From Alkalicoccus halolimnae (lineage in GTDB: Bacteria; Bacillota; Bacilli; Bacillales; Salisediminibacteriaceae), in NCBI RefSeq assembly GCF_008014775.2, contig NZ_CP144914.1:2232001-2296000 (forward strand): DNA of 64,000 nt, written 5' to 3'. The notes under the pieces were generated by a model. The model ran no database searches. It saw only the letters and a program-made list of their open reading frames with translations, and had not been told where the DNA came from. The position numbers and the translations under genes are program-made. This document shows positions 1 to 64,000 of this stretch, in pieces. Each line of letters opens with the position of its first letter. The first letter of the stretch is position 1.

Positions 1-362
1 CTTTTTAAAGCCTGCGGAGACATATTCCAGGATATAGGATCTGAATCGATAAATACTGGCTCAGCTTCCTGATATAAGATCGGATTCGCACTTGCTACGA
101 AAGTAAGGGTAGAACAGAATACTACATCTCCTTTTGTTACTCCCAAAATATCCAATGCCAGATGAATCGCAGCAGTTCCTGATGAAAGCGCCACCGTTCC
201 CGGTGCTTTCAAATAAAGCGCCATTTCTTTTTCGAATCCTTCAATGTGCGGGCCCACTGGAGCGATCCAGTTAGTATCAAAAGCTTCTGATATAAACTGC
301 TCTTCCTTTCCAGTCATGTGTGGCGGTGAAAGAAAAATTTTTTTTGAATTCAATTTGTTCAA
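1..362 (-). CDS. DegT/DnrJ/EryC1-type sugar aminotransferase, N-terminal part
   Basis: PLP-dependent sugar aminotransferase of the DegT/DnrJ/EryC1/StrS family, cut by the window edge after about 120 residues. The reverse-strand translation shows the family opening (FLSPPHMTGKEE), the NWIAPVGPHIEGFE segment, the SSGTAAIHLAL substrate/PLP motif and the TFVASANPILY strand. The chosen start is TTG at 362 because a strong ribosome site (GGGGAGGAG, 369-377) lies 6 bases upstream; an ATG lies 15 codons further in. It follows the 4,6-dehydratase gene by 71 bases, the usual pairing in which a 4-keto sugar made by the dehydratase is aminated (PglF-PglE, EpsC-EpsN). The exact sugar cannot be told. Confidence 0.88.
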   Translation of the reverse strand, partial: MNKLNSKKIFLSPPHMTGKEEQFISEAFDTNWIAPVGPHIEGFEKEMALYLKAPGTVALSSGTAAIHLALDILGVTKGDVVFCSTLTFVASANPILYQEAEPVFIDSDPISWNMSPQALK

Positions 363-433
363 GCTAAACTCCTCCCCAGTATTATTAATAGTAATTTTCT
401 ATTTTTTAAAAACGCTTTCAGGAAATTTTTCTA

Positions 434-2251
434 TTAAGCTATTGGCATTCTTTCATTTGAAATGATTTTTCGATTCGTTAAATTCAGCATGATGTCGCGG
501 AGCTCATTGTTTTCCTGGTTATTAAACTGCTGAAGAAGATGTTCAATTTCCACCAAAGGAAGAGCAATTGCTTTTCCTAAATAAATTTTTGGGAAAACCT
601 GCTCTTCATGAACTTCTTCGGAATTAAGAAGCTCTTCATACAACTTTTCTCCGGCACGCATCCCAGTAAAACGAATTGGTATTTCATCCTCCGTATATCC
701 GCTCAAATGAATTAAATTTTTCGCAAGATCAACTATTTTTACAGGGTTCCCCATATCTAGTACAAATGTTTCTCCCCCTCTTGCAAGAGCTCCCGCCTGA
801 AGAACGAGTCTTGATGCTTCAGGAATAGTCATAAAATACCGAATCATTTCCGGATGAGTTACAGTGACGGGACCCCCTTCTTCAATTTGTTTCTTAAATA
901 AAGGAATGACACTTCCATTGCTGCCCAGAACGTTTCCAAACCGAACAACGGTAAATATAGTGGAGCTTCTTTGATTCATATGATAAATCAGCATTTCAGC
1001 AAGTCTTTTCGATGCACCCATAACGCTTGTCGGATTAACTGCTTTATCAGTAGAAACCATTACAAATGTTTCTACATTTGCAGCATCGGCCGCTTCAGCT
1101 ACGTTCAAGGACCCCAGTGTATTGTTCTTTACAGCTTCGTGAGGATTATCTTCCATCAACGGCACATGTTTATGAGCTGCCGCGTGATATATTTGATTCG
1201 GTCTATGTTTAATTACTACTTCATGCATACGATCCCTATCCTGGATATCTGCAATTACTGTAATGAGTTCCGTTTCCACTTTTTCTTTGTGAAGCTCCAT
1301 GGAAATATGATATATACTGTTTTCTCCATGACCCACTAATATGAGAGTCGCAGGTTTATATTTTATAATCTGCCTGCACAGTTCAGAACCTATCGAGCCC
1401 CCTGCTCCGGTAACTAAAATTACTTTACCGGCAATTCCTCCTTGAATGTCTTCATCGTTTAATTTCACCTGCTCCCTGCCTAGCAGGTCTTCAGGTGAAA
1501 CATCCTGCAGCTGACTGACGGATAATTTACCTGTTACCAGATCTTCTATCATAGGAAGAACCTGAGTTTTTATATTAGTTTTTAAACAGGACATATAGAT
1601 CTGCTGCAGTTTTTCTCTTTCCAGAGAAGGAATTGTGATAACGATCCGTTCAATATTGTACAGCCTGGCGATCACCGGAATGCTGGATGTGCCTCCAGTT
1701 ACCGGCAGTGATAGTATATCCAGTCCTTTTTTATGCGGATCATCGTCTACGAAAACTACCGGCTTAAGATCACACTCTCTATTTTGAAGAAGTTGTCTTG
1801 CAAGCATCATTCCAGCCGAACCTGCACCTACTATCATTGTTTTCTTTTTGTCCTTAATCTGTTTGAATTCTTTATCTTTTTTGAACCTCCAGTAAAATCT
1901 TGCGCCGCCTATTCCAAGTATCATTAATACCCAGGTTACAAAAAGTACCCTGTACTGCACATATGAAAATATAATTAATTGAATGGCCCCGTTTAGTACA
2001 ATTGCAGCAGTGAGTGTTTTAACAATATTTTTTAATTCCCCTATACTCGCATATTCCCACGCTTTTCTATTCATTCTGAAGAAAATTGTACTCATTTGAT
2101 AACTTATAAGAATAATAGAGGCTGAGACCCAGAACACATTATTAAACAGGATTCCCTGAACGTCTACGATGATGAAACTCGCTGAAAATGCGGCGATAAT
2201 AATAATTGAATCGATGACAGCAAACAAACCGAAACGCTTTCTGTAAGTCAT
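434..2251 (-). CDS. Membrane-anchored UDP-sugar 4,6-dehydratase (EpsC/PglF/CapD family)
   Basis: Long-form nucleoside-diphosphate-sugar 4,6-dehydratase, 605 residues, the family's usual size. Hydrophobic helices fill about residues 1-110. A first Rossmann fold (VGAGSAGM, about residue 143) follows, and then the catalytic SDR domain with TGAGGSIGSE near residue 280. The SVMGASKR segment has Met-x3-Lys where short forms have Tyr-x3-Lys, as is normal in this subfamily. It probably converts UDP-GlcNAc to the 4-keto-6-deoxy sugar at the membrane. It is first in a leftward operon with the aminotransferase, behind a good ribosome site (AAGGGGGGAT) and a ~1 kb AT-rich leader. This points to exopolysaccharide or glycan synthesis; the final product is unknown. 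Confidence 0.93.
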   Translation of the reverse strand: MTYRKRFGLFAVIDSIIIIAAFSASFIIVDVQGILFNNVFWVSASIILISYQMSTIFFRMNRKAWEYASIGELKNIVKTLTAAIVLNGAIQLIIFSYVQYRVLFVTWVLMILGIGGARFYWRFKKDKEFKQIKDKKKTMIVGAGSAGMMLARQLLQNRECDLKPVVFVDDDPHKKGLDILSLPVTGGTSSIPVIARLYNIERIVITIPSLEREKLQQIYMSCLKTNIKTQVLPMIEDLVTGKLSVSQLQDVSPEDLLGREQVKLNDEDIQGGIAGKVILVTGAGGSIGSELCRQIIKYKPATLILVGHGENSIYHISMELHKEKVETELITVIADIQDRDRMHEVVIKHRPNQIYHAAAHKHVPLMEDNPHEAVKNNTLGSLNVAEAADAANVETFVMVSTDKAVNPTSVMGASKRLAEMLIYHMNQRSSTIFTVVRFGNVLGSNGSVIPLFKKQIEEGGPVTVTHPEMIRYFMTIPEASRLVLQAGALARGGETFVLDMGNPVKIVDLAKNLIHLSGYTEDEIPIRFTGMRAGEKLYEELLNSEEVHEEQVFPKIYLGKAIALPLVEIEHLLQQFNNQENNELRDIMLNLTNRKIISNERMPIA

Positions 2252-3206
2252 TTTTATCCCCCCTTTTTATTTTTCTCTTTCTCTGCTAAAAAGTCTTGTA
2301 CAGACACTTTAGGAGAAAAAAAGAAATGGGCATTTAACCCTCCCTCACTTCACACTATCGATGACCAGCATCTAAGGTTTATAAACCCACAGCATGAACG
2401 AGTGTTACTTTTGATAAAGGAGAAATAACCGCTCCTTGTTCATTATAAATGATAAATTATTCTTAATAACGAACATAATTGATAAAAAAAAACATTGGTT
2501 ATTAATTATTTTTGTATAAATTTAAATTTCAAAATAGAAATTATTTACTTTCTTTCCATAATGATAATTCTTAATAACGAACAAGTCAATCATTATTTTC
2601 TGTTTTTTTTATTGAAAATTCATTTTTCATTAATAAAAATTCGTTTTATAGAATTTATACTGGTTTCTTGATTAAGGAACAGCCAGCAATAAGAAAACGT
2701 ATTCATTTTTTGCGCTTAAAAGCCTTTAATTCTAACAAAGCCAAGTTAATTGAATAATTATGATTTTCATCTTTTAATGTATTGAGAAGATAATTCTTAA
2801 AGCCGACTTGAAACCAGGGTATCTTCCAAAAAATAAGCGCACTATGAAGATCCCTTTCGCTGGCTGGCTTTCTACGAAAACAGTTGAAGTTGAGCTGCAA
2901 AGTGCTCTGAGCGTAACAAAGATGGAAGGTAATCGAGAAATAGGTAAATAATAATTTATAAATATTTCTTACTCTTTATCAGCTGCACTGTGAGCGTTAT
3001 TGCTATTACGGAAAAAATCGCTTCCGGCCCAAATAAACCAGCGACGGATAGAGACGTCTGTAAAAGGACCGCCCGCCATATAAGGTGAAGGAGTCTTAAG
3101 CGCTCACATAACAACTATAGGCATTAATTTAATCGATCTTTATTTTTATTTTGACAAGCCTTCATTTTATGCTTTATCTTGAGCTGGGAACAAATATGAA
3201 AAAACA
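2252..3206. other. AT-rich intergenic region upstream of polysaccharide operon
   Basis: No convincing gene. The stretch is very AT-rich at 2400-2700. It holds two identical 17-base direct repeats (ATTCTTAATAACGAACA at 2459-2475 and 2567-2583), which may be regulator sites for the leftward polysaccharide operon. A 65-codon reverse-strand ORF at 2703-2900 has no ribosome site and resembles nothing I recognise. Confidence 0.6.
2459..2583. repeat. Pair of 17-base direct repeats
   Basis: ATTCTTAATAACGAACA occurs at 2459-2475 and again at 2567-2583, 108 bases apart, about 210-330 bases upstream of the dehydratase start. On the gene's strand the repeats contain GTTCGTT, one base from the SinR heptamer GTTCTTT. 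A regulatory role is inference. Confidence 0.55.
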
Positions 3207-3240
3207 AAAAAAGCTTTCCGGATAACCGGAAAGCTTTTTA
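3207..3240 (-). terminator. Intrinsic terminator after the first csp gene
   Basis: Perfect stem AAAAGCTTTCCGG / CCGGAAAGCTTTT with an ATAA loop, followed on the reverse strand by a T-rich run. It lies 10 bases after the stop of the csp gene at 3250-3450 and also has T residues on the forward strand. Confidence 0.9.
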
Positions 3241-3249
3241 TATTGGCAG

Positions 3250-3450
3250 TTACGCCTTAGTTACGTTAGCAGCTTGTGGGCCACGCTGTCCCTGCTCGAT
3301 TTCGAAGTTAACGGATTGACCTTCTTCAAGTGTCTTAAATCCTTCTTCCTGAATCGCGGAGAAGTGTACGAATACGTCGTCCTGTCCTTCTACCTCGATG
3401 AAACCGAAACCTTTTTCTGCGTTAAACCATTTTACTGTACCTTGTGTCAT
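3250..3450 (-). CDS. cspB: Cold shock protein, copy 1
   Basis: A 66-residue CspA/CspB-family single-strand nucleic-acid-binding OB-fold protein, an RNA chaperone. The RNP1 motif (KGFGFIEV, residues 13-20) and RNP2 motif (DVFVHF, residues 25-30) are intact, and the length is typical. A good ribosome site (AGGAGGAATTTAGT) precedes ATG 3450. It differs from the copy at 3646-3846 by one residue (Asn48 here, Ser48 there). Both copies also share a nearly identical 5' leader, so this is a tandem duplication including the regulatory RNA. The symbol cspB is by family resemblance; orthology to one paralogue cannot be settled. Confidence 0.95.
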
Positions 3451-3496
3451 ACTAAATTCCTCCTGCGCGGCTGAGCCGCTGATTTATTACTTATTT

Positions 3497-3572
3497 GAGT
3501 GGTTCTTTTATTCGTGCAAGAGGAACTTTCTAAAGTTCTTCACTTACTTTCCTAGCCGAACCTCAATAAGCT
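3497..3572 (-). promoter_or_regulatory. Conserved csp 5' leader RNA, copy 1
   Basis: About 76 bases nearly identical to 3899-3973 upstream of the second csp gene. On the reverse strand it contains a small perfect hairpin, GAACTTT-AG-AAAGTTC; copy 2 has GAACTT-AGA-AAGTTC, so the stem survives although the sequence differs. Csp mRNAs of other bacteria carry temperature-sensing leaders. That role here is inference. Confidence 0.6.
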
Positions 3573-3593
3573 GGTGTTTCTAATAATTGGTGC

Positions 3594-3622
3594 TTAGTAC
3601 ATGCTACCACATCTCACGTCAA
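3594..3622 (-). promoter_or_regulatory. SigA-type promoter of csp copy 1
   Basis: On the reverse strand, TTGACG (3617-3622), a 17-base spacer and TACTAA (3594-3599). This implies a ~140-nt leader before ATG 3450. The -10 is imperfect. Confidence 0.5.
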
Positions 3623-3645
3623 AACGCGAGTGTTAATTAAGACTA

Positions 3646-3846
3646 TTACGCCTTAGTTACGTTGGCAGCTTGTGGTCCACGCTGTCCCTGCTCGATTTCG
3701 AAGCTAACGGATTGACCTTCTTCAAGTGTCTTAAATCCTTCTTCCTGAATCGCGGAGAAGTGTACGAATACGTCGTCCTGTCCTTCTACCTCGATGAAAC
3801 CGAAACCTTTTTCTGCGTTAAACCATTTTACTGTACCTTGAGTCAT
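3646..3846 (-). CDS. cspB: Cold shock protein, copy 2
   Basis: Second 66-residue cold-shock protein, identical to the 3250-3450 product except Ser48 in place of Asn48. RNP1 (KGFGFIEV) and RNP2 (DVFVHF) are present. It has its own ribosome site (AGGAGGATTTTAGC) and its own copy of the conserved leader (3899-3973), so the two genes are separate transcription units in tandem. I saw no terminator between the copies. Copy 1 may therefore also be transcribed by read-through. The near-identity suggests a recent duplication or gene conversion. Confidence 0.95.
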
Positions 3847-3898
3847 GCTAAAATCCTCCTGCGCGGCCTTATTCGAACCGCTGTTTTATTACTTTATT

Positions 3899-3973
3899 GA
3901 GTGGTTCTTTTATTCGTGCAAGAGGAACTTTCTAAGTTCTTCACTTACTTTCATAACCGAACCTCAATAAGCT
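3899..3973 (-). promoter_or_regulatory. Conserved csp 5' leader RNA, copy 2
   Basis: Counterpart of 3497-3572 with a few substitutions and one single-base gap, which preserve the small hairpin. A TATACT -10-like box lies just upstream on the reverse strand. Confidence 0.6.
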
Positions 3974-4018
3974 AATTCTTAGTATAGTACATACTTACAA
4001 AAAAAGAAACCCTTTTGT

Positions 4019-4921
4019 TCAAATTCTTTTTGTCTCTGTCTTTACCTTTGTTGTTAAATATACCCCGCTCATAACGATGACAGCTCCAGCAATCTGTCTC
4101 CATGTAATTGCTTCTCCCAGCCAGAACGCTGCTCCAGCCATAGTAAAGACAGGAAGAAGGTTTAAAAAGACGGAAGATCTGGAGGCCCCCAGCAGATGGA
4201 CCGCTCTGTTAAAAAGCAGAAGCGCAATAACGGAAGGAAAAATACCAAGATAGGCAAGGCCGATCCACGCGTCAGCATTAGAAATATCCGGCACCCCGAG
4301 GAGCAGCCATTCTCCTCCTACAAAAGGTAGAAACACAATAATGGAGACAGCATTCATGACGAGCAGTGCAGCCAGAGGCGGAAAAAGATGCATATAGCTT
4401 TTTACAAGAAGGGAATAAGCAGACCAGCAAATAATTGCCCCCACCATAATTATATCTCCCGGATTCCAATTTATCTCTGCAAGAGCCAGGATTCTTCCAT
4501 CAAGAACAACCCACACCGCTCCTGTCAGTGACAGGGCAGTTCCAATCCACTGACGTCTTCCCAGCTTTTCTTTTAACAAATAAGCTGCAAGTACTATGGT
4601 TACAACCGGAATGACCGTTTCCAAAACCGCTACGTTCGTCGCTGTAGTAAATTGAAGCGAACCATAGATGAATGTATTGAAAAACGTAACGCCGCTCAGT
4701 GTCATCCAGAAAAATGGTTTTTTCCATTTCCAGAAAAGATGGCGGTTCTTCCAGGCGCTCGAGTAAGCAATTGGAAGCAGAATAAAAAATGCCAATAAAA
4801 TTCTGAAAAAGGCAATTGTAAAAGGAGGCAGGTCATTAATGGCCTTTCCTACGAGGATATTACCGGCATAAAACATCACGACCATTACCATAAATATCGA
4901 GCCGCGGACGATAAGCCTCAC
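4019..4921 (-). CDS. EamA/DMT-superfamily permease
   Basis: Drug/metabolite-transporter family membrane protein, 300 residues. Ten hydrophobic segments fall in two EamA repeats (about residues 8-140 and 152-290), the usual architecture. Family landmarks are NILVGKAI in helix 1, the ATNVAVLETVIPVVTIVLA segment ending repeat 1, and the matching LLPVFTMAGAAFWLGE in repeat 2. The start is GTG at 4921 behind AGAAAG; ATG codons at residues 11 and 13 are alternatives. It stands alone, and the substrate cannot be predicted. Confidence 0.88.
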   Translation of the reverse strand: MRLIVRGSIFMVMVVMFYAGNILVGKAINDLPPFTIAFFRILLAFFILLPIAYSSAWKNRHLFWKWKKPFFWMTLSGVTFFNTFIYGSLQFTTATNVAVLETVIPVVTIVLAAYLLKEKLGRRQWIGTALSLTGAVWVVLDGRILALAEINWNPGDIIMVGAIICWSAYSLLVKSYMHLFPPLAALLVMNAVSIIVFLPFVGGEWLLLGVPDISNADAWIGLAYLGIFPSVIALLLFNRAVHLLGASRSSVFLNLLPVFTMAGAAFWLGEAITWRQIAGAVIVMSGVYLTTKVKTETKRI

Positions 4922-5081
4922 CTGCTTTCTTCTGAAACAAATTCTCTTTCGGTAATAAGAGCGCCTCTTCCCTGAGAACCTGCTCTTTCATTTATCAGAG
5001 CTGTAAAAAGATAAATCATAAATAAGTTCTCCAGCCTGAAAAACAGCGGTTTTCATGGTCCTGTTTATCAGTATCCATAAT

Positions 5082-5115
5082 ACAGGCCGCTGAGTAACCT
5101 TTTTCAGCGGCCTGT
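5082..5115. terminator. Hairpin between aldo/keto reductase and permease genes
   Basis: Perfect stem ACAGGCCGCTGA / TCAGCGGCCTGT downstream of the aldo/keto reductase gene. There is no clear T-run on either side, so termination is uncertain. Confidence 0.4.
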
Positions 5116-5197
5116 TGTCCAAAAAAACTATTAAAGAGCCGTCAGCTGATTACAAACATTATGTTCTGCAAAACTGGTTTTACATGAAGCTTGTTTA

Positions 5198-6115
5198 TTA
5201 GGGAAGCTTATTTCCGGCAGCCCGGTACAGTTCATACCACTCTGCGCGTGTTATTTCTATATTGGAAGCTTCCGCTATATCCTGCAGCCTCTTTTGCTTC
5301 ATCGTGCCGACGACAGGCTGTATCCCTGCCGGCAGTTTCAGAAGCCAGGCAATTGCCGCCGCCCCGGAAGTTACGTTCTTCTTTTCAGCAATTTCATCGA
5401 GTTTGGCGTTCACTTCGGGAAAGTTTTTATTTCCTATAAAAGCCCCTTCTATCATTCCATGCTGAAATGGGGACCAGGCCTGAATAGTCATGTTTTTCAT
5501 TCGTGAATACTCATACACTCCACCATCCCGGTTTATAGCTGCATCATTTTTCATATTTACGTTGAATCCATGATCAAGCATCGGAGTATGCATTAAACTC
5601 AGCTGAAGCTGATTAATAATTAAATCTTCATCATATACTGATTGAAGCAGTTCTATTTGCTGAGGATGCTGGTTGCTGACGCCAAAATATTTCACTTTAC
5701 CGCTTTTTTTCAGTTCAGTAAATGCTGCAGCCACTTCTTCAGGCTCCATTAAAGCATCAGGACGATGCAGGAGAAGTACATCGAGATTTTCTGATCCCAG
5801 ACGTTTCAAACTCTCTTCTACAGAAGATATGATGTGTTTTTTGGAAAAGTCAAAGTAACCCTCTCGTATGCCGCATTTTGACTGCAGAATCATTTTATCT
5901 CTTATGGAGCTTTTTAAGTCGACAGCCTTTCCGAATATTTCTTCTGACTTGCCTTTTCCATATATATCGGCATGATCAAATAAATCTACTCCAAGATTCA
6001 GAGCATTTTTTACAACCCCTTCAGCTTCATTAAGATCCAGATCGTTCATTCTCATACACCCCAGCCCAATTTCTCCTGTATAGAGCGGGCTTGTACCAAG
6101 TTTAATTTTTTTCAT
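5198..6115 (-). CDS. Aldo/keto reductase (YdhF-like)
   Basis: NADPH-dependent aldo/keto reductase, 305 residues. The catalytic tetrad regions are visible: Asp and Tyr in FDHADIYG, Lys in ILQSKCG and His in LLLHRPDAL; the strand GVSNQHPQQIELL is also typical. The start is ATG 6115, preceded by AAAGGAGGACAAC. An upstream in-frame ATG at 6154 has no ribosome site and was discarded. It is a lone gene. It most resembles the YdhF group of general oxidoreductases; the substrate is unknown. Confidence 0.9.
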   Translation of the reverse strand: MKKIKLGTSPLYTGEIGLGCMRMNDLDLNEAEGVVKNALNLGVDLFDHADIYGKGKSEEIFGKAVDLKSSIRDKMILQSKCGIREGYFDFSKKHIISSVEESLKRLGSENLDVLLLHRPDALMEPEEVAAAFTELKKSGKVKYFGVSNQHPQQIELLQSVYDEDLIINQLQLSLMHTPMLDHGFNVNMKNDAAINRDGGVYEYSRMKNMTIQAWSPFQHGMIEGAFIGNKNFPEVNAKLDEIAEKKNVTSGAAAIAWLLKLPAGIQPVVGTMKQKRLQDIAEASNIEITRAEWYELYRAAGNKLP

Positions 6116-6414
6116 GTTGTCCTCCTTTTCATAGTTGTTTCCAACGTTACGCACTAAGCATAGACTTTCGGGATTGCTATATCAAGGTTCTCATCACCTA
6201 TTCCAGAACCATTCATAATAATAGGCTTATAATCTATTGACCGCCTTCAATAATAGGGCATTTAGTCTCATTTACGCTGGGCTCATTTCGGTTTAAATTT
6301 GGGGGAGAAAAACTTGAGTATTCTTGTTTTTTCATTGGCATCGAGCTTTAAAGGACAGAGACACCTCCTGTTGATTTTAGCTCTTTCATATTTTTAATCC
6401 GGAGGGATGAGCAC

Positions 6415-6720
6415 ATGAATATCCGTATGAACAACCGCACACGTCAATGGCTGCAGCAGCAAGGTGGTGTCGCAACAATTGATCCTTTTGTATTTCCTGG
6501 TCTTATTAAAAACAAACGTATTCTAATTGACCATGATGTGACGCTGGAAGAACCAGTTAACAAAGAAGAATACCACCAAATCGATGTCGATGGAATTGTG
6601 ATTTATGTTAATCATAAGCTCCATGTGAAAAATAATGCTCAGCTCTCTGTAGGTGGACGGGCTCCATTCGAACAGCTTCAGGTAACAGGCTTTAAAAGAT
6701 TCTTCACTAAAAACGCATAG
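6415..6720 (+). CDS. Conserved hypothetical small protein
   Basis: A 101-residue soluble protein that I do not recognise by name. It starts MNIRMNNRTRQWLQQQGG, has a middle with alternating hydrophobic residues (GIVIYVNHKLHV) suggesting a beta-rich fold, and ends in a basic FKRFFTKNA tail. There are no Cys residues, signal peptide or membrane segment. Translation is well supported by the ribosome site GGAGGGATGAGCAC, and a perfect terminator follows 20 bases after the stop, so it is a monocistronic gene. Confidence 0.8.
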   Translation: MNIRMNNRTRQWLQQQGGVATIDPFVFPGLIKNKRILIDHDVTLEEPVNKEEYHQIDVDGIVIYVNHKLHVKNNAQLSVGGRAPFEQLQVTGFKRFFTKNA

Positions 6721-6740
6721 TATTTCTCTTCTTTCATGAG

Positions 6741-6769
6741 AAGGCTGTCAGGATGTGACAGCCTTTTTT
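6741..6769 (+). terminator. Intrinsic terminator
   Basis: Stem AAGGCTGTCA / TGACAGCCTT with a GGATG loop and a T-run, just after the small gene at 6415-6720. Confidence 0.9.
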
Positions 6770-6839
6770 AATTTTATAAATTCAACTTCCTGTTTACCAC
6801 AAGATGTCTCTTTTTTCCATATGCTGTTTCTGTATTGCA

Positions 6840-8873
6840 TTAAATCCTGGTTTTTGAAGCAAGACAGACAAGCCAATTTTCTTCGGACAGCGGCCTGTGA
6901 AAATAATACCCCTGTAAAGAATCGCATTCTTTAGCCTTCAAAAACTGATACTGTTCCTCTGTCTCTACGCCTTCCGCTGTAACTTCATAGCCTAACGTTT
7001 TCGTAAGAAGGATCAGCCCCTCTACAATACGCTCGTATCTGGTTTCCATACCAATTTTTTTAATAAATGATTTATCCAATTTAATTTTATTCAGCTTGAA
7101 TTCACAAAGGTAATCAAAATTAGAGTAGCCGGTTCCGAAGTCGTCAATAGCCACCCTCACTCCTTCCTTCCGAAGGATTTTAAGGCTCTGATCGACCTTT
7201 TTCTCTTTCAAAAGATCTTCACTTTCTGTTAATTCTATTTCAATCGTTTCTATCGGAATAGCAAAATATCGAAGCTTATCAATAAAATACTGAATGAATT
7301 TTTCATTGTGCAGCAGCTGTGTCGATATATTTATGGAAACTCTTCCTTTGTACAAGTCTCTGTCTATCCAGTTTCGTACCTTTCCAAGCACTTCCTCAAT
7401 CATACAACGTGTAAGCTTCTCCACGTAGCCATTCTCTTCAATTAAAGTTATGAATTCCGAAGGTGCTACAAACCCTTCCCCCGCCTTCATCCATCTGGAA
7501 AGAACTTCTACACAGACAATTTCTTTTGTTTCAGTTTGTACCTGCGGCTGATAAACAAAATAAATTTCTCCGTTTTCCAGAGCAGCGGGAAAAGCATTTA
7601 TTAATGCAGATTTCCGCAAAAGTTTCTCCTGCATTTCTTCCTGAAACAACTTAATCGTTTTATCCGGCTGCTTTTTTGCCTCATAAAGCGCTGTGTCGGC
7701 TTTACGCAGAAGTTCCTCCGCGGAGTCCGCATGCTGTGGGTAACAGCTTCCTCCTGCACTTACGAAAGGCAGGTACTCAATTCCATTCGCCAGATAGATA
7801 GGCCGGGTTAAATCCTGAAGCAGTTTATTGGAAAAGGTTGTATAATTCGGCTCTTCTGGACTCCCTTCAAAAATGACTGCAAATTCATCTCCGCTTACTC
7901 TTGCTGCTCCGTATTCAGTTTTTACACTTTTTAATATTCTCTCAGCCATTTCTTTAAGGATCCAGTCACCAGTTTGATGTCCATAGATATTGTTTATATC
8001 TTTAAACTGGTCAATATCTATGATCAATATAGTGAAAAAATCTCTCGTATTATCAGCCCTGTTTACACGTTCATTAACGATATGCATTAAATGTTTCCGA
8101 TTGGGAAGGTTGGTTAACTGATCTAAATAAGCTGCTTCATAAAGTTTCTTTTCCTGGGCTTTATACTTGTTAATATTCTGGATGTAAAAAGCAGCCCCTC
8201 CATCCTCTCTTGGATACATATGGACCCGAAACCATGTGCGTTGGGTTTCAACATATCCTTCCACTTCTATTTCTTCCCTGGTCTCCATTCCTTTTCTATA
8301 AGCTTTTTCAAATTCGCTGCCTATAAGCTGAGGGTATTTTTCCCACATTACCTGCCCGATCAGTTCTTCTTTCTCTGCAAAAAGCAGCTTAAGAGCGTGA
8401 CTATTTACATAGGTGAAAACCCAGTCGCGGTTAACAGCATAAAATCCGTCATTCATATTTCTAAGTACATCTGCCACCTGCATTTCATATTCAACCAGCT
8501 TCGTAATATCCACATGACGGATAAGCATCAAATCTTCTCCAGAGTCAAAAACTGTACATACCATCTCATACCATTGATTTTTTTCCGGGCTGTGACATGG
8601 GTATGCATGTCTGACAATGTTAATTTTTTTCTCAAATGCTTGATGCAGCAGTTTCAGAAGTTCTTCCCCATCTTCACTTTTTTTCAATACGTCGAAATAA
8701 TTTGTTCCTGGGCCGCCGCTTTCAGGCAATCCGCCATTCTCTTTCAAAAACGTTTCCCATGACTTATTTACCGATGTAATTATTCCGCTGCGGTCGATAA
8801 CAGCCGCCTGCTCATCGAGCGCGTCAAAGAATATTTGCTGCTCGTTCAAATACTTGTTCTTTTTTATAGACAA
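6840..8873 (-). CDS. PAS-PAS-GGDEF-EAL cyclic-di-GMP signalling protein
   Basis: Soluble 677-residue c-di-GMP enzyme. Two PAS domains (about 12-125 and 132-240) precede a GGDEF domain (about 245-405, signature SGDEF at 327-331) and an EAL domain (about 420-670, signature EVL at 456-458). SGDEF keeps the Asp-Glu pair. The EAL metal/catalytic residues look intact (SINIS near 515, IELTES near 550, DDFGTGYS at 577-584, EGVE), so phosphodiesterase activity is likely and cyclase activity possible. No membrane segments, so it senses a cytoplasmic signal. The start is TTG 8873 with GAGGGA upstream. The nearest clear promoter on its strand is the LexA-flanked one at 9196-9224, suggesting DNA-damage control (inference). 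Confidence 0.92.
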   Translation of the reverse strand: MSIKKNKYLNEQQIFFDALDEQAAVIDRSGIITSVNKSWETFLKENGGLPESGGPGTNYFDVLKKSEDGEELLKLLHQAFEKKINIVRHAYPCHSPEKNQWYEMVCTVFDSGEDLMLIRHVDITKLVEYEMQVADVLRNMNDGFYAVNRDWVFTYVNSHALKLLFAEKEELIGQVMWEKYPQLIGSEFEKAYRKGMETREEIEVEGYVETQRTWFRVHMYPREDGGAAFYIQNINKYKAQEKKLYEAAYLDQLTNLPNRKHLMHIVNERVNRADNTRDFFTILIIDIDQFKDINNIYGHQTGDWILKEMAERILKSVKTEYGAARVSGDEFAVIFEGSPEEPNYTTFSNKLLQDLTRPIYLANGIEYLPFVSAGGSCYPQHADSAEELLRKADTALYEAKKQPDKTIKLFQEEMQEKLLRKSALINAFPAALENGEIYFVYQPQVQTETKEIVCVEVLSRWMKAGEGFVAPSEFITLIEENGYVEKLTRCMIEEVLGKVRNWIDRDLYKGRVSINISTQLLHNEKFIQYFIDKLRYFAIPIETIEIELTESEDLLKEKKVDQSLKILRKEGVRVAIDDFGTGYSNFDYLCEFKLNKIKLDKSFIKKIGMETRYERIVEGLILLTKTLGYEVTAEGVETEEQYQFLKAKECDSLQGYYFHRPLSEENWLVCLASKTRI

Positions 8874-9195
8874 TGCGATCCCTCATTTTCTATTCTTAAC
8901 TCTTGTCTGTCTTTTCTGTACAGGAAATGAAGGTCTGCTGCTTGTTTACAATAAAAATTAATTTAACCATATCACTTAAAAGTACCGGTTTATGTAAATC
9001 CGTCTTTTCCCGGCGTTTCGGGACTTCTTGTTCACGGATAGCTGCCTCTGCCTTCCAGTGTAAAAGCTGATTTTCCAAATAAAAAACATACACAAAAACA
9101 TAGGGAATAGTTAAAAACTTACTACTGGAGTTAACTTGCCTGTCCCCCCTGCGGCTGCCGAAGATTCTCCTGACCAGTACCTTCTTCATGAGTAA

Positions 9196-9224
9196 ATCAT
9201 ACTACTAATTACAGTTTATGTAAA
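9196..9224 (-). promoter_or_regulatory. SigA-type promoter reading left from the LexA box
   Basis: On the reverse strand, TTTACA (9219-9224), a 17-base spacer and TATGAT (9196-9201), 10 bases from the LexA box. Transcription would start near 9189 and run into the GGDEF-EAL gene about 315 bases away. Confidence 0.65.
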
Positions 9225-9233
9225 GTTTTTAAT

Positions 9234-9249
9234 AAGAACATACGTTCTT
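9234..9249. promoter_or_regulatory. LexA (DinR) SOS box
   Basis: Perfect palindrome AAGAAC-ATAC-GTTCTT, matching the Bacillus LexA consensus CGAACRNRYGTTYC except for the outer bases. It overlaps the -35 of the rightward promoter of the Y-family polymerase gene and lies next to a leftward promoter, so one operator could control both directions. Confidence 0.88.
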
Positions 9250-9276
9250 GACTAAACGAATAAAGATTTTTATGAT
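9248..9276 (+). promoter_or_regulatory. SigA-type promoter of the Y-family polymerase gene
   Basis: TTGACT (9248-9253), a 17-base spacer and TATGAT (9271-9276). The -35 overlaps the right half of the LexA box, ideal for repression. The resulting leader to ATG 9525 is about 240 nt, in which I find no translated ORF with a ribosome site. Confidence 0.85.
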
Positions 9277-9524
9277 AGAGAGACAGGCAGTAGTAAAACT
9301 TTTTGTCCCAGTCTGCTTCATTGCATTTACAGCAGCCTTCCTTTTCCAGCGCTCCTCTTTCTGCTTGGGGATTCGATGGAGGGTGCCGGACTTTCTAAGG
9401 ATTGAGCAGGTGAAGAAGCAGAAGACACCCATAAAACAGCCTTCAACTATCAAAGAGCCAAAATAAAGAGCATTTTATCTGCAGTCTGAAACATTGCACC
9501 TACTAGAAAGGGAGTGGCTCCACT

Positions 9525-10751
9525 ATGACAAAGACAATTTTTCTGCTGGATATGCAGTCTTTTTTTGCTTCTGTAGAACAACAGAAACACGGGCTTTCTT
9601 CTTCCTGTCCTCTTGTCGTCTCCGGAGATCCTTCCCGTCCGTCCGGAGTCATTCTGGCAGCCTGTCCGCTGGCTAAAAAAGCGGGAGTAAAAAACGGGGA
9701 GCGCCTGCGGGAAGCACGATTAAAATGCCCACATCTTACTGTTGTCCCTCCCCATATGCAGGATTATCTCAACTATTCAGTAAAAATTACAAAACTCCTG
9801 GAAAGTATTACAGATTTAGTGGAGCCATACAGCATCGACGAACAATTTATGGATGTGACAGGATCCAGCCTGCTTTTCGGGTCCGCTGAAGAAACAGCTC
9901 ATTACGCCCAGCAGCTTATTACATCGACACTTGGTCTTCGTTCCCGCATTGGCATAGGCGAAAATAAAGTGCTCGCAAAAATGGCATGTGATATTTTTGC
10001 CAAAAAAAATGAATCCGGTATTTATACGTTATCCTCCTCCCAAGTTTCTTCTGAGCTTTGGCCGCTTCCAATTGAAAAGCTTTTCCGCGCAGGAGGGAAA
10101 ATGAGTCATCACCTGCGGATGCGGGGCATCCAGACCATTGGAGACTTCGCCAATATGAAAGCGGAAACGGTCCGGCGTCTGTGGGGAGTGCATGGACAGG
10201 TCCTGTGGATGAATGCCCGTGGAGTTGATTATTCTCCAGTGTCTACAGAAACGCTTCAAGGACGAAAAGCAATCGGGAGCGGCATGACTCTTCCCTATGA
10301 ATATGTGCAGATCCGGGATATTCATACTGTGCTTCTGGAGCTTTGTGAAGAAGTCTGCAGGAGGGCCAGAAAAGCTTCTCTGAGCGGCCAGACTGTTTCT
10401 TTAGGTATAAGCAGCCCAAGAGGAGGATTTCACCGCCAGAGGACCCGTCAGCAGGCGACGAATGTTACAATGGAAATGTTTGATACCGTTATGGGAATTT
10501 TTTATGAGTACTGGGAGCGGATTCCCGTACGAAGGATCCACGTTTCGCTTTCTTCTCTTTATGCAGATGAATACCTGCAGCTCAATTTATTTGAGGAGGA
10601 AAAAAAGCAGAGCAGTCGTCATCAGCTTGGTTTTACGATGGATGCATTAAATGATAAGTATGGCACATCCTCCGTTATCCGCGCCTCCTCTCTGCTGGAT
10701 AAAGCGCAGGCAAAAGAGCGCGCAGCACGGATAGGCGGACACTATAAATAA
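9525..10751 (+). CDS. uvrX: Y-family DNA polymerase, UvrX/YqjW type
   Basis: Error-prone translesion polymerase of the UvrX/YqjW (UmuC-like) branch, 408 residues. It shows the N-terminal metal-binding motif (LDMQSFFASVE), the catalytic SIDEQFMDV motif (Asp-Glu pair), the helix-hairpin-helix region around GIQTIGDFANM, and a little-finger domain. The C-terminal LNLF segment resembles a beta-clamp-binding peptide. Start ATG 9525 follows AAAGGGAG. It is a single gene under a promoter overlapped by a perfect LexA box, as expected for an SOS gene. The YolD-type partner found beside uvrX in other bacilli is absent here. The UvrX versus YqjW name is by resemblance. Confidence 0.93.
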   Translation: MTKTIFLLDMQSFFASVEQQKHGLSSSCPLVVSGDPSRPSGVILAACPLAKKAGVKNGERLREARLKCPHLTVVPPHMQDYLNYSVKITKLLESITDLVEPYSIDEQFMDVTGSSLLFGSAEETAHYAQQLITSTLGLRSRIGIGENKVLAKMACDIFAKKNESGIYTLSSSQVSSELWPLPIEKLFRAGGKMSHHLRMRGIQTIGDFANMKAETVRRLWGVHGQVLWMNARGVDYSPVSTETLQGRKAIGSGMTLPYEYVQIRDIHTVLLELCEEVCRRARKASLSGQTVSLGISSPRGGFHRQRTRQQATNVTMEMFDTVMGIFYEYWERIPVRRIHVSLSSLYADEYLQLNLFEEEKKQSSRHQLGFTMDALNDKYGTSSVIRASSLLDKAQAKERAARIGGHYK

Positions 10752-10819
10752 ACCGCACACTTTATTTCCTTAAAAATGTGTGGCATGATCAAAGGTATTA
10801 TGAAAAAGGAGGACAGCTC

Positions 10820-11767
10820 ATGACGGTACATACTATCCCTCTTCAATCAAAAAATCTGCGGGGCTCCTTCAGCGGCAGCTATGCTCCTGTAATTTCTGTC
10901 CGCTCTGGAGACACACTGCAGATTACAACACCCGACATTCAATGGGGATACAGCAAAAATAAAGGGGCCGCCTATGAAACGTATACGCCAGCTGAAGAAG
11001 AAGCAGAGCCAAAACATCCGGTGATCGGCCCGATTTATATCGAAGGAGCAGAACCCGGAATGACTGTGGAAATACACCTCGAACGTATCACTCCCGGCTG
11101 GTACGGCCGCAACTGGGGCGGTGGTGCAGCGAACTGGCAGAACGATGCAATGCAGCTGAGCGGATCCACACCAGCACAGCTCGACTGGGTACTGGACCGC
11201 GAAAAGAAAGAAGCTGCAGCAGTAATCTCCGGAAAAATGACCACCATCCCTATCCGGCCGTTTCTTGGGGTGATCGGGCTCCAGCCAAGAGGCCATGATG
11301 TTTATCCTACTCCTCCTCCCTACTACACAGGGGGAAATATTGACTGTAAAGAACTGGTCGAGAACACCCGGTTATATCTGCCGGTGGAAGCGGACGGAGC
11401 CGGCCTCTATGTGGGCGATGGTCACGCTGCCCAGGGAGATGGCGAAGTAAGCGGCACGGCGATCGAGTGTCCTATGGATGAGGTGAAATTAACCGTCACT
11501 CTACATAAAGAAATGGACATAACCCAGCCCTATGCAGAAACACCGGATAGTCTGATTACGTTTGGATTTGATACAGATCTGAATATTGCGGCCGCAAATG
11601 CTCTGCGCGATTTAGTCAGAAGAACAGCTTCCCTCTATGAAATAAAACAAGAGGAGGCTGCAGCCCTGGCCAGCGCTGCAGCAGATTTGCGTATTTCGCA
11701 GGTAGTTAATGGAGTAAAAGGGGTCCATGGAATTCTGCCTTTCCATTCAATCCAGAGAAATACCTGA
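10820..11767 (+). CDS. Acetamidase/formamidase family protein
   Basis: FmdA/AmdA-family amidase, 315 residues, which hydrolyses short aliphatic amides such as formamide or acetamide to ammonia and acid. Family features include the HPVIGPIYIEGAEPGMTVEI segment, GYSKNKGA near the N-terminus, GVIGLQPRGHDVYPTPPP and the GGNIDCKELV motif with VGDGHAAQGDGEVSGTAIE, which holds the metal/active-site residues. The start is ATG 10820 behind AAAGGAGGACAGCTC; an in-frame ATG 42 bases upstream lacks a ribosome site. Likely nitrogen scavenging. No neighbouring amide transporter is present. Confidence 0.92.
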   Translation: MTVHTIPLQSKNLRGSFSGSYAPVISVRSGDTLQITTPDIQWGYSKNKGAAYETYTPAEEEAEPKHPVIGPIYIEGAEPGMTVEIHLERITPGWYGRNWGGGAANWQNDAMQLSGSTPAQLDWVLDREKKEAAAVISGKMTTIPIRPFLGVIGLQPRGHDVYPTPPPYYTGGNIDCKELVENTRLYLPVEADGAGLYVGDGHAAQGDGEVSGTAIECPMDEVKLTVTLHKEMDITQPYAETPDSLITFGFDTDLNIAAANALRDLVRRTASLYEIKQEEAAALASAAADLRISQVVNGVKGVHGILPFHSIQRNT

Positions 11768-11833
11768 ACGGCCCTTCCAGCTTTACCTGATTGCTGAATC
11801 AAGAAGATGATAATTTATGAGGGAGCTGTTTCT

Positions 11834-12037
11834 ATGAGTTCCAACTATCACTGCTGTGCCACGTGCATACATTTTTCAGCGGAAAAGACTTCAAGCGGCA
11901 TGAAATATCATTGTGTGCGTCTCGGCTTTCAAACACGTCCCGAGTATCAGTTCAACTGCTGGGAACCGCGCGAGGATATTAAAAAGAAAATGCTTCAGAA
12001 ACAACACGAAAGGAAAAAGAACTCCGGTCCCTCTTAA
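11834..12037 (+). CDS. Small cysteine-rich protein, putative zinc binding
   Basis: A 67-residue hypothetical protein. The N-terminal CCATCIHF, followed by YHCVRLGF and FNCWEPRE, gives five cysteines in a zinc-knuckle-like spacing; the C-terminal third is a highly basic helix. The start is ATG 11834 behind GGGAG; upstream in-frame codons lack a ribosome site. Its stop codon lies inside the stem of the terminator at 12017-12057. Similar Cys-rich small proteins occur in Bacillaceae, but I cannot name a function. Confidence 0.75.
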   Translation: MSSNYHCCATCIHFSAEKTSSGMKYHCVRLGFQTRPEYQFNCWEPREDIKKKMLQKQHERKKNSGPS

Positions 12038-12057
12038 AAGGGATGGAGTTCTTTTTT
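12017..12057 (+). terminator. Intrinsic terminator overlapping a stop codon
   Basis: Outer stem AAAGAACTCC / GGAGTTCTTT plus inner TCCCT / AGGGA and a T-run. The TAA of the Cys-rich gene is in the loop. Confidence 0.88.
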
Positions 12058-12267
12058 ACACCTTTAATCTTATCCATTCCATTTACCAGGTTTTCAGTAA
12101 AAAAAAGATTATGGAAAAAATTGAAAAATGAGCCGGACGGTTTCCAAAAATGAAAGCTCTTTAAACAGCCGGGGCTTACGGACAGTTGGTGAAAACAAGA
12201 TACAGCTTCCAATAAGTCTAAAATTAACTGATCACATTACCTGCGGAATATCTCCTATTAACGTTTT

Positions 12268-14052
12268 TTAATGTGCCTGATGCTCCTTTAGAAAAGAGAG
12301 CATTCTTTCATAAACTCGGATTTCGTTTTCTTTCTTTGAAAATCCGTGTCCTTCATCATCCAGTACAAGATACTCCACATGCGTCCCCTGCTCAAGCAGA
12401 GCCTCTACAATCTGATCTGATTCTTCCTTCACGACGCGCGGATCATTAGCCCCTTGAATGACGAGCATCGGCTTTGTCATCGAAGCGAGATAAGTAATCG
12501 GAGAATCTTTTTCCAGTCTTGTTTTATCTTTTACAGGATCGCCAAGCCACTGTTCCATAATCGGTTTCCAGTGGTCCGGCACAGATTCCATAAACGTAAA
12601 CAAATTGGAGACACCGAATATGTCAACGACGGCACGGAAGTATTCCGCATGCCGGCCTGCAAGCAGGAGCGCCATATATCCACCATAACTTCCTCCTACG
12701 AGAAAAAGTTTATCTCTGTCGCAACGGCCGCTGTTAAACAGCCATTCAATGCCTGCCTTACAGTCCAGTCTTGGACCTTCTCCCCAGTCCTGTTCAACAA
12801 GTTTGGTGAAAGAAGCTCCGTAGCCGGTACTGCCCCGGAAATTAGGAGCGAAAATGGCATATCCTTCATTCAAAAAGCTTTGAAACATAGCACGGAACTG
12901 TTTTCTTTCTGCAGCCTGAGGCCCTCCATGAGGCCAGAAAATGACGTAGCCATTTGCTTTTTCCGGTTTAAACCACAGAGATTCAATCATCATGCCGTCA
13001 AACGTTTCATAATGGACAACTTCAGGACGGATCATATCCTTCCTAGGTACACCCAGTACTCGGTTTTCGGTAATTTTATGCCACTCTTGTCCTCTGAAAC
13101 AGTATATATTAAACGGTTCATCCGCATGCATTCCCAGTACGTAAATATTCCCGAGGTCTGACACAGACAGCTGCTCAATGACAGATACGGGGGCATGCAT
13201 ATTCACCGGGGAGGAACCTTCCTCCGGTTTCCACCGGTAAAGTCGGTCTTCCACTCCCTGCTCTGAAGTGAAGTAAAGTTCCGCATTTTCTTTATTCCAT
13301 TTCAATGAGGTAATACTCTCTTCCGGAAGCGAGAGAACTTCTTCTTTCTTTCCAGTAGAAATATCAAAACTGGCAATGCCGCTGAACTCTGAATTTTCAT
13401 TTGTAATCATATACAATTTTGTATCGGACACAAATACAGCATCGCCTATGACGTGTCCGGTATCCGGATTATCACTGAGCGGCGTCCAGTTTCCTTTTTC
13501 CACAATATAAGAGGCAATGTGTGTATTCGCACGAAGTTCACCTACAACCACTTTTGAGCCATCAGGGCTTACAGCATTCATAAAAGTTGCTCCCTTAGTA
13601 CCTTCATAAAGTTTTTCTGAGGTCCCATCATCCAGGTGATAACGGTAGCCGCTCAGAAAAGCAGGGTTCTCCCGGCTTGTAGCGTAATAAAGTGTTCCAT
13701 CTTCTCTAAGTTCCTGGAAGAAATGCTTTTCCTCCTTTTCTGCGGCAAATAACGGATGCGGCAGTCCCCCTTCGTAAGGAAGCACCTGCAGCTGAGAATT
13801 TTCATTACCATCCTCATCGAGAGCCGTAAGCACAAATGTTTTGCTGTTATCTTCCTTTAAAAATTGAGCAGACTGCTCCGTCTGTGCAAATAAATACGGA
13901 AATCCGCCGGGGAGGTCCATCGCCCAGATATTCATTTTTCCATTTAAATTCGTAGAAAACAGCAGCCTTGATTCATCTGTGGAAACAGTAAAGTTTTCAA
14001 TAGCATAGGTGGTGAAAAACTGCGCCACGGTACGTTCTGCAAAGTCCATCAT
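12268..14052 (-). CDS. S9-family prolyl oligopeptidase-like peptidase
   Basis: Serine peptidase of the S9 (acylaminoacyl-peptidase/dipeptidyl peptidase) family, 594 residues. An N-terminal beta-propeller (about 1-340, with repeats such as STDESRLLFSTNLNG and SPDGSKVV) precedes an alpha/beta-hydrolase domain. The nucleophile is Ser455 in GGSYGGY. The Asp lies in QGANDPRV and the His in DDEGHGF, so the triad is complete. There is no signal peptide, indicating cytosolic peptide turnover. Its ATG overlaps the TAA of the upstream dehydrogenase gene (TAATG), so the two are translationally coupled. Confidence 0.93.
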   Translation of the reverse strand: MMDFAERTVAQFFTTYAIENFTVSTDESRLLFSTNLNGKMNIWAMDLPGGFPYLFAQTEQSAQFLKEDNSKTFVLTALDEDGNENSQLQVLPYEGGLPHPLFAAEKEEKHFFQELREDGTLYYATSRENPAFLSGYRYHLDDGTSEKLYEGTKGATFMNAVSPDGSKVVVGELRANTHIASYIVEKGNWTPLSDNPDTGHVIGDAVFVSDTKLYMITNENSEFSGIASFDISTGKKEEVLSLPEESITSLKWNKENAELYFTSEQGVEDRLYRWKPEEGSSPVNMHAPVSVIEQLSVSDLGNIYVLGMHADEPFNIYCFRGQEWHKITENRVLGVPRKDMIRPEVVHYETFDGMMIESLWFKPEKANGYVIFWPHGGPQAAERKQFRAMFQSFLNEGYAIFAPNFRGSTGYGASFTKLVEQDWGEGPRLDCKAGIEWLFNSGRCDRDKLFLVGGSYGGYMALLLAGRHAEYFRAVVDIFGVSNLFTFMESVPDHWKPIMEQWLGDPVKDKTRLEKDSPITYLASMTKPMLVIQGANDPRVVKEESDQIVEALLEQGTHVEYLVLDDEGHGFSKKENEIRVYERMLSFLKEHQAH

Positions 14053-15059
14053 TACTTCCCTCCTTCTAATTCACCGATACGCAGGGCGATTTTCCCGAAC
14101 TGAGCTCCTTTTTCCAAATGACGGAGAGCCTCTGCCGCCTCTTCAAGAGGATACACCCGGTCCACTGCTGGTTTAATATTATGCTTGCTCATAAAGGAAA
14201 GCATATCCTGATATTCTTCATGACTCCCCATCGTACTTCCGAGAAGGTTAAATTGCCCATAAAAAAACTCCCGCAGATTTAACTTCACTTCATCTCCAGT
14301 AGAAGATCCGAAAATCACCATCGTTCCGCCTTTTTTTAACTGATCGAGCGATTTTTGGAAAGTTGCTGCACCAACGGCATCTACAGCAAGATCTACTTTT
14401 TCTCCGGCCAGCTGTTCCTCCCAGTCAAGTTCTGAATCGATCGCCTTATCAGCCCCCATTTCCAGAGCCTTCTTTCGTTTCTGTTCGGAACGGGAAGTAA
14501 CAATCACTCTGGCCCCGGTCTTTTTCGCAAACAAGAGCATAAATGTTACTGCTCCGCTTCCAGCACCGGGGAGGAGCAGCGTATGAGAAGCTTTCAGACC
14601 TCCGCGGGTAAAAAGTGCTCTGTAGGATGTAAGTCCTACAAGGGAAAATACTCCTGCTTCCTCCCACGTCAAATGAGGTGGTTTCGGTTCTACGTTCGCT
14701 TCAGGAATATTCAAGTATTCTGCAAATGTCCCGTGATCAGGCAGGCCGATAATTTGAAAATCTTCCGGCGGAGCAGCACTTTCTTCTTCCCATCCTAATC
14801 CGGGGTTGATGACCACTTCATCACCAGCCTGGAATTTTTTAACGTCTTCTCCCGTTTCCTCGACGATGCCTGCAGCATCGGAACCGATAATCAGCGGAGC
14901 CTCTTCCTTATGACGCTCGAGCACAAATAAATCACGATGGTTGAGTCCAGCTGTCATTATACGTATTTTCACTTCGTTTGGCTTCAGTTCTCTATCTTCT
15001 ATATCTGCAATCCGCGTCCAGTTCAAACCTTCTTTTCCTTCATGTACAAAAGCTTTCAT
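14052..15059 (-). CDS. Zinc-independent MDR-family alcohol dehydrogenase/quinone oxidoreductase
   Basis: Medium-chain dehydrogenase/reductase, 335 residues, with GroES-like N-terminal domain (GLNHRDLFVLERH, GSDAAGIVEETG) and an NAD(P)-binding Rossmann domain (LLPGAGSGAVTFMLLFAKKTGARVI). Zinc-ligand cysteines are missing, which favours a quinone-oxidoreductase or enoyl-reductase-like role (YogA-like). Start ATG 15059 has a strong ribosome site (GAAGGAGGAATTTAAGCT). It is the first gene of a two-gene operon with the S9 peptidase. Substrate unknown. Confidence 0.9.
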   Translation of the reverse strand: MKAFVHEGKEGLNWTRIADIEDRELKPNEVKIRIMTAGLNHRDLFVLERHKEEAPLIIGSDAAGIVEETGEDVKKFQAGDEVVINPGLGWEEESAAPPEDFQIIGLPDHGTFAEYLNIPEANVEPKPPHLTWEEAGVFSLVGLTSYRALFTRGGLKASHTLLLPGAGSGAVTFMLLFAKKTGARVIVTSRSEQKRKKALEMGADKAIDSELDWEEQLAGEKVDLAVDAVGAATFQKSLDQLKKGGTMVIFGSSTGDEVKLNLREFFYGQFNLLGSTMGSHEEYQDMLSFMSKHNIKPAVDRVYPLEEAAEALRHLEKGAQFGKIALRIGELEGGK

Positions 15060-15182
15060 AGCTTAAATTCCTCCTTCAAGGGGGATAAAATATGTGTTCA
15101 TCATTTTGATTGTCTGCGTTTTCCATTATACTATAGTTATGACGTTCTATCATTTACGAGCACAGAAGTGGAGGTGGGGGGA

Positions 15183-15482
15183 TTGAAATTAACTGCTGAA
15201 GACCTGCCAGCGTCAGAACGGAAAATCTGGGAGAAGGTCCGCACCCTTCCTGAGCATGAAAAGAAAACACTGTGGCAGATGATTAAACACACGAATAAGG
15301 ATCATCTCTGTCTTGTTCAGGTGGTAACCACGCACGCTGCGTCACTTGAAGAAAAGGGACTGCTTGTGAAAAACAATGCTTACCGGGGGAAAAAGGGGCA
15401 GAGTTACTACGTTCTGCGCACCGCCCCTCATTTAATGAAAAAACTGCAGGGATATGCCAATCGACCTTCCCCTCTGCTTTAA
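15183..15482 (+). CDS. Putative winged-helix-like small protein
   Basis: A 99-residue protein starting at TTG 15183, chosen because a perfect GGAGGTG ribosome site lies 6 bases upstream; upstream in-frame sequence overlaps the divergent dehydrogenase gene and was excluded. The order of helices (EHEKKTLWQMIKHTN, VVTTHAASLEEKGLL) followed by a basic hairpin (KNNAYRGKKGQSYYVL) resembles a winged helix-turn-helix, so DNA binding is possible but unproven. It lies 12 bases before the DUF456 gene and probably shares its transcript. Confidence 0.75.
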   Translation: MKLTAEDLPASERKIWEKVRTLPEHEKKTLWQMIKHTNKDHLCLVQVVTTHAASLEEKGLLVKNNAYRGKKGQSYYVLRTAPHLMKKLQGYANRPSPLL

Positions 15483-15494
15483 GGAGAATAAACC

Positions 15495-15983
15495 ATGGAA
15501 ATATTAATTTGGACAGTTATTGCCGCATTATTCATACTCAGTTTCATCGGTCTTTTATTCCCGATTATACCTTCTGTACTGCTCATATGGGGTGCTGTGG
15601 CACTATACGCATTTCTAATTGATGGAGGCGCTGTCAGCTGGTGGACATGGGTGTCGTTTGCCATGCTTACCATTGTATTATTTATTGCTGATTACGCGGC
15701 CAGCATGTTCTTCGTAAAAAAATATGGTTCAAGCACTTACGGAATGACAGCTGCTACAGTCGGCCTGATAGTGGGAACGTTTATTATTCCTCCTTTCGGC
15801 ATCTTTATCGTGCCGTTTGCACTCGTCATGCTTACAGAAGTAGCACAGAAAAAGCCAGCAAAAGAAGCTGCAAAAGTAGCTGTAGGTACTCTTTTTGGTT
15901 TTTTGGCGAGTACATTTGCAAAAGGTTTAATTCAAGCCCTTCTCATAGCTCTTTTCCTGGCTGACGTGCTGCTTTTTAATTAA
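15495..15983 (+). CDS. DUF456 family membrane protein
   Basis: A 162-residue integral membrane protein of the DUF456 family. Hydrophobic helices lie at about 3-22, 24-45, 52-72, 83-115 and 135-160. Small-residue and proline-rich helices such as GLLFPIIPSVLLIWGAVAL and IVGTFIIPPFGIFIVPFAL are the family hallmark. Ribosome site AAGGAG precedes ATG 15495. Function is unknown in the family. It sits between the winged-helix-like gene and the MmcB-like gene in one rightward unit. Confidence 0.88.
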   Translation: MEILIWTVIAALFILSFIGLLFPIIPSVLLIWGAVALYAFLIDGGAVSWWTWVSFAMLTIVLFIADYAASMFFVKKYGSSTYGMTAATVGLIVGTFIIPPFGIFIVPFALVMLTEVAQKKPAKEAAKVAVGTLFGFLASTFAKGLIQALLIALFLADVLLFN

Positions 15984-16012
15984 TTCAATTGCTAACTGGA
16001 GGAAAAAAGATA

Positions 16013-16717
16013 ATGGAAAGCACTGTACATCAACATCTGAAACACCAGGCTGTGCTTTGGCTTAAAGATAAAATGACAGATCTTTGTGCGGCGGAAGTAA
16101 AGCTGAGTATTCAAAGAAGAAAACGGACAGCTGATGCTGTTGGTATTAATATGAAACGGAAAGAATCCAGAATCATTGAAGTGAAGGCTACCCGTCAGGA
16201 TTTCCTGCGAGATGATGTTCTTAAAAGCGATTTTGGATATCATACGGCATCTCACTATGCTTACATTCTTACACCGGAGGGACTGCTCAATAAAAGTGAA
16301 ATTCCAGCTGGTTACGGACTGCTGGAAGCCGACAGGTACGACCGCATCAAGGTAGTAAAACGGCCGGTAAAAAATAAAAAACCAGCCCTCAAGCTTGAAA
16401 CTTTGATCAAACGAACTGGACGCGCTGCAACGAATGCTTACTTATTTCAGCAGGAGTCCAGACTGTCCAAAGATGAAACGGATGGAGTTTTCAAGAAAAA
16501 ACCAATCGCCCATCTTGTGAGGGCGACCTGTCCGGAATGTAAAAAGCGCCGCCCCTACGTCCTTCCAGTCGAAGCCAAGGCAGCTGTCTGCACTACCCCG
16601 CGCTGCCAGACGATGATCGAACTGGCCAAGGCACGCCCCTTTCATACTGCTTCGTATAATCAGCAATTTTTAAATGATCTTCAGCAGGCGCTCGAAAAAA
16701 AGGAAGATTATTTGTAA
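16013..16717 (+). CDS. MmcB-like PD-(D/E)XK protein with zinc ribbon
   Basis: A 234-residue protein. Residues 1-100 resemble the MmcB/DUF1052 nuclease-like domain, with a PD-(D/E)XK core visible as TADAVGINM followed by IIEVKATRQDF (Glu-x-Lys). Near 165-200, CPECKKRRPYV and CTTPRC give four Cys in a zinc-ribbon spacing. In other bacteria MmcB is linked to DNA repair. Here the role is inferred only from the fold. The start is ATG 16013 with TGGAGG; an earlier in-frame ATG lacks a ribosome site. It ends in a bidirectional terminator shared with the opposing hydrolase gene. Confidence 0.8.
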   Translation: MESTVHQHLKHQAVLWLKDKMTDLCAAEVKLSIQRRKRTADAVGINMKRKESRIIEVKATRQDFLRDDVLKSDFGYHTASHYAYILTPEGLLNKSEIPAGYGLLEADRYDRIKVVKRPVKNKKPALKLETLIKRTGRAATNAYLFQQESRLSKDETDGVFKKKPIAHLVRATCPECKKRRPYVLPVEAKAAVCTTPRCQTMIELAKARPFHTASYNQQFLNDLQQALEKKEDYL

Positions 16718-16734
16718 GCTGAAATTAACATAGA

Positions 16735-16773
16735 AAAAGCGTCATGACGAAATTTACGTCATAACGCTTTTTT
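16735..16773. terminator. Bidirectional intrinsic terminator (GCGTCATGACG type)
   Basis: Stem AAAAAGCGTCATGACG / CGTCATAACGCTTTTT with T-runs on both strands, between convergent genes. It shares its stem sequence with hairpins at 22198, 39662 and 40462. Confidence 0.93.
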
Positions 16774-16804
16774 TAATATAAAAATATCTCCGCAGAAAAT
16801 TCCT

Positions 16805-19057
16805 TTAATCTTCTAAAAAACCTATCTCATCGATTACTAAACTACCCGGCCCGTTTTGGAATTCCCACGTAATCTGTTCAAGCTCTGAAAGATCCTGTCC
16901 CTGTTCAATAAGTTCCGTCTCAAAAAGATAAGTCTGAAAAGCCGGTTCAATCGGTTCTTCATATTTACCATCCCGAAAGTAGTCTTCAAGAAAAGGATAA
17001 CGCGAATACTGGGTCCATATAGAAGAAGGGATAGTATAGAAATCCTCCACATTAATCAATGTTTCTTCTCCACTTCTGAAGGTAAAACGCAAATACACTT
17101 CCGGATCTGTCGTTCCCCGGTCATTCCCGCTCAATTCCCGATCCATCTGTGCCATTGAAAAAGAAAAATAGCTCTTGTTTTCATTGAAATAATCTTCCGC
17201 GTATCCATCTGGAAGTTCCAGATGGTAGGAAGCTTCTGTCTCCCATTCCAGCTGCACCCCATCCGGAGCTTTTCTGCTGCCGGCTCTATCAAGGGTGGAG
17301 ACTTTCTGCCAGCTTTCAAAATCATTTCCAGACGCAGTTACTCCTTCAGGAAACTGCTCTCTATCATTTTCCCTGTTGAAAGTGACGAGAGGAGAATAAG
17401 CAGAATTGGAATAGCGGGTTACATACTGCGTATCCGGCAGCCAGTTCCGACCAGTGCGGACATCACGGAACAACTGCTCGTATTCTTCCTCTCCCCGAAT
17501 CGTCGTTTCCAGAAAAGCGGTCGTAAATACTTTAGCAAGTTTCTGTTGTTCTTCCGGCTCCATCATCTGCTCCCGGCTTAAAAACAAACTTCCAGGAAGT
17601 CGCATATCCGTTCTTCCCCAATCAGTATTAAACTGGCTGTGATTTGCTTCAGCCACATATACAGCTGCCTTCATGAAATCTCCTGAACCGTCAAGTTCAA
17701 CCCGCCCGTACTGCCTGTCTCCCCGGAAATTATGAACGTCTCCATCTCTTGCTCCATGAAGAGATAAATAATTAACATTAACTGGAGCGGGACGCATATC
17801 ATCTACCTGCTGGTCTGTAGGAGCCAGGCCGATTACGGAAGTGATCTCCAGCTCATCCATACCTTCAAGTGCAGGATCCTCTTCAAAAAACTTCTCGTAC
17901 TCGGCAGTCATTGCAGCAGCCTGTCCTCCACGCGAATGACCTATTAAAGCAATATGATCCATGTTAAGGCGTCCCTGAAGTGTTTCTGTTTCTTCATTAA
18001 ACTTCTGCAATTCCAGAAGATGCTGCATAAAAAGCCAAGCCCGCAGCTTCATATCTTCATTAGGGCTGCCTGTCCAGTTGGAATAGTTCACAAAGTTCTG
18101 ATCAATCGATACTGCAGCATAACCGTGGGAAGCAAGATGTTCTCCGAGATAGGTATAGCCGGCGTCCGAAAAATTCTCCATGCGGTGGTTGCCATGCGTC
18201 ATCAGTACGACCGGAAACGGTCCTTCCCCTTCCGGCATCCACATTTCTCCGTTTAATGGAAAAGCTGAATCATCAAATCCCCAGAAGGATGTCCTCCAGT
18301 TTTCCCATTCATCATCAGAGAAATAGCGGGAAGCATCGACACTTTCGGAAAGGATATCTGTTCCTTCTGCGAAGTGTTGCCGATGGCGGTCTTCACCATT
18401 ACTATAATAAATCAGTTCTGCATTATATCCTCCCGGCTCTCCCGGGTCGGCCGTCTGCACAGTAGAAACTCCTTCACTGGAAGTGAAAGTGGAGGTCGCA
18501 TCGTGCTCCTCAATTGTAGGGTGAAAGAAAATCAACAGCAGAAACCAGGAGACAGGAATAAAGCTGTAGATGAGCTTTTTAGGAGCAGGAAGACGGCTCA
18601 TCCATATTTGCAGCAATGCTCCTAAAACATATGCACTTATTATAAATATTCCGGTCATAATCGAAGTGAAGTAAACCCCAAGGTTAGCTTCATCCTGTAT
18701 GTAATAAGCCAGAAAAGCGGTATAAGCCGAGGCACTTAATATAAGTCTCGGCAGCGGTACATAAAGCAGCGACAAAAGATAAGCTGCAGCAAAACTGATT
18801 CCTGCAAAAGCTGCTGTATTAGCAGACATGAACACAATTAGATCCACTGCTCTTCCTAAGCCGGTGGGCATAGCAAGAGCAGCTATCGCTGCAGCCGCCA
18901 TACTGGCTGCGTACATGGCTAATATAACTCCCTCAAGGTCTTCATCCCAGGCTGCCATGACTTTAAGCCTTTTTTTCCACCAGGATGCAAATTTTTGAAA
19001 ACGTGATTTTTCTGTTTTCACATACGGCGACTGCCTGTAAAAATCCTGATATTCCAT
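16805..19057 (-). CDS. Membrane-anchored alpha/beta hydrolase
   Basis: A 750-residue protein with a hydrophobic N-terminal part (about 45-190, five or six helices), then an extracytoplasmic-looking acidic linker and an alpha/beta-hydrolase domain. The nucleophile elbow GHSRGG places Ser at about 375. VVLMTHGNHRMENF forms the oxyanion region, LHGARDGDVHNF may supply the acid and EANHSQFN the His. A C-terminal ~150 residues appears beta-rich. The start is ATG 19057 behind AAGGAG, 24 bases after the msrA stop; an ATG overlapping msrA (19087) is the alternative. Operon partner of the UGA-containing msrA. Substrate unknown. Confidence 0.85.
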   Translation of the reverse strand: MEYQDFYRQSPYVKTEKSRFQKFASWWKKRLKVMAAWDEDLEGVILAMYAASMAAAAIAALAMPTGLGRAVDLIVFMSANTAAFAGISFAAAYLLSLLYVPLPRLILSASAYTAFLAYYIQDEANLGVYFTSIMTGIFIISAYVLGALLQIWMSRLPAPKKLIYSFIPVSWFLLLIFFHPTIEEHDATSTFTSSEGVSTVQTADPGEPGGYNAELIYYSNGEDRHRQHFAEGTDILSESVDASRYFSDDEWENWRTSFWGFDDSAFPLNGEMWMPEGEGPFPVVLMTHGNHRMENFSDAGYTYLGEHLASHGYAAVSIDQNFVNYSNWTGSPNEDMKLRAWLFMQHLLELQKFNEETETLQGRLNMDHIALIGHSRGGQAAAMTAEYEKFFEEDPALEGMDELEITSVIGLAPTDQQVDDMRPAPVNVNYLSLHGARDGDVHNFRGDRQYGRVELDGSGDFMKAAVYVAEANHSQFNTDWGRTDMRLPGSLFLSREQMMEPEEQQKLAKVFTTAFLETTIRGEEEYEQLFRDVRTGRNWLPDTQYVTRYSNSAYSPLVTFNRENDREQFPEGVTASGNDFESWQKVSTLDRAGSRKAPDGVQLEWETEASYHLELPDGYAEDYFNENKSYFSFSMAQMDRELSGNDRGTTDPEVYLRFTFRSGEETLINVEDFYTIPSSIWTQYSRYPFLEDYFRDGKYEEPIEPAFQTYLFETELIEQGQDLSELEQITWEFQNGPGSLVIDEIGFLED

Positions 19058-19080
19058 ACACAATACTCCTTCAATTTCAG

Positions 19081-19686
19081 TTACCATTTAACTGAGCGCA
19101 GAACTTCTGACAATTCAGGATCCAGTTTGAATTCCTCATAAACCTCCTGCATTGATAAATTTCCATGAGCGACGGCATTCAGCCGTGCTGAAGCTGTGGC
19201 ATCTATCAGCTGTTTCTCCGATCCAAAATAAGCTTCCAGCGGTTTAAAAGCTTTATTAAATCTGCGCAGGAAAAATTTCTGATGGTAATTTTCCGCCTGT
19301 GTAAAATGTGAGAAGGCAGCTATTTCTGTTTCTACAGGATACCCTTTTTCCGCTTCGTGTTCTTTCTTCTTTGCTTCTGCTGTTATTCTTTCTTCTTCCG
19401 TGCGCCAAAGCACCAGAGACAAATACTGTCTCGCTTTATAGCCATGGTTGACTCCACTGTGCATCAACCAGAAATGATCTAGCAGATCTCCATAGGAGAG
19501 TACAGAAGGATCGTAATCAATCTCTATACATTCGGTATGGTCTCCCATACTGCGGTAAGTTGGTGTCGCAGATTCTCCGCCTGCATATCCTGTTCTTGTA
19601 CGAACGACTCCGTATAGACGGCCGAACTGGCCATCCGGTCCCCAGAATCAACCTAATCCAAACGTAGCTGTCGCTGTATTCCTCAT
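19081..19686 (-). CDS. msrA: Selenocysteine-containing peptide methionine sulfoxide reductase A (UGA at catalytic Cys)
   Basis: MsrA reduces methionine-S-sulfoxide in proteins. Reading from ATG 19686 (AAGGGGG ribosome site) gives 201 codons with one in-frame TGA at 19648-19650 (codon 13). This is exactly where the family motif G-C-F-W-G has its nucleophilic cysteine (ATFGLG-U-FWGPDG). The frame is otherwise open and well conserved: RTRTGYAGGESATPTYRSMGDHTE, then IEIDYDPSVLSY and the QYLSLVLW and FSHFTQAENYHQKFF segments. A hairpin fitting the bacterial SECIS pattern follows the UGA at once. Cys53 is the only other Cys, so no classical C-terminal resolving Cys pair is present. An ordinary gene caller would report only 19081-19548. 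A TGC-to-TGA nonsense mutation is the alternative, but the exact position and hairpin argue for selenocysteine. Confidence 0.88.
19610..19638 (-). promoter_or_regulatory. SECIS-like hairpin downstream of the msrA UGA
   Basis: On the reverse strand, stem ATGGCC (19634-19629) pairs with GGCCGT (19623-19618) around a five-base AGTTC loop (19628-19624); an outer CCG/CGG pair adds length. The loop begins 20 nt after the UGA and its second base is G. Both agree with the described bacterial SECIS consensus (loop 16-37 nt downstream, G in the first two loop bases). Confidence 0.75.
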
Positions 19687-19842
19687 CATCGAACCCCCTT
19701 CATTCGATCTTTCACTTTATATTTTATCATTTTTCTCGTTGGTATACCTACGATAATATAGTCGGACAGTTAAGAATAAACAGCAGCTCCCCTGGCGAAT
19801 ATAAACCAGGAAGGGAAGACCCTGTTTTTTACAGGGTGCCTT

Positions 19843-19939
19843 AAAAATAAACTCTGTTAAAAGTCCAGTGTTGATAAATGTAAAAAACTTCACAACAACC
19901 CGGCAGGCCTGCCGTGGAGGAGCTTTCCAGCTTCCTGAT
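19843..19939. repeat. Interspersed repeat fragment, truncated by the IS element
   Basis: Matches the left part of the repeat at 39513-39659 (CTGTTAAA, then GTTGATAAATGTA, AAAAACTTC, CGGCAGGC) and stops at the IS inverted repeat. This suggests the IS inserted into a repeat copy. Confidence 0.55.
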
Positions 19940-19952
19940 ATGAACGAAACTG

Positions 19953-20326
19953 TCAAGAGAAGAACTCCCTTTGCCATTGGTATTACATTTTGCCCGACTT
20001 AAAGAACCAAAGCCTTTCGGCTTCTTTTTCAAGTTTTCGTGTTCTTTCGGATCGCTTGAATTCCTCCTCTTTTCTTTCGGCGTGCCCGTAAAGGTAAGCA
20101 CACGGCACGAAGGCAAAAATAGTGGCGACGGTTCGCACTCTGATATCCGTGGGTTCTCACATGGTCTCTTTCCGGATTAAGGACGTTTCCACTAACTCGG
20201 GACGTGCGTTCATCCGGTGAAGCCGGACTAGCACAGAGGAAGCACGTGGATGTTCCTTACCGGTCTTTCCCCTTTGCCTTCGAGCCCTGGGCTCATCTAT
20301 CGGGTGTATTTCCGAGAAGAAACGCA
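19953..20326 (-). ncRNA. Candidate IS guide (seek/bridge) RNA region
   Basis: A 374-base non-coding end downstream of the transposase. It has local complementarity such as TCCGGTGAAGCCGGA (20213-20227) and GGTGTATTTCC/GGAAATACACC-type segments. IS1111-group elements are known to encode a guide RNA in this position. The exact RNA limits cannot be set by eye, and the call is by analogy. Confidence 0.45.
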
Positions 20327-21451
20327 TTACATTTGGTCACTGGCGGGTGGCAACGGGTCGATTTCTCGAGAGATCGCCCAGATGAAACCAAGGAGTTCCC
20401 GAGCGACGGCAGTAACGGCTTTGTGACTTTCTTTTCCTTTGGAGAGCAAGCGGTAAAATTTTTTATGAAGCCGGTTTTGCGCTTTCCAGGAGATCAACTG
20501 CACTGCGGGAGAACTGCCAACTTGTCGCTTTTTCAAGTCTCCCTTGACCGCCGGGGAATAGCGGTAACTCCACCCTGCCTCCACCAACAAACGACGTATA
20601 TGCCGATTGCCGGTTTTCGTAATGCCTCCCTGATTCCGCCGTTCTCCGCTCGAGTATTCGGAGGGGACGAGGCCAGCGTATGCCATCAATTGTCCGGGAG
20701 TGCGGAACCGATGAAAGGACCCAATTTCTGCGACAATTCCGATGGCTGTAATGAGTGCCACCCCTTTGAGGCATTGAAGTGCCTGAATCATGGAGGCGTG
20801 CACACCTTGGATCGACTGGGTATAGATTTCGTCTTCCAGCCGTTGCACGCGTAGTTCCATTTCCTTGAGCTGATGGTAATATTCCCGGAAAACGACCCGC
20901 AGGGTATCCTGAGAGAACTTCAGTGTATCTAACCACTCTCTGTATTTTTTCGTTTGGCGCTTTACGCCTTGCGGCGGTCGAAGCTCGTGGCGCAGGAGAA
21001 ACTTGCTCAACCTTTGACGGGCCCGAAGTTCATCTTCTTTTGCATCTTCCCGGCAACGCACCAGATCGCGCAGTGCTTCATCTGCTTCCGTCGGCACGTA
21101 AATCGAGGTTAACTCTCCGGCACGATACAGCTGTGCGAGCCGAAGCGCATCCCGACGATCTGTTTTCACCCGCTCACCCGGTCGTTGGGGAATGAGAGAG
21201 GGGGCGATAATGTCACAAGAGATACCGAGAGAGAGTAGCAGCCGATACAATGGATAGCCCGTAGGACCGGCTTCATAACAGACACGCAGACGATCCGATG
21301 GACCGAGTTTACGCATCAACTTTCGAACATTTTCTACCGTATGCGGGATGGTGCCCCAAAAGCGAGGAGCATCTCGACCTGCATCGGCGATCGCAACAGC
21401 AATCGTGTTCTTGGAGACGTCCAGACCAACAAATTTTGTGGTATCATTCAT
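20327..21451 (-). CDS. IS110-family transposase (DEDD)
   Basis: A 374-residue DEDD transposase. The N-terminal RuvC-like domain has Asp11 (GLDVSK), Glu60 (CYEAGPTGYPLYR) and Asp98/Asp101 (KTDRRDA). A coiled segment (about 185-215) links to the C-terminal Transposase_20 domain, with GLVPSEYSSGERR (Ser267-Ser268) and GITKTGNRHIRRLLVEAGW. All catalytic residues are present and the frame is intact, so the element may be active. A ribosome site (GAAAGGAGCCAGCTTATC) precedes ATG 21451. Confidence 0.95.
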   Translation of the reverse strand: MNDTTKFVGLDVSKNTIAVAIADAGRDAPRFWGTIPHTVENVRKLMRKLGPSDRLRVCYEAGPTGYPLYRLLLSLGISCDIIAPSLIPQRPGERVKTDRRDALRLAQLYRAGELTSIYVPTEADEALRDLVRCREDAKEDELRARQRLSKFLLRHELRPPQGVKRQTKKYREWLDTLKFSQDTLRVVFREYYHQLKEMELRVQRLEDEIYTQSIQGVHASMIQALQCLKGVALITAIGIVAEIGSFHRFRTPGQLMAYAGLVPSEYSSGERRNQGGITKTGNRHIRRLLVEAGWSYRYSPAVKGDLKKRQVGSSPAVQLISWKAQNRLHKKFYRLLSKGKESHKAVTAVARELLGFIWAISREIDPLPPASDQM

Positions 21452-21656
21452 GATAAGCTGGCTCCTTTCGTAATGTAGCTCTGATGGGATAAGAGGTTCT
21501 TACAGATCTCTATACCCGATTAACCTACGTATTTACGGATAGGGTGCCAGTTTCGTTCATGATAACTCGGGCTTATGCCCTCCGGGATCCTCCAATCTCC
21601 TTCTTCCACGGGCACGTTTCCGCTTCGTTTTAATTCTCCCATACAGAAAGCCCGCT

Positions 21657-21795
21657 GGTTGAATCAAGGAGGTACCAAGGTAGAAACCAGTGCCAGGGCG
21701 ATTTTTCAAGAGGCCTGCGGAAAAAGAAAGCGGGAAGATCCTCCCGGACGCAAGGGAAGCCGCAGGCAATCCAATAACAACACGGAGCTTTAACA
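21657..21795. repeat. Interspersed repeat, second copy at 59908-60062
   Basis: About 130 bases nearly identical to 59908-60062 (from GGTACCAAGGTA to ACACGGAGCTTTAACAGAG). The other copy carries a ~30-base insertion. ORFs reading through are not translated-looking. Confidence 0.75.
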
Positions 21796-22110
21796 GAGAC
21801 ACTCATGCAAATATTTTTGCACCATGAAGCATGAAAATGCCCTTTTACAAGAATAGAATTTCCCATCTATAAAGGTGGTATGAATGATGTTCAAGAAAGG
21901 ATCTTCTTTAGTAGGCGGCAGATACTTTTCTATCTTTTTACCGTAAGCTGGAGTGTACATGGGGCGACTCCGGGGCGATCAAGGACGAGCTGAAGATCCA
22001 TCCCTCCGACCGCAGGGAGGAAGGGATTAGCTGAGGCCGGCCCGCCCGGAAAGCGTCCCCATGGAAACGAAAGCGACCATTCATTGCTTATCTGTTTTAT
22101 TTTCAAGGCA
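21791..22110. repeat. Interspersed repeat R1, copy A
   Basis: About 320 bases shared with 26382-26690, beginning TAACAGAGACACTCATGCAAA and including CTATCTTTTTACCGTAAG, GCTGAGGCCGGCC and CCCCATGGAAACGAAAGCG. Its right half also occurs at 38290-38460 and, inverted, at 59770-59905. No intact gene is seen inside. Confidence 0.75.
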
Positions 22111-22197
22111 GCCTAAAAATAAAGTATTGAAAGCCTTTCTTCCACCATAATACTAAACCAGGCTGCACCCACAGACTTATCCGTGGGAACACGTAAA

Positions 22198-22231
22198 GAG
22201 CGTCATGACAAATGATTCGTCATGACGCCCT
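22198..22231. terminator. Terminator-like hairpin (GCGTCATGAC type)
   Basis: Stem GCGTCATGACA / TGTCATGACGC-like arms around ATGATTC, about 55 bases after the stop of the peptide-binding protein gene. The T-run is short. Confidence 0.65.
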
Positions 22232-22285
22232 TACAATATCCAAATAGATGATTCGGATTTCTCAGGAAGTTATTTCTGCTTCTAA

Positions 22286-23941
22286 TTACTGCTCAATTTC
22301 TACATCCTGAAGCTGGTAAAGACCAGATCCGTCTGCCCAGAAACCGGAAATTTCATCACGATGACCCATAATATGATCCGGGTGATAAAGGAAAGAAGCA
22401 GGAGATGCAGCGTTCAGGTGGTTAACTGCATCTTCATAAAGTGATAATCGAGCATCTTCATCCTCTTCAATACGAGCCTGTTGAATAATTTCATCGTAAT
22501 CTGTATCTGCGTAAAAGAATCTGTTCCCTTCTCCTACACTGTCAGAGTGGAATAATTCATGAAGCGGATAGTCAGCGTCCATCGTCGGAAGACTGAGACC
22601 TAAAATAAACATATCATGTTCCCCTTCGGCTGTAGCATCCAGATAAGCGCCCCATTCAAGGACTTCAATCGTAACATCCACCCCTATCTGGGCCAAGTCA
22701 GCCTGTGCAAGTTCTGCAATATCCATACGTTCCCGGCTGTCATTTGTCCAAAGAGTCGTTTCAAAACCATCCTCATATCCTGCTTCTTCCAGGAGAGACT
22801 GTGCTTCCTCAAGGTCCTGTGCTGATGGTTCAATATTTTCTGAATAGCCGAACTGCGTAGAATTAATCGGTCCATTTGCCGGCTCCCCTGTGCCTTCAAG
22901 AACCCCTTCCTGCATATTTTCCTTGTTAAGAGCAAGGTCAATTGCACTTCTCACCCGTTCATCGCCAAAAGGTTCCTTTTCCGCATTGAAACCCATATAA
23001 GTAATACTTGCAGCTTCCCGCTGATAGACGTTTGTTCCATCCGTTTCTTCCACACGAGACATATCACTCGGAGTCACCGGGTCGATAATATGCGCTGCAC
23101 CGGATTCCATTTCCCCGATCCGGGTTAAATCTTCTGGAACAACGTTGAACGTAACAGAGTCAACATTTACATTTTCACCCCAGTAATCTTCATTCGCATC
23201 AAGAACGACACGATCACCCGGCTCCCATGAGTTGAATGTAAAGATTCCCGTACCAACAGGATTTTCGTTAATGATATCCCCCGGCTGGCCGTCATCTTCC
23301 ATATTCGCATAGTCTTCTTCAATAAGCTCAGGAGAAACTATGTTGGAAGGATAAGTGGACAAATGAGCAGGAAGAGCTGCAAACGGATTTTCAAGATGGA
23401 AACGGACGGTGTAATCGTCAACTACTTCCACTTCTTCAATCGTTTCGAACTGCCCTGCCCGCGGCGAAGCAACATCCGGATCAAGAAGTCGTTCAATATT
23501 CACTTTAACAGCCTCAGCGTTAAATTCTGTTCCGTCTGTAAACGTGACATCTTCGCGAAGTTTAAACTCCCACACATCAGCTTCTACATCCTCCCAGCTT
23601 TCTGCAAGATTGGGCTGCAATTCAAGATCCTCATTAAATTTTGTAAGAGATTCAAAGATATTGATCTGTACGTTACCGGAAGGGACGTCACTTGTCGTGT
23701 GCGGGTCAAGAGAAGAAATATCGGAGAGGGTACCGATGATTAAGTCGTTGCCTCCAGCAAGCTCTTCCGCTTCTCCATCACCAGCACTGTCCCCATCTTC
23801 AGCAGCCTCGTTATTTCCCCCGTTATCAGGTGCTGCTCCATTATCTGCTCCACTATTGTCCGGCTCGCTCGCACATGCCGCTGTCATCATTGCTGCAGCT
23901 GCCATAACCGTTACAACTTTTAATTTTCTGCTTTTTTTCAT
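22286..23941 (-). CDS. ABC transporter solute-binding lipoprotein, family 5 (peptide/nickel/glutathione type)
   Basis: Extracellular solute-binding protein family 5, 551 residues. A lipoprotein signal peptide ends at the lipobox TAAC (Cys23); a low-complexity Asp/Glu/Asn/Gly linker follows to about residue 65. The SBP_bac_5 domain then starts LIIGTLSDISSLDPHTTSD, with the family segments AESWEDVEADVWEFKLREDVTFTDG in order. The strongly acidic surface fits a halophile or alkaliphile. The ribosome site AAAGGGGAT precedes ATG 23941. No permease or ATPase gene is adjacent, so it is an orphan binding protein. Ligand unknown, most likely oligopeptide. Confidence 0.9.
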   Translation of the reverse strand: MKKSRKLKVVTVMAAAAMMTAACASEPDNSGADNGAAPDNGGNNEAAEDGDSAGDGEAEELAGGNDLIIGTLSDISSLDPHTTSDVPSGNVQINIFESLTKFNEDLELQPNLAESWEDVEADVWEFKLREDVTFTDGTEFNAEAVKVNIERLLDPDVASPRAGQFETIEEVEVVDDYTVRFHLENPFAALPAHLSTYPSNIVSPELIEEDYANMEDDGQPGDIINENPVGTGIFTFNSWEPGDRVVLDANEDYWGENVNVDSVTFNVVPEDLTRIGEMESGAAHIIDPVTPSDMSRVEETDGTNVYQREAASITYMGFNAEKEPFGDERVRSAIDLALNKENMQEGVLEGTGEPANGPINSTQFGYSENIEPSAQDLEEAQSLLEEAGYEDGFETTLWTNDSRERMDIAELAQADLAQIGVDVTIEVLEWGAYLDATAEGEHDMFILGLSLPTMDADYPLHELFHSDSVGEGNRFFYADTDYDEIIQQARIEEDEDARLSLYEDAVNHLNAASPASFLYHPDHIMGHRDEISGFWADGSGLYQLQDVEIEQ

Positions 23942-24393
23942 ATTTTAATTATCCCCTTTTTATTTTAATTTCAAATTTCGACAATATGTAACAATAATTT
24001 TCCCTCGTTCAAATTTACTACATTGTTACATAGAAGTAAACAATGTTTTTAGAATATTAATTTTATTTATATAATTTAGAAAAAACAAATTATATCAACT
24101 TGCTAAAATGCTTTGTATTAATCGAGTTTCTTCCTATTTAATAAGCAGTCTTCAAATAATATTCCATTTATTAAAACTGCGAAAAAATTATATCTCTATA
24201 AAATGTGATACACTACGGTAGTCTGGAAATTTCATTTCAAAAAAATACATTTGATGTTACATGTTAATTCTTCTACAGTTTTCATAAAGTCTGAAGTTGT
24301 TTAAAGAAAGCTTGAATCTTTTCTGGATGCCTGACCTAAACACACTAACATTGAATTTTGCCAGACTATATTTTTATAAAGGAGTTCATACAC
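23942..24393. other. AT-rich divergent intergenic region
   Basis: Separates the leftward binding-protein gene and the rightward DUF3900-like gene. It is AT-rich and should hold both promoters, but I see no unambiguous -35/-10 pair, riboswitch or small ORF. The two ORFs crossing 24301-24567 lack ribosome sites. Confidence 0.5.
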
Positions 24394-25449
24394 ATGGATC
24401 TTCACATAAATTTCGCCGCTTTTTTCCAGATCAAAGATTCTGAAGGAAGCGGGAAAACAGCTGTTCACCAGTCCACTCTTTCTGAGAGAGAATATACAGA
24501 CAGTGCCGTAGAAACTTTTCTGCACGAAGAATTTAAAAAAATGTTCCTGAGAAAAGCTGAAAGACATCCATCTTCTCCTAAATCAGCTACTAAACTGGGC
24601 CGCTTTATCGTGGAGCCTGGTTTTGAACTGGCTTCCAATCCGAATTATGCCATGCTGGAACGGGTCCGCCAAACGGAAGATTCAGACTCATTTACAGATG
24701 AATCAGCAAAAATTATCGATGCCTATATCCACACGAATTCTGCCAGGGGTGGAGTTATGCTTATAGTGAAAGCCTCACTCCCCGAGCTGTCGAGTCAGTC
24801 TTTCATCCTGCTTGCCAAATGTGATTTTGAAGATCACATCGTTACTTTGGGAGATGAAAATGACCTTCTTCGGCAAGTGAACAAAGCTATATCCACAAAA
24901 GGGATGAAAGCGGTGCAATTTCCCCACATGCCTCAGGAAGGACTCATAGAACCGTGGGAAGTGAAAATTCATCAAGCTTCTCATGCCCACTACTTTGAAG
25001 ATTTTCTTGCCTACGTGGAATACCCAAAAACAAAAAATGAAATGGCCGCCCAGGAAGTCGTAGAGTCTGCCCAGGAATTTGTTCTGTCTTCTTTTGAAGA
25101 AGACAGCGAGGAACGAATTGCAGAGGAAGAAGTACTGGAAGCATGGGCTAATACAGAGGAGAGAACGCTTCAGGAACGCTGGGAGGAAGAACAGGTGAAA
25201 GAAGTGGCCAGACCGATTCTTGAAAAAAATCCAGAAGTAAAATTGCGCCTTAAACTGGATCATTTGAAAATTGATGCCCTGCTTGAAGACTTTGGGGAAA
25301 ACCTCCACATTGCAAAAGTAGGCGAACGTTATGTCGTTATTCTGGAAGGAGAATATTTCTCTTTTGATAAAGAGGCTTCTCCAGTGGAATTTCTGCAGCC
25401 TGATGATCTGGACAACATTACAGCACGAATTAAAGCAAGGCATGAGTGA
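24394..25449 (+). CDS. DUF3900-like conserved Bacillaceae protein
   Basis: A 351-residue cytoplasmic acidic protein that I place with the DUF3900 group on overall layout; that name is tentative. The N-terminal MDLHINFAAFFQI strand and a segment that looks like a nucleoid-associated NdpA fold (MLIVKASLPELSSQSFILLAKCDFEDHI) are followed by a Glu-rich helical region (about 230-290). A compact C-terminal domain ends the protein. The start is ATG 24394 behind AAAGGAG, not the earlier in-frame ATG. It ends at a perfect bidirectional terminator. Function unknown. Confidence 0.75.
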   Translation: MDLHINFAAFFQIKDSEGSGKTAVHQSTLSEREYTDSAVETFLHEEFKKMFLRKAERHPSSPKSATKLGRFIVEPGFELASNPNYAMLERVRQTEDSDSFTDESAKIIDAYIHTNSARGGVMLIVKASLPELSSQSFILLAKCDFEDHIVTLGDENDLLRQVNKAISTKGMKAVQFPHMPQEGLIEPWEVKIHQASHAHYFEDFLAYVEYPKTKNEMAAQEVVESAQEFVLSSFEEDSEERIAEEEVLEAWANTEERTLQERWEEEQVKEVARPILEKNPEVKLRLKLDHLKIDALLEDFGENLHIAKVGERYVVILEGEYFSFDKEASPVEFLQPDDLDNITARIKARHE

Positions 25450-25451
25450 AA

Positions 25452-25498
25452 AGCATAAAAAAAGAAGCACCGTAAATCCCGTGCTTCTTTTTTTATGC
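25452..25498. terminator. Bidirectional intrinsic terminator
   Basis: A 19-bp perfect stem (AGCATAAAAAAAGAAGCAC and its complement) between convergent genes, with T-rich arms on both strands. It overlaps the last codons of the UPF0316 gene. Confidence 0.92.
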
Positions 25499-26050
25499 TG
25501 ATTTTTTGTTCTGCTTCCGCCGGTTAAATAGTTCCCAGCGCCGCTTCATACCTTTTGTAATATAACCGCCTTTAAAACTGCGGGGTTCAAAAGAGGCAAC
25601 AAAAGCCTTTTCTTCGTAGGATTCAATAATTCTATAAAATTCTTTCTCACGATCTCGTCTCGCTGTACAGTGCAATAAATACCGCTCGGCATCTATCCCC
25701 TGAACTTTAGAAGTGGAAACACTAAAACCCACTTCGCGAAGGCGATTCACAAGTTCTTCGTTTGACTGGGGAATGTTAGCTTCAATCGTAACATAACCAA
25801 TAGCCAGTTTTTCTTCGACGTAAGCTCCAATGTACAGTCCGACTCCAAAACCAAGAGCATAGGCAGCCATATTATAATAATTTGTTAAATCACTTAATAC
25901 CAGTCCGACAGCAACTACATAAATGATCCCTTCAAGTACGCCAAGACCGGAAGCTTTACCTTTCTGGGATTTAACCATCATGATCGTTCGAAGAGTTAAA
26001 ACAGGCACGTATAACAGCTGGGCAAAGAAAATAATAAGTGGTTCCAGCAT
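25493..26050 (-). CDS. UPF0316/DUF2179 membrane protein (YebE-like)
   Basis: A 185-residue protein with three N-terminal membrane helices (about 2-22, 36-55 and 58-78) and a cytoplasmic DUF2179-type domain ([22 protein letters not shown], then [18 protein letters not shown]). It matches the UPF0316 family (B. subtilis YebE) in length and order. The start is ATG 26050, the point where the family begins ([12 protein letters not shown]); longer in-frame sequence upstream is not coding-like. DUF2179 domains in other proteins bind small ligands; role unknown. Confidence 0.88.
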
Positions 26051-26259
26051 TGGGGAAGCCCCCTTTCTTTCTATCCATGAAATGTATTGTCGATTAATTT
26101 TAACAGGGAATATATAAAATAAAAGGATAATCATTCGACAATTAACGACATTATTATACCCTCCCATTTACAAACAGAAGATCACCTTATTTAATAGCTC
26201 TGTTAAAGCTTTAACAGAGCCTATTTAATAAAAACCAGCCTTTAACACACCTTCAATTA

Positions 26260-26307
26260 AAAAGCCTCGTGTCTCATCAATTAATTGATAAGGTACGAGG
26301 CTTTTTG
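26260..26307. terminator. Intrinsic terminator
   Basis: Stem AAAAAGCCTCGT / ACGAGGCTTTTT with an inner AT-rich TCAATTAATTGA palindrome. T-runs lie on both sides, in the space between two leftward genes. Confidence 0.8.
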
Positions 26308-26381
26308 TAATGCTCCATAAAAGTTCAGTATCATTTTATAGAAGTTTTTGGCAGCCGCTCATTAATAAACACAATAAACAT

Positions 26382-26690
26382 TAACAGAGACACTCATGCA
26401 AAAGCCTTGCACCATGAAGGATGAAAATGCCCTTTTACAGGAAGGGCATTTCCCATCTATAAAGGTGGTATGAATGATTTTCAAGAAGGGATTTTCTTTG
26501 TTAGATGGCAGATACTTCTCTATCTTTTTACCGTAAGCTGGAGGGGACATGGGGCGATGAAGGAAAAACGAGCACCACACCGCCCGATGGAAAGGAGGAC
26601 GGGATCAGCTGAGGCCGGCCATGCGCCCCCATGGAAACGAAAGCGCACGTTCACACTTAACTACTTTATTTCCAAGGTAGCTGCTTATAA
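26382..26690. repeat. Interspersed repeat R1, copy B
   Basis: Same unit as 21791-22110. It begins TAACAGAGACACTCATGCAAA, holds a perfect hairpin AAATGCCCTT...AAGGGCATTT (26425-26450; degraded in copy A), then a ribosome-site-like AAAGGTGGTATGAATGA, then CCCCATGGAAACGAAAGCG. It ends just before the trhO stop. Confidence 0.75.
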
Positions 26691-26693
26691 AAA

Positions 26694-27668
26694 TTACTTT
26701 TGAAAAGCACTTTCGTACTCGTCGATTTTCTTTAACTGTGTTTCGAATTCCTCATCCGTCATCCGACGCGTTTCCACGTACCTATTCCGCGGATGAACCC
26801 GGCACTCATGTGTGCATCCGCCAAGATAAAACGCTTCATTTTCTTCCGAGGTTAAAATCTGCTTGTTACAATCCGGATTGGCGCAGTTAATATATCGTTC
26901 GCAAGGCTCTCCTGTGAAATGGTCACGCCCGACAATAACATGCTCCTCCTGATTAATCGGAACACTGATACGCTCATCAAAGACATAGCACTGTCCGTTC
27001 CATAGTTTCCCTTTCACTTCTTCATCTTTTCCGTACGACACGATGCCGCCTTCAAGATGATTTACGTTATCGAATCCTTTTTCTACAAGCCATCCGGAAA
27101 ACTTTTCACAGCGGATTCCGCCTGTACAGTAAGTCATAATTTCTTTACCTTCCAACAGCTCCCGGTTGTTATCCACCCACTCCGGCAGCTCGCGGAAATA
27201 GTCGATGTCCGGACGAACAGCCCCATCAAAATGACCCAGATCGAATTCATATTTATTTCTTGCATCCAGTACGATAGTATTTGGGTCCTGCATTTTTTCG
27301 TACCATTCTTTAGGGCTGAGATAGTTGCCTGTCGTTTTCCGGGGATCCACGTCCTCGTCATTCAGGCGAAGCGTAACGATTTCCTGCCGGGGTCTTACGT
27401 GCATTTTCTTAAATGCATGCTTATCCGCTTCATCAATTTTAAAGATAATATCCTGAAACATGGGATCAGCTTTCATATCATTCATATACTGTTCGGTTTG
27501 TTCATATGTCCCTGAAACAGTTCCGTTGATACCTTCAGAGGCAATAAGGATACGTCCTTTCAGACCGATGCTTTTACAGTATTCCAGGTGCTCCTGCGCT
27601 TTTTCTTCCGGTGCTTCAATATCTGTATACAAATAATAGAGTAATACGCGATATGCTGGTTTTTCCAT
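26694..27668 (-). CDS. trhO: tRNA uridine(34) hydroxylase (rhodanese family)
   Basis: TrhO (YbfQ/YceA family), 324 residues, makes 5-hydroxyuridine at position 34 of certain tRNAs. An N-terminal ferredoxin-like domain (about 1-110, [16 protein letters not shown]) precedes a rhodanese domain with catalytic Cys in [15 protein letters not shown]. The Cys-rich C-terminal zinc region shows [16 protein letters not shown] and [15 protein letters not shown]. Full length and start ATG 27668 (AAAGGAG upstream) look right. It lies downstream of queE in the same direction, so two tRNA wobble-modification systems are adjacent. Confidence 0.94.
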
Positions 27669-27774
27669 CGGTTATATACTCCTTTCCTTTCAATTAGCGT
27701 GTGAGAAGTCCGGAAAATATTATATCAAATTTCTTTCGGAAAAAACAGCGTTTCATATAAGCGTGAAGCAATTA

Positions 27775-28509
27775 TTATACGCCGCGCTTATTTCCCCAGA
27801 CGAGCGTATGCAGCTGGGGGAGCACACGGACATTGACGGTTTCCGGATCATCCATCGTCCAGTCCACCAGTTCCTCATATTTAGTAAGCAGCTTGGACGT
27901 AAGATCTTCTGTTTTTTTCTCGTCTCCGGTGTCTTCATTTCCTACCTGAAGATAAAACGGGATATGCGGGTAGCGTTGATGAATCTGTTTCGCATAGTCA
28001 AAATCTTTTTTATCAAAAATGACAACCTTCAAACTCGTAAAACCGTCTCTGCCTGCTTTTGTTAATCGATCAATAATATCATCAAGAATAGTAAAGTTCG
28101 TTTTCATTAATGAGCTTGGCGGTTTCGGGGAAATTGTCAGATCATCGACCTGCAGAAACCACTCCTGCCACCGGCTGCCCTGAGTTTCCAATGCTGCTTC
28201 CACATTATTTTCATGCAGAAGTTCGATCAGGGACCCCATGTGCTTCAGAAGAGCTGGATTTCCGCCGGAAATAGTAACGTGGGAAAAATTATTTGGTGCC
28301 AGGTTCGTCAGTTCCTCCCAGACCTCTTCCGGGGTGAGCCTGCGGATTTCGTCTTTCGCACTTCCGTCCCACGTAAAGGCCGAGTCACACCAGCTGCAGG
28401 AATAATCACAGCCGGCTGTACGGACAAACATTGTTTTTTTACCTATAACCATACCTTCTCCTTGAAAGGTCGGACCGAACACTTCTAAAACAGGAAGTGC
28501 TTTACTCAT
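27775..28509 (-). CDS. queE: 7-carboxy-7-deazaguanine synthase (radical SAM)
   Basis: QueE, 244 residues, converts 6-carboxytetrahydropterin to 7-carboxy-7-deazaguanine in queuosine/preQ0 synthesis. The radical SAM CxxxCxxC motif is Cys34, Cys38, Cys41 (AGCDYSCSWCD); EVFGPTFQGEG at the N-terminus and TISGGNPALL are family signatures. The start is ATG 28509, overlapping the end of queD by 8 bases, so translation is coupled. It is third gene of the preQ1-riboswitch operon queC-queD-queE. queF does not follow. Confidence 0.95.
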   Translation of the reverse strand: MSKALPVLEVFGPTFQGEGMVIGKKTMFVRTAGCDYSCSWCDSAFTWDGSAKDEIRRLTPEEVWEELTNLAPNNFSHVTISGGNPALLKHMGSLIELLHENNVEAALETQGSRWQEWFLQVDDLTISPKPPSSLMKTNFTILDDIIDRLTKAGRDGFTSLKVVIFDKKDFDYAKQIHQRYPHIPFYLQVGNEDTGDEKKTEDLTSKLLTKYEELVDWTMDDPETVNVRVLPQLHTLVWGNKRGV

Positions 28510-28981
28510 TGCGCATCCACTCCCTGGTAATTTCAGCGTAGCTTGTCGGAGTTTCAAACAGTCTCACAAATTCCGTCCGCAGCTCCTGATTCCCTGCTTT
28601 ATTTCTTTCCTGCAATGCCTGTTCCATCTGTTCGTAAATCCAGACGACCATGTTTTCTGCAGTTGTATTCATTGGAGGGAGCATTTCGTTTAAATACCGG
28701 TGATCTAGATACGTTTCAATATTTTCTTTCCATATTTCTTTAATATCTCCAAAATCAATCATAATTCCAATGTCATCCACATACCCGCTGATACCGAATA
28801 CAACGCGGTAAGTATGTCCGTGGAGGTTTTTGCATTTCCCTTCGTATTCATGAAGATGGTGAGCCGCATCAAAGGAAAATTCTTTCGAAATCATGACACG
28901 TCTGCTGTGATATTTAAGCTCTTTTTTCTGAATATCCTCCCCGAGTTTCTGAAGTTCTTCAACGATACGGAATCCAAACAT
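28502..28981 (-). CDS. queD: 6-carboxy-5,6,7,8-tetrahydropterin synthase
   Basis: QueD, 159 residues, PTPS fold, forms 6-carboxytetrahydropterin from dihydroneopterin triphosphate. Zinc ligands and catalytic residues are visible in FSFDAAHHLHEYEGKCKNLHGHTY. DFGDIKEIW and LDHRYLNEM are family segments, and the C-terminal Glu region is ETPTSYAEI. The start is ATG 28981, four bases after the queC stop, with GAAAGGAAACG as ribosome site. The N-terminal ~30 residues before the PTPS core are a helical extension. Confidence 0.94.
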   Translation of the reverse strand: MFGFRIVEELQKLGEDIQKKELKYHSRRVMISKEFSFDAAHHLHEYEGKCKNLHGHTYRVVFGISGYVDDIGIMIDFGDIKEIWKENIETYLDHRYLNEMLPPMNTTAENMVVWIYEQMEQALQERNKAGNQELRTEFVRLFETPTSYAEITREWMRNE

Positions 28982-28985
28982 GAGA

Positions 28986-29642
28986 TCACGTTTCCTTTCT
29001 TTGTAGATAGGTCTGCAGGCCGTTGTGGCGGAGAATACAGGCAGGGCATTCCCCGCATCCATCTGCAAGAATACCGTTGTAGCAGGTAAGCGTATTGTTT
29101 CTTACGTAATCAAGCCCGTGGAGCTCATCGGCAAGTTTCCATGTTTCTGCTTTATCGAGCCACATAAGCGGCGTGTGTAAAACAAACTCATAATCCATAG
29201 CAAGATTCAGCGTCACGTTTAAAGATTTTACAAATGCATCTCTGCAGTCCGGGTATCCACTGAAATCTGTTTCACAAACTCCGGTAATAATATGCCGGGC
29301 CCCGTGCTGTTTGCCCTGAATAGCTGCAAATGACAGAAATAGAAGATTTCTTCCTTCCACAAACGTCGAGGGCGGTTCTCCTTCTTTCTGTTCAATCTCG
29401 ATATCACTGCGGGTAAGCGCATTTGGAGCAAGCTGATTTAACAGACTCATATCAAGTACGGTATGTTTTACGCCAAAGTCGGCGGCTATTTTTTCTGCTA
29501 CGTCAATTTCCCGGCTGTGGCGCTGATTGTAATTGAACGTAACTGTTTCTACTTCAGCAAAGCGGTCAAGAGCCCACAACAGACATGTCGTACTGTCCTG
29601 GCCCCCGCTGAAAACAACCACGGCTTTTTCTTCTTTTAACAT
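28986..29642 (-). CDS. queC: 7-cyano-7-deazaguanine synthase
   Basis: QueC, 218 residues, ATP-dependent conversion of carboxydeazaguanine to preQ0. It has the PP-loop [14 protein letters not shown] near the N-terminus, [12 protein letters not shown] and a C-terminal zinc site [19 protein letters not shown] cluster (Cys around 180-200). The start is ATG 29642 behind AAAGGAGCATCACTTT; the in-frame ATG at 29684 has no such site. It is first gene of the que operon and lies 284 bases downstream of the preQ1 riboswitch. Confidence 0.95.
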
Positions 29643-29825
29643 AAAGTGATGCTCCTTTATTTTACTGTCTTTTGACAGTTTCATTATAAAAATACGTATA
29701 TCGTCTTTTTTATTTTGGCTCTGCTAAAGTCGAATGTTGTATTAAGACCGGCAGTGGATTTTTAAAATAACAACAAAGAATATTGACAGAGTATATATTT
29801 TAAGACCTTTAGTGTTTTGTAAAAT

Positions 29826-29881
29826 AAAAAAAGAGTGACTCCGCCAGCTGAAAAGATTCCAGCTTAAAAACGAAGTCACCC
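29826..29881 (-). terminator. Intrinsic terminator between preQ1 riboswitch and queC
   Basis: On the reverse strand, outer arms GGGTGACTTCG / CGGAGTCACTC and inner AGCTGGAA / TTTTCAGCT, followed by TTTTTTT. Lying after the aptamer and before queC, it is probably the riboswitch's terminator, though it is ~45 nt from the aptamer. Confidence 0.75.
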
Positions 29882-29925
29882 CGGTATAAAATTACATCAG
29901 TAATAGTACAGGTACGGATGGAGAC

Positions 29926-29960
29926 CTAGTTTTTTATAGAGGGTTTAGCTAGAACCTCTT
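29926..29960 (-). promoter_or_regulatory. PreQ1-I riboswitch aptamer
   Basis: The reverse strand reads AGAGGTTCTAGC, then TAAACCCTCT, then ATAAAAAACTAG. This is almost the exact class-I preQ1 consensus: P1 stem GAGG/CCTC, the loop CUAGC, the A-rich strand and the 3' CUAG pseudoknot partner. It controls queC-queD-queE, which synthesise preQ1 precursors. Confidence 0.93.
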
Positions 29961-30031
29961 CCGTTCAGGACGGGTATTATGCAGTTTATTCCGCTGTTCA
30001 TCATAACACGAACACTGGAGATATTCCATCT

Positions 30032-30523
30032 TTATAAAAAAAAGACGTGTTCTGCTTTTATTCCTTCTTCTGACAACCTGAGCCATGCGAATGAAAAATA
30101 GGGGGAGCGCCGCCGGTCTGTCGCTGAACCAGGATTAAGGAGCAGGGATTTCCCGTGGTAACGCAGGTAAGGGATATGAGAGTGTCCGAACAAAATAATA
30201 TCCGCTTTACCTTTAAAAGCGTTTTCTGCTCTTTTCTCTGTAGTACTTCCCTTTCCTTCATGGCCGTGAACCACTGCAATTCGATACCCGCATTCGTTCA
30301 TTATCACCTGTGCAGGAAGATCGGCCTGCAGCTGCTTCTCGTCCCCGTTCCCATAAACTCCGATTACAGATGTATCTGCCTTCAGTTTTTCATACACTTC
30401 TACAGTCTGCCAATCTCCGGTATGAATAATTAGGTCTGCGCTGCTGAAGGCTTTTTGCAGTTCTTCCGGAAGAGAGGATCCTTTCTTCGGCATATGAGTG
30501 TCACCAAAGACGAGTATTCTCAA
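30032..30523 (-). CDS. YfcE/MJ0936-family metallophosphoesterase (YsnB-like)
   Basis: A 163-residue calcineurin-like phosphodiesterase. Metal-binding blocks are FGDTHMPK (Asp, His), HTGDWQT (Asp), GNGDEK (Asn/Asp), VVHGHEG (His) and LFGHSHIPY (His-x-His). The start is TTG 30523, whose bases overlap the TGA of the upstream small membrane gene (TTGA). This is typical translational coupling, although the partner is unrelated in fold. Members hydrolyse phosphodiesters; the physiological substrate is unknown. Confidence 0.9.
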   Translation of the reverse strand: MRILVFGDTHMPKKGSSLPEELQKAFSSADLIIHTGDWQTVEVYEKLKADTSVIGVYGNGDEKQLQADLPAQVIMNECGYRIAVVHGHEGKGSTTEKRAENAFKGKADIILFGHSHIPYLRYHGKSLLLNPGSATDRRRSPYFSFAWLRLSEEGIKAEHVFFL

Positions 30524-30723
30524 GTTTTTCTTCCTATGCCAGGAGCACGGGCAGCAGAAATAAGTCTAAAAGAAGCTCCAATTGTAATGAAAACACCGAG
30601 TCCAATATATAACAGGCCTCTGTCTGTAACAAGAAGACCGGTAGCTGCAGATGTTATCAGTAGAATACCAATGATGAGAAAGAATACTTCAAGAGCGATA
30701 AACGCTTTATTTTTATATGCCAA
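30520..30723 (-). CDS. Small two-helix membrane protein
   Basis: A 67-residue protein starting at TTG 30723 behind GTGGGGGAG. Two hydrophobic segments (about 7-29 and 33-52: FIALEVFFLIIGILLITSAA, LLYIGLGVFITIGASFRLI) separated by a TDRG turn make it a hairpin membrane protein, with a basic C-terminus. Longer in-frame sequence upstream is untranslated-looking. It overlaps the phosphodiesterase gene by four bases. I cannot assign a function. Confidence 0.7.
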   Translation of the reverse strand: MAYKNKAFIALEVFFLIIGILLITSAATGLLVTDRGLLYIGLGVFITIGASFRLISAARAPGIGRKT

Positions 30724-30893
30724 AGTCTCCCCCACTTTCCTCTTATTCAGTATTTTTACTATAACATAACGGACTTGCAGAAACCCATTTAAGTAAATTT
30801 CTTTTCGCAGCCAATTATACTCATCTTTATTAATCGTATAAACGAAAATCTGTATGTTTTCTGCTTTATTTGAGTAAACCTGCGCCAACGCAC

Positions 30894-30957
30894 AAAAAAA
30901 TCGCCTGACCTTTATAATGACAGGAAGAAACCTATCATTAAAAGGGGCGATTTTTTT
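30894..30957. terminator. Long bidirectional terminator after the TusA gene
   Basis: Arms AAAAATCGCC / GGCGATTTTT extended inside by imperfect CCTTTATAATGACAGG / CCTATCATTAAAAGG. T-runs lie on both strands. It ends the sulfur operon. Confidence 0.85.
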
Positions 30958-31011
30958 GCGCAGCAGATTCACTGCGTTTCAGTACTACACATTAGTTAAG
31001 CCGTGTTATAA

Positions 31012-31239
31012 TTACTTTTTTTTAATCCAAAACTTTAACACTTCGCCCTCTTCCGACTGATCCACGAGTTCGTGCCCGCCGGATTTAGACCATGCTGCAA
31101 GATCCGCTTTTGCACCTTTATCCGTTGCATGAATTTCCAGAATCTCTCCTGATTCAATATCGTTCATTGCCTTCTTTGTTTTTACGATCGGCATTGGACA
31201 AGCCAGACCTTTTGCATCTAATACTTTAGCTGCGTTCAT
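31012..31239 (-). CDS. TusA-family sulfurtransferase
   Basis: A 75-residue TusA/SirA fold protein. The persulfide-carrying Cys is in the canonical LDAKGLACPMPIVKTKKA motif; ATDKGAKADLAAWSKSGGHEL and the C-terminal WIKKK complete the fold. The start is ATG 31239 behind TATGGAGG. It is last in the unit TusA-rhodanese / MBL-rhodanese / TusA and likely relays sulfane sulfur to or from the neighbours. Its first ~25 residues after the start nearly match the TusA domain of 32469-33032, suggesting paralogy. Confidence 0.92.
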   Translation of the reverse strand: MNAAKVLDAKGLACPMPIVKTKKAMNDIESGEILEIHATDKGAKADLAAWSKSGGHELVDQSEEGEVLKFWIKKK

Positions 31240-31288
31240 ATATATAACCTCCATATAGTTTGTTAAATTTTTCTGTAATTCTATCTTT

Positions 31289-32416
31289 TTATGCTTTAAC
31301 TGCACATCGGTTCGGTCCGATTTCCATTTCACGCTTCTTCTCAAGCTCAGGAGTAATTCTTCCCATGTTAGTTTGACGAATTTCCTGATGAGAATTCGGC
31401 TGAGGCGGAAGATTCTCGGTTACAAGAGAACGGAACTTTTCTTCATCATCTATATTAAGGCCGTGATTTTTCTCGAATAGCGTCCCCAGCTTTTCCTGAA
31501 CACTGCCATCTTCATTAACTTCTTCCATAATCATAAAGTGGGCAGGGAGGACAATCAGCTCTTGGGAAAGTTCTTTGTAACGACTGTAAAGCGTTTCACG
31601 AAGGTCCCCTACCCAGTCATCCGCTTTTCCGGCGAGGTCCGGTCTGCCGATGGAGTCAATGAATAGGATATCTCCGCTTAGAAGGTACCGGTTATCAATT
31701 ACAAAAGATGTAGAACCGATCGTGTGCCCGGGAGAATAAAGGGCATTAATATCAATTGAAGTTTCCCCTATTTTCACCTGCTGCTTATCTTCCAGAGCAG
31801 CATATTCAAATACTACTTCTTCTGCATCTTTCGGAGGGAGCCAGTAAACAGCACCTGTTTTTTCTGCTATTTCCCGTCCACCCGAAATGTGATCGGCGTG
31901 AAGATGCGTATCAAAGACGTGCTTAATTTCAACGCCTTTTTCTTCAGCAAATTGAAGAAAGGTATCAGTCATTCTTACAGCATCGATGACAGCTGCTTCA
32001 TTACCGGAAACAGCCATGTAGGATAAGCAGCCTTTACCCAGTCTTACAAACTGATAAAGTTCTCCGTTTGGAAGGTCTCCAACTTTAACCGGCTCTAAAT
32101 GCTCACTCCATGCTTTCATACCGCCTTCAAGGTATGCTGCGTCCATTCCTTCGTCTGAAAGCATTTCTGCCACCATCTGAGAAGATCCCTCTTTGGCACA
32201 AACAACAAGAACTTCTTTATTCTGTGGAATTTCTTTCATAATTTCTTCTACTCCGTCAAGAAGTTCAAAATAAGGAATGTTCAAATATTGAAATGAATCT
32301 GCTTCGATTTTCCAGTCCTTGTAGGCATCCTCATTACGAACATCGAGGATAAATAAATCATTCTTATTAACTACACGTTGTGCTACTTCTGATGCTTTCC
32401 ATGCTTTTACTGCCAT
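31289..32416 (-). CDS. Rhodanese-MBL fold persulfide dioxygenase-like protein (CstB-related)
   Basis: A 375-residue two-domain protein. An N-terminal rhodanese (about 5-105) has its Cys in [10 protein letters not shown] metallo-beta-lactamase domain (about 118-330) carries [35 protein letters not shown] and LPAHF, the metal pattern of ETHE1-type persulfide dioxygenases. S. aureus CstB has MBL and rhodanese parts in another order, so CstB-like is functional rather than strict. It probably oxidises low-molecular-weight persulfides. Ribosome site AAGGAGG. Presumed CstR control through the site at 33057. Confidence 0.9.
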
Positions 32417-32468
32417 ATTAATATTCCTCCTTGGAATGAATTATTATTTTTAATTTCTTCGTTAATAT

Positions 32469-33032
32469 CTATTGTTTAGATTCAGTTGGACCTTCCCAGC
32501 CACTCATTCCCGGCACCACGTTTTTTACATTTTTAAATTCTGCATCAGTAAGTTTCTGTGCTGCCATATCACTGCGATTGCCGGTCCGGCAGACCACAAA
32601 CGTTTCTTTATCTTTATCAAGCTCGCCTGATCGCTCTTCTAATTCCCCGAGCGGTATTGAGACAGCCCCCGGTATATGGGAGAAAGCATATTCTGCTGAT
32701 TCGCGTACATCAATGACCTGCACATCCCCGGTTAATTTCTCCTGAAGCTCTTTGTTATCAATGACGTGCGGATACGTTTTTTCCTCCTGCTCTTCTGCAG
32801 AGGATTTCCTAACGTAATGAAATAGCACCTCTCCGTTTTCACTGGTACCGATATATTGATGACCTGCTTTTTTGGACCAGGCCTCCAAATCTGCTGTTGA
32901 ACCTTTATCAGTAGCCTGAATTTCAATAACTTGACCTGGTTCCAGGCTGGCAATCGCTTTTTTTGTTTTTACAATTGGCATCGGGCATGCAAGCCCCTTT
33001 GCATCCAAATGTTCGTTTACTTTAATATCCAT
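32469..33032 (-). CDS. TusA-rhodanese fusion sulfurtransferase
   Basis: A 187-residue fusion. A TusA domain (1-76) has Cys16 in GLACPMPIVKTKKA. After a charged linker, a rhodanese domain (about 88-187) has its catalytic loop CRTGNRS. S. aureus CstA is a rhodanese-TusA-rhodanese protein, so this is a shorter relative. It would move persulfide sulfur between its own two domains and the CstB-like enzyme encoded next. Ribosome site GAGGAGGATTTAAA precedes ATG 33032. A CstR-like palindrome lies at 33057-33074. Confidence 0.9.
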   Translation of the reverse strand: MDIKVNEHLDAKGLACPMPIVKTKKAIASLEPGQVIEIQATDKGSTADLEAWSKKAGHQYIGTSENGEVLFHYVRKSSAEEQEEKTYPHVIDNKELQEKLTGDVQVIDVRESAEYAFSHIPGAVSIPLGELEERSGELDKDKETFVVCRTGNRSDMAAQKLTDAEFKNVKNVVPGMSGWEGPTESKQ

Positions 33033-33056
33033 TTTAAATCCTCCTCTATAATACTA

Positions 33057-33074
33057 ATACACGTAAGGGTATAT
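33057..33074. promoter_or_regulatory. CstR-like operator 1
   Basis: ATACACGTAAGGGTATAT, an imperfect palindrome of the ATACC-N-GGGTAT type, 25 bases upstream of the TusA-rhodanese start. Confidence 0.6.
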
Positions 33075-33088
33075 AATTAATTAACAAA

Positions 33089-33388
33089 TTATTGCTGAGG
33101 TTTCAGCGTCTTCCCTTTCCAGGACGTCATTCCGCCTGTCATATTAACGACATCATAACCCTGTTTTTGTAAAAAATGTGCTGCTCTCTCACTCCGGGCA
33201 CCCGAGCGGCAGATCAATAATACCTGCGTATTATCAATTTCATTTAACCGGTCTGGAATTTCTCCAAGGGGGATATGTTTAGCTCCTGGAATTATTCCGG
33301 ATTGTGTTTCTTCATATTCCCGCACATCAATCATCTGTAGATTTTCATTAAGTCTGCTTTCTACTTCCTTGGCTGTCCATTCTCTCAT
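33089..33388 (-). CDS. Single-domain rhodanese
   Basis: A 99-residue stand-alone rhodanese. The active loop is CRSGARSER, with the conserved DVREYEE and PGAKHIPLGEIPDRL segments and the C-terminal GGMTSWKG. It lies 13 bases downstream of the DsrE-like gene in the same unit (ribosome site AGGAGGAAGGAAAC). It transfers sulfane sulfur; acceptors are unknown. Confidence 0.92.
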   Translation of the reverse strand: MREWTAKEVESRLNENLQMIDVREYEETQSGIIPGAKHIPLGEIPDRLNEIDNTQVLLICRSGARSERAAHFLQKQGYDVVNMTGGMTSWKGKTLKPQQ

Positions 33389-33401
33389 TGTTTCCTTCCT
33401 C

Positions 33402-33881
33402 CTAAATAAACAAATTCACATTTCCGTCTTCTGCTTCTGCCAGATAAGCGGCTACTCCTCCGTATTCAATGCCATCTATAAGTTCTTCTTTCTGAAGTCC
33501 GAGAAGATCCATCGTCATCGTACAGGCTACAAGTTTAATATCCTGTTCCTTGGCCATCTCCATTAGATCAGCCAGTGGCATTGCCTGGTGCTTTTTCATA
33601 ACTTTTTTAATCATTTTTGGTCCCATACCGCCAAAGTTCATATTGGAGAGCCCCATTTTCTCAGCTCCGCGCGGCATCATTCTGCCGAACATTTTTTCCA
33701 TTTTTCCTTTTGGAAGCGTCATTTTCTCGTCTTTTCTAAAAGCGTTAAGCCCCCAGAATGTTGCAAAAATAGTCACGTCGTGGTCATAAGCGGCTGCTCC
33801 GTTAGCAATGATAAATGCTGCCATTGCTTTATCGTAGTCACCACTGAATAAAATAATATTGGTTGATTTTGTCTGTTCCAT
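33402..33881 (-). CDS. DsrE/DsrF/DrsH-like family protein
   Basis: A 159-residue peroxiredoxin-like fold of the DsrE superfamily. An N-terminal strand and loop (NIILFSGDYDKAMAAFIIANGAAAYD), FATFWGLNAF, and a conserved Cys in VACTMTMDLLGLQKEE form the sulfur-carrying site. A Met/Lys-rich middle (MEKMFGRMMPRGAEKMGLSNMNFGG) is typical of the longer DsrE2-type members. The start is ATG 33881 behind CAGGAGG. It begins a two-gene unit with the rhodanese and has the best operator-like palindrome of the set directly upstream. Confidence 0.9.
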   Translation of the reverse strand: MEQTKSTNIILFSGDYDKAMAAFIIANGAAAYDHDVTIFATFWGLNAFRKDEKMTLPKGKMEKMFGRMMPRGAEKMGLSNMNFGGMGPKMIKKVMKKHQAMPLADLMEMAKEQDIKLVACTMTMDLLGLQKEELIDGIEYGGVAAYLAEAEDGNVNLFI

Positions 33882-33922
33882 GTCATCCTCCTGCACGTTT
33901 TATTAGTTACTCTATATATACT

Positions 33923-33940
33923 TATACCAGTAGGGGTATA
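33923..33940. promoter_or_regulatory. CstR-like operator 2
   Basis: TATACCAGTAGGGGTATA, near-perfect palindrome of the CsoR/CstR type, 42 bases upstream of the DsrE-like gene. Confidence 0.7.
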
Positions 33941-33989
33941 TTATTGTCAACACTTATCTCTTTTTTTATTTACTGAATCATATCTCTTA

Positions 33990-34031
33990 AAAAAGGCCGG
34001 CAGAGCGGCAGAAAATCTGATGTTCTGCCGC
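33990..34031 (-). terminator. Terminator-like hairpin after cstR
   Basis: Stem GCGGCAGA / TCTGCCGC (34005-34031) with a T-run further along the reverse strand at 33989-33995. The gap between stem and T-run weakens the call. Confidence 0.5.
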
Positions 34032-34065
34032 CATTAATTGCTTGCCAGCTGGTGTTTAACGGCTT

Positions 34066-34326
34066 CTAACGGCTCTTAACGAGCATATTTACGGCTTCCT
34101 GGATCATTTCTTCTGAATCTTCCCCGTTTTCTATCTGATCACGCACACACTGCTCCAGATTAGAACTAACCACTACACCAATAGCACGATCCATAGCATT
34201 TCGGGCTGCAGACATCTGTCCGACGAGTTCCCTGCAGTCTTTGCCTTCCTCCATCATCCGCAGAACAGCCTTCACCTGACCTTCCACACGCTTAACACGG
34301 TTTTTCATTTGCGGTGTATATTCCAT
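34066..34326 (-). CDS. cstR: CstR-type persulfide-sensing repressor (CsoR family)
   Basis: An 86-residue all-helical CsoR/RcnR-family repressor. Cys31 and Cys60 are kept, but the copper-ligand histidine of CsoR (His-x3-Cys) is replaced by Asn56 (SSNLEQC). This combination marks CstR, which senses persulfides through the two cysteines and does not bind copper. It lies 18 bases downstream of the DUF302 gene in one unit and is surrounded by sulfur-transfer genes, each with an operator-like ATACC-GGGTAT palindrome upstream. Ribosome site GAGGGAATAAT. Confidence 0.92.
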   Translation of the reverse strand: MEYTPQMKNRVKRVEGQVKAVLRMMEEGKDCRELVGQMSAARNAMDRAIGVVVSSNLEQCVRDQIENGEDSEEMIQEAVNMLVKSR

Positions 34327-34344
34327 TATTATTCCCTCACATTC

Positions 34345-34731
34345 TTATTTTACGGCTTCGTTCATCGCCGCTTCCATCGTATTTTCTACATCCTGAGCGA
34401 CTTTCTGCACTTTTTCATTGTCCACATGCTCCATGAGGACCGTTGGCCGCGGCATGCCGATTTTTGTCTGAGCATCTTCTTCATAAACGACCACTTTGCA
34501 AGGAAGGAAATAACCTGCGATCATTGTTTCCGTAAGGACCTGTTTTGCAATTTTAGGATTGCAGACTTCGAGGATCCGAAACTTATTATCGAGACCGACC
34601 TCTTTTTCATCTAATTTAGCTTTAGCATCGAAATCCCAGAGGACTCCAAACTGTTTATCCTGAAAAGCCTCACTTAATTTATTTACCGTGTCTTCAACGG
34701 AATATGGCGAATTTACTGTAGAATGAAACAT
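34345..34731 (-). CDS. DUF302 family protein
   Basis: A 128-residue DUF302 protein. It shows MFHSTVNSPYSVEDTVNKLSEA at the N-terminus, the FGVLWDFDAKAKLDEK strand, EVCNPKIAKQVL (Cys-Asn-Pro is the family signature) and the LPCKVVVYEE strand. DUF302 genes often sit with sulfur and metal stress genes. Biochemical function is unknown. It leads the DUF302-cstR unit; operator 3 is 20 bases upstream. Confidence 0.9.
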   Translation of the reverse strand: MFHSTVNSPYSVEDTVNKLSEAFQDKQFGVLWDFDAKAKLDEKEVGLDNKFRILEVCNPKIAKQVLTETMIAGYFLPCKVVVYEEDAQTKIGMPRPTVLMEHVDNEKVQKVAQDVENTMEAAMNEAVK

Positions 34732-34750
34732 GAAAAATCTCCTCCTCTAA

Positions 34751-34767
34751 ATACGTGTATGGGTATA
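34751..34767. promoter_or_regulatory. CstR-like operator 3
   Basis: ATACGTGTATGGGTATA, same type as operators 1, 2 and 4, upstream of DUF302-cstR. It would make cstR autoregulated. Confidence 0.6.
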
Positions 34768-34791
34768 TTATAACCTGCCTGAAATATCTCG

Positions 34792-36432
34792 TCAAGCCCG
34801 CAGCGGATCGACATCCTGGATCGTCCGGTGAAGGTCTTCTTCCTTCCAGCCTGCTTTTCTGAATATATCACGTACAGGTCCTTTCATTTCCACTATAGTT
34901 ATAGCAATGCCCCTTGTGTCAAAATCGTGCTTCCATTTTTCCACTTCGTGAAGTGCCACAGCGTCGATCGAATTAACTCCTGAGAAATCCAGAACAATAT
35001 GCGTAAGCTTCGGTTTTTCATAATGAGCCTGATCGAGCCGGTCTTCTGTGAATCCGGCGTTGGCAAAATAAAGCGGGGCATCGATCCGCAGTACAAATAC
35101 CCCCTCTTTAGTAACGGCTTCCGGAAATCGTTTGACATTGCGATATATATTATGATCTTCTAAATATCCGAGTTCTGCCGTATGCGGGTATGCACTCTGC
35201 CAGATAAACACGAGAAGGGAAAAAACAATCCCGATAATGATCCCCTGCTCGACACCGATAATCAGTGTTGAGGCAAAAGTTACTACCCATATAAATCCAT
35301 CGATTGGACGCAGTTTAAAAAGAGATTTCGCCTCTTTTACGTCTATCAGTTTATAAACAGCGAGGATGATTATCGCTGCCAGGACGGCATTAGGTAAATA
35401 GTAAAACGCACCGGTGAAAAATATCAGCGTCATCATAATCAGCACAGCTGTAATAATGGAAGCAAGTGGAGTTTTCGCCCCGGAATCATAGTTGACTGCC
35501 GAACGCGAAAAGCCCCCTGTTACTGGAAAGCCACCAAAAAATGCTCCCCCCGCGTTAGCGAGACCAAGACCGGAAAGTTCCCTGTCTGCAGAAAGACGAT
35601 AATCTTCTTTTACAGCAATTACTTTAGCCATAGCGAAGGATTCCATAAAGCCTATGAAAGTTATCGTCAGAGCTGTTGGCAGGAGTGTCAGTAAGACATC
35701 CACACTAATAACAGGTAGTGCAAAGGAAGGCAGGCCTCCCGGAACCTCTCCTATTATTGATACCCCCTGCCCTTCCAGTTGAAACAAATAAACAAGGGCA
35801 ATTCCAAAAAGAACAGCTGCAAGCGGACCCGGTAACGCCGGGATGAACCGTTTAACGATCAGCATCAGCGTAATACTCCCTAATGCTATCAAGAGTGCCC
35901 AGCTGTTGACTTCTCCCAACTTTCCTGCCGCTTCTCCTATCATCATAAGCGTATGTTCAGATTCCAGCGGTATACCAAGTACATGCTTCAATTGACTGAA
36001 TGCGATAATGATGGCAGCTGCAGACGTAAAAGCACTAATAACAGCATGCGAGAAAAATTTCACGATAAAGCCCAGTTTCAGTGCTCCCATTAACAGCTGA
36101 ATCACCCCGACCATCAGCATTAAAACCACAGCGAGTGTAATGTATTCATCAGAACCTGGTTCAGCGAGCGGCGAAATTCCTGCATAAACAAGTAAAGAGA
36201 CAACTGCTACAGGGCCTACCGCAAGCTGTCTTGACGTTCCCAAAAGAGCGTAGAGCAGAATCGGTATTGTTGCTGCATACAAGCCATTAACAGGCGGCAT
36301 TCCGGCAAGCATGGCGTAGGCCATCCCTTGTGGAACAAGCATAATAGCAACTATAATTCCCGCTGTTATGTCTCCTTTTAAATTTTCTTTTTTGTAATGA
36401 AATAACCATTCTAAAAACGCTGGCTGCTTCAA
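34792..36432 (-). CDS. SulP-family anion transporter with STAS domain
   Basis: About 546 residues: a SulP transmembrane domain (about 10-400, MLVPQGMAYAMLAGMPPVNGLYAA signature and repeated membrane helices) and a cytoplasmic STAS domain (about 430-545, LDFSGVNSIDAVALHEVEKW). SulP proteins carry sulfate, bicarbonate or other anions. The sulfur neighbourhood suggests sulfate, sulfite or thiosulfate. The chosen start is TTG 36432 with AGAAGGGAT upstream; ATG 36456 is the alternative. Operator 4 lies just upstream, which puts it in the same presumptive regulon. Confidence 0.92.
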   Translation of the reverse strand: MKQPAFLEWLFHYKKENLKGDITAGIIVAIMLVPQGMAYAMLAGMPPVNGLYAATIPILLYALLGTSRQLAVGPVAVVSLLVYAGISPLAEPGSDEYITLAVVLMLMVGVIQLLMGALKLGFIVKFFSHAVISAFTSAAAIIIAFSQLKHVLGIPLESEHTLMMIGEAAGKLGEVNSWALLIALGSITLMLIVKRFIPALPGPLAAVLFGIALVYLFQLEGQGVSIIGEVPGGLPSFALPVISVDVLLTLLPTALTITFIGFMESFAMAKVIAVKEDYRLSADRELSGLGLANAGGAFFGGFPVTGGFSRSAVNYDSGAKTPLASIITAVLIMMTLIFFTGAFYYLPNAVLAAIIILAVYKLIDVKEAKSLFKLRPIDGFIWVVTFASTLIIGVEQGIIIGIVFSLLVFIWQSAYPHTAELGYLEDHNIYRNVKRFPEAVTKEGVFVLRIDAPLYFANAGFTEDRLDQAHYEKPKLTHIVLDFSGVNSIDAVALHEVEKWKHDFDTRGIAITIVEMKGPVRDIFRKAGWKEEDLHRTIQDVDPLRA

Positions 36433-36480
36433 GCTAATCCCTTCTTTCCAAAACATGAAATACCTGTACCCCTTATTCTA

Positions 36481-36497
36481 TATACCCCATATGGTAT
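36481..36497. promoter_or_regulatory. CstR-like operator 4
   Basis: TATACCCCATATGGTAT, near-palindromic and the same motif as operator 2 read from the other strand, directly upstream of the SulP gene. Confidence 0.65.
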
Positions 36498-36499
36498 TG

Positions 36500-36870
36500 T
36501 CAACCAGATTATAATTTTGCAGGTTAAAAGCATGCTCTCCCGGTCACTTTAAAATGGAATCCGGTAAAATGAACTGCTGTTTCAACAGTGTCTTCGCTTT
36601 CTTATGTATTCCATAAAAAATCTTATTGCTCCATTCTTATAATTTTAGAAATATCATTCACACAATTTCACATACTTTTTCGTCTTAATAGTTTGTATAA
36701 TGTACGTTAAGCAGCAGGGGAACGCACAGCGGCAGCATTTTTAAATGACTCCTAATTCCGGTCCCCTGCTGTCCAATTTCAAATACAGGTTCCAGCCTTA
36801 TAGAGCTTAATAATGTTATAGCTGATCTCCGCTCTGTTTGTTCATTACGGAAAAAACTTTTGAGAAAACT
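36500..36870. other. Intergenic region, nothing recognised
   Basis: AT-rich; no gene with a ribosome site. A 89-codon reverse ORF (36685-36954) runs through the terminator at 36872 and was discarded. Confidence 0.5.
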
Positions 36871-36871
36871 A

Positions 36872-36910
36872 AAAATGCCTTCGTGACAGAATCTGTCACG
36901 AAGGCATTTT
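36872..36910. terminator. Intrinsic terminator
   Basis: An 18-bp stem AAAATGCCTTCGTGACAGA / TGTCACGAAGGCATTTT, 55 bases downstream of the dehydrogenase gene. Confidence 0.9.
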
Positions 36911-36964
36911 GTGTCCTCTAAAATACCAGGTAAGTGGTAGAATCCCTTTCTCATTATAATATTT

Positions 36965-37942
36965 CTACCATTCGGAGATTATTTTCCCACGGACTCTGCG
37001 GGTTTCCAGCTGCTCAAGCCCCTGTGGAATATCGACCGAGGGTATTTTCTGGGACACCATTGCTTCAAGTTTTCCGTCGCTTAATAAATCCAGCATATGA
37101 TTTCCGATTTCTGCAATTTTCATTTGTTCTTTTACGTTCCTGGACTGGTAAACACTGCCCAAAGCAACGTGGTGAAACGAAACCGGGTGAGAAAAATCAA
37201 TAAATTCATCCATTTTCGGAGCGCCTGCTATAAAGGCAATATGCCCATTATATGCAAGAATATCTAAAGATTTCGTAGCATTATCAGATCCTACTGTATC
37301 CAGGACATAGTTTACCCCTATACCACCTGTTTCTTCCTGTATACGTTCCACAAAGGATTCAGCAGTATAATCAACCGCGACGTCAGCACCTAATTTTTTT
37401 ACATAATCATGATTTTCTTTCCTTGCTGTTGTAAAAATTTTCAGGCCGGCCTGTTTCGCAAGCTGAATGGCAAATCCTCCGACACCACCAGCACCTGCAT
37501 GAATAAGGATAGATTCTCCTTCTTTCACACGCAGTTTATGAAACAGTGCCTGGTAGGCCGTATAACCGGCTACTGGAAGGGCAGCTGCATCTTGAAACAA
37601 TACATTATACGGAAGTTTACTTGCCGCAAAAGCTTTTGTTACCGCAAATTCCGCAAATGCCCCCCATTCAGTCATATCATTTAAAAATACGACATGGTCA
37701 CCGATGGAAAACCGATCCACCCCCGGCCCCGTTTCTTCAACAGTTCCGGCTGCATCTAAACCGAGAATATGCGGGTATTTCCAGGTTGGGATACCGTTTT
37801 CTCCACTTTTATAATCAACAGGATTAAGTCCGGCTGCTTTTATGCGGACGAGCATTTCTCCTTCTTTCGGTTTCGGTTTTTCAACCTCTTCGATTTTCAT
37901 GTCACGCCAGGAACCGGCACTATTTAACAGCATTGCTTTCAT
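36965..37942 (-). CDS. MDR-family NADP-dependent oxidoreductase
   Basis: A 325-residue zinc-free medium-chain dehydrogenase/reductase. The GroES-like part has AAGLNPVDYKSGE and LGLDAAGTVEETG. The nucleotide-binding part has IHAGAGGVGGFAIQLAKQAGLKIFTTA. The YxxxSK-less architecture is that of quinone oxidoreductases. Ribosome site GAGGAAGTGAGAGT precedes ATG 37942. It is a single gene with a strong terminator. Only ~30% similar by eye to the MDR protein at 14052-15059, so not a duplicate. Confidence 0.9.
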   Translation of the reverse strand: MKAMLLNSAGSWRDMKIEEVEKPKPKEGEMLVRIKAAGLNPVDYKSGENGIPTWKYPHILGLDAAGTVEETGPGVDRFSIGDHVVFLNDMTEWGAFAEFAVTKAFAASKLPYNVLFQDAAALPVAGYTAYQALFHKLRVKEGESILIHAGAGGVGGFAIQLAKQAGLKIFTTARKENHDYVKKLGADVAVDYTAESFVERIQEETGGIGVNYVLDTVGSDNATKSLDILAYNGHIAFIAGAPKMDEFIDFSHPVSFHHVALGSVYQSRNVKEQMKIAEIGNHMLDLLSDGKLEAMVSQKIPSVDIPQGLEQLETRRVRGKIISEW

Positions 37943-38289
37943 ACTCTCACTTCCTCTCTTTATTTCGTTCCTTTAATTTTGGATCGGTTAGAAGTATTGC
38001 CAACATCGATTCCTGCCTGCCATAGAAGAGATTTCATGCCAGCTTCAGGCACTAACAGAGTTTTAAATGTTGATTACAGAAAGAGCCTTCAAGTTATCTA
38101 TACAGATATGTGAATTCTGACTTTCAAAACGCATGTGATTTGAAAAGTATACGGCTTTTGAAATGGTCAGTGCAACTATTCCGATTTCTATCTTATTAGG
38201 TGTGTTAAAGCTGGTGTTGATAAATGTATTAAACTCCGTTTCGTTTTGATTTTCAAATACAAAAAGCCCTTTGGTTGAACGTCTTTTTT

Positions 38290-38460
38290 TCTTTACCTGT
38301 AAAGAACATGGGCGACACTTAGACGAGGAAAGACAAGCCTCACCATTTCCAACCAAAGAGAGGGCGGAATTATCTGAGGCCGGCCCGCCGGAAATCGCCC
38401 CCCCACGGGAACGAAAGAGCCCATTCATTGCTTATCTACTTTATTTTCAAGGGAGCCTGC
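38290..38460. repeat. Interspersed repeat R1, partial copy C
   Basis: Shares the right half of R1: ATCTGAGGCCGGCCCGCC, GGAAATCGCCCCCCCACGG, GAACGAAAGAGC, CATTCATTGCTTATCTACTT. Degenerate compared with 21791-22110. Confidence 0.65.
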
Positions 38461-38593
38461 TTATTAAGGAAAAGATGAAAGAACAAGCCTGTTTTTAAAG
38501 TCTTGTAATGTTTTAATTATGCTTCCTCCTTGTTTTCTTTCGGGTTTCGGGATACATTGGGAAAAGGGATTTTAACATGGCAGGGGGTATGGA

Positions 38594-39484
38594 ATGGTAC
38601 AGCAGAATGAACGCAGTCAAGGTATCACAGCAGGAATTGGCGCCTATTCCCTTTGGGGGCTGCTCCCGATCTACTGGAAATGGATCGATCATGTACCCGC
38701 TTTTGAAGTTCTCGCCCACCGTATAGTCTGGTCTCTGCTCTTCTTAATCGGTCTGTTTATCTTATTAAAACGTCTTCCGCTTTTAGCAGAAGACCTTCGT
38801 TACATAGCAGCACATCCTAAAATTGTCGTCGGCATTTTAACTTCTGCTTTTTTTATAAGCATTAACTGGGTCCTTTTCATATGGGCAGTTGCAAATGAAC
38901 GGATTGTGGAAGTCAGCCTAGGGTATTATATTAACCCGCTGATTAACGTTCTGCTCGGGGTTCTTTTTTTTAAGGAGTCTTTATCTACAAGACAACGTTC
39001 TGCAGTTGGACTGGCCTTTCTTGGTGTTTTAATACTAACCTTTTCCTTTGGTACCGTCCCTTATATCGCCTTAACGCTGGCTTTCAGCTTTGGTATGTAT
39101 GGTCTCGTTAAAAAACAGACGCAGATCGGTGCTATGACCGGCTTGATTATAGAAACGCTTTTCATGATGCCCTTCGCATTAGGCTATCTGCTGTTCGTGC
39201 ATGAAACAGCTTCCGGTATTATGCATGCAGGTACAGGCTGGACTCCTCTGCTGCTTGCAGGAACTGGTATAGCTACTGCTATTCCGCTTCTGCTTTTTGG
39301 AAGTGCTGCTAAAAAAATTGCACTTTCCCTGCTGGGGTTCCTTCAGTACATTGCACCTACGACGATGCTTATACTCGGAGTGGTTTTTTACGGGGAACCA
39401 TTTACAACCGTGCACCTCATTTCTTTCATCCTGATATGGTCCGCTCTTCTGCTCTATTCTATCCGGCCAAAAAAGCAGCTTTAA
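38594..39484 (+). CDS. rarD: RarD-type EamA-family transporter
   Basis: A 296-residue DMT-superfamily protein of the RarD group. The N-terminal GIGAYSLWGLLPIYWKWIDHVPAFEVLAHRIVWS run and the NWVLFIWAVANERIVEVSLGYYINPL segment are RarD signatures. About ten hydrophobic helices. RarD was named for chloramphenicol sensitivity. Its true substrate is unresolved. Ribosome site AGGGGG precedes ATG 38594. The sequence ends shortly before repeat 39513-39659 and the terminator 39662-39700. Confidence 0.92.
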   Translation: MVQQNERSQGITAGIGAYSLWGLLPIYWKWIDHVPAFEVLAHRIVWSLLFLIGLFILLKRLPLLAEDLRYIAAHPKIVVGILTSAFFISINWVLFIWAVANERIVEVSLGYYINPLINVLLGVLFFKESLSTRQRSAVGLAFLGVLILTFSFGTVPYIALTLAFSFGMYGLVKKQTQIGAMTGLIIETLFMMPFALGYLLFVHETASGIMHAGTGWTPLLLAGTGIATAIPLLLFGSAAKKIALSLLGFLQYIAPTTMLILGVVFYGEPFTTVHLISFILIWSALLLYSIRPKKQL

Positions 39485-39512
39485 AGTTTCAGATCTATAT
39501 TATTTAGCTGCG

Positions 39513-39659
39513 TTAAAGTCTGTTGCTGATACATGTAGAAAACTCCGCTTCAACTCGGCAGGCATCAGTGGAAGAGGTAGGCTGGAAGATCCCGCTGGCC
39601 CCGGGCCCAGCAGGAGAACTCCTTCATGGCAGGTCTGAGGGGAAGTTTTCTATCCGCGC
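39513..39659. repeat. Interspersed repeat R3, complete copy
   Basis: Begins GCGTTAAAGTCTGTTGCTG, then CTCGGCAGGCATCAGTGGAA, GGCTGGAAGATCCCGCTGG, ending GAAGTTTTCT, whose start pairs with the early AGAAAACTCC segment. Its left part matches 19843-19939. Confidence 0.6.
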
Positions 39660-39661
39660 AG

Positions 39662-39700
39662 AAAAGCGTCATGACTGAAATTATGTCATGACGCTTTTTT
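39662..39700. terminator. Intrinsic terminator (GCGTCATGAC type)
   Basis: Stem AAAAGCGTCATGAC / GTCATGACGCTTTT with T-run, after rarD. Confidence 0.9.
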
Positions 39701-39792
39701 AATTGGCTTAAGTTTGAAGGAAGGTGTTTTATACTCTAAACAGGACAGCCTGATGACCTTTAACCGGCTTGTGATAGTAAATGAAAACTTTA

Positions 39793-40293
39793 CTAAACTC
39801 TGTGCAGTTTCTCATTTTCCGCTTTCATACACAGCCGCTTCGTCCGCAGCCGGTGCCCTTCAAAAACTTCTTCAAATTCGGTTTCCAGTTCAAATCCGCT
39901 CATCAGGTAAAAGTTTTCAGCTTTTTCATTCCCTGATTCTACATCAATATACAGTTCTTTAACATTCTGCATATGACTCCATAAATGACGCATTAATGCA
40001 GAACCGACTCCTTCCCGTTGAGCTCCTGGAAGCACGTAGATAGCACTTACCTCCGCAGTAAACGGGCTGTCATAAAAGTAACTGGCAAAACCTATTGTAT
40101 GGCCTGCTTTTTCACAGACAAACATATTTGCTTTATCAATACTTTCTTCCAGACGCTCTTTACTGTAAGCTTTATCAAGATAAGTATCCTGAACTTCACG
40201 CGGTATTATTCCTTCATAAGTATCATGCCACGACTGCACAGCTATATCCCGAATATCCTGTATATCTTCCTTGACTGCTCTTCTGCAATACAT
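39793..40293 (-). CDS. GNAT-family N-acetyltransferase
   Basis: A 166-residue GNAT acetyltransferase. Acetyl-CoA binding motif A is VSAIYVLPGAQREGVGSALMRHL (Gln/Arg-x-x-Gly-x-Gly). Motif B is ENFYLMSGFELE. The start is ATG 40293; a GTG three codons upstream at 40302 is possible. Substrate unknown. It lies alone between the phn terminator and the rarD region. Confidence 0.88.
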   Translation of the reverse strand: MYCRRAVKEDIQDIRDIAVQSWHDTYEGIIPREVQDTYLDKAYSKERLEESIDKANMFVCEKAGHTIGFASYFYDSPFTAEVSAIYVLPGAQREGVGSALMRHLWSHMQNVKELYIDVESGNEKAENFYLMSGFELETEFEEVFEGHRLRTKRLCMKAENEKLHRV

Positions 40294-40461
40294 ATCGATC
40301 ACACACCTTTCATTATTTATAGCCGCGGGTGCTCGTTTTTTTCCTGACTTACTCTACTTCTATGCAGAATACAGCAATCCCTTCCTTACATATGAGATTA
40401 TTAATTTTCCCAAAGGAAAGCAGCTTGAAGCCTCGAATAAAATTGATTTCATATGCAGACC

Positions 40462-40497
40462 AAAAAGCGTCCTGACGGAAATTTTGTCAGGACGCTT
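40462..40497. terminator. Intrinsic terminator after phnC (GCGTCNTGAC type)
   Basis: Stem AGCGTCCTGAC / GTCAGGACGCT; five T residues follow on the reverse strand. It is a one-base variant of the GCGTCATGAC terminators. Confidence 0.85.
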
Positions 40498-40549
40498 AAT
40501 CGTATACCCTCGCTGAATCTCCTAAAAGTCTGCAGGAAAGAGCTTTTCA

Positions 40550-41284
40550 TTATTCGTAAATGTTATCGAGATCGCGGGCCGTCATATCAGCCGGTCTCCC
40601 GTCAAAAACGAGTTCTCCATTTTTCAGGCCGATAATCCGGGAAGCGTATTTTTCAGCAAGAGCAATGTCATGGACATTAATAATTGTAAGCAGATTTTTT
40701 TCTTCATGAAGCTGGCGCAGCAAATAGAAGATGTGATCAGAAGTTGTAGGATCCAGACTAGCCACCGGCTCATCGCCAAGTAGAATAGACGGGTTCTGCA
40801 CCATCGCCCTTGCTATGCCCACACGCTGCTTCTGACCTCCGCTTAACCGCTCCACGCGTCGGTCTCTAAATTCGTAAAGGCCTACTTCTTTCAAATAATA
40901 ATCTGCATTTTCTTTTTCTTCTTCTGAAAAAATTCCTAAAAAATTATGCAAGGCCCTTCTCTGGCCAAATCTTCCTGTAAAAACATTCTGCTTCACAGAC
41001 ATCCGCGGAATCAAATGAAAATGCTGAAATATCATTCCGATTCTGGAACGGATTTCCCGGAGTTTTTTTTCGTGCATGCTGGAAATTTCATGACCCAGCA
41101 CAGTTACAGTTCCATTTTGAAGCGGCTGCAGCCCATTAATTGTTCGTATAAAAGTTGATTTGCCGGCACCGCTTCTGCCAAGAACACATACGAATTCTCC
41201 CCGCTCTACGGAAAAATTCAAATCCTTAACCGCCGGATTATCCTCATTTTCATAAGTCACAGTCACATTTTTTAAATTAAGCAT
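40550..41284 (-). CDS. phnC: Phosphonate-type ABC transporter ATP-binding protein
   Basis: A 244-residue ABC ATPase of the PhnC/MetN-like branch: Walker A GRSGAGKST (about 36-44), signature LSGGQKQRVGIARA, Walker B ILLGDEPVASLD and the switch His in NVHD. With phnE and phnD it forms an importer for phosphonates, phosphite or a related oxyanion. It is last gene of the unit phnD-phnE-phnC, 21 bases after phnE. The precise ligand is set by PhnD and cannot be read here. Confidence 0.93.
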   Translation of the reverse strand: MLNLKNVTVTYENEDNPAVKDLNFSVERGEFVCVLGRSGAGKSTFIRTINGLQPLQNGTVTVLGHEISSMHEKKLREIRSRIGMIFQHFHLIPRMSVKQNVFTGRFGQRRALHNFLGIFSEEEKENADYYLKEVGLYEFRDRRVERLSGGQKQRVGIARAMVQNPSILLGDEPVASLDPTTSDHIFYLLRQLHEEKNLLTIINVHDIALAEKYASRIIGLKNGELVFDGRPADMTARDLDNIYE

Positions 41285-41305
41285 GCTTTCTCATCAGACC
41301 TTTCC

Positions 41306-42067
41306 TTAGATTACCCGCTTCCGGACAACACCGCCGCTCACATCCACTACAATGACGAGAATCATGATAATTAATATAGCTGTAGCCATAGAATCATAAG
41401 CAAGACTATTGTAGTAATTCATGAGGCTCTGTCCCAGTCCACCCCCGCCGATCATACCGAGGACAAGAGAAGTCCGGATCGCCACTTCAAACCGGTAAAA
41501 ATAATGAGACAGCACGTTCGGCCAGATCTGTGGAAGGATCGAAAAAAGCTGGCCGGTTCTGCGTCCTGCCCCCACTGACATCATTGCTTCCTGCGGACCT
41601 TTATCCGAAGATTCTACAAGCTCCGCTATCAGCTTTCCAAGAACGGAAACGTTGTGAAGAAATATAGCGAGCAGAGCTGCGAAAGGGCCCAGTCCTAGAG
41701 AAACAACAAAAATTAAACCAAATACAATTTCCGGAACGGAACGAAAAAGACTAAGTAAAGACCGCACCGCATAAAAGCTTGTAAACGTCCGGGAAGTGTT
41801 TTCTGCAGCTAAAAAGCTTAAAGGGAGGGCCAGTAATAATGCTGCAAATGTTCCAAAAAAAGCGACTGAAAGAGTAATCAGTGTCTGCTGCAGGAGGTAG
41901 GGTACGAGATCCCAGCGCAGCGGCCAAAAGTTGCTCTGCATAAATTCCCATGTATTACCAAGCTGAAATAAAGCCGGCAGAGAAAATTCTGATCCCCTTG
42001 CGCTCAATATGAGCAGGATTAGAATGATTGCTGCATAAATAAATACCCGCTTACGAAACCAAACCAT
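41306..42067 (-). CDS. phnE: Phosphonate-type ABC transporter permease
   Basis: A 253-residue inner-membrane permease with about six hydrophobic helices. A PhnE EAA-like loop is visible (ELVESSDKGPQEAMMSVGAG) and the C-terminal region GMIGGGGLGQSLMNYYN is diagnostic for the family. Start ATG 42067 has AAAGGA upstream; it lies 13 bases after phnD. A single permease gene implies a homodimer. Confidence 0.92.
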   Translation of the reverse strand: MVWFRKRVFIYAAIILILLILSARGSEFSLPALFQLGNTWEFMQSNFWPLRWDLVPYLLQQTLITLSVAFFGTFAALLLALPLSFLAAENTSRTFTSFYAVRSLLSLFRSVPEIVFGLIFVVSLGLGPFAALLAIFLHNVSVLGKLIAELVESSDKGPQEAMMSVGAGRRTGQLFSILPQIWPNVLSHYFYRFEVAIRTSLVLGMIGGGGLGQSLMNYYNSLAYDSMATAILIIMILVIVVDVSGGVVRKRVI

Positions 42068-42080
42068 TGCCTACAGTCCT

Positions 42081-43028
42081 TTATTCTTCGTCGTCAGTAT
42101 CGTTTTCTGCTTCGCTGTCTTCTTCTTCAGGATCAAGCAGACCGAAAGTTCTTGCAGCTTCCATTATGCTTTCATACTCTTCATGAGAAGCCTCCACAAA
42201 GGCACTAGCTCCACCGAAAATCTGCAGAATACGCTCATCTTCAATTTCTATAAATGCCTGCTGGACTTCTTCGATCGTTTCTTCGTCAGTTCCGTCTGGT
42301 ACGGCCCACGGATACTGATAAATCTGGTCTGATTCCCAGAGAATTTTATAGTTATCCTCGTCGATCATGCCATCATCTATGAGCGCATTGTAAATAGCAC
42401 TGTCAATCGCGCCTGCATCTACATCTCCATTCGCCACGACATTGGCTGTAATATCGTGGGAACCAGTGAAACGGACTTCATTAAAATCATACGTGCTTTC
42501 ATCTTCATATACTCCGCGTTCATAGAGTTCAAAACCAGGCACAGCAAACCCTGAAGTTGAGGATTGACTGCCAAAAGCAAAATCAACTTCTTCCACATCT
42601 TCCTGCAGTTCATCAAGCGTCTCCCACGGAGCATCCGGCTGCGTAATTATGTAGGAGTGATAGTAAGGCTCCCCATCAATTTCCTGAGTCAGAACAGCCT
42701 CCGCACCGCTCTGTTCATAAGCGATCAGGTACGTGACCGGACCGAAATAAGCAAGGTCTACATGGCCGAAATTCAGTGCTTCCACGACAGCATTGTAGCT
42801 CGGATAGTGTGTAATTTCCACTTCTCTATCGAGACTTTCTGCTAAACTCTCTTCCAGAAGACCTAACCCTTCTTCCATTTCGCCTATCGACTGGGACGGG
42901 ATGATAGCTACTTCATATATTTCTTCCTCTGCTTCATTTCCCGAAGATGTATTCTCCTCCTGCTCCCCGGATCCGCACGCCGCGAGAAATGCTGCTGAAA
43001 GTAAAACAGGATATACTTTTTTATTCAA
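42081..43028 (-). CDS. phnD: Phosphonate-type ABC transporter binding lipoprotein
   Basis: A 315-residue lipoprotein with a signal peptide and lipobox LAAC (Cys18), an acidic linker, then a PhnD/PtxB fold: IIPSQSIGEMEEGLGLLEESL, VDLAYFGPVTYLIAYEQSGAEAV and FGSQSSTSGFAVPG, the loop that binds the phosphonate group. The C-terminus is a long acidic tail (DPEEEDSEAEN...). The start is TTG 43028, overlapping the TGA of the preceding small gene by four bases, with AAGGATG upstream. Extreme acidity suggests adaptation to salt or high pH. Confidence 0.92.
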   Translation of the reverse strand: MNKKVYPVLLSAAFLAACGSGEQEENTSSGNEAEEEIYEVAIIPSQSIGEMEEGLGLLEESLAESLDREVEITHYPSYNAVVEALNFGHVDLAYFGPVTYLIAYEQSGAEAVLTQEIDGEPYYHSYIITQPDAPWETLDELQEDVEEVDFAFGSQSSTSGFAVPGFELYERGVYEDESTYDFNEVRFTGSHDITANVVANGDVDAGAIDSAIYNALIDDGMIDEDNYKILWESDQIYQYPWAVPDGTDEETIEEVQQAFIEIEDERILQIFGGASAFVEASHEEYESIMEAARTFGLLDPEEEDSEAENDTDDEE

Positions 43029-43339
43029 TTTGATTCATCCTTTTTCTGATTTTTATATTTTATTTTGGTAACTTCTTCTGCGAGACCTTCGTTTCCAAAC
43101 AAGGAGAGCACTCCCAGCAGTGTTTCAGTTTCAATTGGTCCTGCTTCTTCTTTCGGGACAGTTAAATCTATCGCTTCGCGAAGCACCTGATTATCTGCGC
43201 TGCCATACACACTGGCATAAATTTCAGCAGGATCCTGGTCATGATTCACACACCACTGGGCAAACACGTGAGCCATCATTTTTTCATCCTGCTTGAAACT
43301 TTCTATTATTTTCTTTTCTGTTTCTGATTTTTCGTTCAT
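43025..43339 (-). CDS. Small acidic protein at head of phn operon
   Basis: A 104-residue soluble acidic protein of unknown family. It is helical throughout, with one Cys (AQWCVNHDQDPAEIYASVYG) and a basic C-terminal tail. Ribosome site GAGGAG precedes ATG 43339. Its TGA overlaps the TTG of phnD (TTGA), so the two are translationally coupled. Placement suggests a transport-linked or regulatory accessory role (inference). Confidence 0.78.
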   Translation of the reverse strand: MNEKSETEKKIIESFKQDEKMMAHVFAQWCVNHDQDPAEIYASVYGSADNQVLREAIDLTVPKEEAGPIETETLLGVLSLFGNEGLAEEVTKIKYKNQKKDESN

Positions 43340-43668
43340 TATTTAAGCACTCCTCATTCATTATGCTTCTCATCTTTTATTATAATAAAAGATTCCTGTC
43401 TTATTGACAATAAATCCGACTCTGATGCCCTGAATTAAAGTCATTTTGAGAAACTCGATTCCTGAATTATTTTTCTATACTAAAACAATAAAAATAGAAG
43501 GGAGCAGGAAAATCGTCCCTGCTCCATTTTGTTTAAATTATGGAAGTCATTTAAATAGACTACCCTTTTTCAGCAAAATTTCATAATATGAAGTACTTCT
43601 TCCAGTGCGGGAATGTTATCTTTGAATTACATACAATTTGGCTATAAATATCGAAGCGGGGTGAAACA
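43340..43668. other. Intergenic region upstream of phn operon
   Basis: Holds a perfect AT palindrome ATCTTTTATTATAATAAAAGAT-type at 43372-43393, 33 bases upstream of the first phn-unit gene. A GC-rich hairpin GGAGCAGG / CCTGCTCC lies at 43500-43528. A clear Pho box is not seen. The stretch to 43668 carries a weak TATAAA upstream of the small gene at 43669. Confidence 0.5.
43500..43528 (-). terminator. Terminator-like hairpin
   Basis: Stem GGAGCAGG / CCTGCTCC with T-rich sequence on the reverse strand. It could end transcription from the gene at 43785-44033. Confidence 0.5.
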
Positions 43669-43797
43669 GTGATAAAAAAGTTTATTAGTATGAGTGATGG
43701 TCAAAAAACAGTCGTAATAATCAGCCTCGGCATTTTAATGTTTATTATCAGCTATTTTGGAGGCTTATTTTTTGGTAATATTTTTTATTCAGATTGA
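43669..43797 (+). CDS. Small single-pass membrane protein
   Basis: A 42-residue ORF starting at GTG 43669 behind GCGGGGTG. A basic N-terminus (MIKKFISMSDGQK) is followed by one hydrophobic helix (VVIISLGILMFIISYFGGLFFG). It overlaps the end of the convergent gene by 13 bases. Function unknown. Support is moderate: ribosome site, coherent composition and membrane helix. Confidence 0.5.
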   Translation: MIKKFISMSDGQKTVVIISLGILMFIISYFGGLFFGNIFYSD

Positions 43798-44033
43798 AAA
43801 ACAGCCGAACGGCGGGTTTCATAATTCTCCAGCAGCCCCAGCATATCATTTAATATTCGTTCCATCTGCTCCAGGTCTTCCCTTTTCACAACCGGGTCAG
43901 ACTCTGACCAGCGGACAGTATAAATAAAATAATAAGAAGGGAAAGACCGGAAAATAACGGTGGAATTCGGGAACCGGGAAAACAAAGCTTTTATCTGATA
44001 TCGTCTTCCATAGCTCCAGTCAATCAGTTCCAT
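43785..44033 (-). CDS. Conserved hypothetical small protein
   Basis: An 82-residue soluble protein, not recognised. MELIDWSYGRRYQIKALFSRF, a strand-rich centre (STVIFRSFPSYYFIYTVRW) and a C-terminal amphipathic helix (EDLEQMERILNDMLGLLENYE). The start is ATG 44033, with AAGGTGG about 11 bases upstream; a GTG at 44048 is the alternative. It is monocistronic. Confidence 0.68.
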   Translation of the reverse strand: MELIDWSYGRRYQIKALFSRFPNSTVIFRSFPSYYFIYTVRWSESDPVVKREDLEQMERILNDMLGLLENYETRRSAVFQSE

Positions 44034-44201
44034 TCTGCCTATCGCCACCTTCTTACTTAATTAAGGTTCAGCTTACCTCTTTATGAAGCTCTTCTGCAAG
44101 AGATATACTATCAGGTCCTCCTTTTCAGAGACGGGATTTAGAACCAACTCCGCAGAAAAATGGGATGATTAATTTCCCCCACCCGAAAAGGAAATGGCCG
44201 A

Positions 44202-44753
44202 TTACTTCTGCAGCTGATCTATCCATCCATAAAAAGCCCCCGCGGCAGTTTCTAAAAAGCGGATCGTCCCTTCATCGATCAGCTTTCCATTTTCAATTTT
44301 TTTATGCACAACGTTAATAAATACCTGCGGCTGCTGAAGCGGATAAGCTTCACAAGCAGCCAGAGTCTGACGAAGCTGAGCCTGGGAGAAGCCGGTACCC
44401 ATCTTAGTCGGAGAAGCTCCGGCAATCATTACAGGCTTTCGATACAGGACGTTTTCATTCGTCATGCTGCCTGCCCAGTCCAGTGCATTTTTCAATACTC
44501 CTGGGGTGCCGTGAGAGTATTCCGGGGTCATGATAAGCAGGCCTTCTGCTTCCTTGATTTTTTGTTTAAATACGGCGACGGCTTCCGGGTCTCCCCCTTC
44601 TTCCTCATCTCCATTAAAAAGTGGAATGTCCTGCAGAGAAATAATCTCTATATCCAGACCTTCATAGTCCTGCTCTGCCATATGAGCAAGTATTGTTTTA
44701 TTAAATGATGCCTCTCTTAAGCTTCCGGAAAAACCGATGATTTTTTTATTCAT
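44202..44753 (-). CDS. NADPH-dependent FMN reductase
   Basis: A 183-residue flavodoxin-like FMN reductase (chromate/azo/quinone-reductase type). The FMN phosphate loop is GFSGSLREASFNKTIL; the isoalloxazine-contacting loop is TPEYSHGTPGVLKNALDWAG. The start is ATG 44753 with GAGGAG; a much longer in-frame extension upstream is rejected. Soluble redox enzyme, likely in electrophile or quinone detoxification. Confidence 0.92.
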   Translation of the reverse strand: MNKKIIGFSGSLREASFNKTILAHMAEQDYEGLDIEIISLQDIPLFNGDEEEGGDPEAVAVFKQKIKEAEGLLIMTPEYSHGTPGVLKNALDWAGSMTNENVLYRKPVMIAGASPTKMGTGFSQAQLRQTLAACEAYPLQQPQVFINVVHKKIENGKLIDEGTIRFLETAAGAFYGWIDQLQK

Positions 44754-45053
44754 AATAAATCGCTCCTCTGCATTTGGATGTTTTCGTTGACAGGTATTAA
44801 AAAGTAGACGTAGAATAATAGAGTAGAAATTTTCAGACTCGAAATATCGGTCCGCTGTCTGCAAGCCCATTATTCCCGGTTTAAACTTTGTATACACTTT
44901 GTAACACAAAAGTATATCAATATCCAACATGGGCGATCCGTGCGATTTCCGATGTTTTTTGTTTTTCTAAGTTAAAAATGCTTTGGAGTGCTGAAAACTT
45001 TTCTCTTCATCTTTTTTAACAAAGTGCTGTGTTTACTATTTTGGAGGCCCCCT

Positions 45054-46424
45054 ATGACTCAACCTAATGAACAGCTTACCGACCGCCAGAAGAAACGGCT
45101 CGTCCTGATGATTTGCATTATCCTCACTTTTACCGTTATGAACGGTACGATGTTTAATGTTGCCATACCTGATATTGCCGAAGATTTTAACCTTATGCCT
45201 TCCCAGGTGACATGGGTGATGACCGGCTACATCCTTGTATTTGCAGTTGGAGCTCTTATGTATGGAAAGCTCGCTGATATTTTTCCCATTAAAAGATTAT
45301 TAACATTTGGTATTATTATGTTCGCTTTTGGAGCATTAATCGGACTTTTTTCGCAGAACTATGCTTTTCTGCTCGTAGCCCGCATTATCCAGGCAGTCGG
45401 AGGAGCTACTATTCCGGCGCTTGCTTTCATTATCCCTGCGCGCTTTATGCCTAAAGAACGAGGGCGTGTATTTGGTACCGTGTCTGCTACCGTTGCTTTT
45501 GCTTCCGGGCTCGGTCCGATTACCGGAGGAATTGTCGGCGGCACTTTTGACTGGCGTTATTTATTTATTTTATCGATTATCTCTGTCGCTTTTATTCCTT
45601 TTTTGAGGAATTCCATTCCCGACGAAGAAGTCCGGCCAGGGACTGTTGATATTCCCGGCGCCGTATTAATCGCTGTATCCGTCGCAGGTCTGCTCTTTTT
45701 TATCACTATGTTCAGCGTTATAGGATTAATCGTTTTCTTCGGAGCCCTTTTCATCTTTTATCTGCACATCCGCAGACACCCAGCTCCTTTTATTGATCTG
45801 GACATGCTCAAAAATAAATATTATACAACCGCAGTACTGACAAGCTTTCTAGGAACAAGCGTCATGTTTGGTATGATTTTTATCGTTCCTATTATGGCAA
45901 GAGCCGTTTATGATCTGAACACACTGGAAATAGGCCTTCTTCTATTCCCGGGAGCTATGGGAGCCGCCATTGTAGGTCAGCGTGGAGGCAGATTTGTAGA
46001 AAGCAGAGGCAGCTATCCCGTCCTGCAGACAGCTTTCATCCTCGCAATCGCAGGCAGTTTTTTAATTTCGGCATTTATAGGGGTTTCTCCATATTTTTTA
46101 GCTGCCTGTATTCTTGTTCAGTATGTTGCCTTTCCACTGATACAAAGTTCAACAGCCAATCTTCTTACGGAACTCATTCCAGATGAGAAGACAGGTATAG
46201 GAATCGGCATGTTTAACCTGATGAATTTTATGTCCGGTGCCATATCCAGCGCGATTTTCGGGGCTCTGCTTGACTTAGAGAATGTTGATCTGCAGCTGAA
46301 TCCTTTTGCCCGTTCTTCCGAAGTTTTTCTTTATTCCAATTTGTTTATGGCGATCAGCCTGACTGCTCTGGGAGCTCTGGCGTTCTTCACCCTCCGCTTC
46401 CGAAAACGTCCGCTTCCACAGTAG
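45054..46424 (+). CDS. Major facilitator superfamily transporter (DHA2-like)
   Basis: A 456-residue MFS efflux-type protein with about 14 hydrophobic segments. Loop 2-3 is GKLADIFPIKRLLTFG and motif C is ASGLGPITGG. It most resembles DHA2 multidrug transporters of the Bmr/QacA branch. The start is ATG 45054 behind TTGGAGG; upstream in-frame sequence is not used. Substrate unknown. It ends at the terminator 46453-46486. Confidence 0.9.
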   Translation: MTQPNEQLTDRQKKRLVLMICIILTFTVMNGTMFNVAIPDIAEDFNLMPSQVTWVMTGYILVFAVGALMYGKLADIFPIKRLLTFGIIMFAFGALIGLFSQNYAFLLVARIIQAVGGATIPALAFIIPARFMPKERGRVFGTVSATVAFASGLGPITGGIVGGTFDWRYLFILSIISVAFIPFLRNSIPDEEVRPGTVDIPGAVLIAVSVAGLLFFITMFSVIGLIVFFGALFIFYLHIRRHPAPFIDLDMLKNKYYTTAVLTSFLGTSVMFGMIFIVPIMARAVYDLNTLEIGLLLFPGAMGAAIVGQRGGRFVESRGSYPVLQTAFILAIAGSFLISAFIGVSPYFLAACILVQYVAFPLIQSSTANLLTELIPDEKTGIGIGMFNLMNFMSGAISSAIFGALLDLENVDLQLNPFARSSEVFLYSNLFMAISLTALGALAFFTLRFRKRPLPQ

Positions 46425-46452
46425 GGCTCTAAAAACAATACAACTTCAACAT

Positions 46453-46486
46453 AAAGAGCTGCCTCACTTTTGTGAGGCAGCTCTTT
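46453..46486 (+). terminator. Intrinsic terminator
   Basis: Stem AAAGAGCTGCCTCAC / GTGAGGCAGCTCTTT, after the MFS gene. Its stem is nearly identical to the terminator 46888-46923. Confidence 0.9.
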
Positions 46487-46539
46487 CAGAGTGTTGATTA
46501 AGTAAAGAAAGAAGTATATTTATTATATTTTCTCCTCCG

Positions 46540-46660
46540 CTTACCGGCGGAAGCCTGCCGTGGGGCTTGTCTTCAGCTATTTCCAATGCCTGGCTGCATT
46601 GGAAAGGATCTTCAGACTGCGCTTTAATCCCACTGGCGTCCCCGCCGGACACTGCAGAGA
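46540..46660. repeat. Interspersed repeat R2, copy 1
   Basis: Contains GGGGCTTGTCTTCAGCTA, an inverted CAATGCC...GGCTGCATTG arm, and ATCTTCAGACTGCGCT. It matches 62090-62200 in the two outer motifs with a different stem between. Confidence 0.55.
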
Positions 46661-46887
46661 AAATCACTTTTTTTATAGGAAAAACCTGTATGAAGTACGC
46701 TTGTCTTCGCAGAGAAGTCTTTCTTTTTGTTCAGATGCTGGAACTGTAGGAGGTGACTCCGGAAGAATGATTCTTTGTTTTATGAAAGGCAGGTCAGCTG
46801 AGAGCGTTCCCTCCGGAAATCGATCTTCGAAAGCGGAAGCAGCAACCTGTCTACTTATACAGGAAAAATCACTTTGTAAACAGCCTG

Positions 46888-46923
46888 AAAGAGCTGCCTC
46901 ACACTTTTGTGGGGCAGCTCTTT
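46888..46923 (-). terminator. Intrinsic terminator after fabI
   Basis: Stem AAAGAGCTGCCTCAC / GTGGGGCAGCTCTTT, 15 bases after the fabI stop. Confidence 0.9.
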
Positions 46924-46937
46924 AAATGTCCAGTTAC

Positions 46938-47714
46938 CTATTTTAACCCTAATGTATTATAACCACCGTCAACGTGAAGCATCTCTCCAGTTATACCGCT
47001 GGAAAGATCACTCATGAGAAATAGAGCCGTATTGCCGACTTCTTCCTGGGTAACGGCGCGCTTAAGCGGGGAATTCTCTTCCATTTCCTTGATAACCTCA
47101 TTGAAGCCGCCAATTCCTTTTGCAGAGAGAGTACGCATCGGGCCGGCTGAAATCATATTCACGCGGATATTTTCTTTTCCGAGATCATTGGCCAAATATT
47201 TGACGCTTGCATCAAGACTGGCTTTGGCTACGCCCATCACATTGTAATTTTTAACGACACGCTCTCCGCCAAGGTAAGTGAGCGTGACAATACTTGCTCC
47301 TTCCGTCATAAGAGGACGGGCAGCTTTAACAACAGCTGTAAGAGAATAAGCGCTGATATTCTGCGCAAGCAGAAAGCCTTCCCGGGTTGTATTCAAATAC
47401 TCTCCTTCAAGTTCGTCCCGATTAGCAAACGCTATGCAGTGTGCAATTCCATGAATAGTACCTGCCTGTTCTTTAATTTTTCCAAAAGCTTCTTCAATCT
47501 GCTCATCGTCGGTTACATCACACGGAAGAACGAGGTGGTCCCCTTCCAATGACTCGGCCAGGCCGCGTACCGTTTTTTCAAACCTTTCACCTACATAAGT
47601 AAAAACAATTTTAGCGCCCGCCTGATCAAGTGCCTGTGCGATCCCCCAGGCAATACTTCTCTTGTTGGCTACGCCCATAACGACATAAGTTCGGTTTGAT
47701 AAATCTATGTTCAT
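46938..47714 (-). CDS. fabI: Enoyl-[acyl-carrier-protein] reductase (NADH/NADPH)
   Basis: FabI, 258 residues, last step of each fatty-acid elongation cycle. The cofactor motif is GVANKRSIAWGIAQALDQAGA. The catalytic Tyr-x6-Lys is YNVMGVAK, and AGPMRTLSAKGI is the substrate-loop segment. Typical length. Ribosome site GAGGAGGAGACAGCA precedes ATG 47714. The promoter carries a FapR-type operator, so it belongs to the malonyl-CoA-controlled lipid regulon known in bacilli. Confidence 0.96.
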   Translation of the reverse strand: MNIDLSNRTYVVMGVANKRSIAWGIAQALDQAGAKIVFTYVGERFEKTVRGLAESLEGDHLVLPCDVTDDEQIEEAFGKIKEQAGTIHGIAHCIAFANRDELEGEYLNTTREGFLLAQNISAYSLTAVVKAARPLMTEGASIVTLTYLGGERVVKNYNVMGVAKASLDASVKYLANDLGKENIRVNMISAGPMRTLSAKGIGGFNEVIKEMEENSPLKRAVTQEEVGNTALFLMSDLSSGITGEMLHVDGGYNTLGLK

Positions 47715-47745
47715 TGCTGTCTCCTCCTCGTATATACGCTTGCTA

Positions 47746-47762
47746 TTAATATCTGGTACTAA
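47746..47762. promoter_or_regulatory. FapR-type operator of fabI
   Basis: TTAATATCTGGTACTAA, an imperfect palindrome matching the FapR box TTAGTACC-N-GGTACTAA; the better half faces upstream. It lies at the -10/+1 of the fabI promoter. Confidence 0.72.
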
Positions 47763-47791
47763 GTTTACATGACCGCTTTTTAAGCGTCAAC
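47763..47791 (-). promoter_or_regulatory. SigA-type promoter of fabI
   Basis: On the reverse strand, TTGACG, a 17-base spacer and TAAACT, immediately before the FapR operator. Confidence 0.65.
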
Positions 47792-47831
47792 GTTTTCATG
47801 CTACAATAATCAATGGTAAAGGAGTGATTCG

Positions 47832-48569
47832 ATGTACGATGTTATTGGAGATATACATGGATGCCGTAAAGAACTGCACGATCTTCTCGAGAAGCTCGGC
47901 TACCAGACTATTCAGGATAACCTTCATCATCCAGAAAACCGAATGCCGGTTTTTCTCGGAGATTTAACAGACCGTGGCCCGGACTCGCTCGGGGTCATTA
48001 ACGATACAGCTTCCTGGGTCGAAAACGGTCAGGCTCTTTATTGTCCAGGTAATCACTGTGATAAACTGTACCGGTTTTTACTGGGGCGAAATGTGCAGGT
48101 CCGGCACGGGCTGGAGACAACAGTTGCTGAACTGGAAAATTCCTCTTCTTTATTTCGGCAGCAGATCGAGAAAAAGTTCAAAAAACTTTACGAAGAAGCG
48201 CCTTTGTATCTGGTCCTCGATGGAGGCGGCCTCGTAGTGGCCCATGCAGGTATTCGGTACAGCGATATCGGCAGAATGGATAAATCAATTAAATCCTTTG
48301 TTCTATATGGAGACGTAACCGGCGAAAAAGACGACCGCGGGATGCCGGTGCGTCGTGACTGGGCTTCAATCTATCCCCAGGGAAAGGCAACCATTGTTTA
48401 TGGACATACGCCTGTTTTGAAACCACGTATCATCGGCAGCACAATTAATATTGATACCGGCTGTGTGTACGGCGGAAAGCTCACTGCCTGCCGCTATCCG
48501 GAAAAAGAATTTACAGATGTCCCTTCTTCCCTGCCGAGGGTAGAAGAGAAATTCCGTACGTTCATGTGA
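47832..48569 (+). CDS. prpE: Bis(5'-nucleosyl)-tetraphosphatase PrpE
   Basis: PrpE, 245 residues, a calcineurin-like phosphatase that cleaves Ap4A. Metal-binding blocks: [34 protein letters not shown] and YGHTPVL. Ribosome site AAAGGAG precedes ATG 47832. It converges on yjbO with an 8-base overlap, and it is the neighbour of yjbO in B. subtilis as well. Confidence 0.93.
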
Positions 48570-49437
48570 ACTCCGGAGCAGCGCTGACGGTTATCTGTTC
48601 CCCTGAAATCGGGTGAGGAAAAATGATTTCCTCCGCATGCAGAGCCTGACGGGAAAAGCCTTTCTCCACTTCCCCATAAAGCGTGTCTCCTGCAACGGGA
48701 AATCCGAGCCAGTTCATATGAACGCGAATTTGATGGGTTCTTCCTGTTTCCAAGCTGATCCTAAGTTCGGAAATATCCGCTTTTTTTAAACACTTTACAT
48801 GAGAAACTGCTTTTTGTCCTTTCGAAAAGGGCTCTCGTTCCACATTGCTGGTTGGCTTTCTGGCAATAGGAACGTGAATCGAAACCGCAGCCCAGGGAAA
48901 TTCCCCTTTCACCTGAGCTCGATAGCTGCGCCTCACTTCGCCGCGATGCTGGGCTGCAAAAAGCAGGCTGTGGGCGTACCGGTGTTTCGCTATCAGCATA
49001 ACGCCTGAAGTGTCGCGGTCGAGCCTCGTAACTATATGTACCGTTGCCGGCCAGCGATTTTGTATGTAATCGTAGAGGATAGCCCCGCTGACAGAAGGCT
49101 TTAAACGATCGGTCATTGGCAGTACCGGAAGATGAGGTGGTTTATCGATCACTAATACATGCTCGTCTTCGTAAAGCTTCACTAGTGGGTGGAAAGCAGG
49201 GATGATGTTCCCGCTCACATCCTCTGCAGGAAGTGTTATCGTGACTTTGTCCGTCGGTTTGAGTATCGCATTAACTGACGCCTCTGCTTCGTTAATTTCC
49301 AGCTTACCGCCACGGAATTTCACTTCCGCCAGCAGCTTTCGTGAAACTTGTTTTTCTACACGTAAAAACTCGCGCAGCATTATGCCTGAAATTGATGCCG
49401 GCACCTCCCACACGAGTTTAATCACTTTATCTTTCAT
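48562..49437 (-). CDS. yjbO: RluA-family pseudouridine synthase (YjbO)
   Basis: A 291-residue RluA-type pseudouridine synthase. The catalytic Asp lies in [37 protein letters not shown] and [19 protein letters not shown] are conserved blocks. An S4-like N-terminal region ([18 protein letters not shown]) aids RNA binding. Its ATG overlaps the nadF stop (TAATG). Target RNA not determinable. Confidence 0.93.
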
Positions 49438-50225
49438 TAAATAAACGACTCCTTGACACGTTTCCAGAACGGAAATGGACGAAAGCGCGCAAATCGAACC
49501 TTTTCGGCAGCAACACGCACTTGAATCGACTTGACTTTTTTCTGGACGAGAGTCAAGTGATCCACTGTAACCTGAAAGTCAACATCGCTGCGGGGCTTTA
49601 GTAAGCAGGTATGGTGCTCAGGAAGCACGACAGGCGAACCGATCGTCCTGTATACGCGGTTGTTAATCGACGCCATCTCCGACAACTGAATCGAGGCAAG
49701 GGAAGGATGAAGAATTGCTCCCCCCAGCGCTTTATTATAGGCAGTGCTTCCCGACGGAGTTGACATACAGAGGCCGTCGCCTCTAAATGTCTCAAACTGT
49801 TCTCCTTTAATTTCGATGTCCATAACGAGAGAGCCTTCCATACTTTTTACGGTACACTCGTTTAAAGCAAGGTATCTTTCTGTTTCCATGTCGTTTGTAT
49901 GACGGATTAACACTTCCAGGAGCGGATATTCCACAATTTTAAAAGGAGTTTTCGCAATGTGAATGACAAGTTTTTCAACTTCCTCCGGCTGCCAGTCAGC
50001 GTAAAATCCAAGATGACCGGTATGAACTCCGACAAAGCTTGTTTCATCGAGCCGGTGGGAATACTGATGAAAAGCCTCCAGCAGCGTGCCGTCCCCGCCA
50101 ATGGATACAACAATTTCCGGTTCTTCTTCATCATAAATAAGATCAAACTCTTCTAAATAAGTTTTAACCCGCTGCGTCAGTACATTGGATGAATGATCTC
50201 CACGAGATCTTACATTAAACTTCAC
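49437..50225 (-). CDS. nadF: NAD kinase
   Basis: NadF (PpnK, YjbN), 262 residues, phosphorylates NAD to NADP. The signature [10 protein letters not shown] is near residue 45, with TGHLGFYAD and the LNECTVK (Asn-Glu) and [21 protein letters not shown] blocks. The start is GTG 50225 with GGGAGGCGG. It is middle gene of the yjbM-nadF-yjbO run, as in B. subtilis. Confidence 0.95.
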
Positions 50226-50253
50226 TAAACCGCCTCCCTCATCTCAGCATCAG

Positions 50254-50889
50254 CTACGGCTTACGCCGGGAAGCCTCCTGCTTTTTCATCATAATTTTCT
50301 GTGCCTCCTGCACTTCCCCACGGATTTTTGACATTTCTTCATCCAGCTGGAAGGCGGCCTCAGCCGCTTTTACAAGACGCTGCTCTATTTCAGCAGGAAT
50401 TTTACCGGAATATTTATACTGCAGCGAGTGTTCAATCGTTGCCCAGAAGTTCATCGCAAGTGTTCTCACCTGCAGTTCTACTAAAATTTGCTTTTCTCCT
50501 TCAATTGTCTGGACCGGATAACGAAGAATCATATGATAGGACCGGTATCCGCTTCGCTTTTTATTTTTTATATAATCCCGTTCTTCTTCGATTTCGAAAT
50601 CCGTTCTCGCTTTGATCAGCTGTACTACAGTATCAATATCTCCCACAAACTGACACATGACACGAACCCCCGCAAGATCCTGCATCGAATCCTCCAGCTG
50701 GTTAAGAGGTATATTTTTCCTTTTAGCTTTTTCCAGAATGCTGGAGACAGGTTTCACTCTGCCGGTAACAAATTCAATCGGCGTATGTTTTGACGTCAGC
50801 TGGTACTGGTCGCGGATTCCTTTGAGTTTTATCTTTAATTCCTCCACCGCCTGCTTATACGGAGTAAGCATCACGTCCCAATCCATCAT
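50254..50889 (-). CDS. sasB: Small alarmone synthetase (RelQ/SasB, YjbM)
   Basis: A 211-residue single-domain (p)ppGpp synthetase. TGRVKPVSSILEKAKRK and the RelA_SpoT block GVRVMCQFVGDIDTV precede the catalytic region YIKNKKRSGYRSYHMILRYP and the VELQVRTLAMNFWATIEHSLQYKYSG segment; no hydrolase domain. Start ATG 50889 (GGGAGG upstream) matches the family's length; a TTG nine bases upstream was ignored. Five bases after yjbL. Confidence 0.94.
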   Translation of the reverse strand: MMDWDVMLTPYKQAVEELKIKLKGIRDQYQLTSKHTPIEFVTGRVKPVSSILEKAKRKNIPLNQLEDSMQDLAGVRVMCQFVGDIDTVVQLIKARTDFEIEEERDYIKNKKRSGYRSYHMILRYPVQTIEGEKQILVELQVRTLAMNFWATIEHSLQYKYSGKIPAEIEQRLVKAAEAAFQLDEEMSKIRGEVQEAQKIMMKKQEASRRKP

Positions 50890-50894
50890 GGTCC

Positions 50895-51272
50895 TCAATC
50901 CTCCCTGCGGTCTGTAAAGAAGATCCTCTCTACTTTGTCAACAAACTCTTTCCCGTAGTTATGATTTCCTTCTATATTATCGAGAAGAAAATCTATTTCT
51001 GTCCAGAAGTCCTCCAGAAGTACCGGCTGCAGCCCTGTATGAACATATACCGGTTTTTCCATATTTCTATATGTATGAATAGTCTCCCAGGTGCTCTGTT
51101 CAAAGCGCAGATGAATAAATTCATCTTTATGACCTAGAAGGTAGACAAATGCTGCTCCGTCTGAGTCGACCAGCATACGGCCTTCCGGTTCAAGCCCTTG
51201 AAAAGGCAGGGAAACATCTGCTTTAGCGATTAGTTTTGACTCTTCCGATTCTATTGACGTTACTGTAATCAT
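50895..51272 (-). CDS. yjbL: YjbL-like UPF0738 protein
   Basis: A 125-residue protein matching UPF0738 (B. subtilis YjbL) in size, position and sequence flavour (LLVDSDG, FVYLLGHKDEFIHL, FWTEIDFLLDNIEGNHNYG). Ribosome site AGGAGGATGAACA. It heads the leftward unit yjbL-sasB-nadF-yjbO, divergent from yjbK. No function known. Confidence 0.88.
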   Translation of the reverse strand: MITVTSIESEESKLIAKADVSLPFQGLEPEGRMLVDSDGAAFVYLLGHKDEFIHLRFEQSTWETIHTYRNMEKPVYVHTGLQPVLLEDFWTEIDFLLDNIEGNHNYGKEFVDKVERIFFTDRRED

Positions 51273-51377
51273 TGTTCATCCTCCTGACACTATGCTTCTA
51301 TTCCAGTTTATCATAGTATCTGTAATTCCCGCTTCTGTAAACTTAAAAACAAACTCTTCCTCTGCTTTTTTCCTCCA

Positions 51378-51406
51378 TTGAAAAAGGTTTTCTGCTGTGG
51401 AATAAT
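51378..51406 (+). promoter_or_regulatory. SigA-type promoter of yjbK
   Basis: TTGAAA, a 17-base spacer and AATAAT, 36 bases upstream of ATG 51443. Confidence 0.7.
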
Positions 51407-51442
51407 ATAGACATCAACTACAAAACAGACAGGAGCCGCGCT

Positions 51443-52015
51443 ATGAGCCAGGAATTAGAAATTGAATTCAAGCAGCTGCTTGACGAATCTACTTATCAGA
51501 AAATGATGGATTATTACCAGACAGAATTAACTTTCACTCAGGTTAATCATTATTTCGAAACTAAGGACCTTTCACTTCGGGAAAATGGAGCTGCTCTTCG
51601 CGTCCGCGAAAAAGATGGAGCCTTCATATTAACTTTAAAACAGCCTCATAATGAAGGCCTGCTGGAAACCCACCAGTCTATTGGAGCTGCTTCTTTTACC
51701 GCCCTTCAACAGAAAGGGCTTCTTCCTCAGGGAGAAACGACAGATCAACTAATATCTCTGCTCGGTGACATGCCGGAACTTCAGTACCTCGGCATGCTGC
51801 AGACGGAAAGACTGGAAGTTGAGCTTGAAGAAGGCCTTCTCGTACTCGACCGCTCCGATTATGTCAATGTTACGGATTATGAGCTGGAATTCGAATGTGA
51901 AAATTCGGAAACGGGCAGAGCTTTTTTCAACAATCTGCTGAAAGAATGGAATTTAACATGGAATGAGCCTGACAATAAAATAGCCCGCTTTTATCGAGCT
52001 GCTTACGATATGTAA
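51443..52015 (+). CDS. yjbK: CYTH domain protein (YjbK)
   Basis: A 190-residue CYTH/triphosphate-tunnel protein. The ExExK signature is EIEFK at residues 6-10. VREKDGAFILTLKQP supplies further tunnel Arg/Lys residues, and ERLEVELEEGLLVLDRSDYVN completes the acidic-basic barrel. Such proteins bind triphosphates, and some hydrolyse them. Ribosome site CAGGAG. It ends at a strong terminator. Confidence 0.92.
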   Translation: MSQELEIEFKQLLDESTYQKMMDYYQTELTFTQVNHYFETKDLSLRENGAALRVREKDGAFILTLKQPHNEGLLETHQSIGAASFTALQQKGLLPQGETTDQLISLLGDMPELQYLGMLQTERLEVELEEGLLVLDRSDYVNVTDYELEFECENSETGRAFFNNLLKEWNLTWNEPDNKIARFYRAAYDM

Positions 52016-52023
52016 ATAAATTT

Positions 52024-52060
52024 TCCACCGGACTAAAATTATCCGGTGGATTTTTTTTAC
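52024..52060 (+). terminator. Intrinsic terminator after yjbK
   Basis: Stem TCCACCGGA / TCCGGTGGA plus TTTTTTTT. Confidence 0.9.
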
Positions 52061-52174
52061 AATAATATAGCTTTTTATTTGCATCTTATGACGATGGCGG
52101 GTAATATAATCAATCGAGGCAAAAGTCCTGGAAATTAAAACATTTGATAAATTGTCATAAATAATTCACATTTG

Positions 52175-52203
52175 TTGCTCCGCTAACTCAGCCTTGCTAC
52201 AAT
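52175..52203 (+). promoter_or_regulatory. SigA-type promoter of yjbI-spxH
   Basis: TTGCTC (52175-52180), a 17-base spacer and TACAAT (52198-52203), 32 bases before ATG 52235. Confidence 0.72.
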
Positions 52204-52234
52204 AACGGTACATTCAGTAAAGAGGGATAATTAT

Positions 52235-52636
52235 ATGAATCAAAAATATACAGCCTACGATGCACTAGGTGCTGACCGGCTCAATGAAGTAGTAGATCGA
52301 TTTTACGGCCATGTGGCAGACCATCCTGACTTAAAACCTATTTTTCCAGATGACTTAACAGAAACACGCCGCAAGCAAAAGCAGTTTCTTACGCAGTTTT
52401 TTGGAGGGCCTCCCCTTTATACGGAAGAACATGGTCATCCAATGCTTCGTGCAAAGCATATGCCTTTTACTATCACACCCGAGCGGGCAGATGCCTGGCT
52501 TTCCTGTATGGCTCAGGCACTCACAGAAGCGGAGATCGAAGAGCCGCTCCGTTCAGCCATGTTCGAACGACTAAGCTATACCGCCAGACATATGGTTAAC
52601 AGTACCGATTCAGCAACGAGGGGGAATCATTCGTGA
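52235..52636 (+). CDS. yjbI: Group II truncated haemoglobin (YjbI)
   Basis: A 133-residue truncated haemoglobin. Residues around the haem: DRFYGHVADHPDLKPIF, FLTQFFGGPPLYTEEHGHPMLRAKHMPF with the proximal His in RAKH, and the distal-site Trp in ADAWLSCM. Group II globins bind and detoxify O2, NO or peroxide. Its stop overlaps spxH by four bases (GTGA), so it is co-translated with the thioredoxin-like SpxH, as in B. subtilis. Confidence 0.93.
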   Translation: MNQKYTAYDALGADRLNEVVDRFYGHVADHPDLKPIFPDDLTETRRKQKQFLTQFFGGPPLYTEEHGHPMLRAKHMPFTITPERADAWLSCMAQALTEAEIEEPLRSAMFERLSYTARHMVNSTDSATRGNHS

Positions 52637-53559
52637 CTATGAAATTTCAGCGCACGTATGTCTGCGAGGATAATAATGATCAGTGCAGCACTTCAGATAC
52701 AGCTCCCGCCCAGGAAGAAAAACAGCCTTCTAAGCTGCTTGAACTCTATGTTTTTATCGATCCGCTTTGTCCGGAGTGCTGGGCGCTCGAACCAGCTATC
52801 AAAAAACTAAAAATGGAATACGGCCAGTATTTAACTATTAATACTGCACTCGTTAATGAACTGGAATCATTAAATTCCCCCTGCGGCAGCAAATACCGCT
52901 CGCTCGTTAAAGAAATGGCAAAGTCCTATCACGAAACGGCCTGCCGTACAGGTATGCCCTGTGACGGAGACGTCTGGTATGAAAATGCGATGACTACCCC
53001 CTATGAAGCGATACTCGCGATTAAAGCCGCCGAGCTGCAAGGAAAAGTAATCGGTTCTAAATACCTCCGCCGCGTCCGCGAAGCACTTTTTCTCCACAAA
53101 GAAAATATCGCAAGTCAGCATACTCTGATTAACTGCGCAATACGTGTAAGAGGAATGGACGTGGATGAGTTCGTTAAGGATATGCATTCGGATACTACTA
53201 AAAAAGCACTCTCGGAAGATAAAAAAATGGCGGAAGAAATGGATGTATCTTCTGCTCCTACACTGGTTTTTTTCGGAGAAAATGTGGACGAACCCGGTTT
53301 AAAAGTAGAGGGAGCTTATAGTTACAACGTTTACGAAGAAGTGATCAACGACATGGCCCAAATGAAGCTGGAGAAAGGTTCCCCACTCCCGCTGGAAAAT
53401 TTCGTTTCCATATATTCTCTGGTAGCAACAAAAGAAATCGCTGTCGTGTATGATCTCACATACGAGGAAGCGCATCGTGAAATGCGTAAACTTCAGCTGC
53501 AGCAGCAGGTTGAAGAAATATCAACGAAGCACGGATCGATATGGCGTTCCCTCACATGA
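52633..53559 (+). CDS. spxH: SpxH (YjbH), ClpXP adaptor for Spx degradation
   Basis: A 308-residue DsbA-like protein that presents Spx to ClpXP. A CxxC pair, Cys46-Pro-Glu-Cys49 (FIDPLCPECWALEP), sits in the thioredoxin fold, and the Cys-rich N-terminus (Cys11, Cys18) may bind zinc as described for YjbH. The start is GTG 52633 with GAGGGGG upstream. Spx (57961-58362) and MecA (56940-57590) are close by, so the whole adaptor-target set lies within 6 kb. Confidence 0.93.
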   Translation: MTMKFQRTYVCEDNNDQCSTSDTAPAQEEKQPSKLLELYVFIDPLCPECWALEPAIKKLKMEYGQYLTINTALVNELESLNSPCGSKYRSLVKEMAKSYHETACRTGMPCDGDVWYENAMTTPYEAILAIKAAELQGKVIGSKYLRRVREALFLHKENIASQHTLINCAIRVRGMDVDEFVKDMHSDTTKKALSEDKKMAEEMDVSSAPTLVFFGENVDEPGLKVEGAYSYNVYEEVINDMAQMKLEKGSPLPLENFVSIYSLVATKEIAVVYDLTYEEAHREMRKLQLQQQVEEISTKHGSIWRSLT

Positions 53560-53565
53560 AAGAAA

Positions 53566-53600
53566 GAAGCGTCTATGCCAAAAGTGGCATAGACGCTTTT
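53566..53600. terminator. Intrinsic terminator after spxH
   Basis: Stem AAGCGTCTATGCCA / TGGCATAGACGCTT, loop AAAG, T-run on the forward strand. Confidence 0.9.
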
Positions 53601-53735
53601 CTGTATGCGCATTTAAAGGGCTCCATAAAATAGAGCTTTTGCAGAGGCTCGTGTTGATTTAAGAACCCTGCGGCTCCTCCATCCGATTAACGGAAGAAGT
53701 CCGATCCTTTTTTATTACCAGGCTGTTCAATATGT

Positions 53736-55550
53736 TTACTTTTCTTCAAACATCAGTTCTTCGAGTTCGGTAAGTGTCGCTTCAAAAACATCGAGTGCCT
53801 GCTGTATTGGTTCAGAAGAAGTCATATCGACACCAGCATGCTTCAAAACATCAATAGGGTAATCGGAATTCCCTGCCTTCAGGAAGTCTGTAAATCTCGC
53901 GACTGCCGGCTCCCCTTCATCAATAATCTGCTGGGCAAGAGCCGTTGCAGCACTGTAGCCGGTTGCATACTGATACACGTAAAAATTCATATAAAAATGA
54001 GGGATACGTGACCATTCATAGGCGATATCTTCGTCGATAACGATGCTGTCACCGAAATACTTCTTATTTAAATCATAGTAGGATTGATTGAGCATCTCCG
54101 GTGTAAGCGGCGTTCCCGCCTCCGCCTTTTCGTGGATCAGCTGCTCAAACTCTGCGAACATCGTCTGACGGAAAACAGTGCCGCGGAAACCTTCAAGAAA
54201 GTTATTTAAAAGGTAAAGCCGGCGCTGCTTATCCGTTTCTTTTTCCAGCAGGTAGCGGTTAAGCAGAGCTTCATTCGTAGTCGAAGCCACTTCCGCTACG
54301 AAAATGGAATAGTTGGCGTAAGGGAACGGCTGATTGGCACGGGTATAATAACTGTGTACAGAATGACCGAATTCGTGGGCCAGAGTGAAAAGATTCGTAA
54401 TATTATTCTGCCAGTTCATAAGAATGTAAGGTTTCGTTCCAAATGTGCCTGAAGAATAAGCACCGCTTCGTTTTCCTTCGCTTTCTTCCACATCCACCCA
54501 GCGATTGTTCAATCCTTCTTCTACGATCCCCTGATATTCTTTTCCCATTCTGCCCAGACCTTTTACCATTAAGTTTTTTGCTTCCTCGTAAGAAACGTTA
54601 AAATCTACATTCTTAACCATAGGGGTGTATAAATCATACATATGCAGTTCATCGAGTTCGAGTGCCTTTTTTCTGACCTCAAGATACCTGTGCAGGAGGT
54701 GCAGATTGTCATTTACAGTAGATACAAGCTGATCATAAACAACTTCCGGAATATGGTTTTTACTTAAAGCTGCCTCCCGTGCCGACTCATAGTGCCTCAC
54801 ATTGGCAGAAAATATATTTTTCTTCACATTGCCAGCAAGCGTGCTTGCAAACGTATTGTGATATTTGCTGTACGTATCATACATCGCTTTAAACGCATCG
54901 CGGCGGACACGCCGGTCATCATTCTGCATAAAGCCAATAAAACGTCCCTGGGTAACTTCAGCTTTTTCTCCGTTCTCATCTTCAATAACCGGAAATTTCA
55001 GATCAGCATTATTCAACATACTGAACGTGTTCGATGAAGCACTCGTTACATCGCTTACCTGGGCAAGAAGAGATTCTTCCTGTTCAGAAAGAACATGAGG
55101 TCGCTGCTCATTCAATCTTTCCAAAGCGTGGTCATAAAGCTTAAGTTCAGGAGTATCTTTTAAAAACTGCTGGATTTTTTCTTCCTTCATACTTAAAATT
55201 TCAGGAATGATATAGGAAGACTCCTGTCCGTATTTTACGATAAGCTGGCGCGCACGTTCGTTTAAACCTTGATAAAAGGAATTTGCTGTGTTTTCATCGT
55301 AGCGCATTCTGGCATATACAAACAGTTTTCCAAGTTCGATGGACAGTTCATCTTCTTTTTGAAGAGCTGCGTAAAGAGTATCTCCAGAATCAGAAAGTTT
55401 TCCTTTATAAGCAGAAATCTCCGGAATTTTTTCGCTGATTCTCTGAAAAGCCTCCTCCCACTCTTCGTCTGCTGCAAATATATCTTCTAAATCCCACGTG
55501 TGTTCTTTCGGTATATCCTCTCTTTTTGGTAGCTCTGTCGATACAGCCAT
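53736..55550 (-). CDS. pepF: Oligoendopeptidase F
   Basis: PepF, 604 residues, M3B zinc peptidase. The HExxH motif is in LAHEFGHSVHSYY and the third ligand Glu in FVAEVASTTNEALL; GTKPYILMNW precedes the site and helps shape it. N-terminal helical domain from about 1-200. Cytosolic cleavage of oligopeptides; in B. subtilis it affects signalling peptides. Ribosome site TGGAGGACTTTGACTT, start ATG 55550. Confidence 0.95.
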   Translation of the reverse strand: MAVSTELPKREDIPKEHTWDLEDIFAADEEWEEAFQRISEKIPEISAYKGKLSDSGDTLYAALQKEDELSIELGKLFVYARMRYDENTANSFYQGLNERARQLIVKYGQESSYIIPEILSMKEEKIQQFLKDTPELKLYDHALERLNEQRPHVLSEQEESLLAQVSDVTSASSNTFSMLNNADLKFPVIEDENGEKAEVTQGRFIGFMQNDDRRVRRDAFKAMYDTYSKYHNTFASTLAGNVKKNIFSANVRHYESAREAALSKNHIPEVVYDQLVSTVNDNLHLLHRYLEVRKKALELDELHMYDLYTPMVKNVDFNVSYEEAKNLMVKGLGRMGKEYQGIVEEGLNNRWVDVEESEGKRSGAYSSGTFGTKPYILMNWQNNITNLFTLAHEFGHSVHSYYTRANQPFPYANYSIFVAEVASTTNEALLNRYLLEKETDKQRRLYLLNNFLEGFRGTVFRQTMFAEFEQLIHEKAEAGTPLTPEMLNQSYYDLNKKYFGDSIVIDEDIAYEWSRIPHFYMNFYVYQYATGYSAATALAQQIIDEGEPAVARFTDFLKAGNSDYPIDVLKHAGVDMTSSEPIQQALDVFEATLTELEELMFEEK

Positions 55551-55638
55551 AAGTCAAAGTCCTCCATTTTAAATTAAAAATTTTGAAAATGTGATCTTCT
55601 CCAATAATATATGTTCCTAAAGAAATGTTCAATTATTT

Positions 55639-56826
55639 TTACACCCGAAATAAAAGCTTCCATTTTCCTCTTACATATTCATCATCTGCAAATAACTGCT
55701 CCAATGGTTTTTTTACTGTGAGCGGCTTTATCACTTCAAATATGCCCGGATAAACCCTGCGAAGAGCTCCGAATTCCGCAAGTACAAGCAGATAATTTAA
55801 TATACCGCGGCGGATCAAGTTTCTCCGGTGCTCAGCCAACGGAAGAAATGTAAAACTCCGTTGATTTTCGAAAGCTTTTGTCAGAGGAGTTAATGAAATT
55901 TTTTCTCCGGGTTTTTGTACGTAATGAATGATAATCCAGCTCTGCCATACTTCTACCGAAGTCCGGATGCCACTGAAACCACATACTGGAATATGACAGA
56001 GAGCAGGAAAGTAATTTAAATTAAGCCGATGGTTCAAATAATATGGAAGAACCTCGTTTTCTGCCTGAGTAATGTTTTTTCTTGGATATCCTCTTTTAGC
56101 TGCCGCTTTCTTTTTCCATTCCTGTTCAATTCTCATAGAAATTTTTTCTTGAAGAGCGGGCACTTCTTCCGAAAAAAAACAATCATAAGGATTTTGAGTG
56201 TCTGAAATCAGCGTCCGTTGAAAGAGAAAAACTCCTCCCTGCAGCTGCGTGTGGGCAGTTTCAATCTGAAGCTTCCTGCAGGCACTATTATAGCTGAATG
56301 CATGCATAAACGGAAAAAGTCGAAAACAAATAGAATCGAGAACTGATAAACGTTTCCTGTAAACTTCCTGGTTTTCTTCCCGTACCCCAATCCATATGAC
56401 TGTGTAACCTGCCTTCTCATATAGAAGCTGACGCTTATAAAACTGCTGTTCATCCAAGAAAGAGCGCTGAATCTCCAGAACAACTTTTTTCCCCTGCATA
56501 GAAACATAAATATCTGCACGCTGTTTCCCCGCTTTCGGCAGTACTTTTTCAATTTCTGCATTATATCCCGATTGTTCAAGCCATGTTTTTATAAACAGTT
56601 TTGCTTCTTTATGTTTGAGTGATTCTCCGTCCCCTCCATTGCACGAAGTGAAAATACGATGCGCAAAATGGGCTTTTACGTATATTGAGCCTCCTCTTAC
56701 ATAAACTTCGTTCCCGCATCCGGGGCATTTAAAATGTTCAGAATCATAAGCAGGCCCTCCTTTCTGGTTATTTTTTACATCTGCAGCATGTACGATCTTT
56801 CCTTTATCGTTTAAAGCAGTATACAT
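55639..56826 (-). CDS. coiA: Competence protein CoiA-like
   Basis: CoiA, 395 residues, a competence-induced DNA-processing protein. An N-terminal zinc-knuckle segment (FKCPGCGNEVYVRGG) is followed by a nuclease-like core (RADIYVSMQGKKVVLEIQRS, with D...E-x-Q/K characteristic of PD-(D/E)XK folds) and a variable C-terminal half. The start is ATG 56826, the Met after AAAAAAGGAGGTGC. Located between mecA and pepF as in B. subtilis. Confidence 0.92.
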   Translation of the reverse strand: MYTALNDKGKIVHAADVKNNQKGGPAYDSEHFKCPGCGNEVYVRGGSIYVKAHFAHRIFTSCNGGDGESLKHKEAKLFIKTWLEQSGYNAEIEKVLPKAGKQRADIYVSMQGKKVVLEIQRSFLDEQQFYKRQLLYEKAGYTVIWIGVREENQEVYRKRLSVLDSICFRLFPFMHAFSYNSACRKLQIETAHTQLQGGVFLFQRTLISDTQNPYDCFFSEEVPALQEKISMRIEQEWKKKAAAKRGYPRKNITQAENEVLPYYLNHRLNLNYFPALCHIPVCGFSGIRTSVEVWQSWIIIHYVQKPGEKISLTPLTKAFENQRSFTFLPLAEHRRNLIRRGILNYLLVLAEFGALRRVYPGIFEVIKPLTVKKPLEQLFADDEYVRGKWKLLFRV

Positions 56827-56892
56827 AGATGCACCTCCTTTTTTACTCATTATAGCCTAAAAAGAGAACCTACGTTCGTAAAATATACCAAA

Positions 56893-56922
56893 TAAAAAAG
56901 CAGAGAGAGATCTCCCTGCTTT
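56893..56922 (-). terminator. Intrinsic terminator after mecA
   Basis: Stem AAAAGCAG / CTGCTTTT with inner GAGA/TCTC arms, 18 bases after the mecA stop. Confidence 0.75.
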
Positions 56923-56939
56923 TCTATCCTTGAACTATT

Positions 56940-57590
56940 TTAAGCGAACTGTTCGCTGATTGTCTGAAGAGCATTTTCTTCAATGATAGTGTTTCCATAT
57001 TCGCGAATTCTATGCACCGTAATATCTGATTCATAACCAAACTCAAGCATGCGGCTTAGCATGTTGTCCTGCTCTTCGTCCGTATAGGAATCGTCTATAG
57101 TTACGTAGACGAAATACGTATTTTCGAAGTTATGCAGACTGGTATGAACATCCTGCTTGAAAACTTTACTGAGAGAAATGACATCTTCAAAATCTCTGAA
57201 TCCGATAACAACGCTCAGCGTGTGGTCTTTTGTAACTTCGTTTTCATCGTCGGAAGTAAACTGCTGATCAAGCATATCCACGATATTTTTGTCCACACCT
57301 TCTTCATTCTCGTCTTCCAATGGAATCTCCAGTTTCACATTACCGTCATTCATTTGTCCACGGGTAACAATTACTTCAAGCCCCTTATCCAGTGCGTGTA
57401 CCTGTACCCACAAAGGCCCGTTCATTTCGAACTTCTCATGATCGTTTACTTCATTCATCATCTCAAAGAAAAGTTCTTCGCCCCGCTCCCTGCTGTACCA
57501 GATTTCTTCCTTATCGAATCCCCGACGCTCGATATCGATATAAGTGATATAAAATTTGATCGTTGTTTCGTTGATTCTTTCTATTTCCAT
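56940..57590 (-). CDS. mecA: Adaptor protein MecA
   Basis: MecA, 216 residues, adaptor that delivers ComK and others to ClpCP. The N-terminal target-binding region begins MEIERINETTIKFYITYIDIE. An acidic middle linker (about 95-125) leads to the C-terminal ClpC-binding ferredoxin-like domain (FENTYFVYVTIDDSYTDEEQ, then LEFGYESDIT). Typical length. Promoter and ribosome site (AAAGGGTGAGACATC) are recognisable. Confidence 0.94.
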   Translation of the reverse strand: MEIERINETTIKFYITYIDIERRGFDKEEIWYSRERGEELFFEMMNEVNDHEKFEMNGPLWVQVHALDKGLEVIVTRGQMNDGNVKLEIPLEDENEEGVDKNIVDMLDQQFTSDDENEVTKDHTLSVVIGFRDFEDVISLSKVFKQDVHTSLHNFENTYFVYVTIDDSYTDEEQDNMLSRMLEFGYESDITVHRIREYGNTIIEENALQTISEQFA

Positions 57591-57650
57591 GATGTCTCAC
57601 CCTTTCGCGAGATAAACTCTGCTGATGACTTCAGAGAATTGGGAGTTTTA

Positions 57651-57679
57651 ATACTATTCCCTCTCCCTCCTGACGTCAA
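57651..57679 (-). promoter_or_regulatory. SigA-type promoter of mecA
   Basis: On the reverse strand, TTGACG (57674-57679), a 17-base spacer and TAGTAT (57651-57656), 60 bases before ATG 57590. Confidence 0.65.
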
Positions 57680-57874
57680 TCCTCTTTTACTTATCCCCTA
57701 TTCTAAGTTATTAGCATGAGAAAAGAAATATATTTGCTTAATTTTCTCAAGTAATATTCAGAAATTTCTTAATTATCAGGGGTCTTTTAAATAATATCTC
57801 TTAAAAATTACCGGATTTTATTATAAATGACTTGTGATCAATTTGTAGTAAGATATCCATTTATGGAAAACAAA

Positions 57875-57917
57875 AACAAGGGTGAGACTATAGGAACTAC
57901 AGCCTTCACCCTTGTCG
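57875..57917 (-). terminator. Intrinsic terminator after spx
   Basis: Stem ACAAGGGTGA / TCACCCTTGT with a 20-base loop, followed on the reverse strand by TTTTGTTTTCC. Confidence 0.82.
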
Positions 57918-57960
57918 ATAAATATATCATATTCTATCGTGCATGTTAAGCGGAAAGCAC

Positions 57961-58362
57961 TTATTCATTAACGAGCTTCTTAGTAGCTTCCTGCAGTTGG
58001 AAAGTTCGTACTTTTCTAGGAAGGAAACGGCGGATTTCTGCTTCATTATAGCCAACTTGTATACGCTTTTCATCGAGAATAATTGGACGCCGGAGCAGAC
58101 CAGGATGATCACTGATCAACTGGAACAGTTCCTGAAGGGGCATCGAATCCAGTTCCACATCCAGTTCCTGAAATACTTTGGAACGCGTGGAAATAATTTC
58201 ATCTGTTCCATCTTCCGTCATTCTGACTACCTGCTTAACCTCTTCCACTGATAAAGGTTCAGAAAATATATTACGTTCAGTAAACGGAATATCATGTTCC
58301 TCTAACCATGCTTTAGCTTTCCGACAAGATGTACAGCTAGGTGACGTAAATAGAGTGACCAT
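57961..58362 (-). CDS. spx: Redox-stress regulator Spx
   Basis: Spx, 133 residues, ArsC-fold regulator that binds RNA-polymerase alpha. The redox switch is Cys10-Thr-Ser-Cys13 near the N-terminus; [26 protein letters not shown] is a family block. The C-terminus ends in hydrophobic/basic residues ([13 protein letters not shown]) rather than the usual LAN-like tag recognised by ClpXP, but the SpxH gene is nearby. Ribosome site GAAGGGAG precedes ATG 58362. Its neighbour yjbC is upstream as in B. subtilis. Confidence 0.94.
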
Positions 58363-58732
58363 AAGGCTGAATCTCCCTTCGATTTTTAATATCTATATGC
58401 TGGACGAAATATCATTGTTTATAATCATTATTATACAACATTCTTTATCGTTTGACCAGCTAATTATAAAAAACTTGCACAAAACTTGAACAAAATGTGT
58501 ATACGGATCTTCACATAGTAATGTATTCCCGATATTTAAAAATTTAAACATTGTGTTTTAAAAATTTCTTACTCAGTTCAGTATGTAAACTTCTAAGACG
58601 CAGCAGGCAAAGGCAGTCTTACTTTCATAAGGCCTGTTGAAGTAAGTACCGTCTGACTATGACTATGTTAATGCTATCACATTTTCATTTAGAATCATAC
58701 GTTATCAATTAGAAAAATCTCAAAATTCAACA
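58363..58732. other. spx upstream region
   Basis: AT-rich, no gene recognised. On the reverse strand TGGTCA (58453-58458), 17 bases and a perfect TATAAT (58430-58435) form a likely spx promoter; a second TATAAT lies about 30 bases further upstream. Confidence 0.55.
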
Positions 58733-58767
58733 AAAAGGCTCCCCTCTAAAGTGAAGGGAGCCTTTCT
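58733..58767 (-). terminator. Intrinsic terminator after the small basic gene
   Basis: Stem AAAGGCTCCCCT-type arms / AGGGAGCCTTT with T-run on the reverse strand, just beyond the stop at 58770. Confidence 0.85.
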
Positions 58768-58769
58768 CA

Positions 58770-58901
58770 TCACGAAGCCAGCGTTCGCGACTGTGAAGCA
58801 GGCTGCTTTTTAGGTATCTTATTTACTTCGTCCAGTTTCCTTTTCAATAAGTCTCTCCAAAGCAGCTTTTTCTTCGTTCTTTTCCTTTTGTTTCCTTTCA
58901 T
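58770..58901 (-). CDS. Small highly basic protein
   Basis: A 43-residue protein too short for common ORF tables. It starts at ATG 58901, with AAAGGAG 8 bases upstream, an excellent site. The product is almost all Lys/Arg in its first half (MKGNKRKRTKKK) and has a short helix LLWRDLLKRKLDEVNK. It follows yjbC by 53 bases and is closed by a terminator, so it may be co-transcribed with it. Nucleic-acid binding or a small Fur-regulated Fbp-like role are only guesses. Confidence 0.65.
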   Translation of the reverse strand: MKGNKRKRTKKKLLWRDLLKRKLDEVNKIPKKQPASQSRTLAS

Positions 58902-58954
58902 GCAAAACACTCCTTTCTGTGTTTTGACACGTCTAAGAATCTTTATAGGAAAGA

Positions 58955-59539
58955 TCAGGAAGCAGGCTCTTTATCCGAACCGGGTTCCTTCTCTCTGTCC
59001 TCATCATAAATTAAGGCTTTGCCTACTTCCTCGTAGGATTTACCATACAGTTCTTTATCTTTATAGGTGTGTATGGTTTCGTACGTGTGGCACATTTTCC
59101 GATAAATACTTTCTTCCGGTTCATTTTCCGGGGACCAGTAGAGAATTTCCATTTCATTTACTTCTCCAGTATCAAGAGAGCGGCGGGTATAGCCTATTGA
59201 CTGTGCATGTTTAAACCCTTCGCGGCGATAAAAGCGCTGCCGCTTTTCTGTATCAGTATCTTCGTAATCCACCGGTTCAACTTCCAATATAATTGGCTTA
59301 TCCCGTTCTTTAAGTTTATTGAGCATTTTTTTGCCTATTCCTTTACCTCTTGCCTCTTTTGAAACAAATAGATAATCAATAAAAGAAAAATCATCCATTT
59401 CTACATACATCATAACATGGTATTCGTCTTCGCTTTTTTTATAAATATGATTTTTGTCGCTCAACAGCAGTTCAATGTGTTCCCTCGACTTCATTTCTTC
59501 GTCAGGAAAATATTTTTTAAGTTTTTCATACCAATGCAT
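58955..59539 (-). CDS. yjbC: GNAT-family acetyltransferase YjbC
   Basis: A 194-residue GNAT protein. Acetyl-CoA motif: FVSKEARGKGIGKKMLNKL. Motif B: RQRFYRREGFKHAQ. A Lys/Glu-rich C-terminal tail follows. The gene lies upstream of spx like B. subtilis yjbC, which is transcribed together with spx there. Here a small gene and a terminator separate them, so coupling may be weaker. Start ATG 59539 behind GAGGGGG. Confidence 0.9.
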   Translation of the reverse strand: MHWYEKLKKYFPDEEMKSREHIELLLSDKNHIYKKSEDEYHVMMYVEMDDFSFIDYLFVSKEARGKGIGKKMLNKLKERDKPIILEVEPVDYEDTDTEKRQRFYRREGFKHAQSIGYTRRSLDTGEVNEMEILYWSPENEPEESIYRKMCHTYETIHTYKDKELYGKSYEEVGKALIYDEDREKEPGSDKEPAS

Positions 59540-59769
59540 CGTGTTTCCCCCTCAATTCCGTGCTTCTATCTCTATTATAATCAATTTTACATATCTGGCA
59601 AACAGTCTTAAGCGCGTTTTATGACGATTTTATCGCTTATGAGTGCTTTTGGCCCTATATCACCTTCAACAGAGGAATCATTTCTCTAACATTCTCTCTT
59701 TATAAAGCTTCCTCAAAACTACTGTGAAGTTTTTACGTTTACTTCACATCTGCAAGTGGAAAAATTCCT

Positions 59770-59905
59770 TTATCCATTTATTTTTCTAAAAGCTACCTTG
59801 AAAATAAAGTATTGAATCGATGAACGTGCGCTTTCGTTTCCATGGGGACGCTTTCCGGGCGGGCCATGTGTCCTCCAGCTTACGATAAAAAGCCAGAGAA
59901 GGTAC
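59770..59905. repeat. Interspersed repeat R1, inverted copy D
   Basis: Reverse complement matches 21940-22110: GTAAGCTGGAGG, ACATGG, CCCGCCCGGAAAGCGTCCC, CATGGAAACGAAAGCGCACG, TTTCAAGGTAGC. Confidence 0.7.
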
Positions 59906-59907
59906 CA

Positions 59908-60062
59908 AGGTAAAAACCAGTGCCAAGGCGATTTTTCAAGTCGCCTGCGGAAAAAGAAAGCAGGAAGATCCTCCCGGACGACAGGGAAGCCGCATGCTTT
60001 CTCCGCGGCAGGCGGAAGAGCCGCAGGCAATCCAATAACAACACGGAGCTTTAACAGAGCCT
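59908..60062. repeat. Interspersed repeat, second copy of 21657-21795
   Basis: Starts GGTACCAAGGTA and ends GGAGCTTTAACAGAG. It has a ~30-base insertion relative to the other copy (around CTTTCTCCGCGGCAGGCGG). Confidence 0.75.
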
Positions 60063-60078
60063 CTCTAAAAAGAATCTC

Positions 60079-60107
60079 TTGACTTATGCCTGAAATTTGA
60101 GTATCAT
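60079..60107 (+). promoter_or_regulatory. SigA-type promoter of the HD-domain gene
   Basis: TTGACT (60079-60084), a 17-base spacer and TATCAT (60102-60107), just after the repeat. Confidence 0.7.
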
Positions 60108-60139
60108 AGAAAAAATATACCTAAAAGGAGGCGATCGCT

Positions 60140-60676
60140 GTGAATCGTGTGACTCTACTTGATATATTCCATCATCCTGTAGCGCAAAAATATGTGAAAC
60201 GAGCAGGTCTTGCTCATGCTATTTCATGCGCCTATCGTGCGTATCGCTTCGCTGTCGAAAAAAATGTGGATCCCGATCTTGCCTGTAAAGCTGCATTTCT
60301 TCACGACGTCGGTCACTATACATGGTACCGCAACGGTGAATGGGATTATGATATGTATAAAGAGAACGATATCCATGCTATTAAAGGAGCCGAGCGTGCC
60401 CATAAGCTGCTCATCCGGCTTGGAGAAGACAGAGTGAGTGCAAAGCAGATTTCTTTAGCTGTCCTGCTGCATACTGATTCTTTTCTTCCTGATAATAATA
60501 TCACCCGCGAAGCACTTCAGGAAGTTGTCGCTTTAGCAGATGAGGAAGATGAAGAGCCGGGAGGTATGCATCATTACCGCCATATTACCGATGCACGGGC
60601 TGAAAAACTTCTATCACTTCTCGATCAAAGGATTGAAGCTTACCATATGAAAGGCCAGGCAACAGCTTCATTTTAG
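60140..60676 (+). CDS. HD-domain phosphohydrolase-like protein
   Basis: A 178-residue HD-superfamily protein. Metal-binding elements are His24 (LAHAISCAYRAYRFA), the HD pair in AAFLHDVGH (about 50-58), and a later LLHTDSF with a conserved Asp near ALADEEDEE. The order fits the YpgQ-like / HDIG family. It is presumably a nucleotide or pyrophosphate hydrolase. The start is GTG 60140 (AAAGGAGGCGATCGCT). Substrate unknown. Confidence 0.85.
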   Translation: MNRVTLLDIFHHPVAQKYVKRAGLAHAISCAYRAYRFAVEKNVDPDLACKAAFLHDVGHYTWYRNGEWDYDMYKENDIHAIKGAERAHKLLIRLGEDRVSAKQISLAVLLHTDSFLPDNNITREALQEVVALADEEDEEPGGMHHYRHITDARAEKLLSLLDQRIEAYHMKGQATASF

Positions 60677-60678
60677 CG

Positions 60679-60708
60679 TTGCCTTTTTATATGCTTAAAT
60701 GATATAGT
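60679..60708 (+). promoter_or_regulatory. Promoter of the yybP-ykoY-led antiporter gene
   Basis: TTGCCT (60679-60684), an 18-base spacer and TATAGT (60703-60708), directly upstream of the riboswitch aptamer. Confidence 0.65.
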
Positions 60709-60711
60709 TTT

Positions 60712-60825
60712 GTTAATCGTAAAAAGGGGAGTAGCGACCACTATGTGGTTCTTGAATCGTCATTACAGTTTTCTTACCAGAGAAAGCTCGGTTCCTGAAG
60801 CTTTGCCGGCGCAAAGTACGCAAGA
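60712..60825 (+). promoter_or_regulatory. yybP-ykoY manganese riboswitch
   Basis: AAAAAGGGGAGTAGCGACC opens the conserved 5' helix and loop; CCTGAAGCTTTGCCGGCG carries the second loop and CAAGACC closes. The pattern is the yybP-ykoY family (Mn2+ sensing). It is followed at once by a perfect terminator and then the CaCA antiporter gene, as known for this class (regulating Mn/Ca export). Confidence 0.88.
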
Positions 60826-60868
60826 CCTTTTTATGCAGCGGATCCGCATGCATAAAAAGGTCTTTTTT
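60822..60868 (+). terminator. Terminator of the yybP-ykoY riboswitch
   Basis: Stem AAGACCTTTTTATGCA / TGCATAAAAAGGTCTT and TTTTTT; the left arm overlaps the end of the aptamer, the arrangement of a transcription-control switch. Confidence 0.9.
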
Positions 60869-60906
60869 GTATGCAGTGCGGCCGCCATCAGGAAAGGGTG
60901 AGAGAA

Positions 60907-61890
60907 TTGATCATTACTTTTTTTATTGTTGCAGCTCTTGTGACGGTAATTGCCGCAGTAAAGCTTTCGACTTATGCTGATGTTATTGGTGAGAGAACTT
61001 CACTCGGCGGATTGATCGTCGGCACTTTTCTGCTTGCAGGTGCTACTTCCCTTCCGGAAGTAACAACAAGTCTCACTGCAGTATTTGTAGGCAACCCAGA
61101 TATTGCTGTAAGCAATGTCTTTGGGAGCAATCTATTCAATATATTTATTCTCGCTTTGATGGATGCTGTATACAGGCGCCGGCAGATAATGCAGAGTGCA
61201 GATCCCTCCCAGCTGAAAACTGCTTTTTTAAGCCTTGCACTGACTGCTTTAATGCTTACCGCTATTTTAATTCCTACAGGCATTGTTATTTTAGGCGCTG
61301 GTCTCGAAATGTATGTGCTAGTCCTTCTTTATGCAGCAGGGATGTATTACTTAACGAAAACAAACCGCGGAGAAGCTCCAGCTGCTGAAACAGATTATAA
61401 TATGCACGCTGTTTCTCTGCGGCATGCCAAAATAGGATTTGCTGCAGCGGCAGTCATTGTTTTTTTCTCCGGTTCCATCCTTTCGATTACCGGAGATCAA
61501 ATTGCCGCTTCAACGGGCATAAGTTCCAGTTTTATCGGTACTTTCTTTATCGCTGGAGCAACTTCACTCCCGGAGCTTGTAACAGTACTAGTTGCCATAC
61601 AGCTTGCTAATTATAATCTTGCTATAGGCAATATTTTAGGATCGAATGTTTTCAACATTCTTATACTTGTAATTATTGATGCAGCTTTTCGAGGAGGAGC
61701 CGTGCTGGCTGCTGTGCATCCGGTGACCATTGTTACAGCTTCTGCAGTGCTGTTGTTAAATTTAATTGTCATCGGAGCAATTATAGCCGTACGCAGGAAA
61801 ACTTTTCCCCGTTTGTATGCACTTCCTTCGCTGCTCGTACTCCTTACCTATTTCTTTTGCAGCTATGTTATCTTCGCCTACAGCAGCTGA
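60907..61890 (+). CDS. CaCA-family cation:proton/sodium antiporter
   Basis: A 327-residue CaCA exchanger. Two inverted alpha repeats carry the ion-binding motif: GTFLLAGATSLPEVTTSLTA and GTFFIAGATSLPELVTVLVA (GATSLPE in each), with paired NVFGSNLFNIFI and NILGSNVFNILI segments. About ten membrane helices. The start is TTG 60907 with AAAGGGTG. Under a manganese riboswitch it is probably a Mn2+ or Ca2+ exporter. A short in-frame ORF further upstream crosses the terminator and is rejected. Confidence 0.9.
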   Translation: MIITFFIVAALVTVIAAVKLSTYADVIGERTSLGGLIVGTFLLAGATSLPEVTTSLTAVFVGNPDIAVSNVFGSNLFNIFILALMDAVYRRRQIMQSADPSQLKTAFLSLALTALMLTAILIPTGIVILGAGLEMYVLVLLYAAGMYYLTKTNRGEAPAAETDYNMHAVSLRHAKIGFAAAAVIVFFSGSILSITGDQIAASTGISSSFIGTFFIAGATSLPELVTVLVAIQLANYNLAIGNILGSNVFNILILVIIDAAFRGGAVLAAVHPVTIVTASAVLLLNLIVIGAIIAVRRKTFPRLYALPSLLVLLTYFFCSYVIFAYSS

Positions 61891-61978
61891 TTGTTTATCG
61901 TAAAACCTTTTTTGAATGCACCTGCACGACTTTAATCTTTTACTCTTTTATCAACGCCAGACTTAAAAATGCTTCATC

Positions 61979-62019
61979 TAAAAGAAGACCCTCCAAAATT
62001 TTGGAAGGTCTTCTTTTAT
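61979..62019 (+). terminator. Intrinsic terminator
   Basis: Stem AAAAGAAGACC / GGTCTTCTTTT with inner TCCAAAATTTTGGA, downstream of the antiporter gene. Confidence 0.88.
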
Positions 62020-62089
62020 AGAGCGGCTCAAAATGCGCAATGGAACTCTTATATAAGAATGTTCAATAAGTGGTCCTTTTCAGACGTAC

Positions 62090-62200
62090 ACTTTCCCAGG
62101 GGCTCATCTTCAGCTGAATGCTGCGAAGAAAACCTTCGCAGCAATGAATCTTCAGACTGTGCTAATCCTCTAAAAGCCGCCGCCTTTCACTACGGTCATT
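62090..62200. repeat. Interspersed repeat R2, copy 2
   Basis: AGGGGCTCATCTTCAGCT, a perfect TGCTGCGAAG / CTTCGCAGCA hairpin, then ATCTTCAGACTGTGCTAATCC. The same outer motifs flank a different stem at 46540-46660. Confidence 0.55.
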
Positions 62201-62321
62201 CAAAGATATGAACTTAAGTGTACAATTCACTTAAAATATTCATCTTTTTATTCTGGGACAGGCAATTATGAAATTCATCCTTCTGAATAGTTTTTGTTAT
62301 ATTTTTATAACGGGCATCAAA

Positions 62322-63467
62322 TCAGGCTCTGCTTTGAGAGAGTTTATCGATAATGGCAGCAATTGCTCCATCACCTGTAACATTGGCACCTGTGCCGAAA
62401 CTGTCCTGAGCAAAATAAAGAGCGATCATCATCCCCATTGCTGCTTCTGAAAATCCGAGCATCGAAGTCAGAACACCCAAGGCAGCAAATATTGCACCTC
62501 CTGGAACCCCGGGAGCCGCTACCATGATTACTCCAAGCGCTAGAATAACAGGAAGCATTGTAAAGAATCCAGGGACTGTATAGCCGTCCAAAACGGTCAT
62601 TACAGCTACAGCGCAGCTGATAATTGTAATGACACTGCCTGATAAGTGTATAGTAGCCCCCAGCGGAATCGAGAAATCAGCTATTTCCTCCCGAATATTA
62701 TTCCGCTTCGTCTGTCTCAGAGTAACTGGAATCGTAGCAGCTGAACTCATCGTACCAAGCGCGGTAAAATAAGCTGGAAGCATCGTTTTTATCATCGTGA
62801 AAGGGTTTTTCCCATTAAGAATTCCTGCGACAGTATACTGGATTGTCAGCCAGACCCAGTGGGAGCCTATAGCCACGGCCAGTACAATTCCAAACACTTG
62901 AAGAGTTTCCAGGACCGTCCCTTCTGCAGCCATATCTACAAATATACCTGCTATGTAAAACGGAAGAATTGGAATGACAGCTTTGTAGATAATCATCTCA
63001 ATAATGTTTTTCCCTTCATCAAATACCTTTTTTAATCCGTCGGACTTAAGAGCAGCAATCCCAATACCGAATATAAAAGCCAGAATAAGAGCCGGCAGAA
63101 TCTCCATAAATGGAGTTAATTCAAAAGTGAAATATGACTCAGGAGCAACACCTTCTTCCGGAGCGGTCTGATTGCTTGTAACAAATGGCATAATAAATAC
63201 AGCAATAAAAAAGGCACCGATTCCCGCAAGTACCGTTGAAGTATAGGCAATCCCAACTGTCGCCCCTACAAGTTTTGAAGAGCCCCGGCCCATGCTTGCA
63301 ATTCCTGAAGCGATAAAAAAGAGAATGATTAATGGAATAACAAAGTTGATCCACTGCCCGAACACTTCAGTAAACGTAACAAGCGCCCTTATAAGTGGTT
63401 CGACGCCTGACAAGCCGATTAAAATACCGGTGATAATACCAGCAAGCAGTTTTAAAATTAATTTCAT
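62322..63467 (-). CDS. Dicarboxylate/amino acid:cation symporter (DAACS)
   Basis: A 381-residue member of the sodium:dicarboxylate symporter family. Conserved elements: GTMSSAATIPVT (the HP1 serine-rich motif), GATIHLSGS, GVPGGAIFA and the final DSFGTGANVTGDGAIAAI (NMDGT-like region). About 8-10 membrane helices. The start is ATG 63467 behind CAGGAGGG. It is a single gene. Likely substrate: glutamate, aspartate or a C4 acid; not separable. Confidence 0.92.
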   Translation of the reverse strand: MKLILKLLAGIITGILIGLSGVEPLIRALVTFTEVFGQWINFVIPLIILFFIASGIASMGRGSSKLVGATVGIAYTSTVLAGIGAFFIAVFIMPFVTSNQTAPEEGVAPESYFTFELTPFMEILPALILAFIFGIGIAALKSDGLKKVFDEGKNIIEMIIYKAVIPILPFYIAGIFVDMAAEGTVLETLQVFGIVLAVAIGSHWVWLTIQYTVAGILNGKNPFTMIKTMLPAYFTALGTMSSAATIPVTLRQTKRNNIREEIADFSIPLGATIHLSGSVITIISCAVAVMTVLDGYTVPGFFTMLPVILALGVIMVAAPGVPGGAIFAALGVLTSMLGFSEAAMGMMIALYFAQDSFGTGANVTGDGAIAAIIDKLSQSRA

Positions 63468-63594
63468 TGTCTTTCCCTCCTGCACTGTTTATTTGAGATG
63501 AACAAATGTTTTTATCACAAAGTCCATACTGCCTAACTGGAATTATAAATTCAAGATCGTTGGAAATAGTCATAATTATAAGTTTATTGGATGA

Positions 63595-63623
63595 TTGCAT
63601 TTCCTTGTGCTTACAGCTATAAT
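63595..63623 (+). promoter_or_regulatory. SigA-type promoter of the T-box transcript
   Basis: TTGCAT (63595-63600), a 17-base spacer and a perfect TATAAT (63618-63623); a second TATAAT follows at 63631. Confidence 0.75.
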
Positions 63624-63642
63624 AGCAAGGTATAATCAACGC

Positions 63643-63905
63643 TATGATAAAGAGTAGTACTTTTCCAAAAACATGTTCAGAGAGTCTGCGGCCGGTGTAA
63701 GCAGACCATGTCGGAAAGGGAATGGACTTTGGAGCTGGAGTGCTGAACTGTCAGTAGGCCTCCCGGGTATCTCTCCCGATATCAAAGAGATTCTTTTCTG
63801 TTTCACAAGGAAAAGAACAGAGAGATTTTCTTCTTTTAAGAAAATTAATAAGGGTGGCACCGCGGTCCATTCGTCCCTGATCAGGGGATGGATGGGCTTT
63901 TTTGT
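63643..63905 (+). promoter_or_regulatory. T-box leader, probable tryptophan specifier
   Basis: A complete T-box regulator. Stem I base AAAG/CTTT flanks a specifier loop with AGTAGTA on the 5' side (the AGUA motif) and GAATGGA on the 3' side, so the specifier is UGG at 63723-63725 (Trp). CTTTTCC/GGAAAGG forms the next stem. The T-box sequence AAGGGTGGCACCGCGG sits near 63850. The downstream gene lies outside the window; a ribosome-site-like AAAGGAAGATCA ends it at 64000. Confidence 0.9.
63864..63903 (+). terminator. T-box terminator
   Basis: Stem CCATTCGTCCC / GGGGATGGATGG followed by GGGC and TTTTTT, overlapping the T-box sequence region. Confidence 0.88.
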
Positions 63906-64000
63906 ATTGGTTTCTTTTAAAGCAGCTCTTCATAGTCAAAGGAAAAAAATATCCGGCAGTAATGCAGCCGGAAAAATCATTGAATATGAAAGGAAGATCA

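Follow-up and report, generated by a model that had tools for sequence, protein, structure and literature searches.

A predicted selenocysteine form of methionine sulfoxide reductase A in Alkalicoccus halolimnae and the conservation of its UGA codon among relatives

Selenocysteine-containing methionine-S-sulfoxide reductase (Sec-MsrA) is presented as an established selenoprotein family in passages of PMC9312934 and PMC13188914, and Syntrophobacter MsrA appears among the selenoproteins in a passage of a 2006 paper (PMC1794560). The same source counts three selenoprotein families in Bacillales and leaves them unnamed in the passage concerned, so MsrA could be among the three; the word MsrA is absent from the main text, the part considered, of a 2016 survey (PMC5029168). 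Aerobic bacteria rarely retain selenoproteins, according to a section of a 2026 review (PMC13188914). The closest solved relative of the protein described here is CoMsrA of Clostridium (Alkaliphilus) oremlandii (4LWJ, 4LWK, 4LWM, 4U66, 4W8C), for which excerpts of PMC4333827 describe a Sec form 20-fold more active than the Cys form, recycling through glutaredoxin rather than thioredoxin, and dependence on the C-terminal helical domain. Open-access literature, supplementary tables aside, yielded no account of Sec-MsrA in Bacillaceae, and an earlier listing in such tables is quite possible. The kind of protein is already known; its spread in Bacillaceae and a Sec/Cys switch that tracks selA were not found in the literature searched.

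The msrA frame of Alkalicoccus halolimnae lies on the minus strand of the window, the whole 64,000-nucleotide stretch of DNA analysed, together with the following elements.

19081..19686, minus strand: msrA frame with the TGA read as Sec, 201 amino acids plus TAA
19648..19650, minus strand: TGA codon 13, predicted Sec13 at the catalytic G-[C/U]-F-W-G, placed by the frame, PDB alignment and 27/27 family genes
19605..19650, minus strand: predicted bacterial SECIS hairpin beginning at the UGA, from folding, fixed-stem and slid-partner tests
19635-19617, minus strand: conserved 7-bp apical stem closing the loop AGUUC, from the fixed-stem test
19694..19700, minus strand: AAGGGGG, likely ribosome-binding site, read from the sequence
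19084..19260, minus strand: C-terminal extension beyond the PMSR domain, codons 143-201, placed by the PMSR end at 142 and a phmmer match over 5-188, the homologue's domain limits being taken from excerpts of its description

Translation of 19686-19081 (minus strand) up to the TAA reads MRNTATATFGLG*FWGPDGQFGRLYGVVRTRTGYAGG..., and the TGA at codon 13 is the sole internal stop in the 201 codons. Within GLG-U-FWGPDG this TGA occupies the place of the MsrA nucleophilic Cys, so the sequence-only reading, which had counted codon 13 from ATG 19686 and equated it with the catalytic Cys of G-C-F-W-G, is confirmed in frame, as is its claim that this copy carries no other damage in the form of a further stop. 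The sequence TGATTYTGGGGNCC occurs once in the window and has a mean of 0.00 occurrences over 100 shuffles. An additional in-frame ATG stands at 19689, one codon before ATG 19686 and behind the AAGGGGG at 19700-19694, so either ATG may be the start.

With the TGA read as a residue, the product matches Pfam PF01625 (PMSR) over residues 6-142 at 5.6e-34 and NCBIfam TIGR00401 (MsrA) at 2e-27, the latter with 96.5 bits and thus under its cut-off of 108.1. The features of MsrA membership are all present, namely the PMSR domain, GCFWG with Sec for Cys, and the Tyr/Glu/Tyr/His set; an alignment with the MsrA family, proposed earlier as a check, finds Y44, E52, Y88 and H135 conserved, and these residues and Q87 are retained in 63-65 of the 65 TGA rows. 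The top PDB matches, 7c13, 4u66 and 4lwj, cover residues 5-188 at about 5e-48, and 4LWJ and 4U66 are, according to passages in the literature, the selenoprotein MsrA of Clostridium oremlandii. The likeness to CoMsrA comprises Sec in an identical G-U-F-W-G and a C-terminal helical region (PMC4333827, in excerpt), with which the first part of the Alkalicoccus extension aligns by phmmer. Several differences are also apparent. CoMsrA has no Cys beside its Sec, according to the same excerpts, whereas the Alkalicoccus protein has one, Cys53 (19530-19528, minus strand); Tyr140 of CoMsrA is replaced by Phe here, Tyr being found in 58/65 TGA rows; and the host of CoMsrA is an anaerobic clostridium, while Alkalicoccus is a genus within Bacillaceae. 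Cys53 adjoins Glu52, which aligns with the active-site Glu55 of CoMsrA, and is present in 23/65 Sec rows versus 0/9 Cys rows.

The host genome (G000; 3,694,897 bases in one contig, 99.59% complete) encodes three further MsrA homologues (C1:1866422, 1867467 and 1824708), which share the MsrA catalytic domain at 36-39% identity. These paralogues differ in reading GGCFWCM..., and their match to Sec-MsrA ends at residue 140-141; by eye, one appears fused to an MsrB-like domain, a second is the neighbour of this fused gene, and the third has an MsrB-like ORF next to it.

The same genome contains the machinery for selenocysteine, with selA, selB, selD and tRNA-Sec clustered within 5.3 kb at C1:1968271-1973604. 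A genome search for these four genes had been named beforehand as a possible refutation, and it recovers them all: profile searches give 519 bits for selA (cut-off 268), 378 for selB (cut-off 242) and 400 for selD (cut-off 125), and tRNA-Sec (selC) scores 61 bits against the Rfam cut-off of 47 with all 91 model positions aligned. The Rfam tRNA-Sec cut-off is passed by 5 of 14 control genomes, with selA passed by one and selB by two; because the RNA model alone is therefore unspecific, weight is placed on the protein genes and on ARAGORN, which calls the tRNA SeC with anticodon tca (UCA). Moreover, selD (L022:8210-9289) carries its own in-frame TGA, within AGUGC (AGUGCKIG), and a hairpin whose loop, GGUUC, resembles the AGUUC of msrA; SelD is accordingly placed among the predicted Sec-containing proteins.

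The TGA is conserved widely among relatives. In a family sample of 35 genomes, searched at a match threshold of 1e-30 or better, 27 contain the gene and all 27 have TGA at the nucleophile codon, the other 26 genes being 40-58% identical to that of Alkalicoccus halolimnae; close relatives with TGC or TGT at this codon, which together with further inactivating changes in this copy had been named as refuting, are thus not found among the family's matches. The order sample gives 56 matches in 397 genomes, 12 of them belonging to the family, with the TGA version in 48/397 and no match in the other 341. Outside the family, the 44 genes divide into 36 with TGA and eight with TGC/TGT, and selA is present in 36/36 TGA genomes versus 0/8 Cys genomes (Fisher p 5.6e-9, relatedness ignored), a count over the 44 gene-bearing genomes. 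The eight Cys orthologues (L063, L069, L083-L088) are of comparable length and 38-46% identical to Sec-MsrA, yet they differ from it in the codon at the site, in showing no excess of hairpin pairs and in having no selA match. In the family genomes of 90% completeness or more, selA and selB accompany the gene in 24/24, while of those without the gene 3/8 have both and 5/8 have neither over the cut-off (p 2.8e-4). Two less complete genomes depart from this pattern: in G017 (76% complete) the TGA gene occurs without a match for selA or selB, and in G005 (80% complete) selA is not matched.

At the level of the phylum, a sample of 398 genomes that contains the host's own gives 20 matches, of which 17 have TGA in frame and three are stop-free; the 11 further loci that were read have TGA at the identical site. 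TGA also occurs in two clostridial genes, and TGC in an Acetothermia MAG. The 'few algae and anaerobic Firmicutes' to which the sequence-only reading assigned selenoprotein MsrA understate its range, given TGA matches in 48/397 genomes of the order and 17/398 of the phylum sample. Across all genes examined TGA is found in 65/74, the remaining nine being Cys genes. Among plasmids, 1079 of 72,556 records match, every one below 60% identity. The tree requires three Sec/Cys changes (bootstrap 3-4); since its group of seven Cys rows, at 90/83, is not starred and L088 forms a long branch, it does not fix the direction of change.

Bacterial SECIS elements are formed by a hairpin just 3' of the TGA whose apical loop bears a G. 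In the Alkalicoccus gene the loop AGUUC lies 22-26 nt from the T of the TGA, in a hairpin about 20 nt past the TGA, where bacterial SECIS elements are located. The folding-energy z of this gene is -1.97 over 52 nt, -2.61 over 71 nt and -1.19 over 101 nt, with 10/200, 1/200 and 26/200 shuffles, respectively, folding as well. Over the whole 51-nt region, the mean folding-energy z is -1.36 for TGA genes and -1.31 for Cys genes (p 0.89); as this measure does not tell the two apart, the fixed-stem and slid-partner tests were adopted. The former scores seven pairs against 300 synonymous redraws, with codon usage pooled over these genes and relatedness kept in. The 65 TGA genes form the pairs in 416/455 cells versus 286.7 expected (SD 8.2, largest redraw 309), while the nine Cys genes form them in 28/63 cells versus 26.3 (SD 2.7), which is no excess, as 95/300 redraws reach 28; for Alkalicoccus halolimnae msrA alone, P = 0.026. 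In the slid-partner control on 63 distinct rows, 402/441 cells pair in register versus 120-202 when slid by 1-3 bases, a comparison in which in-register pairing is somewhat favoured by derivation of the stem from the window's own fold. The stem varies among genes at pair (19,29), found as C-G, G-C and G-U, and at pair (17,31), found as U-A, U-G, C-G and G-U. Loop base 2 is G in 64/65 TGA genes versus 3/9 Cys genes. The 11 TGA genes elsewhere in the phylum form 4-7 of the seven pairs, and the two clostridial TGA genes merely three and two. An Rfam scan of the window at gathering score returns no selenium element. Collectively, the pairing tests support a SECIS-like hairpin after the TGA that appears to be conserved beyond protein-coding demand.

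The stop could have arisen in an ordinary Cys-msrA by nonsense mutation, or be a sequencing error, since one base separates TGA from TGC/TGT; the three stop-free MsrA homologues of the genome might serve in its place, and 3/65 TGA genes of relatives look damaged by a frameshift or extra stop (L051, L057 and L071). Such a pseudogene is contradicted by the family-wide conservation of the TGA, and the intact Alkalicoccus copy, the hairpin excess confined to TGA genes and the presence of sel genes also count against it, leaving it with very little probability. Selenium-free decoding of the codon as another residue, Trp or Cys, whether through near-cognate readthrough or an altered genetic code, is about as improbable. 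TGA is reassigned in some bacteria, and Cys would result in an active enzyme; against this, selA in the same genome seemingly ends on an ordinary TGA, its profile match reaching position 454 of 455, a Sec-type tRNA with anticodon tca exists, and in the eight genomes of the order that have Cys at the site, this Cys is encoded by TGC/TGT and selA is not matched. That the true product is the 155-aa protein beginning past the TGA can hardly be maintained: the table-11 ORF list does give it, from ATG 19548 and just as an automatic caller had been expected to misread the gene, but it is without the nucleophile and the FWG motif, G-[U/C]-F-W is in frame at all 74 orthologous loci examined, and the putative ribosome-binding site lies ahead of ATG 19686/19689.

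The gene is thus almost certainly that of a selenoprotein MsrA in which UGA 13 is read as Sec, and the earlier suggestion of a probable selenoprotein is supported, at the level of sequence, by the sel genes, the TGA conservation in the family and the SECIS-like hairpin. In the mechanism proposed, the ribosome would arrive at UGA codon 13, the mRNA hairpin directly 3' of it would bind SelB, and SelB would supply Sec-tRNA(UCA), so that translation would run on to the 201-aa protein. Sec13, replacing Cys, would be the nucleophile, its selenol attacking methionine-S-sulfoxide with release of methionine, and an external reductant would then regenerate the enzyme. An external reductant is proposed because the C-terminal part of the protein, aligned to residue 188, holds no Cys, unlike that of classical MsrAs with its resolving Cys, and the only Cys of the protein is Cys53; as a guess, Cys53 might itself act as the resolving Cys. 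By analogy with CoMsrA, a comparable gain in activity, a similar recycling and a need for the helical domain may be expected of the Alkalicoccus protein.

The surroundings of the gene and the remainder of the window include the following.

16805..19057, minus strand: chlorophyllase-like alpha/beta-hydrolase domain protein, 23 nt downstream of the msrA stop
20327-21451, minus strand: IS110-family transposase, 268 bits (cut-off 140)
63635-63881, plus strand: T-box leader, over the Rfam gathering score
2327-2436, minus strand: epsC RNA, over the Rfam gathering score

The hydrolase gene, whose start was chosen here at 19057 and is placed at 19087 in the program-made ORF list, adjoins Sec-msrA throughout its own clade, and the two are probably transcribed together. 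The IS110 transposase ends some 640 bp upstream of msrA. When the window was scanned for frames split by a TGA, five composites besides msrA emerged, in which no motif was recognised by eye.

Formate dehydrogenase was considered as the reason for sel retention in the genus and rejected, as none of 19 Fdh-alpha matches (E up to 1e-100) from its eight members has a TGA; Fdh-alpha matches with TGA do occur in other genera of the family. Three family genomes (G014, G027 and G032) have selA and selB and no match to Sec-MsrA. A TGA-containing Fdh is present in G032, and none was found in G014 or G027, which are therefore likely to have another, or a missed, selenoprotein. It is a tentative and rather doubtful proposition that the genus keeps the whole Sec machinery mainly for MsrA, with a selenoproteome of two members, SelD and MsrA, in an alkaliphile, and that the order forms a natural series in which sel loss goes with loss of MsrA or with its Cys version.

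The Bacillaceae hosts of Sec-MsrA are probably for the most part aerobic or facultative. Table-11 callers start this enzyme past its active site, so it has probably been misnamed or missed in those parts of the Bacillaceae order where this repair enzyme is common. Sec-MsrA Bacillaceae and the Cys lineages of the same order that are without selA form natural pairs bearing on the benefit of selenium and the cost of its loss.
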